Source: Meghimatium bilineatum (lineage: Eukaryota > Mollusca > Gastropoda > Stylommatophora > Philomycidae). Taken from it: a stretch of 64,000 bases of DNA. Below are positions 1 to 64,000 of this stretch, piece after piece. Position 1 is the stretch's first letter; each line of letters starts with the position of its first letter. The notes beneath the pieces were generated by a model. It was not told the DNA's origin. It worked only from the letters and a program-made list of their open reading frames with translations, and made no database searches. The position numbers were made by a program, and so were the translations under genes. Where the stretch lies: NCBI GenBank assembly GCA_034231615.1, contig CM067314.1, positions 12,725,881-12,789,880 of the forward strand. Reading direction: 5' to 3'.

Positions 1-89
1 GGGGGTGAATGAAGGAGCTCGAGAAATGAGAATGAGTGAGACAACGTGAATGAGATAAGATTAAATTGAGAGATGATGAGAATGAGTGA

Positions 90-518
90 ACGTGAGAGTG
101 AGTAAAAGTGAGAGTGAGTAAAGGTGAGAGTGAGTAAAGGTGGGAGTGAGTAAAGGTGAGAGTGAGTAAAGGTGGGAGTGAGTAAAGGTGAGAGTGAGTA
201 ATGGTGAGAGTGAGTAAAGATGAGAGTGAGTAAAGGTGAGAGTGAGTAAAGGTGAGAGTGAGTAAAGATGAGAGTGAGTAAAGGTGAGAGTGAGTAAAGA
301 TGAGAGTGAGTAAAGATGAGAGTGAGTAAAGGTGGGAGTAAGTAAAGGTGAGAGTGAGTAAAGGTGAGAGTGAGTAAAGGTGAGAGTAAGTAAAGGTGGG
401 AGTGAGTAAAGATGGGAGTGAGTAAAGATGAGAGTGAGTAAAGGTGAGAGTGAGTAAAGATGAGAGTGAGTAAAGGTGAGAGTGAGTAAAGGTGAAAGTG
501 AGTAAAGGTGAGAGTAAA
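90..518. repeat. 16-bp minisatellite, about 27 copies
   Basis: A head-to-tail array of the purine-rich unit GAGAGTGAGTAAAGGT. Units differ mainly at one or two positions (AAAGG/AAAGA, GAGAG/GGGAG). The strand is almost C-free. The flanks on both sides (1-89 and 519-600) look like decayed, spaced-out versions of the same unit, so the array was once longer. Confidence 0.93.
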
Positions 519-809
519 TCTGTGAGAAAGTGATGGTGTGACAGAGTGAAGGAGAGAGATGTGAAGATGAGAGTGAATTTTGAGAAAGAGTGACGATGAG
601 TGAATGAATATTGTAGTAAGTAACGGTTAAAGTATGTGGCAGTAATATAGTCTGGTACTAAGATTCTGTCACACAAAAACGAATCACAAAATAAACAGCT
701 CAAAACGTATTCAATAATACAAGAACAATTCAACTTAAATAAGTCTAGACATAAAAACGAATAAGTAAAAACATAGCATGAGACATGAGATGGTTGTAGA
801 GCAGGGGTT

Positions 810-990
810 CTGTTTCTTCTTCTGCTTTCGTTGTCTTATAACTACAAGGACTAAGTCGTGTGAGTTCCGCCTGGGAGCGTGAAGTACGTTGTTATTTGCA
901 ACTCAGTTGGCTCACTTTATGGCCCGGACATCCAAGGCCTAGCACATACGTTTTGGGCATGCCTTTAATTCGGGTAGTGGGCTTCCTTAA
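810..990 (-). mobile_element. Possible very old SINE of the S1 group
   Basis: Read on the minus strand the block ends in a tail resembling ACGAACGCAGAAGAAGAAG, the shared 3' end of the S1 SINEs found elsewhere (for example 47529-47810), and contains a GGATGT..GGCC core in the right place. Divergence is high and no target duplication is visible. Confidence 0.35.
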
Positions 991-2267
991 CCTGTGACAG
1001 CATGCCTATCTGTCGACGGGAATGCGGGTGTGTAATGACTCTTCGCGGAGACGATTGTCGTTCACGTCTATCTCGCACAAGGTGTTCCACATTCTGTGAA
1101 CTCGTGTAATTAGACGGTCTGTGCTTGTGCCTATAGGGTACTGAACCTTTTCTCATCCGCGAACCTGGTTCCAGTTAAGGAAGAATTCGGCAGAAGAGTT
1201 GGACCCATAATCTTTCGCCTTCTTAGCCAAGGTGTCGTTAACCGACATCGTGAACCCCTCGTACAAGTCTGAGTCTCACCATAGTTTTGGGATCCTTTTT
1301 TTGAATCCTGAGTGAAGATGACAAGACAAAGTTGTATCATATTGATAAAATCATTCAACAATATGGTCACACTTCTCTACGACTCCCGACATACTATGCT
1401 CATCTTAACGCGATACAGTTAGTTTGTGCTAAAGTCAAAGGACATGTTGCCGAACAGGACACACCGTTTAAACTTTAAAATATGTGATGTGAAGCTATGA
1501 CACGCGATTCCACAATAGACATTCAGTTTTTGATAATATAATCCGAAAGGAAGATGACTACTGGCACCGAGATATATTACAATTCTGCAACAATTAACAA
1601 TAATCAACCTCTTATAATCATCAGATTCGTAATTTTGAAGAAATTATTTCCTGGACACATCTCATAAAGCCCTACGTGTATGTTGAAAACACGATTAGGT
1701 AACACATAGAAAGAGGCAACAAAATATATATCATCCAATATTTTCTAAAATAATACAGTATTTAAGTTGTTAAGAAACCCTGCGGTCTTATGGTGACCGA
1801 AGGACAAACAAACTGCCGCTTATTGCAGTAACGTTTACTATTGTACATTACTGACAACAATACATCAATTTGATCCTTCAAGTATTTTTTAGGATATGCG
1901 GCTTTCAATGCAATGTTACTTGACAGCGACATGTTTACTGTTATATCTAAAATTTGATGTAACTTATTTGTAATGGACCAAAAACTTCAGAGGATTTCGT
2001 CGATATACACAATGCACAGCAGTTATGGACTAAATTATATTTTTGTGTCGGATAAATATTGTATGCCAAAGATCTCTGCGATCTAAAAAAACCGTTTCTG
2101 AGATATTCGCTTGAAAGTGTGATTACGAATTTATTTAATTTGATTATAATATTGATTATAATTTCCATCCTGATACTGAATTTAGATGATTCGTCCGAAA
2201 GGCGAAGATATTGCATATGCTATGATGAAATTGTATCATGCAAATTGGCGGGAGTGAACAAAAAAGA
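991..2267. other. Unassigned AT-rich sequence, no gene seen
   Basis: Positions 991-1380 are somewhat richer in GC and hold overlapping short minus-strand frames without a family I recognise. The rest is AT-rich. I see no splice-flanked coding segment, RNA gene or clear element. Confidence 0.5.
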
Positions 2268-2452
2268 TCTTCATATACAGAAGAGTTACCGCCGACAGAA
2301 GGATGTGTCGTGTCATTGACGCATTAAAACGGCGACACCGCGCATTTCCATTCTCTTGAGTACACCCTGCTGAAAATCTAGTAGGATCATTGTCCTGCTG
2401 CAATAGACAATCAGCGGGAGTTTGAGAATGAACGATGAAGAAGAAAAAAGAT
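2268..2452 (+). mobile_element. SINE S1a copy 1
   Basis: Matches the copies at 16546-16708 and 51890-52325: a GGATGTGTCG head, a middle with AAACGGCGACAC then GCATTTCCATT, a segment containing TAGGA.CATTGTCCTGCT, and a 3' end GAGTTTGAGAATGAACG followed by an A/G-rich GAAGAAGAA tail. The exact left boundary is uncertain. No coding capacity is expected. Confidence 0.75.
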
Positions 2453-2717
2453 ACACAAAAGTTTTCTATAGTACTGAAAGAACACCAACAATGAACGAAA
2501 AATAAGAGAACGGATGAATACAACACACAAAATGTACGACAGAAATCAAACATCACACATCCTTAAAAAGGTCATGAAACATATGCCAGATGCTTATTGC
2601 ACGTGCGACAACAGGTGAATAGCTCTAACTTTAATGGCAGGTACGAACTAAAGTACAACCTCCTCCTCCTCTAAATCCTCCTTTCACTAACACACAACAC
2701 GTTATATCCCTTAAATC

Positions 2718-2845
2718 AAGCGTCCTCAAACTGGTGCTCTCGTAAGAACATGTGCTCCCGTCATGTGAGTTAAGAAGTGCTCTCGAGCACTAACATCTAC
2801 ATGAGAACACTGCTCGCCGTATGAAAAGGTTGAGAATACCTAAAC
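2718..2845. mobile_element. hAT-type MITE (family R8), copy 1
   Basis: The left end CAAGCGTCCTCAAACTGG and the right end GGTTGAGAATACCT form the degraded inverted ends typical of hAT elements (CAGNGGTTCTCAA). The interior, with GTGCTCTCGAGCACT, matches the inverted copy at 41302-41562. No transposase. A clean 8-bp duplication is no longer visible. Confidence 0.65.
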
Positions 2846-3134
2846 TTAGACATTGTTTATTGGCCAGATGGAAGGTCGTGTTTACGCTACAGAAGTAGTC
2901 AGCGATTACCACAATAGTTGATATTTCACGCCAACATTTCTCATTTATTCTTTCCTCATTTCTTTTTTGCGTTTACTCCATTTGCTAACATCTTTGGTCA
3001 CTCGAATATTTTTTAGAGAATTTATTTTTTACTTTTCCACCACTAATAAATGTGTCTTATTTCTATGTTTGCTAGCATATTTCTTTACTCACAGGACTTA
3101 ATAGCGCATTTATTTGCTAGCAGATTTATTTACT

Positions 3135-3535
3135 TTATACATGTATAGCACATATAACTACTTTACACACATCTAGTACATTTATTTAGTTTACATACAT
3201 CTAGAACATATATTTACGTTATACACATATAGCGCATATGTTTTAACTCATCTAGAACATATATTTACGTTATACACATATAGCGCATATGTTTTAACTC
3301 ATCTAGAACATATATTTACGTTATACACATATAGCGCATATGTTTTAACTCATCTAGAACATATATTTACGTTATACACATATAGCGCATATGTTTTAAC
3401 TCATCTAGAACATATATTTACGTTATACACATATAGCGCATATGTTTTAACTCATCTAGAACATATATTTACGTTATACACATATAGCGCATATGTTTTA
3501 ACTCATCTAAAACATAAGAAGCCGAAGAGGTCAGG
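3135..3535. repeat. 51-bp minisatellite, about 6 near-identical copies
   Basis: Full units start at 3198, 3249, 3300, 3351, 3402 and 3453, each with CATCTAGAACATATATTTAC and then TATAGCGCATATG. The sequence upstream (3135-3197) is a diverged version. The core CTAGAACAT-TATTTACGTTA is shared with the 28-bp array beyond the LINE tail (4075-4440), so one array is split by that LINE. Confidence 0.92.
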
Positions 3536-3550
3536 CAAAAAAAAAAAAAA

Positions 3551-4044
3551 CATTCAGAAAAATTAAAAATATATTGTGTAATACGACCTTGTCATTAGAG
3601 GTGATAAAGAGAGTTATGTAGTGCTATATAACCCCTATACTAACATATGGGTGCGAGCCTTGAACAATAAACAAACTGGAAAGTGGGAAATTAGAGGCAA
3701 CAGAAATGTGGTTCTACAGAAGAATGCTGAGAATACCATGGACTGCCAGAAAAACTAATGTGGAGGTGTTGAAAGAGTCAAATGTGAAACGGACCTTAAT
3801 CAACAATATAAGAAAAAGACAATCTTCTTTCTTTGGTCACTTCATGAGACAGGCAAATTTAGAGAACATAGTCACAACAGGCAAAATTGAAGGCAACAGA
3901 GACAGAGGGCGACAACGTGAGAAAATATTAGACATTTTGACAACCTGGCACGGCAGGAAAACAACAACGACTTTGATACATAATACTGTGGACAGAGAGC
4001 TGTGGAGAGCCATGACCACCTACGCCAGCCGGCATGGCACCTGA
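3551..4044 (+). mobile_element. LINE family A, 3' end copy 1
   Basis: A plus-strand frame encodes the C-terminal end of an endonuclease-reverse transcriptase, beginning near MWFYRRMLRIPWTARKTN, passing FFGHFMRQ and the basic RDRGRQREKILD segment, and ending in ASRHGT followed by a CCTGATGATGATGA tail. The catalytic RT core is absent, which fits ordinary 5' truncation. Four copies of this family lie in the window. It sits inside a minisatellite whose units occur on both sides. Confidence 0.88.
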
Positions 4045-4074
4045 TGATGATGAAAACATGTTATTTTACTTTTT

Positions 4075-4440
4075 ACATATATATCACGTATATTTACTTT
4101 GTACACATCTAGCAATATCTGTACACATATCTAACACAAATTTATTTATACACAGCTAGAACATTTATTTACGTTATACACAGCTAGAAAATTTATTTAC
4201 GTTACACACAGCTAGAACATTTAGTTACGTTACACACAGCTAGAACATTTAGTTACGTTACACACAGCTAGAACATTTAGTTACGTTATACACAGCTAGA
4301 CCATTTATTTACGTTACACACAGCTAGAACATTTAGTTACGTTACACACAGCTAGAACATTTAGTTACGTTATACACAGCTAGAAAATTTATTTACGTTA
4401 CACACAGCTAGACCATTTATTTACGTTACACATATCTAAC
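4075..4440. repeat. 28-bp minisatellite, about 10 copies
   Basis: Unit CAGCTAGAACATTTAGTTAC plus GTTACACA, with starts spaced 28 bp from about 4152. It is related to the 51-bp unit to the left of the LINE tail. Confidence 0.9.
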
Positions 4441-4534
4441 ATATGTATATACTTTGCTATTTGATAACACGATTGTTTATTTTCTACACAGCTTGTACAC
4501 ATTTATGTAGTTTGAACAAAGCGCGCATGTTTAT

Positions 4535-5710
4535 CTGCAACAACAACTACAGCTGCAGCAATATTACCATGATCAGCAGTAGCAACTACATCAACATCAT
4601 TTGCAACAACCAGAACATCAATAGCAGCAACAACCACAACATTAGCAACAACAAAAAATACTGAATACATCATTAGCAATAGCTACAACATTAACGATTA
4701 AAACAACATCATCAGGGCTGAAATCATTATTACACAACATCACTAATAGTAACAACATCATTAGCAATAACAACATCATTACTAGCAGCAATAACAACAT
4801 CATTAGCAATAACAGTACTAGCAGCAATAACAACATCATCAGGAACAGCAATATCATTATCAACAGCAATATTAATTAGCTAAAACAACATATTTAGCAA
4901 CAGCAATATCATTAGCAACAATAATATCAGAAGCAATAACAATATTATTAGTAGAAACAACAACATCGTTAGCAGCAACAATAGCAATATTAGCAAACAT
5001 AACAACATCATCAGTAACGAAGTATTACCAATAACAAAATCATTATTAACAACAGCAGTGCTAGTAACTACAACAGAAACAGCATCATTTGCAAAATAAA
5101 CAACACCAACATTAGGATGAGTTGTAATAACAACAACGGTAGCAGTAGTAGTAATAATAACAACAGCAATAAAAATAACAACAACAGCAACAATAGAAAT
5201 AACAACAACAGCAGTTGTAGTAGCAATAATAAGAACAGCAGCAATAGAAATAACAACAGCAATAGAAATAACAACAACAGCAGCAATAGAAATAACAACA
5301 ACAGCAGCAATAGAAATAACAACAAAAACAGCAATAGAAATACCAACAACAGTAGCAATAGAAATAACAACAGCAATAGAAATAACAACAGCAATAGAAA
5401 TAACAACAGCAATAGAAATAACAACAACAGCAGCAATAGAAATAACAACAACAACAGCAGTTGTAGTAGCAATAATAAGAACAGCAGCAATAGAAATAAC
5501 AACAGCAATAGAAATAACAACAACAGCAGCAATCGAAATAACAACAACAGCAGTTGTAGTAGCAATAATAAGAACAGCAGCAATAGAAATAACAACAGCA
5601 ATAGAAATAACAACAAAAACAGCAATAGAAATAACAACAACAGCAGCAATAGAAATAACAACAACAGCAGCTGTAGTAGTAATAATAAGAACAGCAGCAG
5701 CTGTTTATTT
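4535..5710. repeat. Trinucleotide-biased compound satellite (AAC/AGC/ATA)
   Basis: From 4535 to 5100 the theme is AACAACATCATTAGCAATA. From 5112 to 5710 it is AATAACAACAACAGCAGCAA with GTTGTAGTAG punctuation. Because the period is a multiple of 3, long open frames appear on both strands: N/S-rich on plus, and L/F- or C/Y-rich on minus. There is no initiation context, splice site or non-repetitive flank, so I treat these frames as artefacts. Confidence 0.9.
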
Positions 5711-5779
5711 GAGAACCCAAGGAATTACAAGCGATTAGCTCTTACTTCCAATGTGAAATGAAGAGGTTTCTGAGCTTTC

Positions 5780-6765
5780 TTTCTTACCCAGCCGACCACC
5801 TTTTAGGCTTGGTGCAATGCCTTTTAAAGGAGCCTTCTACTCAGTCTGGGGGGGGGGAGTGAGGGTACATGTTACGAAACGAGCTGATTGTTTGCTATGG
5901 GTCACCCATTAGTTGTCTATCCACTGACGAGGCGCTTCGCAGCCAGCGAGCTGTTCTTCGTGTATGAAGACCATTCCATTACCTCTCTTTGTGTATGTAG
6001 GTACCAGACATAATTTCATCCGTATGAGCCTTATTTGGTAACCGCGACAGTCGAATTGAACTCAGGGTTGATACACCTTCCTAAGCTAGGTGCTGCTTTG
6101 TCGGTAGTTTTGGGTTGGACCTGTGCATTTCTCACGCACTCGCCACGTCCGCTAAAGATGGCCTTCCAATTCATCGTCAGTAGCAGTTTGTGTATTCTGA
6201 CTCTTAGCCATTGTGTATATTACCCATAGAGGTAAATAGTAGGTAAAATACGAATCTTGGACGAGGAGTTTCGCAGTTGATCCTTGAGTACTGAACCCAA
6301 TTCTCTCTGTATGAGCCGTGGTGGGCAAAAGCAGCCAGTCGAGTTGCGCTAGGTGAGCAGTGTCGTTAGAGACTTGCACCCCCCCCCCCCTCTACGTTGC
6401 CCACAGTGTCGAGAGTCCGAGTCTCAACACTGCTTCGGTCAGACATTTAAACAGTGCGCTTCCTCACATTTGTTCAATGCTTGTTCTGTGGTCAATAATG
6501 AACTGTATTCAAAGTTTTCTTCCATATCCAAGTGCATGTTCAAGTTGGCGTATCCAATACCTGTGTCATGACTCATACTTTGAATGGGGTCAATTGTGCT
6601 GGAACATGTGGGCTTCTGTGGGCTACTCGAGCATGAACAGCACTCCCGCCAGTCGATCTTGTGCTGGACCATTGTAGCCCCGTTGCTACTAAACAAACTC
6701 ACGTACACTAGGCTGCCCTCCAGCGTGTGTTAACTTTTCCAGATTCGGTGTGTAAGATCACCGTA
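5780..6765 (-). mobile_element. Unclassified dispersed repeat R1, copy 1
   Basis: On the minus strand this block aligns by eye over almost its full length with 29780-30424 plus 30985-31720 on the plus strand. Shared anchors include GGAAGGTGTATCAACCCTGA, AGCTCGCTGGCTGCGAA and GTTGAGACT..GTGGGCAACGTAGA. It is richer in GC than its surroundings. A short conserved reading around 6560-6700 gives weak protein-level similarity between copies, but I recognise no domain. Confidence 0.75.
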
Positions 6766-6769
6766 CGTT

Positions 6770-7535
6770 AGAGACATTTTGTATTTGGCAGATTACGCAA
6801 CAATGTATGTGACAGAAGAGGTATAAAAACAACTACCAAACTACAAGTATATCATGCTGCTGTTATACCAACCTTACTATACGCCTGCGAAACGTGGACA
6901 GTGTATGCTAGACATGCAAGAAAGTTAAATCATTTCCATCTTACCTGCCTACGTAAATTACTAAACATCCATTGGTGGGACAAAGTACCAGACTACGAGG
7001 TCTTGGAAAAATCAACCTCAATAAGCATCCACACAATACTTATGAAGGCGCAGGCACACTGGGCAGGCCATCTTGTACGTATGGAGAACTCGCGTTTGCC
7101 AAAACAAATATATTATGGAGAACTCAAGGCAGGATTTCGAAAAGCTGGTGGACAGAAAAAGCGTTTCAAAGACACGCTCAAGCCATCCTTTAAACATCTT
7201 AACATTGACATAGGCGCTTGGGAGAGCCTCGCTCAGGATAGAACAGCATGGCGTTACAGCATTAAAACGGGAGCACTAGCGGCGGAAGAATTTAGACAAG
7301 AAACTGCAAGACAGAAGCGAGCACGTAGAAAAGAAAAAAACATCTCAACCTCACACAGATACCATCTATTGTTGTCAATTCTGTAAAAGAACATTTTGTG
7401 CGCGCATTGGACTTGCTAGTCATTTAAAAACGCACTATTAACTTTTATTATTTTATTATTTATTGTTATTATTATTATGGTTGAGTTTTTGGTCATCGTC
7501 GATCACGACGGACGAACATCATCAGAGACATTGAC
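6770..7535 (+). mobile_element. LINE family C, 3' end copy 1
   Basis: The frame reads ACETWTVYARHARKLNHFH, then LRKLLNIHWWDKVPD, AHWAGHLVRMENSRLPK and GGQKKRFKDTLK: the C-terminal part of a CR1/RTE-like endonuclease-RT. After a frameshift near 7340-7360 the frame continues into a C2H2-like finger, CQFCKRTFCARIGLASHLKT, stopping at about 7440. The 3' UTR is ATT-rich and ends in TGGTCATCGTCGATCACGAC. The same tail occurs at 40560-40830, and a fuller copy on the minus strand at 26560-27290. Confidence 0.88.
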
Positions 7536-7890
7536 ATTGGTCGCCACTCCAATGTAACTGCTTTTTAAATGGCCAAGTCGGAGTGCACAGTTGCCTCGCA
7601 TATGTTGGATGAAATGACGTAGAGGTTTCGGATATACTTCCTGTCTCTCCGCAGGCAATTCTCATTCCATCCACGGACACGTGCCTAAAAGTGTTAGCAA
7701 GGAATACAGAAAGAGCAGCCATCCTAAGTCTATATTCATCTTATTCAGAACCTCACTATTTCTTAACTTTTCTGCCCAGGAAATTCTTAATACTGCCCTA
7801 CAACACTTCAGTCCGAAAGCCGATATTCATATTCTTTTTGCCGTTGTTCTATTTATTGTCCATGTCTCACTGCCGTAAGTTGCAACTTGT
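7520..7890 (-). mobile_element. LINE family T, 3' end
   Basis: Minus-strand reading gives YGSETWTINRTTAKRI and, after a stop, LRISWAEKLRNSEVLNKMNI, a standard RT C-terminal segment with stops and at least one frameshift. It faces the tail of LINE C copy 1, so two LINE ends meet tail to tail near 7530. Confidence 0.7.
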
Positions 7891-7899
7891 AAAATGTAT

Positions 7900-8050
7900 G
7901 ATCTAAGTAGCATAACTTGTCTCTTTATAACTGTTTTTCCATACGTTTTATGTGCTAATACCTAGTCACACTATTCCTGTATGTTGCTGGTACATGAAAT
8001 CAATAAAATCATAATTTAACAGCTAGAAGCATCTCCCCACAGTTAATTAT

Positions 8051-8086
<36 letters not shown>

Positions 8087-8575
8087 TTAACATATACATA
8101 TATATATATTGAATATATACGTTGCATTGCATTACTTGTATATAATTTCACTTCCAATGATATATGCACGTATCTCCACACTATAAGTGGTATGCAGCGG
8201 GTTTATGATTCATGAACCGCCTCTGGTCAATAACGGTCAAGAATTAATGTACCTTAGTTTTTAATTATGTTAACAAGTTAATTAGCCCTCCCAACCCCCC
8301 CCCCCCCCCACCCACCACCCCGTCACCAAAAAATGTTATGGCTGACAAAGTAACATAATATTTTTCAGATACATTTAAACATATATTTCAAATTGGAACA
8401 ATGTTATTGGTATTTTAAAAAAGGGTGTTGTTCGTGTCAGAATTTGGTCAATTTTTTTACCCCCTGGTCAACAGTTGTCAACTTTTTCCATGACTATCGA
8501 CAGAGCACTACAGACCTTCTAACAGAACTAATGAGACCATCAATCGTTATGTTTATTCATTATTTCAATATAATC
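7900..8575. other. AT-rich spacer with (TA)n and a C-run
   Basis: Contains (TA)n at about 8052-8110 and a poly-C stretch near 8298. No gene or recognised element. Confidence 0.6.
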
Positions 8576-8656
8576 CATTGGTCAATATTTATATACTTGG
8601 AATCGCATGCCAAATATAGCCAAGGCTACTCCAAGTATATAAATAGTGACCACTAG
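8576..8656. mobile_element. Tiny palindromic MITE (R6), about 80 bp
   Basis: Its two ends are GGTCAATATTTATATACTTGGA and the reverse complement of TCCAAGTATATAAATAGTGACC, a 22-bp inverted repeat with one mismatch around a spacer of about 30 bp. Related ends occur near 10433-10457 and 52535-52605. Confidence 0.65.
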
Positions 8657-9204
8657 AAAACTGGACAATAATCAAAAACACCGATTGAAGGCATGTTTAC
8701 CTTTAGCAGTTAGGTCTTCTACACATGCCGATGGCCGCGCTTTTTCAAAACCCCTACTCCATTAATTGATGACACTATTTATGGAAAAAACTGGAGATAA
8801 CAAAGAACCACATATCTATCTATATAACCAGTTTTCTAACCTTTCGTCACCACATTTCTAAGGAGCATATGTGGAAAGAACAACGAAAGCTGAACGCATT
8901 ACAACTTACACAAGTCATAAAACGCAGACAAAAATATGTGACGATCACATGAACATTTCCCAAGACATTATCTTCAACCGTTTCTTTTCTTGAACATATT
9001 CAATCTGACGCGTGCTAATGTTCACAGAGACAGAAGTGCTTTTAAAATACGGCAAGAGATTCTGAGACATAACCAGATCAAAGACACCATGCGCAGCAAG
9101 TTCTTTATGTGCGCGCACCACTTCGCACACGCTGGAGTTGTATGTCTTGAATGTAAGCCACTTGGATGACTTAAGCAGGTATGTATTACATTAGACGTTC
9201 ATGT
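8657..9204. other. Unassigned spacer
   Basis: No element recognised. A 61-codon minus frame (8945-9130) has no family resemblance I can support. Confidence 0.5.
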
Positions 9205-9420
9205 GTGTGTTAGCTTAATCTGTTCAGATGGCTCCAAGACTTGGAATACGAGACTTATACAATCAATGATGCGGTGTTAATTTTACTGGGATGTGAGGTG
9301 AAGTGTAATAGGAAGTCGTACTGCGGCGATATCTCCAGAGTGAGAGAACGATAGATTATGTATCCGTGTTTCTATCCGAGGTCGAATTTATATACTCCCG
9401 TGTGGAATTATTTTTTCAAG
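9205..9420 (+). repeat. Dispersed repeat R9, copy 1
   Basis: Aligns with 10705-10870: both contain TAATCTGTT.AGATG, a CAAGACT..AATA motif and TGTTAATTTTACTGG/TGTTAATGTGACCGG. Function and class unknown. Confidence 0.5.
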
Positions 9421-9519
9421 GTACAGTTGAGAGTTGAAGGAGAAGAGGCGGATAAAAGACAATAATAGACACAAATCATCTGGGCATTATTATTCTAGAC
9501 AACTCCGAAAGGCTGAGGG

Positions 9520-9605
9520 TAGATGTGTTTGGGGCCTCTTTTTGTGCTGATGCTTCCAGAGATACACCAGTACGACCATGACGGTGTATGGGTATTATTA
9601 CTATT
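9520..9605 (+). mobile_element. Decayed 3' end of LINE family N
   Basis: The segment GCTGATGCTTCCAGAGAT...TACGACCATGACGGTGTATGGG corresponds to the last codons and 3' end of the element seen intact at 43833-43987 (CTGAAGCATCCAATGTGGTA..). Short and diverged. Confidence 0.4.
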
Positions 9606-9611
9606 ATATTC

Positions 9612-9846
9612 GCATGTGTTACCGGAACCAGACAATGAATAGTGACACTGCTTATCTTCCATGCATATTGTTAGAGTCCACTAAGGAGGTTATGGGGGTG
9701 GAGTTGGATGTTCATCCCACATAGTATTAAAATGACTGAGAGACGATGCTAAAGTTGTAAATCACCACCCAGCGCATTCCGTTTCCTGAATTATATCCTA
9801 CTTAGTTACAGAAGTTTGAGAACGCAGAAAGAAGAAGAAGAAGAAA
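9612..9846 (+). mobile_element. SINE S1b, old copy
   Basis: Matches the clean S1b copies in order: GTGTTACCGG, TATCTTCCATGCAT, CACTAAGGAGGTTATGGG, then CGCATTCCGTTTCCTG, TTTGAGAACGCAGAAAGAAG. No duplication remains visible. Confidence 0.75.
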
Positions 9847-9956
9847 GGAACATATCATTAAAAATCAATTGACGTGTGTGCTAGCATACTCGTGACTTTC
9901 ACAAATAGAAGAACCTACCAATATAATTTAATCAAGGCTTTTTGATCATGTTTTAT

Positions 9957-10400
9957 ATTATTCCCGTGCATTTCGCTGGCCGGTGTTCAAGCTTTCAATT
10001 ATTCCCGTGCATTTCGCTGGCCGGTGTTCAAGCTTTCAATTATTTCCGTGCATTTCGCTGGCCGGTGTTCAAGCTTTCAATTATTCCCATGCATTTCGCT
10101 GGCCGGTGTTCGAGCTTTCAATTATTCCCGTGCATTTCGCTGGCCGGTGTTCAAGCTTTCAATTATTCCCGTGCATTTCGCTGGCCGGTGTTCAAGCTTT
10201 CAATTATTTCCGTGCATTTCGCTGGCCGGTGTTCAAGCTTTCAATTATTCCCATGCATTTCGCTGGCCGGTGTTCAAGCATTCAATTATTCCCATGCATT
10301 TCGCTGGCCGGTGTTCAAGCTTTCAATTATTCCCATGCATTTCGCTGGCCGGTGTTCAAGCTTTCAATTATTCCCATGCATTTCGCTCGTCGGTATTGCC
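9957..10400. repeat. 41-bp minisatellite, about 11 copies
   Basis: Unit TTCCCGTGCATTTCGCTGGC plus CGGTGTTCAAGCTTTCAATTA, with unit starts at 9961, 10002 and onward. Units differ by a few substitutions only. The unit lacks plus-strand stops in every frame and 41 is not a multiple of 3, so all three plus frames stay open for 140-167 codons. These frames are an arithmetic artefact, not genes. Directly after it come an R6-like end (10433-10457) and an unassigned stretch to 10704. Confidence 0.93.
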
Positions 10401-10704
10401 AGTCGACATCCGGAAGACACAAACCGGGAGACACAAAGTATATAAATAGCGACCAACCATAATTACAGCACTAATCAAACACATTACGTAAGAAGGCTGA
10501 TTCTGCTTTGTTTTAATTCTGCTGTCATGTCTTGCTTGACGACTGGTCTGTGCATAATTAGTACCAGACGAATGAGTGAGGGGACGTAAATACAGCAAGG
10601 AAGGGACCTTACCACCCCACCTAACACTTACACAAAAACACACACCTAAGCTGCGGTTTAGTACATAAAGAGTTATCTTATCCCCGACTGCAGGTTTGTG
10701 GCAT

Positions 10705-10870
10705 AGAATCTACGTTTACTTTTACCCTGCATAATCTGTTGAGATGCGTTCAAGACTAGCAATATGATGCTTGTATAAATAATGTTATAGTGTTAATGTG
10801 ACCGGCAATCTGGAGATGTATATTAGTATAAAGCGGTAGAGTCGGTGATACTTTTACTCTGGAGTAATTA
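10705..10870 (+). repeat. Dispersed repeat R9, copy 2
   Basis: Partner of 9205-9420; followed by a short (GA)n run at about 10878-10895. Confidence 0.5.
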
Positions 10871-10989
10871 TAGATACATAGAGAGAGAGAGAGAGAGGAA
10901 TAGAGAGATATAAAGGTGTTATCTCAATAAAACATGTTTCCCTGCTGTTTTACTGTCATGTGTTGAAGTCGCTGAATAATCTGGGTAAA

Positions 10990-11295
10990 TTAGTATGCTT
11001 AATATAGAAGAGCTTTGAGAATACCATGGACAGCGAAGACAACAATCTAGGAGATGTTACGAAGAATTAACGTCCAGGAAGGCTGGCTTCTGAACACTAT
11101 ATTAAAGAAAAAGCTAGTTTTTTTCGGTCATATTACGAGACACGACGGCATGAAGAGAGTGTTACTGGAGGGGATGATAGAAGGCAACAGGGGCAAAGGC
11201 CGACCAAGACGCCGTTGGACAAAAAACATTCAAGAATGCCTGCGCATGTCACTGAAAGATGCAGGGCAACTTGCTCAAGACCTCGGAGAATTTAT
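10990..11295 (+). mobile_element. LINE family F, 3' end
   Basis: The reading gives LRIPWTAKTT, a stop, then MLRRINVQEGWLLNTILKKK, FFGHITRHDGMKRVLLEG and RGKGRPRRRWTKNIQE, ending with AGQLAQDLGEF. This is the C-terminal tail of an endonuclease-RT related to family E. It runs straight into the Tc1-like relic, so the open frame crosses two unrelated elements. Confidence 0.82.
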
Positions 11296-12028
11296 ATATA
11301 TATATGCGGAATTTAAATGGCCTGTTTCTCTTAAAAACAGAGATTCGACTGCCTGTTGCCATCCCAGCACTGGAAGTTATTGGGCACAATGCAGTCCTTC
11401 AAGATGACAATGCAAGATTACACTGCTCTCGCGTAGTAAGTGTTTTCTTGTAACAAGTGGGTGTCAACAGAATGGATTAGCCTGCAAAAATAGGCGTGAA
11501 ATGTATATTATAGAACATCTTTAGGATAATCTTTGATGGGAAGTTAGCAAAATCAGACATCTTCTCAACTCTGCATGACCGGCATCTTCTGCCTTAGCAT
11601 CAGTGGCATGAAGTGCGTGTCCCAAGTATCTCAGCATCAGTGGCATGCAGTGCGTGTCCCAAGTACCTCAGCATCAGTGACATGCAGTGCGTGTCCCAAG
11701 CACCTCAGCATCAGTGGCATGCAGTGCGTGTCCCAAGTACCTCAGCATCAGTGGCATGCAGTGCGTGTCCTAAGAACCTCAGCATCATTGGCATGCAGTA
11801 CATGTCCCAAGTACCTCAGCATCAGTGGTATGCAGTGCGTGTCCCAAGTACCTCAGCATGAGTCGCATGCGCATGCAGTGCGTGTCCCAAGTACCTCAGC
11901 ATCCGTGGCATGCAGTGTATGCCCCAATGTCTCATTCGTAAGCTCATAATCTCCACGCGACAGCTGTGCAATGAATGTATCGCAATTAAAAGACAGCAAA
12001 TACGATACTGACAATGTTGTTATTCTCA
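11296..12028 (+). mobile_element. Tc1-like transposase relic with an internal minisatellite
   Basis: The C-terminal half of a Tc1/mariner DDE transposase. In order: RLPVAIPALEVIGHNAVLQ, the second catalytic Asp in DDNARLHCSRVV, then GVNRMD, and after a frameshift IEHL (third catalytic acid) followed by DNL. Stops fall where Trp is usual (IEHL-stop-DNL). The C-terminal end reappears downstream of the array as LIRKLIISTRQ, CNECIAI and a terminal IRY followed by a stop (12027), as in Tc1 proteins ending ..TRY. Between them lies a 37-bp array (11598-11927) whose unit encodes the HQWH..V.VP stretch expected there. The N-terminal half is missing. Clearly inactive. Confidence 0.8.
11598..11927. repeat. 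37-bp minisatellite inside the Tc1 relic, about 9 copies
   Basis: Unit AGCATCAGTGGCATGCAGTG plus CGTGTCCCAAGTACCTC, with starts spaced 37 bp (for example TGGCATGCAG at 11641, TGACATGCAG at 11678). In one frame it reads QHQWHAVRVPST, resembling the EEWH.IPQ block near the end of Tc1 transposases. Because transposase sequence continues on both sides, the unit is best explained as an amplified piece of that coding sequence. Confidence 0.9.
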
Positions 12029-12071
12029 TTATTTGAGAAATAAAAAGTATATTTATTGTTGTGCTGTCATG

Positions 12072-12182
12072 TTAAACACATTAATGTTAACATTATGAAA
12101 TATAGTGTTACACACATTAATGTTAACATTATGAAATATAGTGTTACACACATTAATGTTAACATTATGAAATATAGTGTTG
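12072..12182. repeat. 36-bp tandem repeat, 3 copies
   Basis: Three units beginning CACATTAATGTTAACATTAT at 12077, 12113 and 12149, immediately after the end of the transposase relic, where its 3' UTR or terminal repeat would lie. ATTAATGTTAACATTA is partly palindromic. Confidence 0.85.
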
Positions 12183-12189
12183 ATTGTAA

Positions 12190-12690
12190 CTGATAAGCTT
12201 GTCATGTTATATTTTGAGATGATGTTATGTTATCTTTTCTTGTCTTTTGAGATAACACAATTCCAAAAACGTGGCCCTTAACGATTTTGATGTGTATATA
12301 CACATATATATTTCGTAAACTATGGCTGACTCTCAACCAGTTCTATTTGTGGTTTTAGCTCAAACTCGCGAATTAAGTTGATAAGCCACGATTTTAATTT
12401 ATTCCTAGGCTTGAAACCAGATTACATGAAATTTTAAAAAAAGGAATATAAATGTTTATAGCACACCTGAAATATCTTAGAAGATTGCAACCATTACCTT
12501 TATTATAATTTAAGACTAGAGAAATCTACCCCGGATATTTCAAACTGATAGCAAAATTTACTTAGACACCGCTGTTATTAACTCAACTGTCGGCGGTGTT
12601 ATTGGAATCTGCTCCCCGTTATTTTTTCCGACAAGATATCAGATCGATTTCTCTAAGAATTTAATATATCATTATGTTAGTGTGTAATGT
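12190..12690. other. AT-rich spacer containing repeat R5
   Basis: Positions 12533-12625 match 24461-24560: TATTTCAAACTGATAGCAAA, TTAGACACCGC, then CGGCGGTGTT. The GACACCGC..CGGTGTT part is an inverted repeat. Otherwise nothing recognised. Confidence 0.5.
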
Positions 12691-13312
12691 TGGTTGGTTG
12701 GTTGGTTGGTTTGTTTGTTTGTTGGTTGGTTGGTTGGTTGCTGATCTAGCTGTCCATGAGCTCATGCCCTTTGACACAATGTCATTAAATGGCATTATAT
12801 TGCTGGGAAGTCTGTGGATTATCGGCCCACCCCGGGACAGAGCCAGAGAATAACTATCACACCTCCAGGAAGGTAGGTTTCAATCTGTGCACTGCTCCCA
12901 GCCACTGTAGCCAAGATAGGGCTCACTGTGCTCATTTCCCGCCACCAATTTACTGGTTATGCTGAACTTCTCTATTGTTCCAGGCATGCAACCAAATGTT
13001 CAAGTCAAAAGGATTGTCACGTCCTGAGTCACTGTGCCTCTATGATAGGCCTCAGCCATAGGAAAAAACAGTGCAGTAAGTTTTTTCCTCCCCAGTGCTG
13101 CACATTACATCTCAGGATCCCTCCCAACCACAGAGGGTGCATACATATATTCAAGTAAACATGAAACACATTTCAACAACAAAATAAAAGCATAATTGTA
13201 TAGATGACGTGCCATGAAGCTTCTACAAGAAGATAACCCTAATAAAACGGCATGTCATCTACTAAGGTTTTCTGTTGCATTGGTGGTTTGTCTACTGGGC
13301 CATTGGTGACAT
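12691..13312 (-). mobile_element. Retroposon B, copy 1
   Basis: About 620 bp, strongly similar to 28664-29293 (opposite strand) and 61488-62110. In transcription sense (minus here) it starts in the GTGGGTCTCACCAATGGCCC region and ends in an (AACC)n tail, seen here as GGTTGGTTGG at 12691-12740. It has no significant coding capacity, as in a SINE or other non-autonomous retroposon. It contains the inverted pair TAGATGACGTGCC...GGCATGTCATCTA. Confidence 0.85.
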
Positions 13313-13437
13313 GCGTGCCACGGAGTGTGTAATATCGACTGGCGTAGATAACCATGTGTCATCCAAACTGCTAGATGCCGGATCATTACTCCATGCGGTC
13401 TTGTACGAAGAGCTACCAGACCTAAAACGCTGCTGAC

Positions 13438-13620
13438 TTGAATTGTGTAACAAGTAAAAGATGGTCATGCAGTGGATACCATCTCACTGTGGAATACCAC
13501 GAAACTGAGAGAGGAGATGAACTGACTAAGAAGGGTATTGACGACAACCAACCAGATGTACCAATCACTAATCATCATAAAGAAAACATAAACTATCAAA
13601 TCATTCAGAAAGGTTGTGGG
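13438..13620 (+). mobile_element. RNase H domain of an I/Jockey-like LINE, broken
   Basis: The frame reads QWIPSHCGIP and, after a one-base shift near 13505, ERGDELTKKG. Together these match the WIPSHCGI.GNERADELAKKG signature of LINE-encoded RNase H. The C-terminal remainder of the same kind of element is at 14045-14525. Between them lie a retroposon B fragment and a GC-rich block, so the LINE copy has been split. Confidence 0.8.
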
Positions 13621-13753
13621 ACCCATTCTGTGGGTCTCACCAATAGCTCACTAGACAAACAAACCATGCAACAGAAAACCTTACTAGATGACATGCCTTT
13701 ATATTGAGGTTATCTTCTTATAGAAGCTTCATGGCACGTCATCTATACAATCC
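13621..13753 (+). mobile_element. Retroposon B, 5' fragment
   Basis: Matches the first 130 bp or so of retroposon B (CTGTGGGTCTCACCAATAGC ... CACGTCATCTATACAAT). It stands in inverted orientation to copy 1, about 310 bp away. The same segment ends exactly at ATTGTATAGATGACG in other copies, hinting at a separable module. Confidence 0.75.
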
Positions 13754-13754
13754 C

Positions 13755-14015
13755 GTAGTTGTAACCTTCGATAACAGTTACCATGTTGTTTTGACGGGCC
13801 GACGTTGTGCTTGAACTAGTTACGAGCATGGCGTGGGTGAACAGAACAACAAAGAAACCTGTCGCAAGGGCCAGAGTTGTGCCCTGATGTCGACGTCTGT
13901 TTTTGGCAGCATTGGACTCGAAACACTTCATCGAATCGAATGGCTGTAGGAACAGAGGTCGGAGCACTTATATGAATGCCCTTTTGGAGCACTAATAGGA
14001 ATAACGTGCTGTGAG
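13755..14015 (-). other. Candidate captured exon with a membrane segment
   Basis: On the minus strand a pyrimidine-rich tract ending in TCTGTTCCTACAG (about 13965-13977) precedes an open frame. The frame starts MKCFESNAAKNRRRH, continues through a hydrophobic stretch (TLALATGFFVVLFTHAMLV) and ends ..EGYNYGIV at the retroposon B boundary. It is richer in GC than its flanks. No family is recognised. It could be a host exon or part of an unrecognised element. A classical splice donor is not obvious. Confidence 0.35.
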
Positions 14016-14044
14016 GCCAGTTTCTAATCAAGAATCAAGAATCA

Positions 14045-14525
14045 AAAAGGTGCAAACATCAACACAAGAAGAGGTCTATCAAATTATGAACAAACCAGAG
14101 TCAGTTGCAATTCTACTTATTGTTCTGTACAAAACCGACTCTGCAGTCACTTGTACACAATATTCAGGATTTTGAAAAACACAGCCATTTTTACATGTGG
14201 ACAGGAACCACAGACTTCAGAATATGTATTTCAAGATTGTCATGAATACAAAATTCTGAAACAAATGTACCGAACCATAGAAACAACATCAGAATCGGAG
14301 CTACATGGACCTATTTATAAGTTACACGAAACAATGAAGTTGATTAATGAGATGAGACTACAGATACAGACATATTTTCTGTTTATTGCGGAGATGAGAC
14401 TACACATATAGACATATTTTCTGTTTATTGCGGAGATGAGACTACAGATATAGACATATTTTCTGTTTATTGCGGAGATGAGACTACAGATACAGACATA
14501 TTTTAAAAGAACGAAAGAAGAGGAA
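14045..14525 (+). mobile_element. C-terminal end of RNase H LINE with tandem 3' end
   Basis: Encodes the zinc-knuckle-like tail CGQEPQTSEYVFQDC, with H and Y residues following, then TSESELHGPIYKLHETMKL and INEMRLQIQ, as in I/Jockey-type LINEs carrying RNase H. A related tail (CNCGLSPETAEHILHAC) is at 39365-39905. The last 42 bp of the coding end (GAGATGAGACTACAG.. to ..TTTATTGCG) are repeated about four times (14345-14510) before the purine-rich terminus. Confidence 0.8.
14345..14510. repeat. 42-bp tandem repeat at a LINE 3' end, about 4 copies
   Basis: Repeats of GGAGATGAGACTACAGATA plus GACATATTTTCTGTTTATTGC. Since 42 is a multiple of 3, the EMRLQI codons repeat in frame in the first units before a stop. 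Confidence 0.85.
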
Positions 14526-15319
14526 GAGGAATAATCCTAGCTGCATACTAGTAAATATTTTAGTTGTTCTGTTTAAAAGGTATAATTTGGGAAAAACCAG
14601 GCAAAAAATTTTTGCAACTCATTGGAAACACACAGGAAAATACACTAATTGACGTTTCGACTAATTGAGTATCTTTATCAAGGACACAACATAGCACGCG
14701 ACGAGTGAAACACGAAACTACATATGATCACTCGTACTTGAAAAGGCGTAGATGACTGACTTAATAGTACTTATAAATCGGGTTTTCCCTATGTTGCCTC
14801 TCAATGATGCTGCACTTCTTCTGCTGAGAGTACCACTGATAGCAATTTAAACTGATAAATAAAACAAATATAACTGATAGGGATTTCGTAGCTTTAGGCA
14901 ATAATATCCAGGATTATTCTAAGAAAATCCACACGAACCTGAAACTTTTGGAGCACAATGCCAACAGTTTAACTATTACGCCATGGAGATCACAATCTGT
15001 GTTAATGAATAAGCTATAATGGCGTACAAGATAGATTCGATATTGAATGAGACAACACGAGAACAGTAGAACAAGATGGAGATTTGTGAGTTGGGTAGAT
15101 GGAAAGTGGAAGCAGGAGAGTGGAAGCTGGAAAGTGGGAGCTGTGAGTGAGCTGGAGAGTGCAAGTGGTAGAGTGCAAGCGGGAGAGTGGAAGCTGGAGA
15201 CATTTGGATAGTGTGTGACGAGCACATCTGCTATGAGCATGAGAAATATATCAAGAGAGAGAGAGAGAGAGAGAGTGAGAGAGAGAGAGAGAGAGCTAAA
15301 TTGAGAAAGCAAAAAGTGA
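14526..15319. other. Spacer with (GA)n; no gene
   Basis: Contains a degenerate GGAGAGTGGAAGCTGGA repeat at about 15110-15200 and (GA)n at about 15258-15295. Minus-strand frames here are S/L/P-rich because of those repeats. Confidence 0.6.
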
Positions 15320-16066
15320 GGAAGACCTTTACGATTTAATTAATGTAGAAGTCACACAAAGTAAAGAGAAAGGCCTCTTCCTAAATATCAAGAAAACAGA
15401 AGTACTGGTTATTTCAAAGAAACAAAATAACACACCTTGCAAGATCAAAGTGAATTATATAGTAAAACAGATCCACCAATTCAAATATTTCGTTACAATT
15501 ATTACGGCAGATGGAAGAAGTTCAACAGAAATAAGATGCAGAATAGGACTGGCAAAAACAACATTCAGAAAAATGAAAAATATACTGTGTAATATGATCT
15601 TGTCATTAGAGGTGAGAAAGAGAGTTATGCAGTGATATACAACCCTTATACTAACATATGGGTGCGAGTCTTGGACAATAAACAAACTGGAAAGTGGGAA
15701 ATGAGGCAACAGAAATGTGGTTCTACAGAAGAATGATGAGAATATCATGGACTGCCAGAAAATCTAATGTAGAGGTGTTGAAAGAGTCAAATGCGAGACG
15801 GACCTTAATCAACAATAAAAGAAAAAGGTAATCTTCTTTTTTTGGCCACTAAAGGAGGCAGGCAGGTTTAGAGAACATAGTTCACAACAGGCAAAATTGA
15901 AGGCAACAGAAACAGAGGGCGACAACGTGAGAAAATATTAGACAGTTTGACAACCTGGCACGGCAAGGAAACAACAACAACCTTGATACATAATACTGTG
16001 GACAGAGAGCTGTAGAAAGTCATGACCGCCTAAAGCAGCCGGCATGGCACCTGATGATGATGATGA
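15320..16066 (+). mobile_element. LINE family A, copy 2 (longest of this family)
   Basis: Begins further upstream than the other A copies, in the RT palm/thumb region: LNIKKTEVLVISKKQNN, QIHQFKYFVTIITADGRSS, RIGLAKTTFRKMKNILC, then a stop after RKRVMQ. It continues through the MWFYRRM.R.SWTARK region (15714 on) to the SRHGT-like end with several frameshifts, ending in the same CCTGATGATGATGA tail. Confidence 0.87.
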
Positions 16067-16534
16067 AATAAAGAGGTACCATAAGAACACTACAATGTCT
16101 AGGATCACATTAAATACGTAAATATATAAAAACATTTCTCGCTCTCATAAATTCACACACACGTCCGACATCCGTGCTCCTCTATAAACCGCTAATGAAC
16201 GATAACAATATTCAATCAATACACTCTACTACAAAATATGCTTCAGATTCAGATGTTTCCGTATAATTCCAGACCGACTTTTCGAATACAAACTAAAGTA
16301 ATCAAGAAACTAAACACAGGCGCTGTTTGTGAAAGCTTTGTCCGTGTTTATCATGTTTAACACTGATGAAATAAACAGCCAGAAAAATTGTTATCTAATT
16401 AGAGTAACACAATATACTAACATTAACAATAACAATGAGTCAATATGAATAACTTTACGCTCCCAGCTGCTTTCGAATAATGTAGAATAGCTAACACAGA
16501 TAATGAAGCGATCTTAATGAAGACGTGGATTAAC
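16067..16534. other. Unassigned AT-rich spacer
   Basis: No gene, tandem repeat or recognised element. Confidence 0.5.
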
Positions 16535-16545
16535 AGATATTAAAG

Positions 16546-16708
16546 CCTGCCGAAGACGGATGTGTCGGGCCAATGGCGCAAATAAAACGGCGACACAATG
16601 CATTTCCATTTTCTGGACTACATCCTTCTGGAAATCTAATAGGACCATAGTCTTGATACAAGAGATATCCAGTGGGAGTTTGAGAATGAACGCTGAAGAA
16701 GAAGAAGA
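16546..16708 (+). mobile_element. SINE S1a copy 2, 163 bp, with 11-bp duplication
   Basis: Flanked by the perfect direct repeat AGATATTAAAG (16535-16545 and 16709-16719), so both ends are defined: it starts CCTGCCGAAGACGGATGTGT and ends GAACGCTGAAGAAGAAGA. This copy gives the intact S1a arrangement, with a single TAATAGGACCATAGTCTTG segment where the copy at 51890 has about nine. Confidence 0.9.
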
Positions 16709-16789
16709 AGATATTAAAGAAATATATTACATAAGAGATAACTTAGACAAGCAAGGAAAAAGATAATATTTTACTTCGAAATGATAAGG

Positions 16790-17070
16790 ATAGCTTTGGT
16801 CAAAACTAGGAACAGAGAAAGATAATACAGAATGGCTTTGGAAAAAAAACTATGGACAGAGAAAAATGATACAGAAGAACGTTGAGAAAAACTAGGGAAT
16901 AATGATACAGAAAAACGATGAAATAACTAGGGACAGAGAAAAATGATACAGAAAAACGGTTAAATAACTAGGGACAGATAAAAATGATACAGAAAAAACA
17001 GTGAAATAACTAGGGACAGATAAAAATGATATATAAAGACTTTGATAAAACTAGGGACAGTGAAATGAGA
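16790..17070. repeat. Diverged left part of the 44-bp satellite
   Basis: Degenerate units of about 43-46 bp with AACTAGGGACAGAGAAAAATGATACAGAA-like content. They are clearly related to the main array after 17385, from which they are separated by an inserted SINE-like block. Confidence 0.8.
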
Positions 17071-17079
17071 TGATATAGA

Positions 17080-17378
17080 AGGTAAAGGTATGTCCCATGG
17101 TAGCAACCTGCCGTCGTGGATGAAGATAACTCTTCATGTACTAAACCGCAGTAACTATTAGGTAGGAAGGTGGGGTGGCCAGTTCCATTCTTTGCTGTCA
17201 TTACCTCCCCTAACGCATACACCAGGTGCTCATTTACAGCTGAGTCGACTGGAAGAGAGGTCGTGTCAAGCGAGAAATTACATATCTGGGTGTCTTTTTT
17301 GTCCGGAGGTGGTTTAAAACCTGGCACGCTGTAACGCGGTGATAGCAAGCAATCTCAATCTCAACTAGAGTACACCGC
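17080..17378 (-). mobile_element. SINE-like element R2, copy 1, inserted in the satellite
   Basis: A non-satellite block with satellite on both sides. It contains GGTGCTCATTTACAGCTGAG, related to GGTGCCCATTTAAGGCTGGG in the copy at 48250-48420. Both look like a dispersed short retroposon. Orientation is uncertain. The flanks ATGATATA and ATGATACA could be a decayed target duplication. Confidence 0.5.
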
Positions 17379-17384
17379 TCCTCA

Positions 17385-19255
17385 CATGATACAAAAAGGC
17401 ATTGAGAAAACTAGTGGCAGTGAAATGAGATGATACAGAGGGGCATTGAGAAAACTAGTGGCAGTGAAATGAGATGATACAGAGGGGCATTGAGAAAACT
17501 AGTGGCAGTGAAATGAGGTGATACAGAGGGGCATTGAGAAAACTAGTGGCAGTGAAATGAGGTGATACAGAGGGGCATTGAGAAAACTAGTGGCAGTGAA
17601 ATGAGATGATACAGAGGGGCATTGAGAAAACTAGTGGCAGTGAAATGAGGTGATACAGAGGGGCATTGAGAAAACTAGTGGCAGTGAAATGAGGTGATAC
17701 AGAGGGGCATTGAGAAAACTAGTGGCAGTGAAATGAGATGATACAGAGGGGCATTGAGAAAACTAGTGGCAGTGAAATGAGGTGATACAGAGGGGCATTG
17801 AGAAAACTAGTGGCAGTGAAATGAGGTGATACAGAGGGGCATTGAGAAAACTAGGGGCAGTGAAATGAGGTGATACAGAGGGGCATTGAGAAAACTAGTG
17901 GCAGTGAAATGAGGTGATACAGAGGGGCATTGAGAAAACTAGGGGCAGTGAAATGAGATGATAGGGGCATTGAGAAAACTAGGGGCAGTGAAATGAGATG
18001 ATAGGGGCATTGAGAAAACTAGGGGCAGTGAAATGAGATGATACAGAGGGGCATTGAGAAAACTAGGGGCAGTGAAATGAGATGATAGGGGCATTGAGAA
18101 AACTAGGGGCAGTGAAATGAGATGATAGGGGCATTGAGAAAACTACGGGCAGTGAAATGAGATGATACAGAGTGGCATTGAGAAAACTACGGGCAGTGAA
18201 ATGAGATGATACAGAGGGGCATTGAGAAAACTACGGGCAGTGAAATGAGATGATACAGAGGGGCATTGAGAAAACTAGGAGCAGTGAAATGAGATGATAG
18301 GGGCATTGAGAAAACTAGGGGCAGTGAATTGAGATGATACAGAGGGGCATTGAGAAAACTAGGGGCATTGAAATGAGATGATACAGAGGGGCATTGAGAA
18401 AACTAGGGGCAGTGAAATTATATGATAGGGGCATTGAGAAAAGTAGGGGCAGTGAAATGAGATAATAGGGGCATTGAGAAAACTAGTGGCAGTGAAATGA
18501 GGTGATACAGATGGGCATTGAGAAAACTAGTGGCAGTGAAATGAGGTGATACAGAGGGGCATTGAGAAAACTAGTGGCAGTGAAATGAGGTGATACAGAG
18601 GGGCATTGAGAAAACTAGGGGCAGTGAAATGAGATGATAGGGGCATTGAGAAAACTAGGGGCAGTGAGATGAGATGATAGGGGCATTGAGAAAACTAGGG
18701 GCAGTGAAATGAGATGATACAGAGGGGCATTGAGAAAACTATGGGCAGTGAAATGAGATGATAGGGGCATTGAGAAAACTAGGGGCAGTGAAATGAGATG
18801 ATAGGGGCATTGAGAAAACTAGGGGCAGTGAAATGAGATGATACAGAGGGGCATTGAGAAAAGTAGTGGCAGTGAAATGAGATGATACAGAGGGGCATTG
18901 AGAAAACTAGGGGCAGTGAAATGAGGTGATACAGAGGGACATTGAGAAAACTACGTGCAGTGAAATGAGATGATACAGAGGGGCATTGAGAAAACTAGGG
19001 GCAGTGAAATTAGATGAAAGGGGCATTGAGAAAATTAGGGGCAGTGAAATGAGATGATAGTGGCATTGAGAAAACTAGTGGCAGTGAAATGAGATGATAG
19101 GGGCATTGAGAAAACTAGGTGCAGTGAAATGAGATGAAGGGGCATTGAGAAAACTAGGGGCAGTGAAATGAGATGATAGGGGCATTGAGAAAACTAGGGG
19201 CAGTGAAATGAGATGATAGGGGCATTGAGAAAACTAGGGGCAGTGAAATGAGACG
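17385..19255. repeat. Mosaic 44/40-bp satellite, over 40 units
   Basis: The main unit is GGGGCATTGAGAAAACTAG, then GGCAGTGAAATGAGATGA and TACAGA (44 bp). A common 40-bp variant lacks four bases at the junction (GATGATAGGGGCATTG). Diagnostic positions (AGTGG/AGGGG/ACGGG, GAGAT/GAGGT) run in blocks: the left third is mostly 44-bp AGTGG units and the right part is mostly AGGGG units with many 40-bp forms. Confidence 0.95.
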
Positions 19256-19599
19256 ATATCTAAGATCGTTGAGAATAGTATGTCAATATGAAATATGTAA
19301 ACTGACATTCACAGATTTTAGATGTGAATAAAGAGAGTATAGCTTCCTTTTCCCCACTTTTGTTGCGCGTTCGGAATGTACAATTAGATCTGCATTTTTC
19401 ATTGACCAACTGCATACTAATGGATGTTGTGGTCATCATTAAGTATAATCACTGGGAAGGAACTCTCTAGAGACAGATTCAATTACAAGCAGGCTCTGTA
19501 AATTTGTATGAAAATTGCTGAAACCCGACTAAAGTACCTCACTTATAAACAAATTCTAGACGTAACCAAGACCTAATAAAAGCTAAAAGAAAATAATTC

Positions 19600-19805
19600 A
19601 TGATTCCTTGTCAAAAACAATACTGCAGAAAAAGTTCGAAGGTGCAATAAAAAGAGGAGAAGAAATAAAAGAATGGACAGACAATGTAAAGGACTGCAAA
19701 AGACAATATTTTTTCTGACTCGTTCGCATTTTTAAAAAGATATAAATCTCTGGAGGATTTTGTGTGTTGATGTTATCCAGTGTGGTACCCCTACTACCGG
19801 GTTTC
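19600..19805 (+). mobile_element. LINE family N-like 3' end, old copy
   Basis: Ends with CTCTGGAGGATTTTGTGTGT and CAGTGTGGTACCCCTAC, matching the RWRTLCAEASNVVPLRP codons of the copy at 43833-43987 with several changes. The 340 bp to its left (19260-19600) show nothing recognisable. Confidence 0.5.
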
Positions 19806-19807
19806 GC

Positions 19808-20655
19808 GTTTACAGATAGAAGCTTGTACTGTCTTAGAGGCTCAGATATATACAAGTTTGTACTGTCTCAGAGGCTCAGATATATACAAATTTGTACTGT
19901 CTCAGAGGCTCAGAAATATACAAGTTTGTACTGTTTCAGAAGTTCAGATATATACAAGTTTGTACTGTCTCAGGCTCAGATATATACAAGTTTGTACTGT
20001 CTCAGAGGCTCAGATATATACAGGTTTGTACTGTCTCAGATATATACAAGTTTGTACTGTATCACATGATTATATAGATGAATAGATAGAATCTTGTACC
20101 GTCTTAGAAGCCCAGATAGATAGAATCTTGTACCGTCTTAGAAGCCCAGATAGATATAATCTTGTACCGTCTTAGAAGCCCAGATAGATAGAATCTTGTG
20201 CCGTCTTAGAAGCCCAGATAGATATAATCTTGTGCCGTCTTAGAAGTCCAGTTAGATATAATCTTGTGCCGTCTTAGAAGCCAAGATAGATATAATCTTG
20301 TACCGTCTTAGAAGCTCCGATAGATATAATCTTGTACCGTCTTAGAAGCCCAGATAGATATAATCTTGTACCGTCTTAGAAGCCCAGATAGATATAATCT
20401 TGTACCGTCTTAGAAGCCCAGATAGATATAATATTGTACCGTCTTAGAAGCCCCGATAGATATAATCTTGTACCGTCTTAGAAGCCCAGATAGATATAAT
20501 CTTGTGCCGTCTTAGAAGCCAAGATAGATATAATCTTGTACCATCTTAGAAGCCCAGATAGATATAATCTTGTACCGTCTTAGAAGCCCAGATAGATATA
20601 ATCTTGTACCGTCTTAGAAGCCCAGATAGATATATTATGTAGAAGCTTGTACTGT
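19808..20655. repeat. 34-bp satellite in two subfamily blocks, about 24 units
   Basis: Block 1 (19808-20070) has units like GAGGCTCAGATATATACAAG plus TTTGTACTGTCTCA. Block 2 (20071-20655) has units like AAGCCCAGATAGATATAATC plus TTGTACCGTCTTAG. Both have period 34 and align to each other, so one ancestral unit diverged and each variant was amplified separately with a sharp junction near 20070. Confidence 0.92.
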
Positions 20656-20895
20656 CCATGCTAAATGCGTTGAATGATGCAACAAAGAGCTGGGCGATTC
20701 ATATATAGTCAGGTGGTATATACACGTACAAGATAATGGATTTTACTGGTGTCCACTGAGTAGGCGTGTCCCCACAACGATGACATTTGGAGATGTGGCT
20801 TGTCAGATATAAGGTCTCTAATATAACAAACAATAGGCACTCCAGCATTTTCAAATAATATGGATATTGCCATTATTTTTATAAGTTGTCACATA
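20656..20895. other. Short unassigned spacer
   Basis: Nothing recognised. Confidence 0.4.
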
Positions 20896-20899
20896 ATGT

Positions 20900-21007
20900 A
20901 TTAGTTAGTTAGTTAGTTATTCCTCTAGGGCCAAAGACGGCACATAGATTTCCATATCTCTCGTTTCATTGCAATTTGCTTTAGATCTTCACTGTTTCTG
21001 ATACCGA
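20900..21007 (-). mobile_element. LINE 3' end with (AACT)n tail
   Basis: The minus strand reads [19 protein letters not shown] and then EIWKSMCRLWP, the last residues of an RT tail, followed by AACTAACTAACT (seen as TTAGTTAGTTAG at 20902). The same tail type occurs at 57955-58320. Confidence 0.65.
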
Positions 21008-21026
21008 TGGTGGCAGGTCTATAGTC

Positions 21027-21472
<446 letters not shown>

Positions 21473-21589
21473 ATGTCAATCGTGCTGTCATGATGTTCGC
21501 TAGGCCCGAACAAGGAAGTGAACGATAGCCACCGGTATAAGTGGGAGCTCTGCAACTGGACAGTGCGGGGCAACCATTTGACCCGACTT

Positions 21590-22172
21590 AAAATATTGTC
21601 AAAAGGATCGGATATAAATGGATACAGCAGATGGAAGAAGCTAACAGAGATAAGAAGCAGAATAGGACAGGCAAAAAGAACATTCAGAAACATGGAAAAT
21701 ATATTGTGTAATTTGATCTTGTCATTGGAGGTGAGAAAGAGAGTTCTGCAGTGCTATATAACCCCTATACTAACATATAGGTGCAAGTCATGGACAATAA
21801 ACAAACTGGAAAGTGGGAAATTAGATGCAACAGAGATGTGGTTCTACAGAAGAATGCTGAGAATATAATGGACTGCCAGAAAAACTAATGTAGAGGTGTT
21901 GAGAGAGTCAAATGTGAAACGGATCTTAATCAACAATATAAGAAAAAAGCAATTTTTTTTGGCTACTTCATGAGACAGGCAGGTTTAGAGAACATAGTTA
22001 ACAAAAGGCAAAATGAAGGCAACAGAGACAAAGGGCGACAACGTGAGAAAATATTAGACAGTTTGACAACCTGGCACGGCAAGGAAACAACAACGGCCTT
22101 GATTACATAATACTGTGGACAGAGAGCTGTTGAGAGTATGACGGCTTACACCAGCCGGCATGGCACCTGATG
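21590..22172 (+). mobile_element. LINE family A, copy 3
   Basis: Reading from RSRIGQAKRTFRNMENILC through YITPILTYRCKSWTINKL, EMWFYRRMLRI, a stop, then WTARKTN and the basic tail, ending CCGGCATGGCACC and TGATGATGAT. Frameshifts lie after 21940. It lacks the catalytic RT core. Confidence 0.87.
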
Positions 22173-22299
22173 ATGATGATCTATCTATGCAGACAACCTG
22201 AACATGAAACTAACAGAATCAGGAAGAGTGATCCAAGATCAAAATGTGTTTCGAATGACTACTCCTTTCTGTTCAGGATATGCTTTATGCTGAGGATCT

Positions 22300-22560
22300 A
22301 GCTATGTTCTTCAGCACTGAATACTGTGCTTAGGGTAGACACCAGAGGTCTCCAGTTGGAGCGATGTGATGCTAATGTTTGTAATTCTTGTATGCTTTCG
22401 AAACCCATAGTCTTTAAGTAGTCCCATATTCTCTTTGATGGTTGTTCTGATAAACGTCTCTCTTGATGTTCCATTTTTCTTTTGCCATTTGGTACCGATT
22501 TTAACGCTAGTAGTGGCAGTCTGTTTTTAATTCATTCAAAGTTCATGTTCAATATATCCA
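22300..22560 (-). mobile_element. LINE family P, 3' end
   Basis: The minus strand gives IWDYLKTMGFESIQELQTLA then SHRSNWRPLVSTLSTVFSAE, matching the terminal 'G..S..EL..LA..R..WR.LV' motif of RT tails (compare 45379-45743). Positions 22560-22990 show no further element I can name. Confidence 0.65.
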
Positions 22561-22997
22561 TTGTTTTCTTCTTATTGTTGGAGAAATATATCGCTGTTTG
22601 GCGTCTTCTCTTACTTGCTTATTTGACTTCAATACTTCCCAACCAACATATAAGAGTTTTTAACATTTATTTTCAAATGAATATTATTTCTTCTCCAGCG
22701 CTTTTGTTGTTGTCCAACTTTCACAACTTTATGCTAATATGGATATTATATTGAATTTGAACAGTTGGTATATTTACGTATTGTTTTTAGTCTTTTTTTT
22801 CCAGATCTTTTTTAGGTGTCTAAACGCACTTAGCATAGTGACCAACGAAATCCACAGGAATAGCTAGATGAATCGTTAACAAGGCTTGAGCGAGTACATC
22901 TTATAATGCCGAGGGTCGCGCTTGAAGAAGCAGATAAACATGCTTTCTGGGGGGCATAATGTAATAGTAATAAACTTAAACTTACTTAAATTTAATT

Positions 22998-23952
22998 TCT
23001 CAAACAATATTGCAGTCGCTCAGTTTCTCAAGCAATACATCAATAATTAGAAACTCCAGACAGATGAGAAATGCTAGAACTCCAATGCCTGTGCCATAGC
23101 CACATGCATTGATATCATTGTTCATGATGGACTTATGATCATGCCATGACTTTGATGAGATGAAATCAAACACATCAATTGCAAAAATCAAACTAAGTAA
23201 TCGTAGGATGACCTGTGGTCTCTTCACATAACGAAGAGGATCAAATGGTGACCTTTGGTTTCCTCAAATAACGAAGAGGATCAAAGGGTGACCTTTGGTT
23301 TCCTCACATAACGAAGAGGATCAAAGGGTGACCTTTGGTTTCCTCACATAACGAAGAGGATCAAAGGGTGACCTTTGGTTTCCTCACATAACGAAGAGGA
23401 TCAAAGGGTGACCTTTGGTTTCCTCACATAACGAAGAGGATCAAAGGGTGACCTTTGGTTTCCTCACATAACGAAGAGGATCAAATGGTGACCTTTGGTT
23501 TCCTCACATAACGAAGAGGATCAAAGGGTGACCTTTGGTTTCCTCACATAACGAAGAGGATCAAAGGGTGACCTTTGGTTTCCTCACATAACGAAGAGGA
23601 TCAAAGGGTGACCTTTGGTTTCCTCACATAACGAAGAGGATCAAAGGGTGACCTTTGGTTTCCTCACATAACGAAGAGGATCAAATGGTGACCTTTGGTT
23701 TCCTCACATAACGAAGAGGATCAAATGGTGACCTTTGGTTTCCTCACATAACGAAGAGGATCAAATGGTGACCTTTGGTTTCCTCACATAACGAAGAGGA
23801 TCAAATGGTGACCTTTGGTTTCCTCACATAACGAAGAGGATCAAATGGTGACCTTTGGTTTCCTCACATAACGAAGAGGATCAAAGGGTGACCCAACTTG
23901 ACCATTCTCATCGTGCGCCAATATAACGGCCTTTCTTGTTCTCGGCTGCCAT
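22998..23952 (-). pseudogene. SYNGR: Synaptogyrin-like coding segment, interrupted
   Basis: The minus strand from 23245 to 22998 encodes FDPLRYVKRPQVILRLLSL, then IFAIDVFDFI, NNDINACGYGTGIGVLAFLI, CLEFLIIDV. This matches the conserved start of synaptogyrins: FDP...V..PQ.ILR, first transmembrane helix, the N..AC.YG loop, and GVLAFL in the second helix of the MARVEL domain. Synaptogyrins are four-pass synaptic-vesicle proteins. Upstream on the same strand, at 23952, an ATG in good context opens a short frame (MAAENKKGRYIGA) that would fit the variable N-terminus. Between that and FDP lie 17 copies of a 40-bp repeat made from the FDPLRYV codons, which shifts frame and creates stops. The segment also ends in an in-frame TGA (DCNIV-stop) about 13 bases before a good splice-donor match (AA|GTAAGT, about 22976-22985). 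One loop Cys of the family is Ser. Later helices are not found downstream. It is either a disabled copy or a real locus whose exon was damaged by the array. Homology is strong by eye; activity is doubtful. Confidence 0.72.
23206..23893. repeat. 40-bp minisatellite derived from synaptogyrin codons, 17 copies
   Basis: Unit GTCACCCTTTGATCCTCTTC plus GTTATGTGAGGAAACCAAAG on the minus strand, period exactly 40. In one frame each unit reads FDPLRYVRKPKVT, almost the same as the adjoining exon (FDPLRYVKRPQVI). The leftmost unit (about 23210-23250) is the exon itself. Units alternate between GGGTG and TGGTG variants in blocks and are otherwise almost identical, which implies recent expansion. Confidence 0.95.
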
Positions 23953-23982
23953 ATTTTTTCTATTCTCTTGCCGTCCCCCATC

Positions 23983-24002
23983 TGACGTCGTTCCTGACGT
24001 CA
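23983..24002 (-). promoter_or_regulatory. Two CRE-like sites upstream of the synaptogyrin-like ATG
   Basis: A perfect palindromic TGACGTCA (23995-24002) and a second TGACGTCG (23983-23990) lie 12 bp apart, about 30-50 bp upstream of the ATG at 23952. TGACGTCA is the canonical cAMP-response element bound by CREB/ATF proteins. The position suits a core promoter or 5' UTR. Function is inferred. Confidence 0.45.
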
Positions 24003-24130
24003 TCTTTTTCTGCGCACCATATCTATCTCCTCACAAACTCTCTATGCCTTTCTAAAAGCAGAACCAAGTACCAGGACACTCTGGTACAACAAGACACACT
24101 GCATATGACATACCTCTATTGCCTAGTCTT

Positions 24131-24423
24131 GTGATTCTCAACTTATCATGACGAGAGGTCCCCCTGTGGGACAAATTTATTTATATGCTCCCCCCCCCCT
24201 CCTGGTGCATAAAAAGAATAAAGGGACATTAACTTTCTTGACAAGTCAACAAAGTATTTCTCAAATTATATCAATATGGTTCTTGTTATTCATTGTTGAA
24301 GTAGTTAACTTCTCCCTTGATCGGCCAGTGGCCACCTGTTTAACTATTTACTCTGTAAATCCCTGAAAGTTTATGTGCCCTCTCCCTGGCGAGACTATAT
24401 GTCCCACGCTGAGAACCACTGAT
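24131..24423. mobile_element. hAT-like non-autonomous element, about 290 bp
   Basis: Left end GTGATTCTCAACTTATCATG and right end ..CCCACGCTGAGAACCACTGAT are inverted and hAT-like (..GGTTCTCAGCGTGGGAC..). The 8-bp CTAGTCTT is present on both sides (24123-24130 and 24424-24431). The interior has a C-run and no transposase. The ends are diverged. Confidence 0.6.
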
Positions 24424-24431
24424 CTAGTCTT

Positions 24432-24934
24432 CAACTAGAATTTATGGCTGCACATTTACTTTGAGATATTTCAAACTGACAGCAAATTTTGTCTAGACAC
24501 CGCCATGTAATAACGATTTAAACAAATAGGCCAACGGTGTTGTAGGAGTTTTATAACCTTCAAATTTTTATTTTCAAAGGAACCGGCTTATTTAAGATAT
24601 TGCCAACGCTATTTATATAAATACCGTACATAACAGTGTATAAACCGAGAATCTTTGGAATGTTTTTCACTACTAAAGTATAGAGTGGGTTTATATATGA
24701 TTATTATATATTATGTAACGTAACTTTGAAAAATGTAATGTACAAAATTCTTCAATCATGACAAGAAATTTGCTTGATTGGTAATTGTGACTGTTATTTT
24801 ATTTAAATTCATAATCGTTACTCAGAAATCACAACTAAGCATCAACACTAGAATTCGTTTATGAATTTGAATACATTTCACACAATTCATTCTCCGTCAT
24901 CGGAATATCAGAGTTGGATACTGTCATCATTCTT
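24432..24934. other. AT-rich spacer with repeat R5 copy 2
   Basis: 24461-24560 matches 12533-12625 (ATTTCAAACTGACAGCAAA..TAGACACCGCC..AACGGTGTTG). The rest, up to the assembly gap, shows nothing. Confidence 0.5.
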
Positions 24935-25034
24935 NNNNNNNNNNNNNNNNNNNNNNNNNNNNNNNNNNNNNNNNNNNNNNNNNNNNNNNNNNNNNNNNNN
25001 NNNNNNNNNNNNNNNNNNNNNNNNNNNNNNNNNN
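24935..25034. other. Assembly gap, exactly 100 N
   Basis: A run of 100 N, a common placeholder for a gap of unknown size. Open frames that appear to cross it are meaningless. Confidence 0.99.
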
Positions 25035-25067
<33 letters not shown>

Positions 25068-25114
25068 GTCTATCTATCTATCTATCTATCTATCCATCCA
25101 TCTATCTATCTAGC

Positions 25115-25197
<83 letters not shown>

Positions 25198-25202
25198 TTA
25201 TC
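25035..25202. repeat. (TATC)n microsatellite bordering the gap
   Basis: TATC repeats begin directly at the gap edge, so the gap probably results from unresolved microsatellite length. Confidence 0.97.
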
Positions 25203-25316
25203 CGCTAAAACCCCTTTGTTGCCTTTCGGTGTCAGGGGAACAAGAGTTTTCTGGAGACAGTCCTCTTGTGTGTTGAGTATATCATGGACTTTTAGCCTCT
25301 TTTATTTCAGTGGTAT

Positions 25317-25597
25317 CGCCCGTGTGTTGTCGGGGCCTAAAAGGGGAGCAAAGAATAGCAACACTTTTTACCTTCCATGCATGTCGTAAGAGGCGACTAA
25401 GGAGGTTATGTGATAAAGTTGGCTGTCCCATCCCATATAGGATCAGTGACCCAAAGCCGTGCTGAAGTCGGATGTGTCAGGCCAAAAGGCGCAGATATCG
25501 CAACAATGCTGTAAACCATGACACAACGCATTCCGTTCTCAGGACTACATCTTGCTAACCTGCAGGAGTTTGAGAACTAACGCAGAAGAAGAACAAG
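25317..25597 (+). mobile_element. SINE S1b, 281 bp, with 13-bp duplication
   Basis: Bounded by the perfect repeat ATTTCAGTGGTAT (25304-25316 and 25598-25610). Order of landmarks: GTGTTGTCGGGGCC, TACCTTCCATGCATGTCGTA, GGCGACTAAGGAGGTTATG, GGCTGTCCCATCCCATATAG, GTCGGATGTGTCAGGCC, CATGACACAACGCATTCCG, GCAGGAGTTTGAGAAC, tail GCAGAAGAAGAACAAG. The 3' half is shared with S1a. Non-coding. Confidence 0.93.
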
Positions 25598-25711
25598 ATT
25601 TCAGTGGTATATTGTATAGCTGATCTTATTGATTAGTTGACATTAGTTGACATTATACTTGATGAAGCCTGATAAGGATATAGTGCTGTATTGTTGTTAC
25701 AGGAGACATTC

Positions 25712-26250
25712 TTGTATTTTTTCATCAACAATCAATAATGTGAGAGAGTACATTAACTCTTGTACTTGTTCATCAACAATCAATGATGTGAGAGAGTACT
25801 TTAACTCTTGTACTTGTTCATCAACAATCAATGATGTGAGAGAGAGTACTTTAACTCTTGTACTTGTTCATCAACAATCAATGATGTGAGAGAGTACATT
25901 AACTCTTGTACTTGTTCATCAACAATCAATGATGTGAGAGAGTACTTTAACTCTTGTAATTGTTCATCAACAATCAATGATGTGAGAGAGTACTTTAACT
26001 CTTGTACTTGTTCATCAACAGTCAATGATGTGAGAGAGAGTACTTTAACTCTTGTACTTGTTCATCAACAATCAATGATGTGAGAAAGAGTACTTTAACT
26101 CTTGTACTTGTTCATCAACAATCAATGATGTGAGAGAGTACTTTAACTCTTGTACTTGTTCATCAACAATCAATGATGTGAGAAAGAGTACTTTAACTCT
26201 TGTACTTGTTCATCAACAATCAATGATGTGAGAGAGTACATTAACTCACA
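25712..26250. repeat. 48/50-bp minisatellite, about 11 copies
   Basis: Unit TCATCAACAATCAATGATGT plus GAGAGAGTACTTTAACTCTTGTACTTGT. Some units carry an extra GA (50 bp). Since 48 is a multiple of 3, both strands show repeated open frames that stop where a 50-bp unit shifts phase. Confidence 0.93.
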
Positions 26251-26269
26251 GTTAGAGGTTATAATTATT

Positions 26270-26400
26270 TTACATGGAAAACTTAAATATTTCGGACATA
26301 CAAAGGTATGGAAAGACGCAACTTAGAAGACAGAATTCCGGGTAGTAGAAAAAGAGCTGGGAGGAGATGGATAGATGACATCATAGATGTGTGAAGTTAT
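26270..26400 (+). mobile_element. LINE family O, short 3' fragment
   Basis: With one shift near 26305 it reads KLKYFGHTK then MERRNLEDRI, GSRKRAGRRWIDDIIDV, the basic C-terminal block of an RT tail. It is followed directly by the (AAAGT)n array. Confidence 0.65.
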
Positions 26401-26420
26401 TATTGGAGGAGGCAGGCAGA

Positions 26421-26546
26421 AAGTAAAGTAAAGTAAAGTAAAGTAAAGTAAAGTAAAGTAAAGTAAAGTAAAGTAAAGTAAAGTAAAGTAAAGTAAAGTA
26501 AAGTAAAGTAAAGTAAAGTAAAGTAAAGTAAAGTAAAGTAAAGTAG
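26421..26546. repeat. (AAAGT)n microsatellite, about 25 copies
   Basis: A pure pentanucleotide array located exactly between the 3' ends of LINE O (plus) and LINE C copy 2 (minus). It may have grown from the simple-repeat tail of either one. Confidence 0.97.
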
Positions 26547-26559
26547 ATTCGATTGATTT

Positions 26560-27290
26560 CAGTGTTCTCAGTTTCCAATGTGTTATGTTGTTCGTCCATC
26601 ACAAGTGATGATGACCATTTGTTACAACCACTTTTGAGAATTCAATTAGAGTTATGTTCTTGATTATGAGTTCGTAGATGGCTAATGAGTCATATTCGAG
26701 CTGTAAATGTCATTGGAATGTTCGGGCATGGAATGTCCACTGCAGACGGATCTTGGTCTATCCGTGACTTTCTAGCTACTCCCCGCTGTTGAGCTGCTGC
26801 ATTTCTCCTCTTTTCACAAGATGATGCACTCTTTTTGATTGTAGAAAGCCATGTAGATCTATTTTGTGCAAGTTCTTCCCATGTATCTTGGTCTATTTCA
26901 AAGGCTTTCAGTGATGCCTTGAGTCCTTGTAGCGCTTCTTTTGGCCACCTTGAGATCGTGTACCTTTCTCTAGCTCACCATAGAGAAGTATCTTTGGCAG
27001 ACGATGGTCTGGCATACGTACTAAATGGCCTGCCCAACGAATCTGTGTCTGCATCAGGATAGTGCCAATGCTGGGGATACCAGCTCTATCAAGGACAGTG
27101 GAATCTTGTCTTGCCATCTGATATTCATAACTTTTCTGAGACAAGTTGTGTGAAAGTGATTGTGTTTTTTTCACATGACCTCTATACACAACCCATATGT
27201 ACTCCGTCACTCTCAAAGAAGCGGTACGCCGCCTGTCTAGAGTACCAATCATAGCACGTAACTCCGTATCTTCAAGTGATAAACCACATG
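26560..27290 (-). mobile_element. LINE family C, copy 2
   Basis: The minus strand reads MNIRWQDKIP and, after a shift, AGIPSIGTILMQTQIRWAGH, LVRMPDHRLPKILLYGELEK, GGQKKRYKD. After further shifts it reaches a finger-like end FTARI, a stop, then LISHLRTHNQEH (near 26690). It is the same tail architecture as 6770-7535, with a premature TGA where Gly is expected. Confidence 0.85.
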
Positions 27291-27295
27291 GATCC

Positions 27296-27378
27296 CCGAA
27301 AAAATCCATCTTGTAACAGACGACACGAGTCGGATTCGAACTCATGACCTCTTTAACCACTATGCTAAGGAGATATCC
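27296..27378 (-). mobile_element. tRNA-derived SINE head (S2), copy 1
   Basis: The minus strand holds a plausible Pol III box A (TTAGCATAGTGGTTAA) and a good box B, GAGTTCGAATCC, as in tRNA-derived SINEs. The sequence after box B (GACTCGTGTCGTCTG..GGATTTTTTCGGGGATCC) recurs at 50890-51000. It lies at the upstream edge of LINE C copy 2. It is not a functional tRNA: no acceptor pairing is found. Confidence 0.6.
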
Positions 27379-28364
27379 GGTTCATGACATAAATTCCGAG
27401 AAAAAAAACATTCTGGAAAGAATATATCACGTAATGAAATAGTTATAATTAGCATTAAAAGGAACAGTCCCCGGCATTTTACGTGCGAAATCGAGCTGCA
27501 ACGACTTGTAGACAAGTACTAATTCCGAGGTAACATTAGACGATATTGCTTGAGTTGCATAGTCATTGGGATATCCACTTGGAAATGAGCGAGGGGGTTA
27601 TGTTGGAAAGGAGTCAGTCACCCAATGCAGTCAAATGATACGTCTGTATTTATGGAACCATGTTTTAGTGCAGTAGTTCAGGTTTTCATAAAATGTGTGA
27701 TAATGCACATAGACGCACAAATAGGCACATAGACAAAGAGTTATGACGTTTTCACACACAAAAACCTTCAATATATAGGTATGTGATTTAATAATGCTTT
27801 ATTTTTAAATTTGTGGTTCATCTTGAGGGTTATTTGTGAGATCCGCAAACACACAAAAGGGGCGATAGCTGGATACAGTTTGAGAACCATCACCTTGTTT
27901 ACCCTGACATCTTCGATAAACGAACTTATGGCGCAGTTTCCTGAAATAAGAACTACTTTTTTTTTAAATCGCTCAAATTATCACTGGGCGTCGGCTGGTT
28001 ATATATTTTACAACAATTTTTTTGAAACCAGCATAATATTTAAAACGATCTAGAAGAAGAACGGAAGCGTTAATTCAATTCACAAGTACTTTTTTGTCTG
28101 TGGATAAAATGAACAAGATATTCTAGATTATTTTAGTTTAGTTTGAATCGTAGATAGTACCGTGGGAAATGAAAGTTTAGGTTTTAAAAAAAGGGCATAA
28201 CCTTACTGGTTCCGATTTTAATTTTCACGATTAACTAGTTATCTGCAATCTCCGCCGGCTGTAATCGTGGGTGTTGATATATATTTTCAAAAGAAATACA
28301 TTCTTCTTCGTGTTTTCTTCACAAGTTAAGTACAGATTTTTGTTTGAAAGATGTTTTAGTCATG
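27379..28364. other. About 1 kb without recognised content
   Basis: AT-rich. No tandem repeat, element or coding signal. A plus-strand frame at 27811-28053 (80 codons) has no recognisable family. Confidence 0.5.
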
Positions 28365-28605
28365 TGACGTAGCTCTCCAGAACGTTCCTTCCTAATGAAC
28401 TCCCTGAATCGTTCTCTGTCTTGGGCAATGCGGCTTGCGTTTTCCAATGAAGTTTAAATGTTATCTTCAATGCCGTCAGTCCATCGTCGTCTTGGTCTGC
28501 CTTCCTCCTTCTCCCAGGTGCTCTGCCATCAATTGTTTGTCTCTTTAAACAGTTGTGTCTCTTTATATGACCAAACAGGTGTTGTTTTCTTTTCTGAAAG
28601 ATTTA
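28365..28605 (-). mobile_element. LINE family E, copy 3 (3' end)
   Basis: Homologous by eye to 39968-40300 and 50155-50880: it starts with GTCATGTGACGTA, then the complement of the codons for the ERFREFI.. / RQWTDDIKDN.. / HIKRHNCL.. segment, here shifted and mutated. The GTCATGTGACGTA end is the family's 3' terminus. Confidence 0.75.
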
Positions 28606-28663
28606 GATTTCAATAATAATATCTACATTTGTTTCCAGTTCTCGGTTCTTCACCTTAGAGTTC

Positions 28664-29293
28664 CACCCATGTGGTGGCGTCTGTGGGTCTCACCAATGGC
28701 CCACTAGACAAACTACCCATGCAACAGAAAACCTTAGTAGATGAAATGCCGTTATATTGAAGTTATCTTCTTATAGAAGCTTCATGGCACGTCATCTATA
28801 CAATTATGTTTATTATGCTGTTTTTTTGTTGTTGTTGTTGAAATGTATTTCATGTTTACTTGAATATATGTATGCACCCTATGTGGTTGGGAGGGAGCCA
28901 GAGATGTACTGTGCAGCACTGGGGAGGAGGAAACTGACAGCACTGTTTTTTCTATGGCTGAGACCCATCATGGAGGCACAGTGACTCAGGACGTGACAAT
29001 CCTTTTGACTTGAACATTTGGTTGCATGCCTGGAGCAATAGAGAAGTTCGGTATAACCAGTAGTCAATAGGTGGCGGGGAATGAGCACAGTGAACCCTAT
29101 TTGGCTGCAGTGGCCCGGAGCAGTGCATAGGTTGAAACCTATTTTCCTAATGGTGTGATAGTTATTCTCTGACTCTGGCCTGGGGTGGGACAAAAATCCA
29201 CAGACTTCCCAGCAATATAATGCTTTTTAATGACATTGGGTCATAGGGCATGAGCCCATGGACCGCTGGATCAGCAACCAACCAACCAACCAT
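28664..29293 (+). mobile_element. Retroposon B, full copy with 10-bp duplication
   Basis: Bounded by CTTAGAGTTC on both sides (28654-28663 and 29294-29303). About 630 bp, running from CACCCATGTGG..GTGGGTCTCACCAATGG to ..GATCAGCAACCAACCAACCA, i.e. with an (AACC)n 3' tail. This copy fixes the element ends and orientation for the copies at 12691 and 61488. No protein is encoded, and no clear box B is seen. Confidence 0.82.
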
Positions 29294-29447
29294 CTTAGAG
29301 TTCATAGCGTCTGGTTTTAGTTATCATGTTTGTCCACAGTTGCTTGTTTTCTTCACTGTCAATCATTGCTCATGCCGCTGTGTTCGATGTATTAGACATA
29401 CTGCACAGACTCTACCAAAGATCTACCCTCTAATTATGCCGTCCGCA

Positions 29448-29712
29448 TCTTCTTCTGCTTTCATTCTCAAATTTCAGAAGATAAACAGAATGTAGTCCAC
29501 AGAACGCAATGCATTGTGTAATCACAGCCTGTCTGCGATATCTGCGCGGTTTGACACATCCGACTACAGCATGGTATATGGGTAATTTTGACTCTCCATC
29601 GGATGAAACAGCTAATTTTCATCTTTGAAAACTTTGATACCTTAAATACCCTAAATCTCCTTAATCGCCTCATACAACATGCATGTACTTTCTTTTTGGG
29701 CACTGGCAACAC
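29448..29712 (-). mobile_element. SINE S1b, degraded copy
   Basis: In minus sense it keeps CATGTTGTATGAGGCGATTA, TTGATGTGTCAAACC-like core and TTCGT/TTTCTCAAAT landmarks, ending in the CTTCTTCTGC complement of the tail at 29448. It is strongly diverged, with internal changes. Confidence 0.6.
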
Positions 29713-30424
29713 ATAGTCTGTTATACAGTTAAATGCTCAATATTTTTCCAACCTTAGAGACTATTATATATATATATATATATATGTAAGGGGTGCAAAG
29801 AGTCTGGCATTATTCTTGTGTGGTTCCTGAGTTAACAGATAACCGAAATCCTAAAAGTATCTTCTCGTGGTGCACAATGGAAACAGAAATACAGTCGCTC
29901 TGCTGTCTCCCAGGGCTACAATTTTAGGCTCGCTTCCGTGGATGTCCAGACTGTAGATTGAATGAGAATTGCCTGCAAAGAGACATGCAATATCTTCGAG
30001 AGCACTACGCCAAAACACCCAAAACCACTGTCGGCACACAGTTATGTAACGAATCTGTGCATTTCGTCTCGGTCAGATAAATTTCAGAAACATTGAGGGT
30101 GGGGGGGGGGCAATGTCCCGATATGGGTAGATCTCTCTAAGATTTGGGATCCCAAGATTATACGTTGAATCTAGAAAAGGCATCACACGCTGTCCAGCGT
30201 TGTGCAAGTGAAACGATATAGTGGCAACGAAGCTACAATTGTCCAGTACGAGGAACGAATGGCGGAAGTTCTGTTCAATCTTGAGAAGACACAGAAGCAT
30301 ACATGTCCAACCATAATTGACGCAGTAAAAGTAGGTGTGATGACTCAGGTAGTGGACACGCCAAATTGAACAGATACTCTTCGGTATGGAAAAAAAGCAT
30401 TGAATACAGCTGCACATTCAATCA

Positions 30425-30872
30425 ATCAAGTGTCATGCCGAATGGTGTAGGCGATCATGTTTCTCCATGACTTTCTTTCGCTTGTGTTGTCACTAAGCTC
30501 GGTTGGTGAGCTTCTACCATGTCACAATACAAGTCCATTAGTAACTGTTCTCCTTGTCGTCCCCTATCTCTTCTCCCCTTGATCTTTCCAGTGGTTATTA
30601 AGTGTTCAAGCTGTGTTCTTCTCAGAAAATGCCCTAGAAACCTTGACTGCCTGCCCCAAATGTTTGATATGATTGATCTTTTTACTCCGGCATCAACGAG
30701 AACCTCTACATTAGTTTTCTTTGCAGTTATTGGTATTTTCATCATTCTTCTTAGAAACAACTTTTCTATAGCCTCTAATTCGCTGTGCATTTTTTTATGT
30801 TTACAATCCATGCTTCACATCCATAAAAAAGAATGGGTTCGATATAACATCTCAGCACTTGAATTCGGGTCT
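30425..30872 (-). mobile_element. LINE family L, 3' end, inserted in R1
   Basis: The minus strand reads IQVLRCYIEPILFYGCEAW, then LFLRRMMKIPITAKKTNVEV, SIISNIWGRQSRFLGHFLRR, GKIKGRRDRGRQGEQLL, ending near IRHDT with a (TTGA)n tail (CACTTGATTGATTGA). It is related to family A but distinct. The upstream RT is absent. Confidence 0.83.
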
Positions 30873-30878
30873 GCATTG

Positions 30879-30990
30879 ATAGTCTATGTGCACAGCTCTA
30901 CAATACACATAGTAAAAGTCTATGTGCACAGCTCAACAATACACGTAGTAAAAGTCTATGTGCAGAGCGCAACAATACACGTAGTAAAAG
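30879..30990. repeat. 36-bp tandem repeat, 3 copies, inside R1
   Basis: Units GTCTATGTGCACAGCTC..CAATACACGTAGTAAAA. The matching place in R1 copy 1 holds a single related segment (CAGTTCATTATTGACCACAG..), so the unit probably arose from R1 itself. Confidence 0.75.
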
Positions 30991-31720
30991 CAATTGAACA
31001 AATATCGGCTTTTTAATATTTATTTTTGTGGCCTTTAGGTATGGGATAATGTTTTCTGTTAGGCCATTGGTCAAAACTTCTGTCCAAAGCAGAATTGAGA
31101 CTAAGAATCTGGACGCCATGGACAACGTAGATGGGAAGCATATCCTTGTCTTCGAGGACATCGCAAAACTAGTTTAACCCGACTGTTAGAGGATAATTAT
31201 GCCTTTCTTGCACGAGACGTGTTCGCCGACTGCGAAGCTCCTCGTTCAGGATAGGCGGAATGTACGTACTTCTTGAAGGGTGATAAACGCAATGGCGGAG
31301 AGTCAATTCACAGGCAGCATCTAGCGATGTATTTGGAAGACCATCGCAGACGGATGAGTCGAGTGCGTGGGGAACGTACAGGTAAAATCCCAGACCCCTG
31401 ATGTGTTAGTAAAGCAGCTCCTTGTCTAGGAAGGTGTATCAACCCTGAATATAAATCGACTATCTCCGCTGCACAACACGGCTCATACAGAAGAAATTAG
31501 GTAGTTGGCCTAGGAACACGAAGGGTGGTAATGTAATGGTCTTCCTACATGAAGAATAGCTCGCTGGCTGCGAAAAGCCTCATCAGAGGAAAGATAAACA
31601 ATTGGGGGGGGGGGAGAAGAACCAGTCAAGCTATCAACTTGTCTCGTGACATGTACTTTTCCTGCGTAGAAAACTCCTTCACAGGCATTGCACTAAACTG
31701 AATGCTGAAGTCTCCTGTAT

Positions 31721-31804
31721 ATGAAAGAAAAAATTGCACGGAGAAATCACCCTACTACACATAGAAACTAAGAGCAAATAGATCGCAATTCCTAGGGATA
31801 GCAA

Positions 31805-31842
<38 letters not shown>

Positions 31843-32859
31843 TTTACCTGTACATGTGTATATGGCTTCAAATAATATGATGACACTGTTAAAACTCTTT
31901 AGAGAAACTTCGAGGGAATTCTTGACAAATTTCAATAAGTAGCACACTCAGAGATGCATGACTACATATACGCACAGACAGACAGGCATGCACACGCGCT
32001 TGCAGGTACTCATATTCAAATGTGTACATATATATATATATACTTAGAAATAATGTCCGGCGTTGCTCGAGCGAGAATAAATCAAAAACAAAAAAATTTA
32101 ATAGATGAAAACATTTTCTTATAATATAGCAATGACTTTGATATGTTTCAATGTCTACATATTAACGTAAATTGAAATTAAATTGAAAGACAACAAAAAA
32201 ATGTAAAAGAAACATTCCTACGGAGGAAACATCAATCGATGGCGAAAAAAACGAAGGCAGTAATAACTTGACTAAAGAGATATTACAACATCGAGGTGGA
32301 AATGCGTATTTTTATGAACCTTGCGTAATCTCATGCATTTATAATTGTGCACGGCAAGCTTTCAGAGCGAGCATGAGACAGATCTGAAAAATGTCATTTT
32401 ATAAAATCAAATGCCACAAAATAATAGCAGAAACGCAAGTAGAATAATGCTTAAGCCTATTAATTAATCGCAAACATCAGAAACGGTGTAAATCTCCGAT
32501 CAAAATGCAATAAAATATTATTTAGGCTGTGTTTCCAGCTACATAATCATTAGGCCTACTTCTGAGAATTAATAGCCTGTCCGATTTGAATTGAAGAATA
32601 CAACAGAAACTCACATGTAAACAATATAATGCGATCTGCTCACCTACAGAAATATACACGCACAGCGTTAGAAAATGTCAAGGAGAAATAATGTAGCGCT
32701 CGTTAAAAACATAAATACAGCTAATCGAAATGAAACAAATATTTCGAGGTAGTAATCTGTTTCTATTCTTGTAAACTTTGGCATAGGTCAGAGGTAAAAA
32801 GGTTACCTAATCGTATCATTGGTCAGCTTATGCCGGACAACTGGACAGTAATTTGAAAT
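31721..32859. other. AT-rich spacer with (AT)n
   Basis: Microsatellites (AT)n at about 31807-31840 and 32027-32042. No gene or recognised element otherwise. Confidence 0.6.
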
Positions 32860-33330
32860 TGTGCTGGCACAAGTGATTTGTTTGTTGAGTACTGGATTCG
32901 ACTAGGCCATCTCGGGATGCTTAGTCACGTCACTTTCAACCTAGTCCTAAGAAGGACTTTTTGGTTATATCGCGACGCTGGGTGCGGACAGGGAACTGAC
33001 GAAAAGTTCTTGAACCTTGGCGAAAATGACGAAAAGGCTGTCGAAAGTTTGCTGAAGCTTGCTTTTAATCCCGGGACGTACTGCGGATAAGAAGAGTCGT
33101 TTCTCTCTTGGAAGTTTCCATTTCCACAGCAGGTTCCCACCTCAACTGGAGATCGTCCGATCCTTGATAACTTAGCCAGATTGATCTGTTGCCCGGGGTA
33201 CTCCACGAGGAGATCAAGGTCTGAATCAGTATGATTCCTGGTCCTGGCGAGCGAAGCGAGCACAGGCGCTCGCTTCTTCGTCTCTGCACCCCTGGCACAA
33301 GTGATGTCCATCTCAACTACTTTTTAAAGG
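32860..33330. other. GC-richer island with long open frames, unidentified
   Basis: Visibly richer in GC than everything around it. The minus strand is open for 128 codons (33311-32925) and contains HTDSDLDLLVEYPG, which looks like the D.D motif region of minimal nucleotidyltransferases. The rest of that fold, including the upstream GS motif, is not evident. Plus-strand frames are open too (32878-33090). No repeat copy exists elsewhere in the window. It could be an exon, a captured fragment or an unknown element. Confidence 0.3.
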
Positions 33331-33774
33331 TGGTAATTTGCATTCCTCTACGTGGCGTATTCAAAATTTGTATAGCGATAACAAAGATTAAGAGTAACGA
33401 AAATTATCCATTTATATATATTTGGGAATATATCTATAGGTCTGTGGTTTCCTGAATCATATATGTTTCGCGAAATTAACACGTAGACGGACCATATTTG
33501 GCACCTTTATATTTTGAATCATTTGCCAGCCGTGGCGCTTGCAGACAATCTTAAAGTTCTACTGTAGTCCGGCAAAGCTCCACATTGATATGACTGAGTG
33601 GGTTTTTTAAAACTCTGACCTATGGCGCGATGGTCTAACGAATGTAGACATGTGTAGATTAACATCTTTCAATATGGAGATGGTTTAGAGTGCACATAGT
33701 GTCAGATTCGAGCGCCGGCGTCTTCAATTCGCTTTCCACGGACTTTGATTTCTTTTCATTGCTTTTAGCGGTCT
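33331..33774. other. Unassigned spacer
   Basis: Nothing recognised. Confidence 0.45.
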
Positions 33775-34790
33775 ATCGTCATCATCAAGTGTCGTCTCCG
33801 CAGCGAAGGTTGCTTGCAACAGACCTCCAACATCCCCTGTCTCGTGTTGTGGTGGTGTACTCTGCTAGATTGAAAATTATGTTACTCTCTCACTTGTATA
33901 TTTACCTACCTCTTGCTGGCTTCCCTTTGATTTAACCCTCAAGTAACGTCTTCAAAAAGGTGTCATGCCCTTTAATGTGTCAAAAATATTTTATTTGCCT
34001 GATATTTATTTCTCTTGATAATTCTTTCTTCATATTAAGTGTTTTTAGAACATATTTATTTGTCTTCTTCTCTTTCCATGATATTCCCCGTATTCTCCTA
34101 TATACCCACATCTCAAATGCATCAATTCTGTCTTCTACATGTTTCTTTAGTGTCCATGTTTCTGAGTCATACATTAATATAGAATAGATGTAGCATATAC
34201 AATTCTCACTTTGAACTTGTTTGCAATTTGTTTAGATGTTTCTATTTTCCTCATGTCATTGAAGGTACTTTTAGCCATTCCTATTCTCCTTTTAACTTCT
34301 GTTTCACATCTGCCATCATTTGTGACTATATGTCCAAGATATTGATAATGTTTTACTTGTTGTAGTTTCTCTCCATGTATGTTTATGTTTACCTCTTGTT
34401 CTTCTGTGTCTTTGCTGATTATCATGGTTTTTGTTTTTTAGATATTTATATCCAATCCATATTCATTACTTGATTTATTGACTTGATCTATTAGTCTTTG
34501 TAGTTTATGTTCACTTTCTGCTAAAAGAAAAGTGTCATCTGCATATCTAATGTTGTTTATTATTCTCCCATTGATCTTGAGTCCTGGCATTTCTTCTATA
34601 TTTTTAAAGATATTCTCTGTGTAGATATTAAATAAGCTTGGTGATAAAATTCATCCTTGTCTTACTCCTCGTATGTCTATGTATAGTGAATAGATGTTTT
34701 CACACTTTATTGATGCAGTCTTTTCCCAGTATATATTTCTAATCAGTCTGATGTCTTTTCCATCTATGCCTAGTTCTTGAAGACATTATT
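33775..34790 (-). mobile_element. LINE family D, copy 1, with RT catalytic box
   Basis: The longest RT segment but one in the window. The minus strand encodes RT motif B as GVRQG then a stop (34651-34653) where Cys is usual, then ILSPSLFNIY. Motif C is RYADDTFLLAES (about 34534-34552), then GLDINI, a stop near 34440, KTKTMIISK, YQYLGHIVTNDGRCE, YDSETWTLKKH, FEMWVYRRIRGISWKEKKTN, and a decayed basic tail ending near ATGATGACGATAGA at 33775. YADD, needed for polymerisation, is intact, but at least two nonsense codons make the copy dead. Confidence 0.9.
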
Positions 34791-34792
34791 TA

Positions 34793-34796
34793 TATA

Positions 34797-34873
<77 letters not shown>
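34793..34873. repeat. (AT)n plus (AC)n microsatellite
   Basis: About 34 AT units followed by a short AC run, directly at the truncated 5' edge of LINE D copy 1. Confidence 0.96.
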
Positions 34874-35484
34874 ATGCTTCCAGACATATTCTCCCAAGCT
34901 ATCCCAGACATCTGTTCAACTGCTCTACTGGTCTACATTAAAAAAAACCATTACGCTTGCGTCAACAACAAACCCATAAACCGATTATCCATTACACAGA
35001 GACAGAAACTAACAACATACCAACATGCCAGTCATCATACAAATATAAAGAAAAGATGACTTTCAACAAATATAGCACAGTCATGAATACACTGCTGCAT
35101 AGCCAAGAGAGGAAACTATATGAACGCCAAGAAAAATATGTCTTCCCTCGGCATATCACGAGCAGCCACCAGAATAGACGTCGAGTTTATTATTGTTTAC
35201 CTTATCACTCGATCCAGCCTCGACTCACGCACCGGATTACGAGAACACATGACGGTGTACACAAGAACATGCCATGCTTAGAACAAAGACGAACTGTACA
35301 TGTATATGTTTGGCGTGACGGGAATAGGGTATGTTCAGACGAGCTCTTCACCACAATATGCCATAAGTTCGTATCCACGGACATCTAGACATACGCATGG
35401 AGGACGCTTTAATGTCACATACAAGGTCCGTAGTTACCAATAATAGGCGGAATTTCTAGTACAGAGTTAGGAAATCCTTATAAA
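34874..35484. other. Spacer of unknown content
   Basis: Open plus frames of 61 and 143 codons (34957-35388) have no family resemblance that I can support. Base composition is moderate. Confidence 0.4.
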
Positions 35485-36025
35485 ACATATTCATCTTCTC
35501 CGATTTCATACACCATCATTCATCTTATGTGATTTCATACACCATCATTCATCTTCTCCGATTTCATACACCATCATTCATCTTATGTGATTTCTTTACC
35601 ATCATTCATCTTATGTGATTTCTTTACCATCATTCATCTTATGTGATTTCTTTACCATCATTCATCTTATGTGATTTCTTTACCATCATTCATCTTATGT
35701 GATTTCATACACCATCATTCATCTTATATGATTTCTTTACCATCATTCATCTTATGTGATTTCATACACCATCATTCATCTTATATGATTTCTTTACCAT
35801 CATTCATCTTATGTGATTTCATACACCATCATTCATCTTATGTGATTTCCTACACCATCATTCATCTTATATGATTTCTTTACCATCATTCATCTTATGT
35901 GATTTCATACACCATCATTCATCTTATATGATTTCTTTACCATCATTCATCTTATGTGATTTCATACACCATCATTCATCTTATGTGATTTCCTACACCA
36001 TCATTCATCTTATGTGATTTTTTTT
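35485..36025. repeat. 28/30-bp minisatellite, about 19 copies
   Basis: Two interleaved unit types: CATCATTCATCTTATGTGAT plus TTCATACAC (about 30 bp) and the same with TTCTTTAC (28 bp). They alternate irregularly. The array ends about 100 bp before the Tc1-like relic. Confidence 0.92.
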
Positions 36026-36129
36026 GTTCACATTTATGAAAAAATGAATCAAATCTGCAGTATTCATAAAAATAAAATAATTCAGAACCATATTTAATTG
36101 GTAGAAAAATTGTTTTTCACTCGCTGTCA

Positions 36130-37900
36130 TCAAGTCACAGCCCTCATTAATATCTCGTGCGTCCCACACCATTATAAACAGAAGCCTGGCATCGACGTCT
36201 CATGTTATTGCTTAATGTCTCAAATGTTTGAGGTATGGTGTTCCATTCTGCTTTGGGTGCTCGCTGGAGATCACTCACATGGTTGATGTCATGCTGCCGA
36301 ACTCTTCTATTCACTTCATTCTAAGAGTGGCCAATCTGGTTCATGACAGGAGGGTTGCAGGGGTATCAGTGCAAGAAAATGTTGTTGGGATAAGCATTCA
36401 TGGTTATATTAGCAGTGTGGGGTATATGGTTGTTGTTGTGCTGAATAATTCCAACATCTTGGCGATTGTGGAAGACGGGCACTGCGATATGTCACGGTAC
36501 TTGATTAGCGCAGACATCCCTTGCACAACGATAGGTCACAGTATTTGATTAGGGTAGACATTCCTGGCAGAATGATAGGTCACAGTACTTGATTAGGGTA
36601 GACATCGCTGGCAGAATAATAGGTCACAGTACTTGATAAGGGTAGACATCCGTGGCACGACGATAGGTCACAGTACTTGATTAGCGCAGACATCCCTTGC
36701 ACAACGATAGGTCACATCATTTGATTAGCGCAGACATCCCTTGCACAACGATAGGTCACATCATTTGATTAGGGTAGACATCCTTTGCAGAATGATCGGT
36801 TACAGTACTTCATTAGCGCAAACATTCCTTGAACAACGATATGTCATTGCACTTGATTAGGGCCGACATCCCTGGCCCAACGATAGGTCACAGTACTTGA
36901 TTAACGTAAACCTCCCTGGCACAACGATAGGTCACAGTACTTGATTAACGTAAACCTCCCTGGCACAACGATAGGTCACAGTACTTGATTAACGTAAACC
37001 TCCCTGGCACAACGATAGGTCACAGTACTTGATTAACGTAAACCTCCCTGGCACAACGATAGGTCACAGTACTTGATTAACGTTAACCTCCCTGGCACAA
37101 CTATTGGTCACATTACTTGATTAATGTTAACCTCCCTGGCACAACTATCGGTCACAGTACTCGATTAACGTTAACCTCCCTGGTACAACGATAGGTCACA
37201 GTACTCGATTAACGTTAACCTCTCTGGCACAACGATAGGTCACAGTACTTGATTAATTTTAACCTCCCTGGCACAACGATAGGTCACAGTACTTGATTAA
37301 CGTTAACCTCCCTGGCACAACGATAGGTCACAGTACACAATTAACGTTGACATCAGCGGTTACGCTAAGTGAATAAATGAAGAGGAATACAGTGCTAATG
37401 CGAGAATCCATGCCACCGAGTACGCTTTCTTCTGCATATCTGTTATGAGGGATTATACATACACCAGCAAATCGTTCTCCAAGATAAATCCATACTCGAT
37501 TTCTCCTATCAGCAAAAGAAACATTAAACCAATTTTTCTCAGAAAACATCGTCCATCTCCATTTCGCCATTGGACGATGAATATTGTGTTGTTGGTCCGG
37601 TGCCATCTAGTAAAATTATGTTCAATGTTAGGACTTCTGGTTTGTAAGCCAGAGAAGGGAAGCCTGATTCACAAAGTGTTTGCGCAGATATGCCCCTGAT
37701 TGACCAGTGTATGAGCTGCTGTCTGAGTTGATGTTGGAGGCGGTTGTGCAAAGACATCCGTACAATATAACGATTTTAAGATAGTGTTGTTACACGAGTT
37801 TCACCAGGTCTGGCGCGGTCATCGGTGGTACGTGTCGCCAGGAATCGTTGGTGTAGCCTTACTGTGGCTAACTAGTCACAACCTAAATCTCTGGTAATTT
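36130..37900 (-). mobile_element. Tc1-like transposase relic split by its own minisatellite
   Basis: Minus-strand order: decayed DNA-binding region (TTDDRARPGETRVTT, DRYIVRMSLHNRLQ, IRGISAQTLCESGF), first catalytic block as FSEKNWFNVSFADRRNRVW (FSDESRF in active relatives, so the Asp is lost), GERFAGVCIIPHNRYAEES, then a 44-bp array (36475-37345). It resumes with LIKYRDIS, the second block as QHNNNHIPHTAN (QDNARPH expected, Asp lost), NQIGHS (NPIEHLW expected, Glu lost), NRRVRQHDINHVSDLQRA, AEWNTIPQ, NMRRRCQASVYNGVGRTRY. All three DDE acids are changed. Without the array the coding part is about 300 codons, near the usual size of Tc1 transposases. Confidence 0.85.
36475..37345. repeat. 44-bp minisatellite inside the Tc1 relic, about 20 copies
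   Basis: Unit ACAACGATAGGTCACAGTAC plus TTGATTAACGTAAACCTCCCTGGC, period 44. On the minus strand the right-hand copies next to 36480 read VVQGMSALIKYRDIS, matching the transposase stretch V..GN(L/M)T...YRDE that should stand at this point. Diagnostic variants (GCGCAGACATCCCTTG at the left, ACGTAAACCTCCCTGG in the middle, ACGTTAACC at the right) occur in blocks. Confidence 0.93.
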
Positions 37901-38595
37901 CTATGGGCGCCGTTCCGCTAACTTACCAGCAACTTGTCATCGCTTTTGTAACGTCAGTCAAAGCATTAAAAAAAACAACTTGTTTTGACTTAGCAATAAT
38001 TATTTTTTAATTCACAAGAAATGCGAAATAAACATCACATCAACAAAACAATGGGACTGCACGAATTTCAACACTTGCACGCGTTCTGGGTTGAAGAATC
38101 GCTAATGTACATAAACATTTTAACCGTGAAAACAAATCATGTTTGTAAAGCGCTGTCAAATGTTGTCAGTGTAGAACAAATCATAACGTAGCAGGCTGGA
38201 ATGTGTACCACGACGGTTCAGCGGTTACACTTTTGTTTCACAAAATTGTTTTTTAAAAGCTGCTCTCAGTAGGTCTACCTAAAAACTTGAATGTACACAT
38301 TCAATTTAAAAACTTGAATCAACATATTTTCTGATTTCGTCCAATTTTCATCCCTAAACCGTACGCTTCACTGCGCAAGTGAAAATGACAATTGATACAT
38401 AGATAGATCAAAGGATTAGATAGATAGACAGAAAGACAGACAGGCAGACAGACAGAAGAACAGATGGATGGGTGGATACTCTTGTAATGGCTGCTGGAAA
38501 GGAGAGCTAAGCACTTATATTTTATGAGAATGTCCCGTGAGCTGTGATGTTGACATCTAATCAAGAACCACTGGTAATGTTAACAAAAAATGCTT
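37901..38595. other. AT-rich spacer
   Basis: A short GATA/GACA-like run at about 38400-38450. Nothing else recognised. Confidence 0.5.
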
Positions 38596-38597
38596 CA

Positions 38598-38650
38598 TTG
38601 AGTAGTCAAACATTCATAGAACATTCATAGAACATTCATAGAACATTCAT
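38598..38650. repeat. 14-bp tandem repeat (CATAGAACATT), about 4 copies
   Basis: AACATTCATAG repeated with a 13-14 bp spacing. From here to 39364 no element or gene is recognised. Confidence 0.8.
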
Positions 38651-39364
38651 AGTTAGAAACAATATCCTACCTTATAGATACACCTGCACGAAACTATGAT
38701 TTTCAAATAACTCTACCACTTGGAATGTGTAAAGATAACATAAATATTTTATCTTATTCAAAGAAACATCTGAAATACGATATTGCCAAAGCTCGACTAA
38801 GAGACCGAGTGTTAGATGCTCCTTAAAGCTGACTTTACTTGGAACTATACGTTATTTTAATACTTAACTTTGCACTTAAGAGGAGTGCACCTAAGTTGGT
38901 TTATCGTCCGGATGAAAAAGTACTGTAAGAATGAACATGGGAAAAACTGTTTCAGTTACATAAACTGTTCACCCTAAGAGCTCTCTACTCGATGCATGCG
39001 CAGTTTCAAAATTAGGAAATATTACCTGAAGGAAAGTTTATTAGAAGATCAAAGGTAAGTAATATTTTAAAAACAAAATATACCATTATTTTTTACTCAC
39101 TGTTTACGGTTTTAGATTCTTGAAGGTTTTACACCAGAGCAAACTTTATGGGTCGCCTGGCATGATTGAGCATTATGTGGGATGGGGGTTAGAAAGACAA
39201 TTTTATTAGCCATTTTAAACACCAAGTTGTATTTTATGAGCTCAGGGGCCAGTGAATACTGTAGTTTCAAATCAAATAGGCGGGGTAATACAATACCTTA
39301 GCCTTGCTGTTTTAACCAGCCTGCCGGATTTTGCCTACCTTGTGGTAGACCAACTTAGAAGATA

Positions 39365-39905
39365 TTTCTTCTTCTTCTTCTTCATCGTTCTTCAGTCAGG
39401 CATCAGGTTACATCACCAATAGCTTCAAAAAACTGTGTTATTCGTTTTAGGTCATCCATGGAACCCCTCAAGTCTGGAAGCAGTGCCGTCTCAGTAGGCT
39501 ATATTTTCTCCCTCTCTTCTTGTTAGAGTTGACAGGCATGAAGAATGTGTTCTGCAGTCTCTGGGCTCAGTCCACAGTTGCACAGGTCTGTCTAGCCAAT
39601 CTTCAGTTTTCGGAACATGTGACTTCTCAGTCAATTGTGGCCAGTTCGTAGTCTGAAGATGATGGTTTCTTCCTTGCGTGATATTTGTTGGTAGGGGTCA
39701 TTTGGTTCTGCAGTTGGGTGCATCTGCTTTCACTTTTTTTTTAATATTCTGCTTTTAACATAGTCTTACATTCATAGTACGTGTTATCACTTTCTATTTG
39801 TTCCAGTGATCCCCCTTTCCTTACTAGGAGATCAGCTTTTTCATTTCCATGTCTGCCACAGTGACCAGGGATCCAGTGCAGTAATGTTGAGAAGATTTTT
39901 CCAGT
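39365..39905 (-). mobile_element. LINE family K: RNase H end and zinc-knuckle tail
   Basis: The minus strand reads LLHWIPGHCGRHGNEKADLL and then VRKGG, the C-terminal motif of LINE RNase H. After several shifts it gives FRLRTGHN, LRSHMFRKLKIG, TDLCNCGLSPETAEHILHAC, with stops between. The 3' end is GAAGAAGAAGAAGAAAT. It is the same architecture as the relic at 13438-14525. Confidence 0.85.
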
Positions 39906-39967
39906 TTAGACATTTCTACGATGCAGATAGTAAGTCAACCCCTTCTCAAGAAATAGGGCTGCAAGAT

Positions 39968-40300
39968 TGTGTCATGTGACGTATGTGTGTGTCATGTGAC
40001 GTATGTGTGTGTCATGTGACGTATGTGTGTGTCATGTGACGTATTCCTTCCAGAACGTTGCCTTCCCAATGAACTCTCTGAACCTCTCTCTGTCTTTGGC
40101 GATGTGGCTTGCATTTTCTAGCGATGTATTCATGTTATCTTTAATGTCGTCAGTCCATTGTCTTATTGATCTGCCCTTTCTCCTCTTCCCAGTTACTCTT
40201 CCCTCCAATATTTGTCTTTCTAAACAGTTATGTCTCTTTATATGACCAAACAATTGTAGTTTTCTTTTTGTTATTGTGTTTAGTAACCATCACTCTGGAA
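39968..40300 (-). mobile_element. LINE family E, copy 2, with 20-bp terminal repeats
   Basis: The minus strand encodes LFGHIKRHNCLERQILEGRV, KRRKGRSIRQWTDDIKDNMN, ASHIAKDRERFREFIGKATF and ends WKEYVT. After that, ACGTCACATGACACACACAT is repeated 3-4 times (39968-40045). The copy at 50155 ends in the same repeated 20-mer, so this is the family's real 3' terminus. Confidence 0.88.
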
Positions 40301-40559
40301 TCTTCAAAGGGCTGCAAGATTAGATGATTCATTTTAACTGAAACAACATTTGAATTTGTTACTTTGAGTGAAGTTTCTCTCTAGAATAATCCTAAGGGTA
40401 CTTCTCAAGCAGTATTACTGACCTACTTGGCTGATCCGAACTTTCCGTGGTTTTCATTAGTTGATGACACAATGTATACGCTTAATAATCAGTCGTATCA
40501 GGCAAGATGATTGACGCTGTTTAAGATCTGCTAGTAAAACTTACCCAGAGAAATGTTGA

Positions 40560-40830
40560 TGTTTGTCCGTCGTAATCGACGATGACCAAAAACTCAATCG
40601 CAGATCAAATGCAGAAGGATGATGATCTTCGTCAGTCGTAATCGACGATAAACAAAAACTCAACCATAATAATAATAATAACAATAAGTAATAAAAATAA
40701 TAATGTTAATAGTGCGTTTTTAAATTACTAAGAAATCCAATGCGCGCACAGAATGTTCTTTTACAGAATTGACAACAATAGAGGGTAATCTATGTGAGGT
40801 TGAGATGAGTTTGGTTTTTTTTTGGAAAAA
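40560..40830 (-). mobile_element. LINE family C, copy 3 (extreme 3' end)
   Basis: The minus strand contains the finger segment CQFCKRTFCARIG and NLKTHY, the ATT-rich UTR, and two TGGTCATCGTCGATTACGAC-like termini in tandem (40560-40660). Nearly the same as 7340-7535. Confidence 0.85.
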
Positions 40831-41301
40831 AAACCCACAGAAAAATATATATGTGCTGTCTTACGTTTAGTACATTTCCTATTTCGTTTGTTGTCTTTCG
40901 TCCTGATGAAGGCTAATTAGCCAAAATGTCGTCTCACACTGTGTCTCGTTGCTAGTATATTGTACTTAAAGACATTCGTACCTATTGTCGTTCATTTTTA
41001 CATTTGCCTTGTTTTACCACAGCCTCTCATGTTCAGTATCTGAATGTTTCCTGACACCAGAGTTTATCTCTGGGGAGGTACTGTAGCTTCTTTTATCCAC
41101 AGCAAATAAGACGAACTGATCAATCAATCGTCAGCGAACTTGTGTGACCAGCCCGAGGGATATTTTTCTTGAAAAAGACTTACGTGACTACGCATGCGCA
41201 TAATTCTACAGCATTATTGATCAGGGAACACTATAACTCTGAGTTGAAAATTAGCAACAGGTAGGACTAAAATAAAACAGATCCGACAGGTGAAAAATAA
41301 A
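40831..41301. other. Unassigned spacer
   Basis: No gene or element recognised; a G/T homopolymer-rich start. Confidence 0.45.
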
Positions 41302-41562
41302 CAGGGGCAGTTCTCATCCTCTTCAGACGGCGAGCAACGCCCACACGTAATCGCTAGTGCTCGAGAGCACTTTTTAACTCACATGTCCTTATGACAGCAC
41401 CAAATTTTTAACTTACATGTCCTTATGACAGCACCAAATTTTTAACTTACATGTCCTTATGACATCACCAAGATTCTCGGAAGCACTTTTTAGCTCACAT
41501 TTCCTTCTGACAGCACCATATTTTTAACTCACATTTCCTTATGACAGCACTAAGATGCTTGC
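41302..41562. mobile_element. hAT-type MITE (R8), copy 2, with internal array
   Basis: Left end CAGGGGCAGTTCTCATCC; right end ..GCACTAAGATGCTTG, the inverted counterpart of the left end of copy 1 (2718-2845). The interior GGCGAGCA..GTGCTCGAGAGCACTTTTT matches copy 1 in reverse. Copy 1 has a single AAGAACATGTGCTC..GTGAGTT segment where this copy has about five tandem units. Confidence 0.65.
41375..41555. repeat. 34-bp tandem repeat inside the hAT MITE, about 5 copies
   Basis: Unit TTTTTAACTCACATGTCCTT plus ATGACAGCACCAAA. Present once in the sister MITE, so it was amplified within this copy. Confidence 0.85.
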
Positions 41563-41725
41563 TTAGGGTAATGCACTTTACAAATCTCTGGAAGCAGATA
41601 CTTATTATGCGGTCATGTTTTCTTGATTCTTGATTAGAAACAAGTGTGACAGCACTGGGCACATTCTCATATTATGCTCTGCTTGTCCGTCAGCCATCTA
41701 AAAGTGTATAAAATCAGTGTCAAAG

Positions 41726-42460
41726 TCAGTTGATGATTATACGTTCTTCTGATCTTTCCGGGGTGGGTGGACTTTCTCTCGTCACCTCTTCTTCTTCTAT
41801 CCTTCCTGTTTTAGCCTTTACGGGTGTCGAGGGAGATACAATGTGCTTGTATCTCCCTTTTCTGGCAGCTTCAGATAATGGTATTTGGTGTTCGTGTAAT
41901 GTCTCTTTGATGTTGTCGATCCAGCGTACTCTACCCTTGGCTCTTCTTTCTGCTTCTCCTCTCTTCATATATGCTCTATAAACTAATGAATCACACGGCA
42001 TTCTTTCCAGATGACCAAACCATTGTATCTGTTGGTTTTGTATGTATTGTAGAATTGATATGACACCCACTCTTTCTCTTATGACATCGTTTCTAATTCT
42101 GTCTTGTGGTCACTCCTGTGGCTTTTCTCAGACATCTCATCCCTGTTGTAACCAGTTGTCTCTTATGTTTTGTTGTTAAGGACCATGTTTAACATTGGTA
42201 GCACAGGGTTGGAATGAAGATACTTTGCATAAGATGTTTTTTGTTGACATTGGTAGCATTTTGTTGACATTGGTAGCATTTTGTGTTGGAAATAAGGGGA
42301 TAATTGACCCAGTATTTGATTCGCTTTGCTACAATGAATGCCTATTTCGGTGTCCATCTTTCCATCTGAAGAGAATGTTACGCCTAAGTATTTGAAGGTG
42401 TTGGTTTGTTTAATGACTCTGAAGATGTACATTGTCTTATTCGATATCGTCTTCGTCTTT
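41726..42460 (-). mobile_element. LINE family I, 3' end
   Basis: The minus strand reads IKQTNTFKYLGVTFSSDGKM, ANQILGQLSPYFQHK, then disrupted sequence including a short duplication of the ATGCTACCAATGTCAACAAA type. It continues ISILQYIQNQQIQWFGHLER, MPCDSLVYRAYMKRGEA, GRVRWIDNIKETLHEHQIPL, ending in an EEEEV-rich tail. It is related to family G but separate. Confidence 0.83.
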
Positions 42461-42489
42461 TCGCAAGGTCTCCATTGACTGCTCTAATT

Positions 42490-42865
42490 AATTAAGTTCT
42501 ATCTCTTCTTATCTCGGTGCCGTTCACCAAGGCTTACCAGCCAACACATCTGCCCTTCCGTTTCTCTGCGAGGCGTTAAGAAGAGTGACCCACTAAGTTT
42601 TTATCATGCCAGCCAAGTCAGAGCTGCTGTCACCGCCTCTATTTTCATTCCCATACTCGATGTTGTAGTGTGGTACGCAGCTGACTTCTCAGTTAATTTC
42701 TTGCCATTTTGGTAGGCCACGAAACCCCAACCACACCTGTTTGTTTCTTGTGTTACTGAGCGGTCGGTGTAAATTTATTATATCGTGTGGCTTCCAGTGC
42801 TGTAGCTTGAGTTCTTGGATCGTTTCCTCTGTTCTGTTGGTAGCCCAGTAGCGGCATTCTCTTCA
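42490..42865 (-). mobile_element. LINE family J: RNase H domain remnant
   Basis: The minus strand gives TEETIQELKLQHWKPHDI, then IYTDRSVTQETNRCGWGFVA, EKSAAYHTTTSSMGMKIEAV, TAALTWLA and later RNGRADVLAGKPW. These correspond to the YTDGS, ..E(I)EAV.. and GN.RAD.LAG active-site motifs of LINE RNase H, with Gly to Arg in the first (YTDRS), a frameshift and stops. It abuts LINE I, same orientation. Confidence 0.82.
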
Positions 42866-43165
42866 AAGGTGTACCACAACTGTTGTCAATAACTTTATAT
42901 CATTGCTAAATGCCACCAATTTACAGCCTCATCCCACTGCCTGCAGCTCATAAACTCTGAGAAGGTGTCTATATGTGATTATATACAGTATTGTCGTGTG
43001 TTACGTTGTGTTAATCATAAAGACGCTTTCGTAGAAACGTCGGAATTGTATGTATCAGTGTTTCGCAAACGTTTTTGTGCCTTAACAACAATTATATAAA
43101 TTGTACAAACTTGTACACCCTTCCACCCCACCCCCCTCTCCACCACAAAATGCATATATTTATTA
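42866..43165. other. Spacer
   Basis: Nothing recognised; a C-rich patch at about 43123-43140. Confidence 0.4.
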
Positions 43166-43170
43166 TTTAT

Positions 43171-43580
43171 AGTTGTTATACTAACATATGGGTGCGAGTC
43201 TTGGACAATAAACAAACTGGAAAGTGGGAGATTGGAGGCAACAGAGATGTGGTTCTACAGAAGAATGCTGAGAATACCATGGACTGCCAGAAAAAACTAC
43301 TGTAGAGGTGTTGAAAGAGTCAAATGCGAAACGGACCTTAATCAATAATATAAGAAAAAAGCAATTTTTTTACACTTCATGAGACAGGCAGGTTTAAAGA
43401 CCATAGTCACAACAGGCAAGATTGAACGCACCAGAGACAGAGGACGACAACGTGAGAAAATATTAGACAGTTTGACAACCTGGCACGGCAAGGAAACAGC
43501 AACGACTTTGATACATAATACTGTGGACAGAGAGCTGTGGAGAGCCATGACCGCCTACGCCAGCCGGCATCTGATGATGA
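43171..43580 (+). mobile_element. LINE family A, copy 4
   Basis: Starts at TTATACTAACATATGGGTGC (TYTNIWVRVLDNKQTGKWE in a shifted frame), encodes MWFYRRMLRIPWTARKN with shifts, then MRQAGLKTIVTTGKIERTRD and AMTAYASRH, ending CTGATGATGATGATTATTAT. It is the shortest 5' truncation of the four A copies. Confidence 0.86.
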
Positions 43581-43726
43581 TGATTATTATTATTCTGGAA
43601 ACTGTACAGTTATTATTTCTAGTCGTTATTATGAATTTTACAGGGATAATTTCAGTCTTGCCTTCGTCCGAAGAGAAATTATAGCCAAAATTAGAAACAG
43701 ACGGTCAAAATCTTTAGGGAAAGTTA

Positions 43727-44467
43727 AAAATTCTTGAGACTAACGGGAATTGAACCAGTCCGTTCTACGGCACCAAATCGCCTAGCAACAATTGCACACT
43801 CGTTTTTCCGTACTTGACTAACCGCATCTCCATTGTAGTATGACAACATCAAGGAATGGACAGGGCTAGATATTTCCACACTCATCCGCATCGCTGACGA
43901 TAGAATTCGCTGGAGGACTCTGTGTGCTGAAGCATCCAATGTGGTACCCCTACGACCCTGAAGGGTTATGGGTTTATTGATTGATTGAACCGCATCTCCA
44001 AAGAAGATGCGATTTCATCAAGCCATTCAAATCGTGCACACAAAGTCACCCGAACGGACCAATCGAGACAAGGACTATTACAACATGAACAAACATCCTG
44101 TACGGGTATTGAAATATCCTCAGTAACAACAAACATATAACATAATATCCGTATTAGTTATACAAGGGCCGATATGTCTTCTTGTAAACATGGATAACAT
44201 ATATAGACAATACAATTTTGCTTCAAATAATTGTTTATACAAGTAAATTTAAGTAGGAAGACAGAGGACAATTTTTTAAAAATTCTTGAGACTAACGGGA
44301 ATTGAACCAGTCCGTTCTATTTTTTAGGAGATGCGGTTAGTCAAGTACGGAAAAACGCGTGTGCAATTGTTGGTAGTTGATTTGGTGCCGTAGAACGGAC
44401 TGGTTCAATTCCCGTTAGTCTCAAGAATTTTAAAATAATTGTCCTCTGGCTTCCTACTTAAATTTAC
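43727..44467. mobile_element. Foldback element with tRNA-like arms, copy 1
   Basis: Flanked by the perfect 13-bp TTAGGGAAAGTTA (43714-43726 and 44468-44480). The arms carry AGACTAACGGGAATTGAACC on the left and its inverse GGTTCAATTCCCGTTAGTCT on the right. GGTTCAATTCC fits the Pol III box B consensus. An extra internal partial arm at about 44270-44325 and a nested LINE N fragment (43833-43987) complicate this copy. No protein coding. Confidence 0.75.
43833..43987 (+). mobile_element. LINE family N 3' end, 155 bp, nested insertion
   Basis: Perfect 13-bp duplication AACCGCATCTCCA (43820-43832 and 43988-44000) within the foldback element. It encodes DNIKEWTGLDISTLIRIADD, RIRWRTLCAEASNVVPLRP and a stop, the last codons of an RT tail, and ends GGGTTTATTGATTGATTG. 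An extreme 5' truncation. Confidence 0.9.
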
Positions 44468-44480
44468 TTAGGGAAAGTTA

Positions 44481-44840
44481 AGGAGAATAGTACAACTTTA
44501 ACATTAAGCCTATATTGTCTTTTTTTCTGCTTCTGCTTTTACTCTGTACCAGACTTTAAATACCTCATTTCCTATTGATTTTGGCATGCTGCTTTCAAAC
44601 ATCATCATGAAATCTCCTAGTTTGCTCTGGTTTTGTTTAACGTGATGAATTTAAATTTCAGCAATACAAATTTCATGTATAATTTTTAATCTCTTTGTTG
44701 AACAGTTATTTTTTACACTTTATCATTAAAAAACTTGTTATTACAAATTCAATGAAGTGATATTCCACCATAAAATGTTAGAACAAATAAAAAACACTAT
44801 TTAAAGTTCACATATAGTGTTTCTAAAAAGCATATTTGAA
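44481..44840. other. AT-rich spacer
   Basis: No element or gene recognised. Confidence 0.45.
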
Positions 44841-44844
44841 CGCC

Positions 44845-45070
44845 TACCGTCATCATTCAGTCGCTGTTCGAGTTCTCTTTGCTTGCGTCTTTTAGTCAAT
44901 CGGTGACTCAGTCTCTTGTGACAGTCCAATAGCAATCAGCAAGCGTTGAAGGGCTCGAATATATTCTTGATATCCTGTGTCCATTGTAGCAATGTCTTGG
45001 TGAAATCGTTCACCATGTTCCTCACTCACCGTTCTACTGGGCAATGGTTTTTTTGGTGCGGAAACCATTG
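44845..45070 (-). pseudogene. Relic of a widespread 'EHGERFHQDI' ORF
   Basis: The minus strand reads TVSEEHGERFHQDIATMDTG and YQE. After a shift it gives LADCYWTVTRD. I know this pairing (EEHGERFHQDI followed by ADYCW) from uncharacterised, element-associated ORFs dispersed in many invertebrate genomes. The function is unknown to me. Stops and a frameshift show it is inactive. Confidence 0.5.
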
Positions 45071-45378
45071 TCCAATCATCTTGGTTATATATTTTACGGT
45101 TACGTTTCCGATATTGTTATTTGTTTCTTGATAAAGATCCCATTAGGACCTACACGTTGATAATTGTCTTTGTTCTATGTTTTATTGATATTTATTATTA
45201 TTTTATATGTATAGTTAGGTATCTAAAGTAACCTGTATACTTTATTTAGTATTTCCTACTTATTCGTCTGGTTACTGCGGTACTTTCTATTTTGTTGGAC
45301 ATCCTCCGATATTTTGGTTATTTATATTTATAAGCACAGAATCAGTTGGGTACATCAAGATAAAAGAAATAACTGAGT
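45071..45378. other. AT-rich spacer
   Basis: Nothing recognised. Confidence 0.45.
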
Positions 45379-45775
45379 TTCGAGAACAAATGTCTTCGTA
45401 GGATAACTAACACCCATTGGAGTGAATTCAAATCGAATGATAAAATCAGAAAAGAGACACATCAAAATTTCATCACAGATGTTATCAGAAAACGCCGTTG
45501 GTCCTACATCGGGCTTGTTCTATGCGAAGTCACCAACACAATACACTACCAATCTCTTGAATGGATACCTACAGGTAAAAGAGCCAGAGGTAGACTAAAA
45601 GAAACACGAAGAAGAACAATACTTTGAGATAGTAACACAACCAATATTCATACTATTCAAGAACTGCACAGAATATTTTTGAACAGACAAAATTGGAGAG
45701 ATCTGACCTCTGCCCTATACACTAAGTTCAGCGCAAAAGGATAATGAATGAATGAATTAATGAATGAATGAGTGA
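45379..45775 (+). mobile_element. LINE family H, 3' end with (TGAA)n tail
   Basis: Reads CLRRITNTHWSEFKSNDKIR, NFITDVIRKRRWSYIGLVL, IPTGKRARGRLKETRRRT, a stop, then IHTIQELHRIFLNRQNWRDL and SALYTKFSAKG, followed by TGAATGAATGAATTAATGAA. The C-terminal tail of an RT with one nonsense codon. Confidence 0.82.
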
Positions 45776-46149
45776 ATATCTAGATAGGTAACGCCACATG
45801 AGATCATTAAGAAATACTAGCGTATAGAAGTATTTGTTTTCTATGAGAATTGGTTCAAATCGGGAAATTCCGACTATTATTATTACCATCCACCCCTTTC
45901 TGTGACTCGTGATATGCCTCTATGTATCTATAAGTCTATGGATCAACCCAGCATATATCTGTAGTCTAGTAATTTCCTAGGCAATATTTACGTGTATTAA
46001 GTCGTCATTGCTTTTTGAACGGCTCTGATGCACAACAGCCTGCAGCTGAAACTCAGATATCTTGGCAGCATGATATCAACTCTATACCTATCAGCCACAA
46101 TGCTGGATTACACACACCAGACAGGTTCTCACACTGGTTTTTCTATTTT
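45776..46149. other. Spacer
   Basis: Nothing recognised. Confidence 0.4.
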
Positions 46150-46275
46150 TATTTTTTTGCAGCAGGTCATTGATCTACTGAATTTCCAGCAGAATATAAT
46201 CCAGAGGACAGAGATACATTGTGTCGTCATTTTATTCTCGCCATTGTCCGACACACTCGGCGCCGGTATTAAAAC
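46150..46275 (-). mobile_element. SINE S1a, old copy
   Basis: In minus sense it has GTGTGTCGGACAATGGCGAG, AAAATGACGACACAATG, TCCTCTGGATTATATTCTGC and AGTAGATCAATGACCTGCTG, in S1a order and with a single copy of the internal segment. The tail is replaced by a T/A-rich run. Confidence 0.7.
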
Positions 46276-46313
46276 TATATAAATAAGACTTATTGTCTTC
46301 TCCATCTCCGTCA

Positions 46314-46904
46314 AAAATTCTTGAGACTAACGGGAATTGAACCAGTCCGTTCTACGGCACCAAATCGCCTAGCAACAATTTTTCCGTACTTGACTAACCG
46401 CATCTCCAATAAAAGATGCGATTTCATCAAGCCATTCAAATCGTGCACACAAAGTCACCCGAACGGACCAATCGAGACAAGGACTATTACAACAACAACA
46501 AACATCCCGTACAGGTATTGAAATATCCTCAGTAACAACAAACATATAACATAATATCCGTATTAGTTATACAAGGGCCGATAGGTCTTCTTGTAAACAT
46601 GGATAACATATATAGACAATACACTTTTGCTTCAAATAATTGAGGATATTTAAATACCTGTACGGGATGTTTGTTGTTGTTGTAATAGTCCTTGTCTCGA
46701 TTGGTCCGTTCGGGTGACTTTGTGTGCACGATTTGAATGGCTTGATGAAATCGCATCTTTTTTGGAGATGCGGTTAGTCAAGTACGGAAAAACGCGTGTG
46801 CAATTGTTGCTAGGCGATTTGGTGCCGTAGAACGGACTGGTTCAGTACCCGTTTGTCTCAAGAATTTTTAAAAATTGTCCTCTGGCTTCCTACGTAAATT
46901 TACT
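46314..46904. mobile_element. Foldback element with tRNA-like arms, copy 2
   Basis: Two imperfect inverted arms of about 215-225 bp (46314-46533 and 46643-46867) around a spacer of about 110 bp. The duplication TCCATCTCC(G/C)TCA (46301-46313 and 46905-46917) has one mismatch. The right end carries an extra 35 bp or so (ATTGTCCTCTGGCTTCC..), as in copy 1. The arms hold the GAATTGAACCAG box-B-like sequence. A transcript could form a near-complete hairpin. Confidence 0.82.
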
Positions 46905-47029
46905 TCCATCTCCCTCAAGCAGATCATACAGTCAGTTTTAAGCATACCCTTTCTGCCAGTAAGACGCTGAAGTAATTTCTAATTATGACGTGGCAGGAAA
47001 TACTATTTATTGTCTATTGTCTTTCCCCA

Positions 47030-47190
47030 GGTGGTTTGTGATCCACTCTTGCTGTTAAGCGTAGGGATGAATGGAGCTCGAGTTTGCGTTCTAAAGCCAG
47101 ATGTGTGGCCTTGGCTGTGCTATTACTGTGTCTGTAGAAGATGTCCCTGACGTTTTCTATCCATCTTTTCCGTGGTCTTTTGAAGGAAAT
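47030..47190 (-). mobile_element. LINE family R, 3' fragment
   Basis: The minus strand reads KRPRKRWIENVRDIFYRHSN, then THLALERKLELHSSLRLTAR, the basic block and terminal helix of an RT tail. Confidence 0.62.
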
Positions 47191-47369
47191 ACTACATAGA
47201 TAAATTTTAAAAAGTCATAGAACTGTCATGCCTTATTTTCAATTTAGTACACTGCAAAAGCTAAACGCCATTCAAAGAATATTTCCTCTCTTCTGAAGAA
47301 GTAATTACAATCCGCAAATGTCTTTTTTTTTTGTTGGTAGTTTAAAAAAAATATTTTTGTTAAAATAAT

Positions 47370-47460
47370 TTTCATTTCACTTTTTATCTGTCCACAGTAC
47401 TCTCCACATTCTTCTATAAAAACACATCTCTACTGCATCTATATAGTTACTTGCTATTGT
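47370..47460 (-). mobile_element. Small LINE RT-tail fragment
   Basis: The minus strand reads YIDAVEMCFYRRMWRVLWTD, the counterpart of the A-family MWFYRRMLRIPWT motif. Too short for family assignment. 47190-47370 is T/A-rich without features. Confidence 0.5.
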
Positions 47461-47528
47461 TCGGATTGTCTAAGATGCACTTCCACACACCATATTCGGT
47501 GTTTATATAATTTATACGATCCCTCCTA

Positions 47529-47810
47529 GTAGACCGTGTGTAGCCGAGGCTCGAAAGAGAAGCAAAGAATAGCAACACTGTTTACCTTCCACGCAAGTCG
47601 TAAATGGTGACTAAGGAGGTTATTGGATGCAGTTGGCTGTCCCATCCCATATAGGGTCAGTGACCCAAAGTCATGATGAAGTCGGATGTGTCAGGCCAAC
47701 ATGCGCAGATATTGCAGCAATGCTGTAAACCATGACACAACGCATTCCGTTCTCCGGACTACATCCCCCTGCTAATCTGCAGGAGTTTGAGAACGAACGC
47801 AGAAGAAGAA
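47529..47810 (+). mobile_element. SINE S1b, 282 bp, with 11-bp duplication
   Basis: Bounded by GATCCCTCCTA (47518-47528 and 47811-47821). Landmarks are as in the copy at 25317, ending GAACGAACGCAGAAGAAGAA. Another S1b in opposite orientation begins right after the second duplication. Confidence 0.93.
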
Positions 47811-47822
47811 GATCCCTCCTAT

Positions 47823-48075
47823 TCTTCTTTCGTTCATTTTCAAACTCGTGCAGATTAACATGATATAGTCTGGACAACCAAATGTGCTGTGCCATGGCTT
47901 ACAGCTTGACTGTCATATCTACGCTTTCGGTCAGACACATCCGACTTCTGCACTACTTCTAGATAAAGTGACTCTATGAGATGCGACAGCCAATTCCAGC
48001 TCCTCCTCAAACTTCATTAGATGCCTCGTACGATGTGCATGGTAGGTCACAGTGTTAATATTTTCTGCTGCCCTA
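47823..48075 (-). mobile_element. SINE S1b, older copy, tail-to-tail with the previous one
   Basis: Starts (plus view) TTCTTCTTTCGTTCATTTTC, then GTCAGACACATCCGACTTC, GCGACAGCCAATTCCAGCTC, GATGCCTCGTACGATGTGCA, in exact reverse order to the neighbour. The two form an inverted repeat of about 250 bp with a spacer of about 12 bp. Confidence 0.8.
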
Positions 48076-48249
48076 TAGGACGTATGTGATACACGTGTGC
48101 GTGTATAGGAATTTTACAAACATATACTGACACGAATATCGGCGCACAACTCACAATCTATAACAATCTTCTATATACTATAATATAAAATAACAGTAAA
48201 TCTTCTATATACTATAATATAACATAAAATATAAAAAGTAAAGTAACCC

Positions 48250-48420
48250 ATAGCATTTATTAATGCCGTAGGGGTGTGAGATGTTAGCGATCTCACATTT
48301 CAGAGGCTCTGTAAATGAGGGCGGTAGCCATCTCCTCTCCCTTGCAGTCTTTACTTCCCGGATTAATCCGGTGCCCATTTAAGGCTGGGTGCGCTAACGC
48401 GGCTCCCATATACTCAAAGT
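48250..48420 (-). mobile_element. SINE-like element R2, copy 2
   Basis: Shares GGTGCCCATTTAAGGCTGGG and the GCGGTAGCC / CTCCTCTC..CAGTCTTTAC.. order with the block at 17080-17378. Diverged; ends unclear. Confidence 0.45.
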
Positions 48421-49055
48421 ACATTTCAATACATCAGAAACGACAAATATCAACAGCATAATGTTATAAATTATTGCCCAGATTTTCTAATAATTATCTC
48501 GTAAACTATTTGATGTAATGGAAATTAATTTTTTTTACACGCAGTCTTGAAACATCTATGAAAATTCTAAAATTTTATGACTAATAATTTCACAGAAAAT
48601 ATGAATGAAACACAAAGGCACATTTCTTTGATATGTTTGAGAAATATAACAAGGGAATGACCTAAATATTATATTTTATTATAACAGGAAACATAAAAAA
48701 TAAGTTAAGGTGATGTAAAGTCAAATAATTACTTAACAGATATGAGCACAAGATTTATATTGGGAGATACATTGATTCATCATCACAGAATGTAGTAAAC
48801 ATACAGAAGGTAGTAAACATACAGAAGGTAGTAAACATACAGGTAAATCAGAGACGTTATAACAGCGTGCTGTGTGTTAATAGTGGAGTATCGGGTAAGA
48901 AATCATCAAGATTAATTTACATTTTACAATGTCTCAATTTGAGTATATTGTACGCGATATATTTATCAAGCAATAATATCTACACCAGAAGACCATCTAC
49001 AACAAAATATAAATATAATGCATAGAGTAAGGTCTTCAATATGAAGATAAACACA
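48421..49055. other. AT-rich spacer with an 18-bp triplet
   Basis: ACAGAAGGTAGTAAACAT occurs three times in tandem at about 48792-48845. Otherwise nothing. Confidence 0.55.
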
Positions 49056-49059
49056 GTAA

Positions 49060-49704
49060 AACTGAGGTGATGTCAGTCGCAAATAGAAAGAAACATCACC
49101 TGTCTCATCGATGACTAACAACGTGAACAGGTAAAAGAATTCATTTATCTTGGAAGCATGATATCCTCAAATGAGAAAAACAGCAAAGAAATACAACATA
49201 GATGCAGCACAGGATGCCAAATCTATGAGCAAATGTCTCCTATTTAAAAATAAAACAAATATTTGTGCATGAACACCAAAATTGTACTATATAAAACAAT
49301 AATAATACCATCACTATGCTACTAAAGCAGAACGTAGAAATTAACAACAACTGAACCGAAAAGTAAAACTTGTTGCAACAGAACTGACCTGTCGATGTAG
49401 AATCCTTGAAGTAACAATAAGGATAGAATAAAAAAACACGAAAACATCAGAAGACTAGCAAACACAATGCGAATCTGTACTACAACAGAAGATAACAGAT
49501 TAAGTAGTTTTCACATGCTTCCAGACGTCCTTCAGACAGTGTCCCTCAAAAAGCTTTACTATACAGGACACGATGGATTCAAAGCCAGAGGCAATCTTTG
49601 GATTACAGAAATATAAAAAAGTCAAAGAAAACAAACATATATGAAACACATAAAAATTTCATCTCTAGAGAAATCTTCTAGTCCTGGCGCTGCAAAGCAT
49701 AAAG
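49060..49704 (+). mobile_element. LINE family G, copy 2, heavily decayed
   Basis: Parallel to 62985-63560: FIYLGSMISSNEKNSKEIQH, then IIIPSLCY-like, ELTCRCRILEV, then HMLPDVLQ and GFKARGN, ending near TGGCGCTGCAAAGCAT. Many stops and shifts. It received a hAT MITE exactly at its 3' end. Confidence 0.78.
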
Positions 49705-49880
49705 CAGGGCTATTCAAATTGGCAGTACGTGGGCCAAATCCGGACCGCGGAGGCCTAGTAAGTGACTCTCGAATTATTCCTAAAACAGTGAAATAAAGTT
49801 ATAAAAAACAGACTTCTGGCCCGTGATTAACCTCATTTTCTACATTTTGGCCCCCGAGTAAATGTAGTTGAATATCCCTG
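49705..49880. mobile_element. hAT MITE, 176 bp, perfect 8-bp duplication
   Basis: Ends CAGGGCTATTCAA and TTGAATATCCCTG are inverted repeats with one mismatch. The 8-bp GCATAAAG stands on both sides (49697-49704 and 49881-49888), as hAT transposases produce. The interior TGGGCCAAATCCGGACCGCGG is typical of hAT-derived MITEs. No coding capacity. Confidence 0.93.
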
Positions 49881-49888
49881 GCATAAAG

Positions 49889-50154
49889 GGTATAAAGCGA
49901 AAACAAAGAAAACAAGTAGGCGGTCCTATGTTGAAAGGTGTGATTGGCTATGTGCTACAATAACTCAACCATGGGTAGTGACTCTATTTGACGTCGTTAA
50001 GAGTCCTCGGCTGAAACATTAAGCTAAAAGAATATTATCACATTAAAAACTGCAATTTTTATTCTGATGCAATATGTAGCAGTCATATACACATGTCACA
50101 AGGATTATGCCTCGAGATTTACAGCTACCAAGTGATATTGCATGAGGTCACTAG
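49889..50154. other. Spacer, part of LINE G trailing sequence or unique
   Basis: Nothing recognised. Confidence 0.4.
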
Positions 50155-50880
50155 TCATGTGACGTATGTGTGTGTCATGTGACGTATGTGTGTATCATGT
50201 GACGTATTCCTTCCAGAACGTTGTCTTCCCAATGAACTCTGAACCTCTCTCTGTCTTGGGCGATGTGGCTTGCATGTTCTAGCGATGTATTCATATTATC
50301 TTTAATGTCGTCAGTCCATCGTCTTCTTGGTCTGCCCCTTCTCCTCTAATCAGGTACTCTTCCCTCCATTATTTGTCTTTCTAAACAGTTATGTCTCTTT
50401 ATATGACCAAACAGGCGTAGTTTTCTTTTTCTTATTGTGTTTAGTAACCAACACTCTGGAATATTCAGTGTGTTTATAATATCTGAGTTTCTGATTTTAT
50501 CCTTCCATGATATTCTAAGTATCTTTCTGTAGCAGTTCAACTCGAAGGCGTTGATCTTCTTTGCCACTGTTTTACTTAGGGTCCATGTTTCAGCCGTATG
50601 TTGCAACCGGAAAAAAAATGTTCGTAACATTAGCACTTTCGTTTCTATTTTTTTGGGTTTTTGCATATGTTTTTCAACCGTGTTATTTTGCAATATGATG
50701 GTGCCAATCTCTTCCTTATTTCTGCCATGCAGTCTCCTGCACCGTTGATGTTTGCTCCTAAGTATTCAAATTTATCCACACATTCTATCTCGGTATTGTC
50801 TATTCTGATTTTTGGTTGTTGTGGTGTTATATCTGTTGACCTGATTTTTGTTTTTTGCGTGTTTAAATACAAGTTTTGTG
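50155..50880 (-). mobile_element. LINE family E, copy 1 (longest)
   Basis: The minus strand begins at the end of the RT palm: LNTQKTKIRSTDI, IECVDKFEYLGANINGAGDC, then AETWTLSKTVAKKINAFELN, CYRKILRISWKDKIRNSDII, NTLNIPECWLLNTIRKRKLR, LFGHIKRHNCLERQIMEGRV. It stops at a premature codon and ends in the GTCATGTGACGTATGTGTGT tandem terminus (50155-50210). Confidence 0.88.
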
Positions 50881-50889
50881 CTTAGCTAT

Positions 50890-51000
50890 ATTTCACAAAC
50901 ACGAGGATCTCCAAATAAATCCACTTTGCAAACAAGGCATCACGAGTCAGTTTTCAACTCCCGACCTCTGGATGACAGAGCTCAGAGGTTGACCTCTGAC
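50890..51000 (-). mobile_element. tRNA-derived SINE S2, copy 2
   Basis: The minus strand has GGGAGTTGAAAACTGACTCG (decayed box B) followed by TGATGCC..TTTGCAAAGTGGATTTA and GGAGATCCTCGTG, parallel to 27230-27350. It abuts the truncated 5' end of LINE E, as the other S2 copy abuts LINE C. Confidence 0.5.
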
Positions 51001-51104
51001 GGTGAACAGCTCAATCCCGTAGATAAGGAGGGGGAGAGGGGATTCAAGGACAGATCCACCCCTCTCTCATTTAGAAATAAGAACATAATTTATTACTAAG
51101 AATT

Positions 51105-51160
51105 TACAGAGCGCGTTCGTGATGGTCACGGTACCGGGTTTGAATCCCGCCGCAGCCCAT
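51105..51160 (+). mobile_element. tRNA-like T-arm fragment (SINE head remnant)
   Basis: CGGGTTTGAATCCCG is a perfect T-arm hairpin containing a box-B match, preceded by GAGCGCGTTCGTGATGGTCA. The D-arm and acceptor partner are missing, so I call it part of a tRNA-derived SINE and not a tRNA gene. Confidence 0.5.
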
Positions 51161-51164
51161 TGTG

Positions 51165-51885
51165 CATCCGGACCGTTCTACCGTTCCGAGCCATGCTAAA
51201 CTATTAAATGTTTTTAAAATCACTAGAAAATCTCCAAAGTAAAAACAATGGCTGAGTTGATTTGCACGTCCTCAATAGTTTATGCTACCAATCCTTTTCA
51301 CTAGAAATTTAGACAAAATGATGGAACAATTGTCCACCCCTCCCTCCTATTGCAGATGTATCTACAATCACATTGTCGTTACCAATACTCTAGGGAGACA
51401 CCTCCCCCCACCTATCTTCTTGTTTGAATTGAATAAAACCATACAACTCTAATTACGTCAGCAAGAAATATTGTTGTTATTACTTCATCGCTAGCTCCAG
51501 TTATTAATTAGAGCTTTTATTTGCTATTTTCTTCGATAATTCAATATCATTTTTTATAATGTTATGAGTAATTTTTTTCAAAATGAAGGAATTTGACCAG
51601 TTTTAGCAACAGTTAGTCTAATTTGAACACAAACAATTTAACTAAAGGACATGAGGCTGCCCATACATTACGTCAGCAAGTTTTTATGCACATTTGTATC
51701 TCCTCCACCCCCTTCCTTGTCAACAACAATCAAGAATTTAGAGACCGTCCCCGGCTAAATTATTGTCAAAAAGTACTCCCACTCTTTCCTCAAACACAAT
51801 ATATTTATAATAATGTATTGCAAAAATATTACGAAAAACATTATTATTTTTTTCAGACTTACAGTAAAACGTTTCATCATTAAAA
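51165..51885. other. AT-rich spacer
   Basis: No tandem repeat, coding segment or known element. Confidence 0.5.
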
Positions 51886-51889
51886 AATG

Positions 51890-52325
51890 TTCAACCGAAG
51901 ACGGATGTGTCGGTCAATTGACCCAAATAAATCTGCGACACAATGCATTTTCATTTTCTGGACTAACCAAACTGGAAATATATTAGGACTATTGTCCTGC
52001 TACAAGATAGAGATCTTTTAGGACAATTGTCCTGCTACAGGAGTGAGATCTATTAGGACAATTCTCCTGCTACAGGAGTGAGATCTATTAGGACAATTCT
52101 CCTGCTACAAGAGAGAGATCTATAAGGACAATTTTCCTGTTATAGGAGTGAGATCTATTAGGACAATTGTCCTGCTACAGGAGTGAGATCTATTAGGACT
52201 ATTGTCCTGCTACAAGAGAGATACCTATTAGGACTATTGTCCTGCTACAAGAGAGAGGTCTATTAGGACTATTGTCCTGCTACAAGAGTGAGATCAAATG
52301 GAAGTTGGAGAATGACCACCGGAGA
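51890..52325 (+). mobile_element. SINE S1a copy with internally amplified minisatellite
   Basis: Head AACCGAAGACGGATGTGTCG and GCGACACAATGCATTTTCAT, then the segment ATATTAGGACTATTGTCCTG repeated about nine times. The SINE's distal part GGAAGTTGGAGAATGACC follows. The same segment is present once in the copies at 2268 and 16546. Total length is therefore about 435 bp against 163 bp. Confidence 0.85.
51985..52295. repeat. 35-bp minisatellite within SINE S1a, about 9 copies
   Basis: Unit GATCTATTAGGACAATTGTC plus CTGCTACAGGAGTGA. Contains the perfect 14-bp palindrome AGGACAATTGTCCT in several units. Confidence 0.9.
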
Positions 52326-52765
52326 AATAATTTAATTGGTGTATACAAAACAGTATTATTGACGTCAACTTTTATCAACCCCATACGTCTTCCTTGTCAT
52401 ACTAACCCCCCTCCCACACAGACGCACACCAATTTTTGACCTAATTAGAGGACAGGCCCTAACCACGACCGTCTCTAGTAAGACATTTTATGTAGAATTG
52501 TCACGTGACCGGACGGGTGCCCTTGTTTGCCTTTCGGCCGCTTACTATTTATATACATGGAGCCCCCGTCGTTATATTTAGCATGTGATCCAAAATATGT
52601 AAATAGTGACCAATCTAAAGTCCAATAATAATGAACAACGTAACAAAAGGGGTCATAATTAATTCAGTTGAAAGGCCCTTTAAGTCGACAGCCATACCTT
52701 AACACCGGACGTACGGCATTTATTTTGATACAAAGAATGTGGTGAACTTGACAAATGTGTAGCAA
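52326..52765. other. Spacer with an R6-like palindromic end
   Basis: 52535-52605 carries TTACTATTTATATACATGG and CAAAATATGTAAATAGTGACC, a diverged inverted pair like the MITE at 8576-8656. The remainder is unassigned. Confidence 0.45.
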
Positions 52766-52769
52766 CTCA

Positions 52770-52975
52770 TAAGCCCTTATGTGGTCACCTGCGGGTAAAA
52801 GAAAAAGAGGAAGTCCAAAAACAACCCTTAAAAACACCATTCTTAAAGAAGGGGAATTAATAGGCTGTAAGACCATCCAGGAACTAAATCTGCAGGCAGC
52901 GGACCGCATCATATGGAGAACCACAACCTCTGCCCTATGTGTCGTTTACGGCACGAAAGGAACAAATTAACATTA
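52770..52975 (+). mobile_element. LINE 3' end (H2 type), copy 1
   Basis: Reads SPAGKRKRGSPKTTLKNTIL, KEGELIGCKTIQELNLQAAD, RIIWRTTTSALCVVYGTKGT, an intact RT tail end. The same end is at 57955-58110 and 58349-58470, there followed by (AACT)n. Confidence 0.8.
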
Positions 52976-53009
52976 TTGCACGTCGGTTATAGGAAATTAA
53001 CCATAAAGT

Positions 53010-53611
53010 TATAGGATAGTAAAACAGTATCAATGTCTTGGACACATAGTCACAAATGATGGCAGATGTGAAACAGATGGTAAAAGGTGAATAGGAATGG
53101 CTAAAAGTACATTCAATAACGTGAGGAAATTATTAATATCTAAACAAATTACAAACAAGTTAAATATGTGAATTATAAAATGCTACATCTATTCCATATT
53201 AATGTATGGCTCAGAAACATGGACACTAAATAAACAATTAGAAGACAAAATTGATGCCTTTGAGATGTGGGTATATAGAAGAATAGGGAGAACATCATGG
53301 AAAGAGAAGAAAACAAATAAAGAGGTGCTAAAGACACTTAATATGAAGAAAGAACTACTAAGAGAAATAAAGATCAGGCAAATAAAATACTTTGGACACA
53401 TTAAAAGACATGACACCTTATTGAAGACCTTACTTGAGGGTAAAGTCAAAGGCAAGCGAGCAAGAGGTAGGCAGAGATACAAGTGGGAGAGTAACATCAC
53501 ACGATGGACAGGTTACAGTCTAGCAAAGTGCACCACCAAGACAAGAGACAGGAGATGTTGGATATACGTTGCAGCCAATCTTCGTTGCGGAGATGGCACT
53601 TAATGATGATA
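53010..53611 (+). mobile_element. LINE family D, copy 2
   Basis: Reads QCLGHIVTNDGRCE, a stop, RIGMAKSTFN-like, LMYGSETWTLNKQLEDKIDA, FEMWVYRRIGRTSWKEKKTN, KEVLKTLNMKKELLREIKIR, YFGHIKRHDTLLKTLLEGKV, ending VAANLRCGDGT with a TAATGATGATAGG tail. The tail half is open for 133 codons, so it is younger than copy 1. Confidence 0.88.
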
Positions 53612-53894
53612 GGAAATTCTGGATAAAACGAAGTTTTGGGTAAAATGATGAGCAGTGATAATTATGCTACTTGAAGTGTTCTCGTGACGGGGTTAGAGAG
53701 TAAACAACATTGTGACATGTGACGCGTGAGAAGTCACACGGGAAGAAAAACATGGTCGTATGACTAGTCGATATGAAAAATATAATGAAGATAATTTGGC
53801 AGATGTTCAAGAGAGGAATAAACAGGTTGTGAGAAAAAGCGTAGTAGAAAATGACAGAATTGCGGTTTCCAATTATTTTTGAGTCTTGATCCCG

Positions 53895-54025
53895 ATTTAT
53901 AGAAGATAAGTGATCTACGACTTCCATTTGTAGAAGTTAAGTGATCTGAGACTTTCATTTGTAGAAGTTAAGTTATCTACGACTCGGATTTGTAGAAGTT
54001 AAATTATCTGCGACTCATTTTTTTA
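53895..54025. repeat. 36-bp tandem repeat, about 4 copies
   Basis: Unit TTTGTAGAAGTTAAGTGATC plus TACGACTTCCA, diverged. Confidence 0.75.
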
Positions 54026-54060
54026 AATGTCTTTGTAATGGGGGTAAAAGGAATTCAATC

Positions 54061-54170
54061 AAGAATAGAATAGAATAGAATAGAATAGAATAGAATAGAA
54101 TAGAATAGAATAGAATAGAATAGAATAGAATAGAATAGAATAGAATAGATGAGAATAGAATAGAATAGAA
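54061..54170. repeat. (ATAGA)n microsatellite
   Basis: About 21 copies of AGAAT/ATAGA, one interruption near 54149. Confidence 0.96.
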
Positions 54171-54179
54171 ATAAAGAAT

Positions 54180-54858
54180 CAACAGTAATATCAAGAATCG
54201 ATTTGTCAGTTTAATATCAAGAATCGATTTGTCAGTTTAATATCAAGAATCGATTTGTCAGTTTAATATCAAGAATCGATTTGTCAGTTTAATATCAAGA
54301 ATCGATTTGTCAGTTTAATATAAAGAATCGATTTCTCAGTTTAATATCAAGAATCGATTTGTCAGTTTAATATAAAGAATCGATTTCTCAGTTTAATAGC
54401 AAGAATCGATTTGTCAGTATACTATCAAGAACCGATTTGCCAGTTTAATATCAAGACTCGATTTGTCAGTATGCTATCAAGAATCGATTTGCCAGCAACA
54501 AGAATAGATGTGTCAGTATATTATCAAGAATCGATTTGTCAGTAACAAGAATAGATTTGTCAGTATACAATTAAGAATCGATTTGCCAGTATAATATCAG
54601 AAATTGATTTGTCAGTATACTATTAAGAACTGAGTTGCCAGTAACAAGAATAGATTTGCCACTAACAAGAATAGATTTGTTAGTATACTATCAAGATTCG
54701 ATGTGCCAGTTTAATATCAAGAATCGATTTGTCAGAATACTATCAAGAATCGATTTGTCAGTTTAATATCAAGAATCGATTTGTCAATTTAATATCAAGA
54801 ATCGATTTGTCAATTTAATATCAAGAATCGATTTGTCAGTATAATATCAAGAATCGAC
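54180..54858. repeat. 26-bp minisatellite, about 26 units, degenerate centre
   Basis: Unit ATATCAAGAATCGATTTGTC plus AGTTTA, period 26. The outer parts are nearly identical. The middle (54440-54720) has deletions and variant CAGTAACAAGAATAGATTT units. Contains ATCGAT. Confidence 0.92.
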
Positions 54859-55425
54859 CATGAATCCACTTCTCTTTACAAATGTTTTTAATAATTGTAT
54901 TTCTGTTATATCTACTGGTTGTTCAACTTTTGACGTGAGACCCATAGTTTAACTTGGTTTAACTTAGTTTAACTTACATGACTCTTGGTTGTGGGCTATA
55001 TCAAGATATCTGGGTATGTTAATTTCAATCATATTTAGCTCTTAAATTTAACTCTTAAATTAAGCTCTAAAATTTAACGATATAATTCTATTTTTATACG
55101 TTTGTGCGTATTATCTATTGAATATATTCTTCAGTTTTGTACAGCTATCAGAGTATCCCGTGAGAGAGAAACGAATAAAATATCGGTTGGATAAATTTTA
55201 TTTTTATCACAAAATGAATACATTTTGAATGTTTTTTCTGGATATCAAGTAGAAAGGCAAGGTGAAAAACAATATAAATATCTGTAGTAACTCGTAACAT
55301 TAAACTAATTGGTGTGACACTGAAAATTGTGAATATATTCACATACATAAGTAGTATCACATACTATCACAAAATGTCACCGTTGATAATTAAATGTACA
55401 CAAGGAACGCCAAGGCAAGCAGAAA
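54859..55425. other. AT-rich spacer
   Basis: Short local duplications of TTTAACTT/TAAATT around 54945-55080. No gene. Confidence 0.5.
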
Positions 55426-55429
55426 TTTC

Positions 55430-55790
55430 GACAGACTACGTAAATGTGTGGCATAGAACTGATATTAACCTATAATCTAAGCTGAAAGTCTACAGAGCAG
55501 TGATACTTCCAGTGTTGTCATACCCTGGTGAAACATGGAATAAGTATAGACGACATGTGAGGAAGTTCAATTACTTTCATGCTATTTGTCTCAGAAAAAT
55601 TATAAACATCAGATGGCAGGACAGATTTTTGGATTCCACTGTTCTTGACAGATGTTGTCCTCTGCATTGACACTATTCTGATAGTCATAGATTCTTTGGG
55701 CCAGTCATGCATGCCAGAATATCGCCTACCAAAGACACTCCTCAATGAGGACATTCAAAAGGTAATACGTATTTTGGGGGACCAGGATAA
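55430..55790 (+). mobile_element. LINE family C-like RT tail
   Basis: Reads KVYRAVILPVLSYPGETWN, RRHVRKFNYFHAICLRKIIN, IRWQDRFLDSTVLDRC and, after a shift, MPEYRLPKTLLNED. These align with HARKLNHFH.TCLRKLLNI.W.D and MP..RLPK..LYGEL of family C. Several defects. Confidence 0.72.
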
Positions 55791-55794
55791 TAAT

Positions 55795-56100
55795 CAGTGA
55801 GAGATAATAAGAGTAAGTGGGGAGGGAGAGATTGAGGGAACGTAAATGGGGACGCATAGAGTAAGGGAAAGTGAGCGAGGATGAAGATAATGAGGGAAAG
55901 TTAGTGGGTATAAAAAAAGAGTATGGAAAAGTGATTGGGTATGGAGAGAGTGAGTGGGTATGGAAGGAGTGAGTGGGTATGGAGAGAGTGAGAGAGAGCG
56001 AGGGACAGAAGTATAGCGAGGAATAGATAAAATAAAAATCTGAATTTGAGATAGAGGTTGGTTAGTGACAAATAGAACGCGAGAACACATGAGAAAATGC
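55795..56100. repeat. Degenerate G/A-rich tandem repeat
   Basis: GAGTGAGTGGGTATGGAGAG-like units of about 23 bp; purine-rich throughout. Spurious S/L/P-rich frames lie on the minus strand. 56100-56549 has nothing else recognised. Confidence 0.7.
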
Positions 56101-56557
56101 ACTGAAGAGTAACGTAATCTCCACTCATAAATCTCAACTATAAAATTGCTTTGAAAGAAAGTTTCCGGAACTATATAAACTTGCCTACATGCAGACTATA
56201 TAGAGAACACTACAGATCGGTTTTACGGGAGAATGTGCGACATTTGGAGGCTGTTACATCGGACTGGAAGTGGAGATTTGTATAAAGAATGAATCAAGAT
56301 GAAAGACAACCCTTGGCGTTCTTTGGTAGTTGGGTTAACGGTATAAATAAATGAAGCTAGCTATAAATGTTATTGGATGTTAAACAACACGGAGAAAGAG
56401 TTATGTGAACATGAGTAAATGTGAAAGAAAAGTTATGTGAACATGAGTAAATGTATGCTAAAACGTGTCCGTCGATTTGTATAAGGTATGTTGGCTGATT
56501 GGAAACCAGCGTTCTAAAATCACATTTGAGTTTCCGCAAGGTTTTAATTGATAGGTT

Positions 56558-56770
56558 CAGTGCCGGATTTACCCAATAAGCTAAACAAGCTATAGCTTAG
56601 GGTCCCCACCTTCTTGGGGGCCCTCAACATTTTTTATATTTCACTATCTATATATTCTTAATCGTTAAAGGGCCCCATATCTCAAATAGCTTATGGTCCC
56701 ATATCTCAAATAGCTTAGGATCCTATATCTCGAATAGCTTAGGGCCCTAACAAATCTAAATCCCGCACTG
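56558..56770. mobile_element. hAT MITE, 213 bp, perfect 8-bp duplication
   Basis: Ends CAGTGCCGGATTTA and TAAATCCCGCACTG are 14-bp inverted repeats with one mismatch. GATAGGTT stands on both sides (56550-56557 and 56771-56778). The interior has GGGGGCCCT and a threefold TATCTCAAATAGCTTA repeat. No coding capacity. A different family from the MITE at 49705. Confidence 0.94.
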
Positions 56771-56778
56771 GATAGGTT

Positions 56779-57505
56779 TAAACTTTGTGCCTTCCTTGCT
56801 CAAGTGATTTTTCACAAACTGGTCATACTTATGAAGACCTGTCATACGAAAACACACAGATGTACTTTCTTTTAATATTTTTATTTGAGGTAAATACACC
56901 CCCCCCCCTCCTCCTTACCTTCAGGAAAACGTATTTACGGTCCTGCGTGAGGATTTATATCGGCAGGCAGACTATGATAGAGGTTGCATACAAACGGAGA
57001 AATATTGAAATGACGGATGAATAAATACCAAGTTGAAAGGTAATCTGAGAGAGAAGGTCAGATGAGATCAGAAATGGCAGGGTTGAAACCTGAACTTTTT
57101 CCTCAGAATTATGACTTTTTTTCCATCATGTTTAGTGGTTACATAGTTACTTGTTATGAACAAGTGCCATCGCACTCATGTAAGACGTTTTGTGCTCAAT
57201 CTCCCCTAGTTGATGACGAAGTACACGCTATTGATAATTCAAGTGGCTCACTGGTTGTCCCGTGACAAAACATTAATATAAGAACTGTGAGCTTATTGAA
57301 GAGCATCCTTTTAGAATGTTTCATTTACCTTATCTCGTTAATTGAGTGATTTTCATTGACTGTGTACATGAATTATACACAGCGACAAATGAAAAATTAC
57401 AGAAAATATCAAATGTCATTTTATAAGGCTGATTTCCAGTGAGACTACATGTCTTATATTAACGCGCAGTCCTGGCTAACTAATTTTCTCATTAATTACT
57501 TACAC
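56779..57505. other. Spacer
   Basis: C-run at about 56900. Open frames at 56785-57024 and 57062-57265 are short and unrecognised. Confidence 0.45.
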
Positions 57506-57516
57506 GTAGCGGATGT

Positions 57517-57793
57517 CTTCTCTTCTGCGTTCGTTCTCAAACTCCTGCATATTAGCAGGATGTAGTCCGGAGAACGGAATGCATTGTGTCATGGTTTACA
57601 GCATTGCTGCGATACATGCGCCTTTCGACCTGACATATCCGACCTCAGATTGGCTTTGGGTCACTGACCCTATATGGGATGGGACAGCCAACTCCATCTC
57701 ATAACCTCCTTAGTCGCCTCTTACGACATGCGTGGAATGTAAACAGTGATGCTATTCTTTGCTCCCCTTTCGGGCCCCGGCAACACGCGGGCG
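57517..57793 (-). mobile_element. SINE S1b, 277 bp, with 11-bp duplication
   Basis: Perfect GTAGCGGATGT on both sides (57506-57516 and 57794-57804). All S1b landmarks are present in minus sense, tail CTTCTCTTCTGCG on the left. Confidence 0.94.
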
Positions 57794-57954
57794 GTAGCGG
57801 ATGTTATGTAAACAAGACGAACATACAGGATGAAAAGCCTGAAGCCTGGTTCTTGACAATACAGACATGCGATAAGAACCACAACAAAGATTCAGATCTG
57901 ATGATTGTATTTATTTTCTTGATTTTGGTTGGTCACTACTTATAAAGAAACAAG

Positions 57955-58137
57955 AGGAAGACCTAAAAGACAATTCTTAAGGAAGGGGAATTAATAGGAT
58001 GTAAGACCCTCCAGGAACTAAAGCTGCAGGCAGCGGACTGCATCATATGGAGATCCAAAACTTCTGCCCAATGTGTCGCTTGCGGCACGAAAGGAACAAA
58101 CAAACTAACTAACTAACTAACAAACTAACTAACTAAC

Positions 58138-58172
<35 letters not shown>

Positions 58173-58225
58173 TTAATTAACTAACTAACTAACTAACTAA
58201 CTAACAAACAAACTAACTAACTAAC

Positions 58226-58265
<40 letters not shown>

Positions 58266-58347
58266 CAACCGACCGCCTGACCGACCGACCGACCGACCAA
58301 CCAACTAACTAACTAACTGCTTATATACTTTCTGTCGTCAATGTCGA
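57955..58347 (+). mobile_element. LINE 3' end (H2 type), copy 2, with (AACT)n tail
   Basis: Encodes RGRPKRQFLRKGN-like and, after shifts, ELKLQAADCIIWRSKTSAQC, GTKGTN, then AACTAACTAACT to about 58265, a CCGACCGACC patch, and TGCTTATATACTTTCTGTCG. The right part is duplicated in tandem (next entry). Confidence 0.8.
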
Positions 58348-58348
58348 G

Positions 58349-58465
58349 GGGGAATTAATAGGTTGTAAGACCATCCAGGAACTAAAGCTGCAGGCAGCGG
58401 ACCGCATCATATGGAGAACCAAAACTTCTGCCCTATGTGTCGCGTGCGGCACGAAAGGAACAAAC

Positions 58466-58513
<48 letters not shown>

Positions 58514-58664
58514 AAACTAACTAACTAACAAACTAACTAACTAACTAACTAACTACCTAACTAACTAACCTAACTAACTAACTAACCAACCGACCGACCA
58601 ACCGACCGACCGACCAACTAACTAACTAACTAACTGCTTATATACTTTCTGTCGTCAATGTCGA
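58349..58664 (+). repeat. Tandem duplicate of the preceding LINE end
   Basis: GGGGAATTAATAGG begins at 57985 and again at 58349. Both segments run through the same RT-tail codons, (AACT)n, a (CCGA)n patch and GCTTATATACTTTCTGTCGT. The duplicate starts directly after GTCAATGTCGA of the first, so this is a segmental duplication (units of about 363 and 316 bp) and not a second insertion. Confidence 0.88.
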
Positions 58665-59389
58665 CCAACGAAATTCAGAAAAATAATCGAAAACAATTTA
58701 TGGAGACTTGCTACAATTCTGTTTGTAGATTTTCACTGTTATTAGCCAGGACTGATGTGAAAGCAGAACCAGAAACAAGAACGAAGAGGATCAACATTCC
58801 AGACAGGCGAAGCAGAAGAAACATACAGCAGAATCAAGTTGAAAGACATAAAATGAATAGATACATGTATACATTTCTTATACATAAATAAACATCAGAT
58901 AAAATTGAGACTTGAGAAAATCTGATTAGACAATGCAGGGAAGTTACTCTAAATACGTTAAGGTGATGGCGAGTTGTCTTTCAGAGTTATCTCGTGACAC
59001 TTGGGGGAAAAATCTCTTAAGTTTGAACTTGAGTTGAGATAAGAGTGTTTCAGATTGTAAATGGACCTGTGCGGACATGTCCAGCTAAGCATTCATTCAT
59101 CGATTGATTCCAGAGACAATCAAAGACAGGTAGTCTAGCATACTGATGATCAGACGTCTGCAAAGCAGTAATGAAATTTCATTGGAAAATGCACCGTCAA
59201 AATAGCGGTAATGGAATTCAGAGAGAAAATTTAGTGAAAAACGGCGGTAATGAAATTCTTGGGTATATGTAGTCAGCATAGTAGTGATGGAATTCAAGGG
59301 CGCACAGAGTTATTCAAGAGGAGATGTGTAGTCAGCTGTAGTCAGAAATATAGCATCGAACATGGCATTAATAATAGCAAGATTAGGTA
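58665..59389. other. Spacer
   Basis: GGTAATGGAATTC-like short repeats at about 59205-59300. A plus frame at 58658-58891 (77 codons) is unrecognised. Confidence 0.45.
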
Positions 59390-59575
59390 TTAGGTATGTT
59401 GATTATCCTCTTCGCACACCGGACACATCAGAAAGTGTTCAGATCTTCGCTTCAGTAAATATCTCAGGGTATAACTGCTGACAGTTCCGGTTCTATGTTG
59501 GTTCACTGCTCTTTGAGCTTTTTTGTCTGGGTGTTCTCTACGGGCCACGCCCATCTTCACTCCCAATTCGCGCAA
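59390..59575 (-). other. Short frame resembling a LINE C-terminus
   Basis: The minus strand reads AVNQHRTGTVSSYTLRYLLK then RRSEHFLMCPVCEEDNQHT. The HRTG... then CPVC pattern resembles the tail of RNase H LINEs (RTGH...MCPCG...), but the match is weak. Confidence 0.3.
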
Positions 59576-59815
59576 TCTCGATATTTACTCATGCTAATTT
59601 AACTCAAAATCCTCTGATCGTGAGGACTCACGAAGAGCAATGAGTATGTCTGCTCAGTCCACAGGCTGACCATCTGTTGTAGGGCGAGGCAAGCTACCAC
59701 TTATAATTATAATTATTAAAAAATTATAATAATTTATAATTATTATTATTAAAGATAAGTTTAGCATGATATTGGTGACTAGTGAAGCCAAATAAGATCC
59801 CACGAATACCCGGTT

Positions 59816-60410
59816 AAAAGGTCACAAACTTGAAGAAGTTATACCCTTCACCTTTCTCGAGTCCCAAGTTTGTGATGATGGAAGATCGAGAAATGAGATT
59901 GGGCTAAGACTCAAGACGGCGATGGCTGCCATGGCAAGGTTGAATATGATGCTGAAAAAGTAAGATTTTTACAGTAAAAATCAATCTATTCAGGTCGCTA
60001 GTGCTAAGCATGCTTTTATACAGATGTGAAAGTTGGACACACAATGCAGACACGGAAAGATGGTTTCAGACTTTTGAAAACAAGTGCTACAGAAAGTTTG
60101 TTAAGAATTAGCTATATAGAACACAAAACAAATATATTTATCCGGCAGCAAATAAACAAATTGCAAGTTATAAAGAACCATTTTTGGCAGTGGTAAAAAC
60201 GGTGTAAATATATATTGTTTGGACATGCAACGAGACACGACTCACTGTCTAGAATTTACTTTACAAGGAACAGTCGTTGGTGGAGGGAGAAGGGAAACAG
60301 CACAGACAATCCTGGATTGAAAACATCAAGGAATAGTGTGTGCGTGAACAAACAATCCTGGATTGAAAACATCAAGGAATAGTGTGTGCGTGAACAGACA
60401 TATAGAACTA
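59816..60410 (+). mobile_element. LINE family M, 3' end, decayed
   Basis: Reads LEEVIPFTFLESQVCDDGRS, EIGLRLKTAMAAMARLN, then heavily shifted equivalents of LLYRCESWT.., FENKCYRKFVKN.., LFGHATRHDSL.., LQGTVVGGGRRETAQ.. and WIENIKE. The last 47 bp (CAATCCTGGATTGAAAAC..) occur twice in tandem (60310-60400). An old copy of a very common RTE-like tail. Confidence 0.78.
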
Positions 60411-60564
60411 TATAGACATATAGAACAAGATTATATATAGAACTAATTTCCGCTGGAAGATTGTAGATAGAACAGCATGTGGCTGGAAAATTATAAATAT
60501 ATAATCGATTTGTTGTTTATAGATTGTAAATAGATAAAAATTTTGGGCTATAATATTATTAAAA

Positions 60565-61045
60565 GATACACATTGTAGACATGACGTTGTGAACACATTG
60601 TAGACATGAACTTGTGGACACATTGTAGACATGAAGTTGTGAACACATTGTAGACATGACGTTGTGAACACATTGTAGACATGAACTTGTGGACACATTG
60701 TAGACATGAAGTTGTGAACACATTGTAGACATGAACTTGTGAACACATTGTAGACACGAAGTTGTGAACACATTGTAGACATGAACTTGTGGACACATTG
60801 TAGACATGAAGTCGTGAACACATTGTAGACATGAACCTGTGGACACATTGTAGACATGAAGTTGTGAACATATTGTAGACATGAAGTTGTGGACACATTG
60901 TAGACATGAAGGTGTGGACACATTGTAGACATGAACTTGTGGACACATTGTAGACATGAAGTTGTGAACATATTGCAGACATGAAGTTGTGGACAAGTAG
61001 ACATGAAGTTGTGAACATATTGTAGACATGAAGTTGTGAACAGAA
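60565..61045. repeat. 25-bp minisatellite, about 19 copies
   Basis: Unit CATTGTAGACATGAAGTTGT plus GAACA, period 25. Variants (AAGTT/AACTT/GACGT, GAACA/GGACA) alternate. The minus strand lacks stops in all frames, giving three overlapping open frames of 156-198 codons that are artefacts. Confidence 0.94.
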
Positions 61046-61189
61046 GTTTATAGATAGAAATGACTGTAAATAAAAGACTGAGTTTATAATTTTATGTTTG
61101 TTTTGTTTATGTGTTTGGAACACATGAATTACGAACGCTTTTCCTTCCTATGTAGAATGGGGTGGTTTCTGAAGTGCTTTATACCATAC

Positions 61190-61378
61190 CCAGATGACTC
61201 CATACAGATCAGCCATCGACCATAGTCCCAGAAGACTATACAGATAAGACCATCAACCATAATCCCAAAAGACTCCAAACAGATAAGACCATCGACCATA
61301 GTCCCAGAAGACTATACAGATAAGACCATCGACCATAATCCCAAAAGACTCCATACAGATAAGACCATCAACCATAGT
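61190..61378. repeat. 37-bp tandem repeat, about 5 copies
   Basis: Unit ACCATCGACCATAGTCCCAG plus AAGACTATACAGATAAG, with an alternating AATCCCAAAAGACTCCA variant. Confidence 0.9.
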
Positions 61379-61487
61379 CATGTCTGGAGCTCATCGGATG
61401 TACAATACTGAGTTATCCGAATGTTGCATTGCAACGGGAAACGCAATTGCAGAAATGAACTGTTGTCGTGCTTCCACAAAAAGAAAG

Positions 61488-62110
61488 GTTGGTTGGTTGG
61501 TTGGTTGGTTGCTGATCCAGCGGTCCATGGGCTCATGCCCTTTGACCCAATGTCATTAAATGGCATTATATTGCTGGGAGTCTGTGAATTTTCGGTCCAC
61601 CCGCGCCAGAGCCTGAGAATAACTATCACACCTCCAAGAAGGTAATTTTCAACCTATGCACTGCTCCCAGTACTGCAGCCAAGATAGGGTTCACTGTGAT
61701 CATTCTCCGCCACCAATTGACTACTGGTTATGCCGAACTTCTCTATTGCTCCAGGCATGCAACCAAATGTTCAAGTCAAAAGGATTGTCACGTGCTGAGT
61801 CACTGTGCCTCTATGATGGGTCTCATCCATAGGAAAAAAAAGTGCTGCCAGTTTCCTCATCCCCATTGCTGCACAGTACATCTCTGGCTCCCTCCCAACC
61901 ACAGAGTTATACACATATTCAAGTAAACATGAAACACATTTCAACAACAAAATAAAAGCATAATTGTATAGATGACGTGCCATGAAGTTTCTATAAGGAG
62001 ATAACCTCAATATAACGGCATGTCATCTACTAAGGTTTTCTGTTGCATGGGTGGTCTGTCTAGTGGGCCATTGGTGAGACCCACAGACGCAAACACATGC
62101 GTGGTTTTTC
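61488..62110 (-). mobile_element. Retroposon B, copy 3
   Basis: Strong match to 28664-29293 in reverse: (GGTT)n start, CTGATCCAGCGGTCCATGGG, AACTATCACACCTCCAAGAA, CCAGGCATGCAACCAAATGT, TAGATGACGTGCCATGAAG, GGTGAGACCCACAGACGC. Ends in A/C-rich sequence just before the next SINE. Confidence 0.87.
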
Positions 62111-62130
62111 TGATAGATAATATGTTCTCT

Positions 62131-62409
62131 TCTTCTTTTTCTTCTGCGTTCGTTCTCAAACTCCTGCATAGCAGGATGTAGTCCGGAGAACGGAATGCGT
62201 TGTGTCATGGTTTACAGCATTGCTGCCATATCTGCGCCATTCGGCCTGACACATCCGACTTCAGCAAGGCTTTGGGTCACTGACCCTATATGGGATGGGA
62301 CAGCCAACTCCATCCCATAACCTCCTTAGTCGCCTTTTACGACATGCGTGGAAGGTAAACACTGTTGCTATTATTTGCTCCCCTTTTGGGCCCCGGCAAC
62401 ACACGGGCG
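62131..62409 (-). mobile_element. SINE S1b, 279 bp, with 11-bp duplication
   Basis: Perfect ATATGTTCTCT on both sides (62120-62130 and 62410-62420). Close to the copies at 25317 and 57517. Confidence 0.94.
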
Positions 62410-62507
62410 ATATGTTCTCTGATAGGTCACCTTCCACACGAGGAACCTCCCACAATATTGGCACTTCATGTCTTGAGCGTTTACTTTTGTATAATAATGT
62501 ATCCGAT

Positions 62508-63582
62508 TCGTAGACCAAGAAAAGGCATTAGACAGAGTAGACAGACAACAACTATGGAAAACACTATCAATATACGGAGTACCAGAACATTTAATCAACA
62601 TATGCAAGGGCATTTATGCAAATAGCCAATGTGCAGTAAGAACAAATGCAGGTGTGTCCAATAAGTTCCAAATTCAATCAGGAGTTCGCCAGAGTGTGTT
62701 CTATCCTCTCTACTTTTCATAACATATATCGACCACATCTGTAAACTAACAAGTACCAACGAAGAAGATAACATAAAAGACAAATTGAACGAACTACTCT
62801 TTGCAGACGACCAAGTACTAATAGCGACATCAGAAGAACAATTGCAAGACCATATGAACATACTCCACATAACATGTCAAAAATTCAACATGAAGATTAA
62901 TATTGAAAAGACTGAAATAATGGCAATAGCAAAGAAAGAAAGAAATATCACTATCTCCATCGATGATAAACACCTTAAACAAGTAAATGAGTTCACTTAC
63001 TTAGGAAGCATTATATCGAGTGAAGGGAAAACCAGTAAAGAGATACAAAATAGATGCAACAAAACATACCAGATCCTAGGACAGATGACACGCTTTTTCA
63101 AGAACAAAAATGTAAACATAGACACTAAAGTTGCATTATACAAGACTATTATTATTCCATCACTATGCTACCAGTGCCAAACCTGGACAATGACAGCAGA
63201 AGACAAAAGAAAAATAGTGACAACAGAAATGACATGTCTACGAAGAATACTCGGAGTGTCATTAAGAGATAGAATTAGAAACGATAACATCAGACAGATA
63301 ACCAAAACAATACCAGTATTGGAACACATCAAAAGACAACAGATCAAGTGGTTTTCACACGCTTCCAGACTACCGACATATAGCATGCCACAAATGGCCA
63401 TGACAAATAGACATAACGGTTATAAAGCCAGAGGCAGACCATGTAAAAGATGGATCACAGAAATCAAAGAAGCTACAGGAACAAGCTTACAAACAGCGCA
63501 CAAGAAGGCCATCTCCAGAGAACTCTTCCACCCCTGACGCTGCAAGGCAAACAAGGGACACAGCGCATAGATAGATAGATAG
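62508..63582 (+). mobile_element. LINE family G, copy 1: youngest and longest RT segment
   Basis: Bounded by the perfect 12-bp AATGTATCCGAT (62496-62507 and 63583-63594). It begins inside the RT: motif A as VDQEKALDRVD, then IYGVPEHLINICKGIYA, motif B GVRQ followed by a one-base deletion (near 62691) before VLSSLLF. Motif C is LLFADDQVLIATS, then INIEKTEIMAIAKK, FTYLGSIISSEGKTSKEIQN, IIIPSLCYQCQTWTM, MTCLRRILGVSLRDRIRN, ARGRPCKRWITEIKEATGTS, ending SRELFHP. The 250-codon frame from 62785 is uninterrupted. The tail is ATAGATAGATAGATA. A typical 5'-truncated, recent LINE insertion; not mobile by itself. Confidence 0.93.
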
Positions 63583-63594
63583 AATGTATCCGAT

Positions 63595-64000
63595 ACGTCT
63601 TTAGTAGAACTGTAGATTGAAGACATTTATATTGTAATATTGTATCTCCCTCGCATGTGTTTGTTACAATATATATTTTTTAAAATCTTCCTTTCATATG
63701 ACATGAAAAAAAACCACCATTTGATTATATCTAACGTTGACAATGACCTTTCTCTTTGCTTTGATCTCATTCAATACATGGGCATTAGCCATTTGACTGG
63801 TCTATGCGATTTCCATCATTCCACTATTAAAATAACATCTATACACTTGGCTAGTGAAGCAAGGCATAGCATAACACATTTATAATCAATGGGAGTAGAA
63901 CAAAAACGTCACTGAAAGAATCTGTTATTTTCATTCAAATGTGTTTTATTTCAGTAATATTAGTCGCCACCACATGTTTAATTATTTCCCTTGTCTATGT
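63595..64000. other. AT-rich spacer to window end
   Basis: No gene or element recognised. Confidence 0.45.

Follow-up and report, generated by a model that had tools for sequence, protein, structure and literature searches.

The window, by which we mean the whole 64,000-nucleotide stretch of Meghimatium bilineatum DNA analysed here, carries on its minus strand a synaptogyrin-like segment next to an array of 40-bp tandem repeats. Unit starts recur 17 times on this strand, from 23885 to 23245 at a spacing of 40. The array itself (23246-23885) consists of 16 units of 40 bp, and the 17th start is that of the synaptogyrin segment's own copy of the unit (23206-23245); the original prediction was right about the periodicity, and its count of 17 tandem units becomes 16 plus this copy. 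Fifteen of the 16 array units contain FDPLRYVRKPKVT and the remaining one contains FDPLRYLRKPKVT; variation among the units is confined to position 40 (A in seven, C in nine) and, in a single unit, position 19. The segment's own copy reads FDPLRYVKRPQVI. Array units ending in C are identical to it at 36 of 40 bases, those ending in A at 35 and the unit with the extra change at 34, with differences including positions 23, 26 and 31, whereas the next-best 40-mer elsewhere in the window reaches 23 of 40. These comparisons bear out the proposal that the array grew from codons of the segment. All 40 bp fall within exon 1 of the synaptogyrin gene on contig C24 (see below), and the unit spans no exon/intron boundary. 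Two 8-mers, GGTCACCC and GGTCATCC, lie 40 bp apart in the window and agree at 7/8 bases, a level reached by 41 of the 48003 8-mer pairs at lag 40 outside arrays. The founding unit is thus flanked by short repeats, as in a minisatellite born between short direct repeats.

Translation of 23245-22998 (minus strand; P0001) gives a match to human synaptogyrin-1 (PDB 8a6m, E=7e-13), confirming the synaptogyrin derivation that had been read from the sequence. Together with its upstream flank, P0001 scored 69.7 bits against human SYNGR1; residue-shuffled versions of the segment reached 23.9 bits at best (1000 shuffles, of which 743 gave any score). The match to the Pfam MARVEL family, a partial domain, had 27.9 bits, below the 32.8-bit cut-off. 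The similarity covers two membrane spans and then stops. The fragment ends after ENLS in exon 2 and does not contain the four membrane spans of a synaptogyrin gene, of which TM3 and TM4 are marked by the tryptophans W115, W119 and W161 named in PMC10352133. Among the matches listed, the next SYNGR1 match in the window outside the array had 24 bits, as against 62 for the segment.

The assembly from which the window comes, 1.61 Gb in 32 contigs, was searched for synaptogyrin and holds two synaptogyrin genes, on C23 and C24, both with later exons; human residues 97-176 were matched at these two places only. Exons 1 and 2 are separate in both genes. Exon 1 of the C24 gene starts at 39783677 and ends in AGTTTG/GTGGGT (the slash marking the junction); exon 2, near 39796740 and about 13 kb away, starts with CCTAG/GTTTTTGCG. 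The single TAG in the exon 2 match (C24:39796719-39796913) belongs to the acceptor site CCTAG and so does not indicate that the gene is broken at this point; one TGA occurs in the exon 3 match (C24:39799711-39799860). The same search gave at least 151 matches to P0001. We typed 101 distinct places among the matches listed, the two genes included, and in a few cases separate places may belong to a single copy; this leaves at least 99 places besides the genes that match the segment. Many of the matches are split into residues 1-32 and 29-80 of P0001, a change of frame that appears to be shared among the copies.

The dispersed copies derive from spliced synaptogyrin mRNA. Copy L018 reads AGTTTGGTTTTTGCG, in which exons 1 and 2 are joined exactly and the 13-kb intron is absent; the C24 splice junction corresponds to the point between window positions 23189 and 23188, and the two exons are fused in the dispersed copies examined. 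The copies carry about 245 bp of the spliced mRNA, beginning at GKAG (exon 1) and ending after ENLS (exon 2). Copies compared with the C24 gene lack the first 11 residues, the start codon and everything past part of exon 2. Over 170 bp, copy L005 is 94% identical to C24 exon 2. The captured piece would have come from the C24 gene or a close relative of it.

Across the 55 loci retrieved, 59 copies were located. Most of them carry a common head and a common tail around the synaptogyrin fragment, and most printed copies have the TG...CA ends of a long terminal repeat (LTR), TGTACCAG...ATTACA, with the end base changed in some; a recognised LTR end is absent in 13 of the 59. Thirty-five copies have both ends and no adjoining purine tract or primer-like stretch. 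With a fixed end pattern, a 4-bp target duplication was exact in 25 of these solo copies and agreed at 3/4 bases in another seven, and flanks taken from different copies agreed exactly in 16 of 1190 comparisons. A wider end pattern, composed after the flanks had been seen, gave 27 exact duplications among 36 copies and seven at 3/4 bases (control, 13/1260). Two solo copies, L009 and L015, have no target duplication. An empty-site view is provided by L005 (C1:72.737 Mb), where the LTR is inserted within another repeat; intron 1 of the C24 synaptogyrin gene contains an uninterrupted relative of this host repeat (C24:39793831-39793887), and the comparison reveals a CCAT duplication. The LTR of L038 has, in addition to its 4-bp duplication, ACAGATAAAAGATTGCTGTC (roughly 20 bp) on either side. 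Searches for tRNA and Rfam matches, over 5 and 4 loci with copies, gave none.

The synaptogyrin fragment is a regular part of this LTR. All 40 scored matches to the LTR head, from 125 candidates, and all 48 matches to the tail, where scoring covered 40 of 80 candidates, adjoin the synaptogyrin core, and among the candidates scored no LTR was found without the fragment. The fragment is present in two of three additional purine-tract matches, and the third breaks off; in L073 the LTR head gives way to other sequence.

In the window, the LTR, at C17:12.749 Mb of the assembly, occupies 22960-24088 on the minus strand, with ends TGTACCAG...TTATTACTATTACA; part of its tail is missing, and its length of 1129 bp is due to the array. 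It is flanked by TTGT before and TTAT after, which match at only 3/4 bases; this and the incomplete tail tell against the assignment. Since both ends are present and neither a purine tract nor a primer-site-like stretch adjoins it, the window copy is a solo LTR of the Ty3-like family described below. Read along the minus strand, the head (23904-24088) is family-wide in an alignment of 19 copies and showed no similarity to synaptogyrin. It contains a CRE-like palindrome, TGACGTCA (23995-24002), and a second CRE-like site, CGACGTCA (23983-23990, minus strand), both of which are found in the majority of the 19 aligned copies; TGACGTCA occurs twice in the window against 0.78 expected from base composition, and CGACGTCA is altered in L005. 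The sites noted beyond the array are therefore present, but as family-wide LTR sequence and not as a private start region. The ATG in better context noted there, at 23952, likewise exists but does not share the reading frame of FDP, and its own frame closes after 14 codons. The ATG in frame with FDP lies at 23981; from there the frame into the segment is open with 0 units only among arrays of 0 to 30 units, as each added unit of 40 bp moves the reading frame. Similarity of the family to the C24 gene begins at 23886-23903 (minus strand) with the start of the captured exon 1 sequence, GGTCAAGTTGGGTCACCC, whose terminal seed is GGTCACCC. The array follows, then the segment's own unit copy with terminal seed GGTCATCC (23213-23206). 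The end of the captured exon 1 sequence and the part of exon 2 together occupy 23018-23245, and the remaining tail, 22960-23017, is internally deleted relative to other copies. With a fragment that is already spliced, and with CRE sites and ATGs that belong to the LTR, the idea of a length-variable exon/intron boundary behind its own promoter is not supported. Upstream of the LTR, 24129-24421 holds an element with ends CAGTGGTTCTCA and TGAGAATCACAA and flanks GACTAGAT and GACTAGGC, which we take to be hAT-MITE-like, and a gap of 100 N lies at 24935-25034, about 850 bp past the LTR.

In four loci (L060, L041, L053 and L046), two same-strand LTRs enclose an internal region. The 3' LTR is preceded by a purine tract, AGAGGGAGGAAA, in all four pairs, and CTGGAG.ATGT follows the 5' LTR in three of the four; the primer-binding site is assigned by this position and common sequence, not via a named tRNA. 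The outer flanks are CTAT/CTAT in L041, TATA/TATA (within an AT-rich run) in L060 and ATAA/TTAA in L053. LTR-LTR identity is 87% in L060, 98-99% in L041 and 97% in L053; in the second LTR of L046 the head is separated by about 1.6 kb from the core, with something lying in between. Seven of the 10 internal pieces scanned match a Pfam family. RVT_1 (6e-16) and RT_RNaseH_2 (1.3e-28) were detected in L046, and Retrotrans_gag (1.1e-6) plus a zinc knuckle in L053; gag, reverse transcriptase and RNase H thus occur as pieces in different copies, none of them complete. Ty3_capsid scored 18.7 bits, below its 29.1 cut-off, and integrase was not seen in the 10 pieces. By its domains, the family is one of Ty3-like LTR retrotransposons. 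The internal regions of L060 (2256-3503, 6.9e-10) and L041 (2463-2795, 3.8e-12) also contain an RRM domain, possibly a second captured host domain; the zinc knuckle beside it in L060 (0.00041) is just below its cut-off.

Taking these data together, we consider it highly probable that a solo LTR occupies window positions 24088-22960 and belongs to a family whose ancestor took a spliced piece of synaptogyrin mRNA into its LTR, and within which the 40-bp unit is labile. The most likely route of capture, by inference, is switching by reverse transcriptase from the element RNA to a co-packaged synaptogyrin mRNA and back. Since an element receives its LTR sequence at both ends during reverse transcription, the descendants would carry the fragment in both LTRs; the window copy would later have been reduced to a solo LTR by recombination between the two. 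Because no fragment-free LTR was found among the candidates scored, the capture cannot be seen as a before-and-after pair, and its junctions stand without a comparison state. A retrocopy at the window locus itself was also considered and rejected: poly(A) is absent, and the flanking repeat of 8 bp is within chance (shuffle mean 7.85). Alternatively, a LINE-type retrocopy of synaptogyrin mRNA might have landed in the LTR of a master element and been copied along with it. The exact splicing of the insert would be explained equally, as by any mature-mRNA copy, but LINE retrocopies normally start from the 3' end of the mRNA and usually carry poly(A). The insert is an internal piece, truncated within exon 1 and within exon 2, and its 3' junction lacks poly(A) in the printed copies; the insert does not have the form of a LINE-type processed pseudogene, and we regard this origin as unlikely.

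Capture of cellular sequence by LTR elements is known. In LTR-mediated retroposition, as Tan et al. reportedly described it in 2016, reverse transcriptase jumps between element RNA and cellular mRNA to yield a spliced chimera. There the mRNA copy is reportedly placed beside or between LTRs, whereas in the present family, which kept multiplying, an internal piece was incorporated into the LTR. LTR retrotransposons of rice and sorghum carry captured genes, a high share of which in rice are reported as pseudogenes under little constraint (PMC3726574). The present family resembles them in that a piece of a cellular gene was multiplied by an LTR retrotransposon; in the part of that paper drawn on here, captured genes are drawn apart from the LTR boxes, whereas the synaptogyrin piece lies within the LTR. 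Such a position gives two copies per element and is retained by solo LTRs. A piece of host mRNA inside the LTR, combined with a labile repeat, thus looks like an unusual variant of a known process, in which an exactly spliced capture became part of an LTR and, with the element, spread to about a hundred places. A caution for annotation is that a protein-like exon adjoining a tandem array may be retroelement cargo.

The number of units varies widely across the family. Among the 59 located copies, 25 have one unit, 26 have two and three have three, and 4, 7, 10, 13 and 17 units occur in one copy each; at least two units are thus present in 34 copies and 4-17 units in five. The LTR pairs have 2/1, 2/7, 2/2 and 1/2 units. 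Since the two LTRs of an element are identical at insertion, they constitute a built-in clock, and unit numbers that now differ point to changes after insertion unless the LTRs have exchanged sequence. In L060, whose LTRs are 87% alike, the difference may reflect exchange or great age. A G at position 23 (G23) is found in an extra unit of 28 of the 34 multi-unit copies, and A at this position in the last unit of 55 of the 59 copies. G23 is absent from six multi-unit copies, four of which (L013, L016, L056 and L057) fall in one clade with 95% support; this clade has no multi-unit copy with G23. Judging from the distribution of this base across clades, the same 40-bp stretch has probably undergone two or more duplications in the family. 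A at position 26 is the usual last-unit state in multi-unit copies, with G there only in the window copy, and A31 is found in extra units of the window copy only; given the family-wide distribution of G23, A26 and A31, a two-phase history of the unit drawn from positions 23, 26 and 31 had to be revised. The state of one versus more units changes 20 times on a tree built from the region outside the unit, compared with a mean of 19.2 for shuffled labels (381 of 500 shuffles as low), but this tree is poorly resolved, with 43 of its 56 inner branches open. Its well-supported branches alone force at least three changes.

Slippage or unequal exchange between GGTCACCC and GGTCATCC would duplicate the intervening 40 bp, probably repeatedly in the family, and individual copies such as that in the window would then grow to long arrays. 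The C38 of most extra units is the expected product of the junction between the two seeds. In the C24 gene, the corresponding pair GGGCACCC/GGTCATCC agrees at 6/8 bases, as against 7/8 in the LTR, which makes the LTR version the better substrate. Variable tandem repeats of tens of bases are also found in SVA, a composite non-LTR element, and in retroviral U3 regions. Our family shares with these the layout of a retroelement with a variable tandem repeat, a likeness for which we claim no sequence relation. In the model of Haber and Louis (1998), minisatellites arise where repeats of 5-10 bp flank the future unit (as summarized in PMC6947457 and PMC3389668), and GGTCACCC and GGTCATCC, 40 bp apart, flank the unit in just this way. 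Here, by contrast, the one-unit, two-unit and expanded states coexist in a dispersed family and differ between LTR pairs. The mirage minisatellites of amphioxus are likewise made from gene sequence; according to PMC3087553, they extend across exon/intron boundaries in globin and Adh3 genes, whereas the present unit is exonic and carried in an LTR. Gene-derived minisatellites are also reported in human genes of segmental duplications (PMC2812944). Stages of a minisatellite, from the unduplicated state through two units to 4-17 units, can thus be seen within one family on closely related backgrounds, so that its birth and growth become countable instead of inferred from single loci.

The fragment itself appears nearly unconstrained. 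In the 19 of the 59 copies that align without gaps and at 80% identity or more to the C24 exon, pN/pS was 0.81 between copies and this exon and 1.21 from copy to copy, compared with 0.23 between the two synaptogyrin genes, leaving little sign of purifying selection. Since it also lacks the gene's start codon and TM3/TM4, it is most likely passive cargo. The units might instead serve as regulatory repeats and be retained for that reason, as duplicated enhancers do in retroviral U3. The CRE-like sites in the same LTR, the frequency of two-unit copies (26/59) and the seemingly repeated duplication of the same 40 bp would fit such a role; one-unit copies are, however, equally common (25/59), and the 20 unit-number changes are close to the shuffled-label mean on a poorly resolved tree, and we think a regulatory role improbable. 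More speculative still is a scheme in which the fragment, the 40-bp repeat and the CRE sites set LTR activity, and LTR transcripts or small RNAs regulate the C24 synaptogyrin gene, to whose exon 2 the LTR copies are up to 95% identical; we give it little weight. That the length of the window array is an artefact of assembly is very unlikely: the gap of 100 N does lie about 850 bp past the LTR, but unit variants are grouped in blocks and four copies on other contigs have 4, 7, 10 and 13 units.

Passive cargo is also favoured over a functional array, in which units would be spliced out at internal AG/GT sites, as in intron gain by tandem duplication, leaving a usable frame. The units do contain AAAG/GT, a predicted splice from 23852 to 23213 would remove exactly 640 bp and restore the frame, and precedents are described (PMC4974935, PMC10809524 and PMC3629103). 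The sites are weak, however: scored with a simple matrix based on the general consensus, the donor ranks at the 90th and the acceptor at the 68th percentile among sites in the window. AGGT occurs in 11% of random 40-mers, and the locus is an LTR under little constraint; we hold such splicing to be highly improbable. Finally, a stand-alone synaptogyrin gene copy or pseudogene with an amplified exon segment, killed in place as the original prediction had suggested, would account for the synaptogyrin match and for array flanks that join into an open reading frame, but is practically ruled out by the recurrence of the fragment at about a hundred places in the genome, with the same head and tail in most located copies, common LTR ends and 4-bp target duplications, and by the absence from copies compared with the gene of the first 11 residues and all past part of exon 2.

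The surrounding window is itself rich in repeats. Tandem repeats with a period of at least 10 make up 18.5% of the sequence, in 40 places, 14 of which are at least 300 bp long. One dispersed family has copies at 3514-4053, 15503-16064, 21623-22180 and 43176-43584, and a second at 12717-13309, 28663-29292 and 61488-62104; copies of both are about 400-630 bp long and 88-90% identical. Comparison with phages gave no match, and comparison with viral contigs gave nine pattern stretches with no relative among them. A long open frame at 62665-63537 matches reverse transcriptase (1.3e-11).
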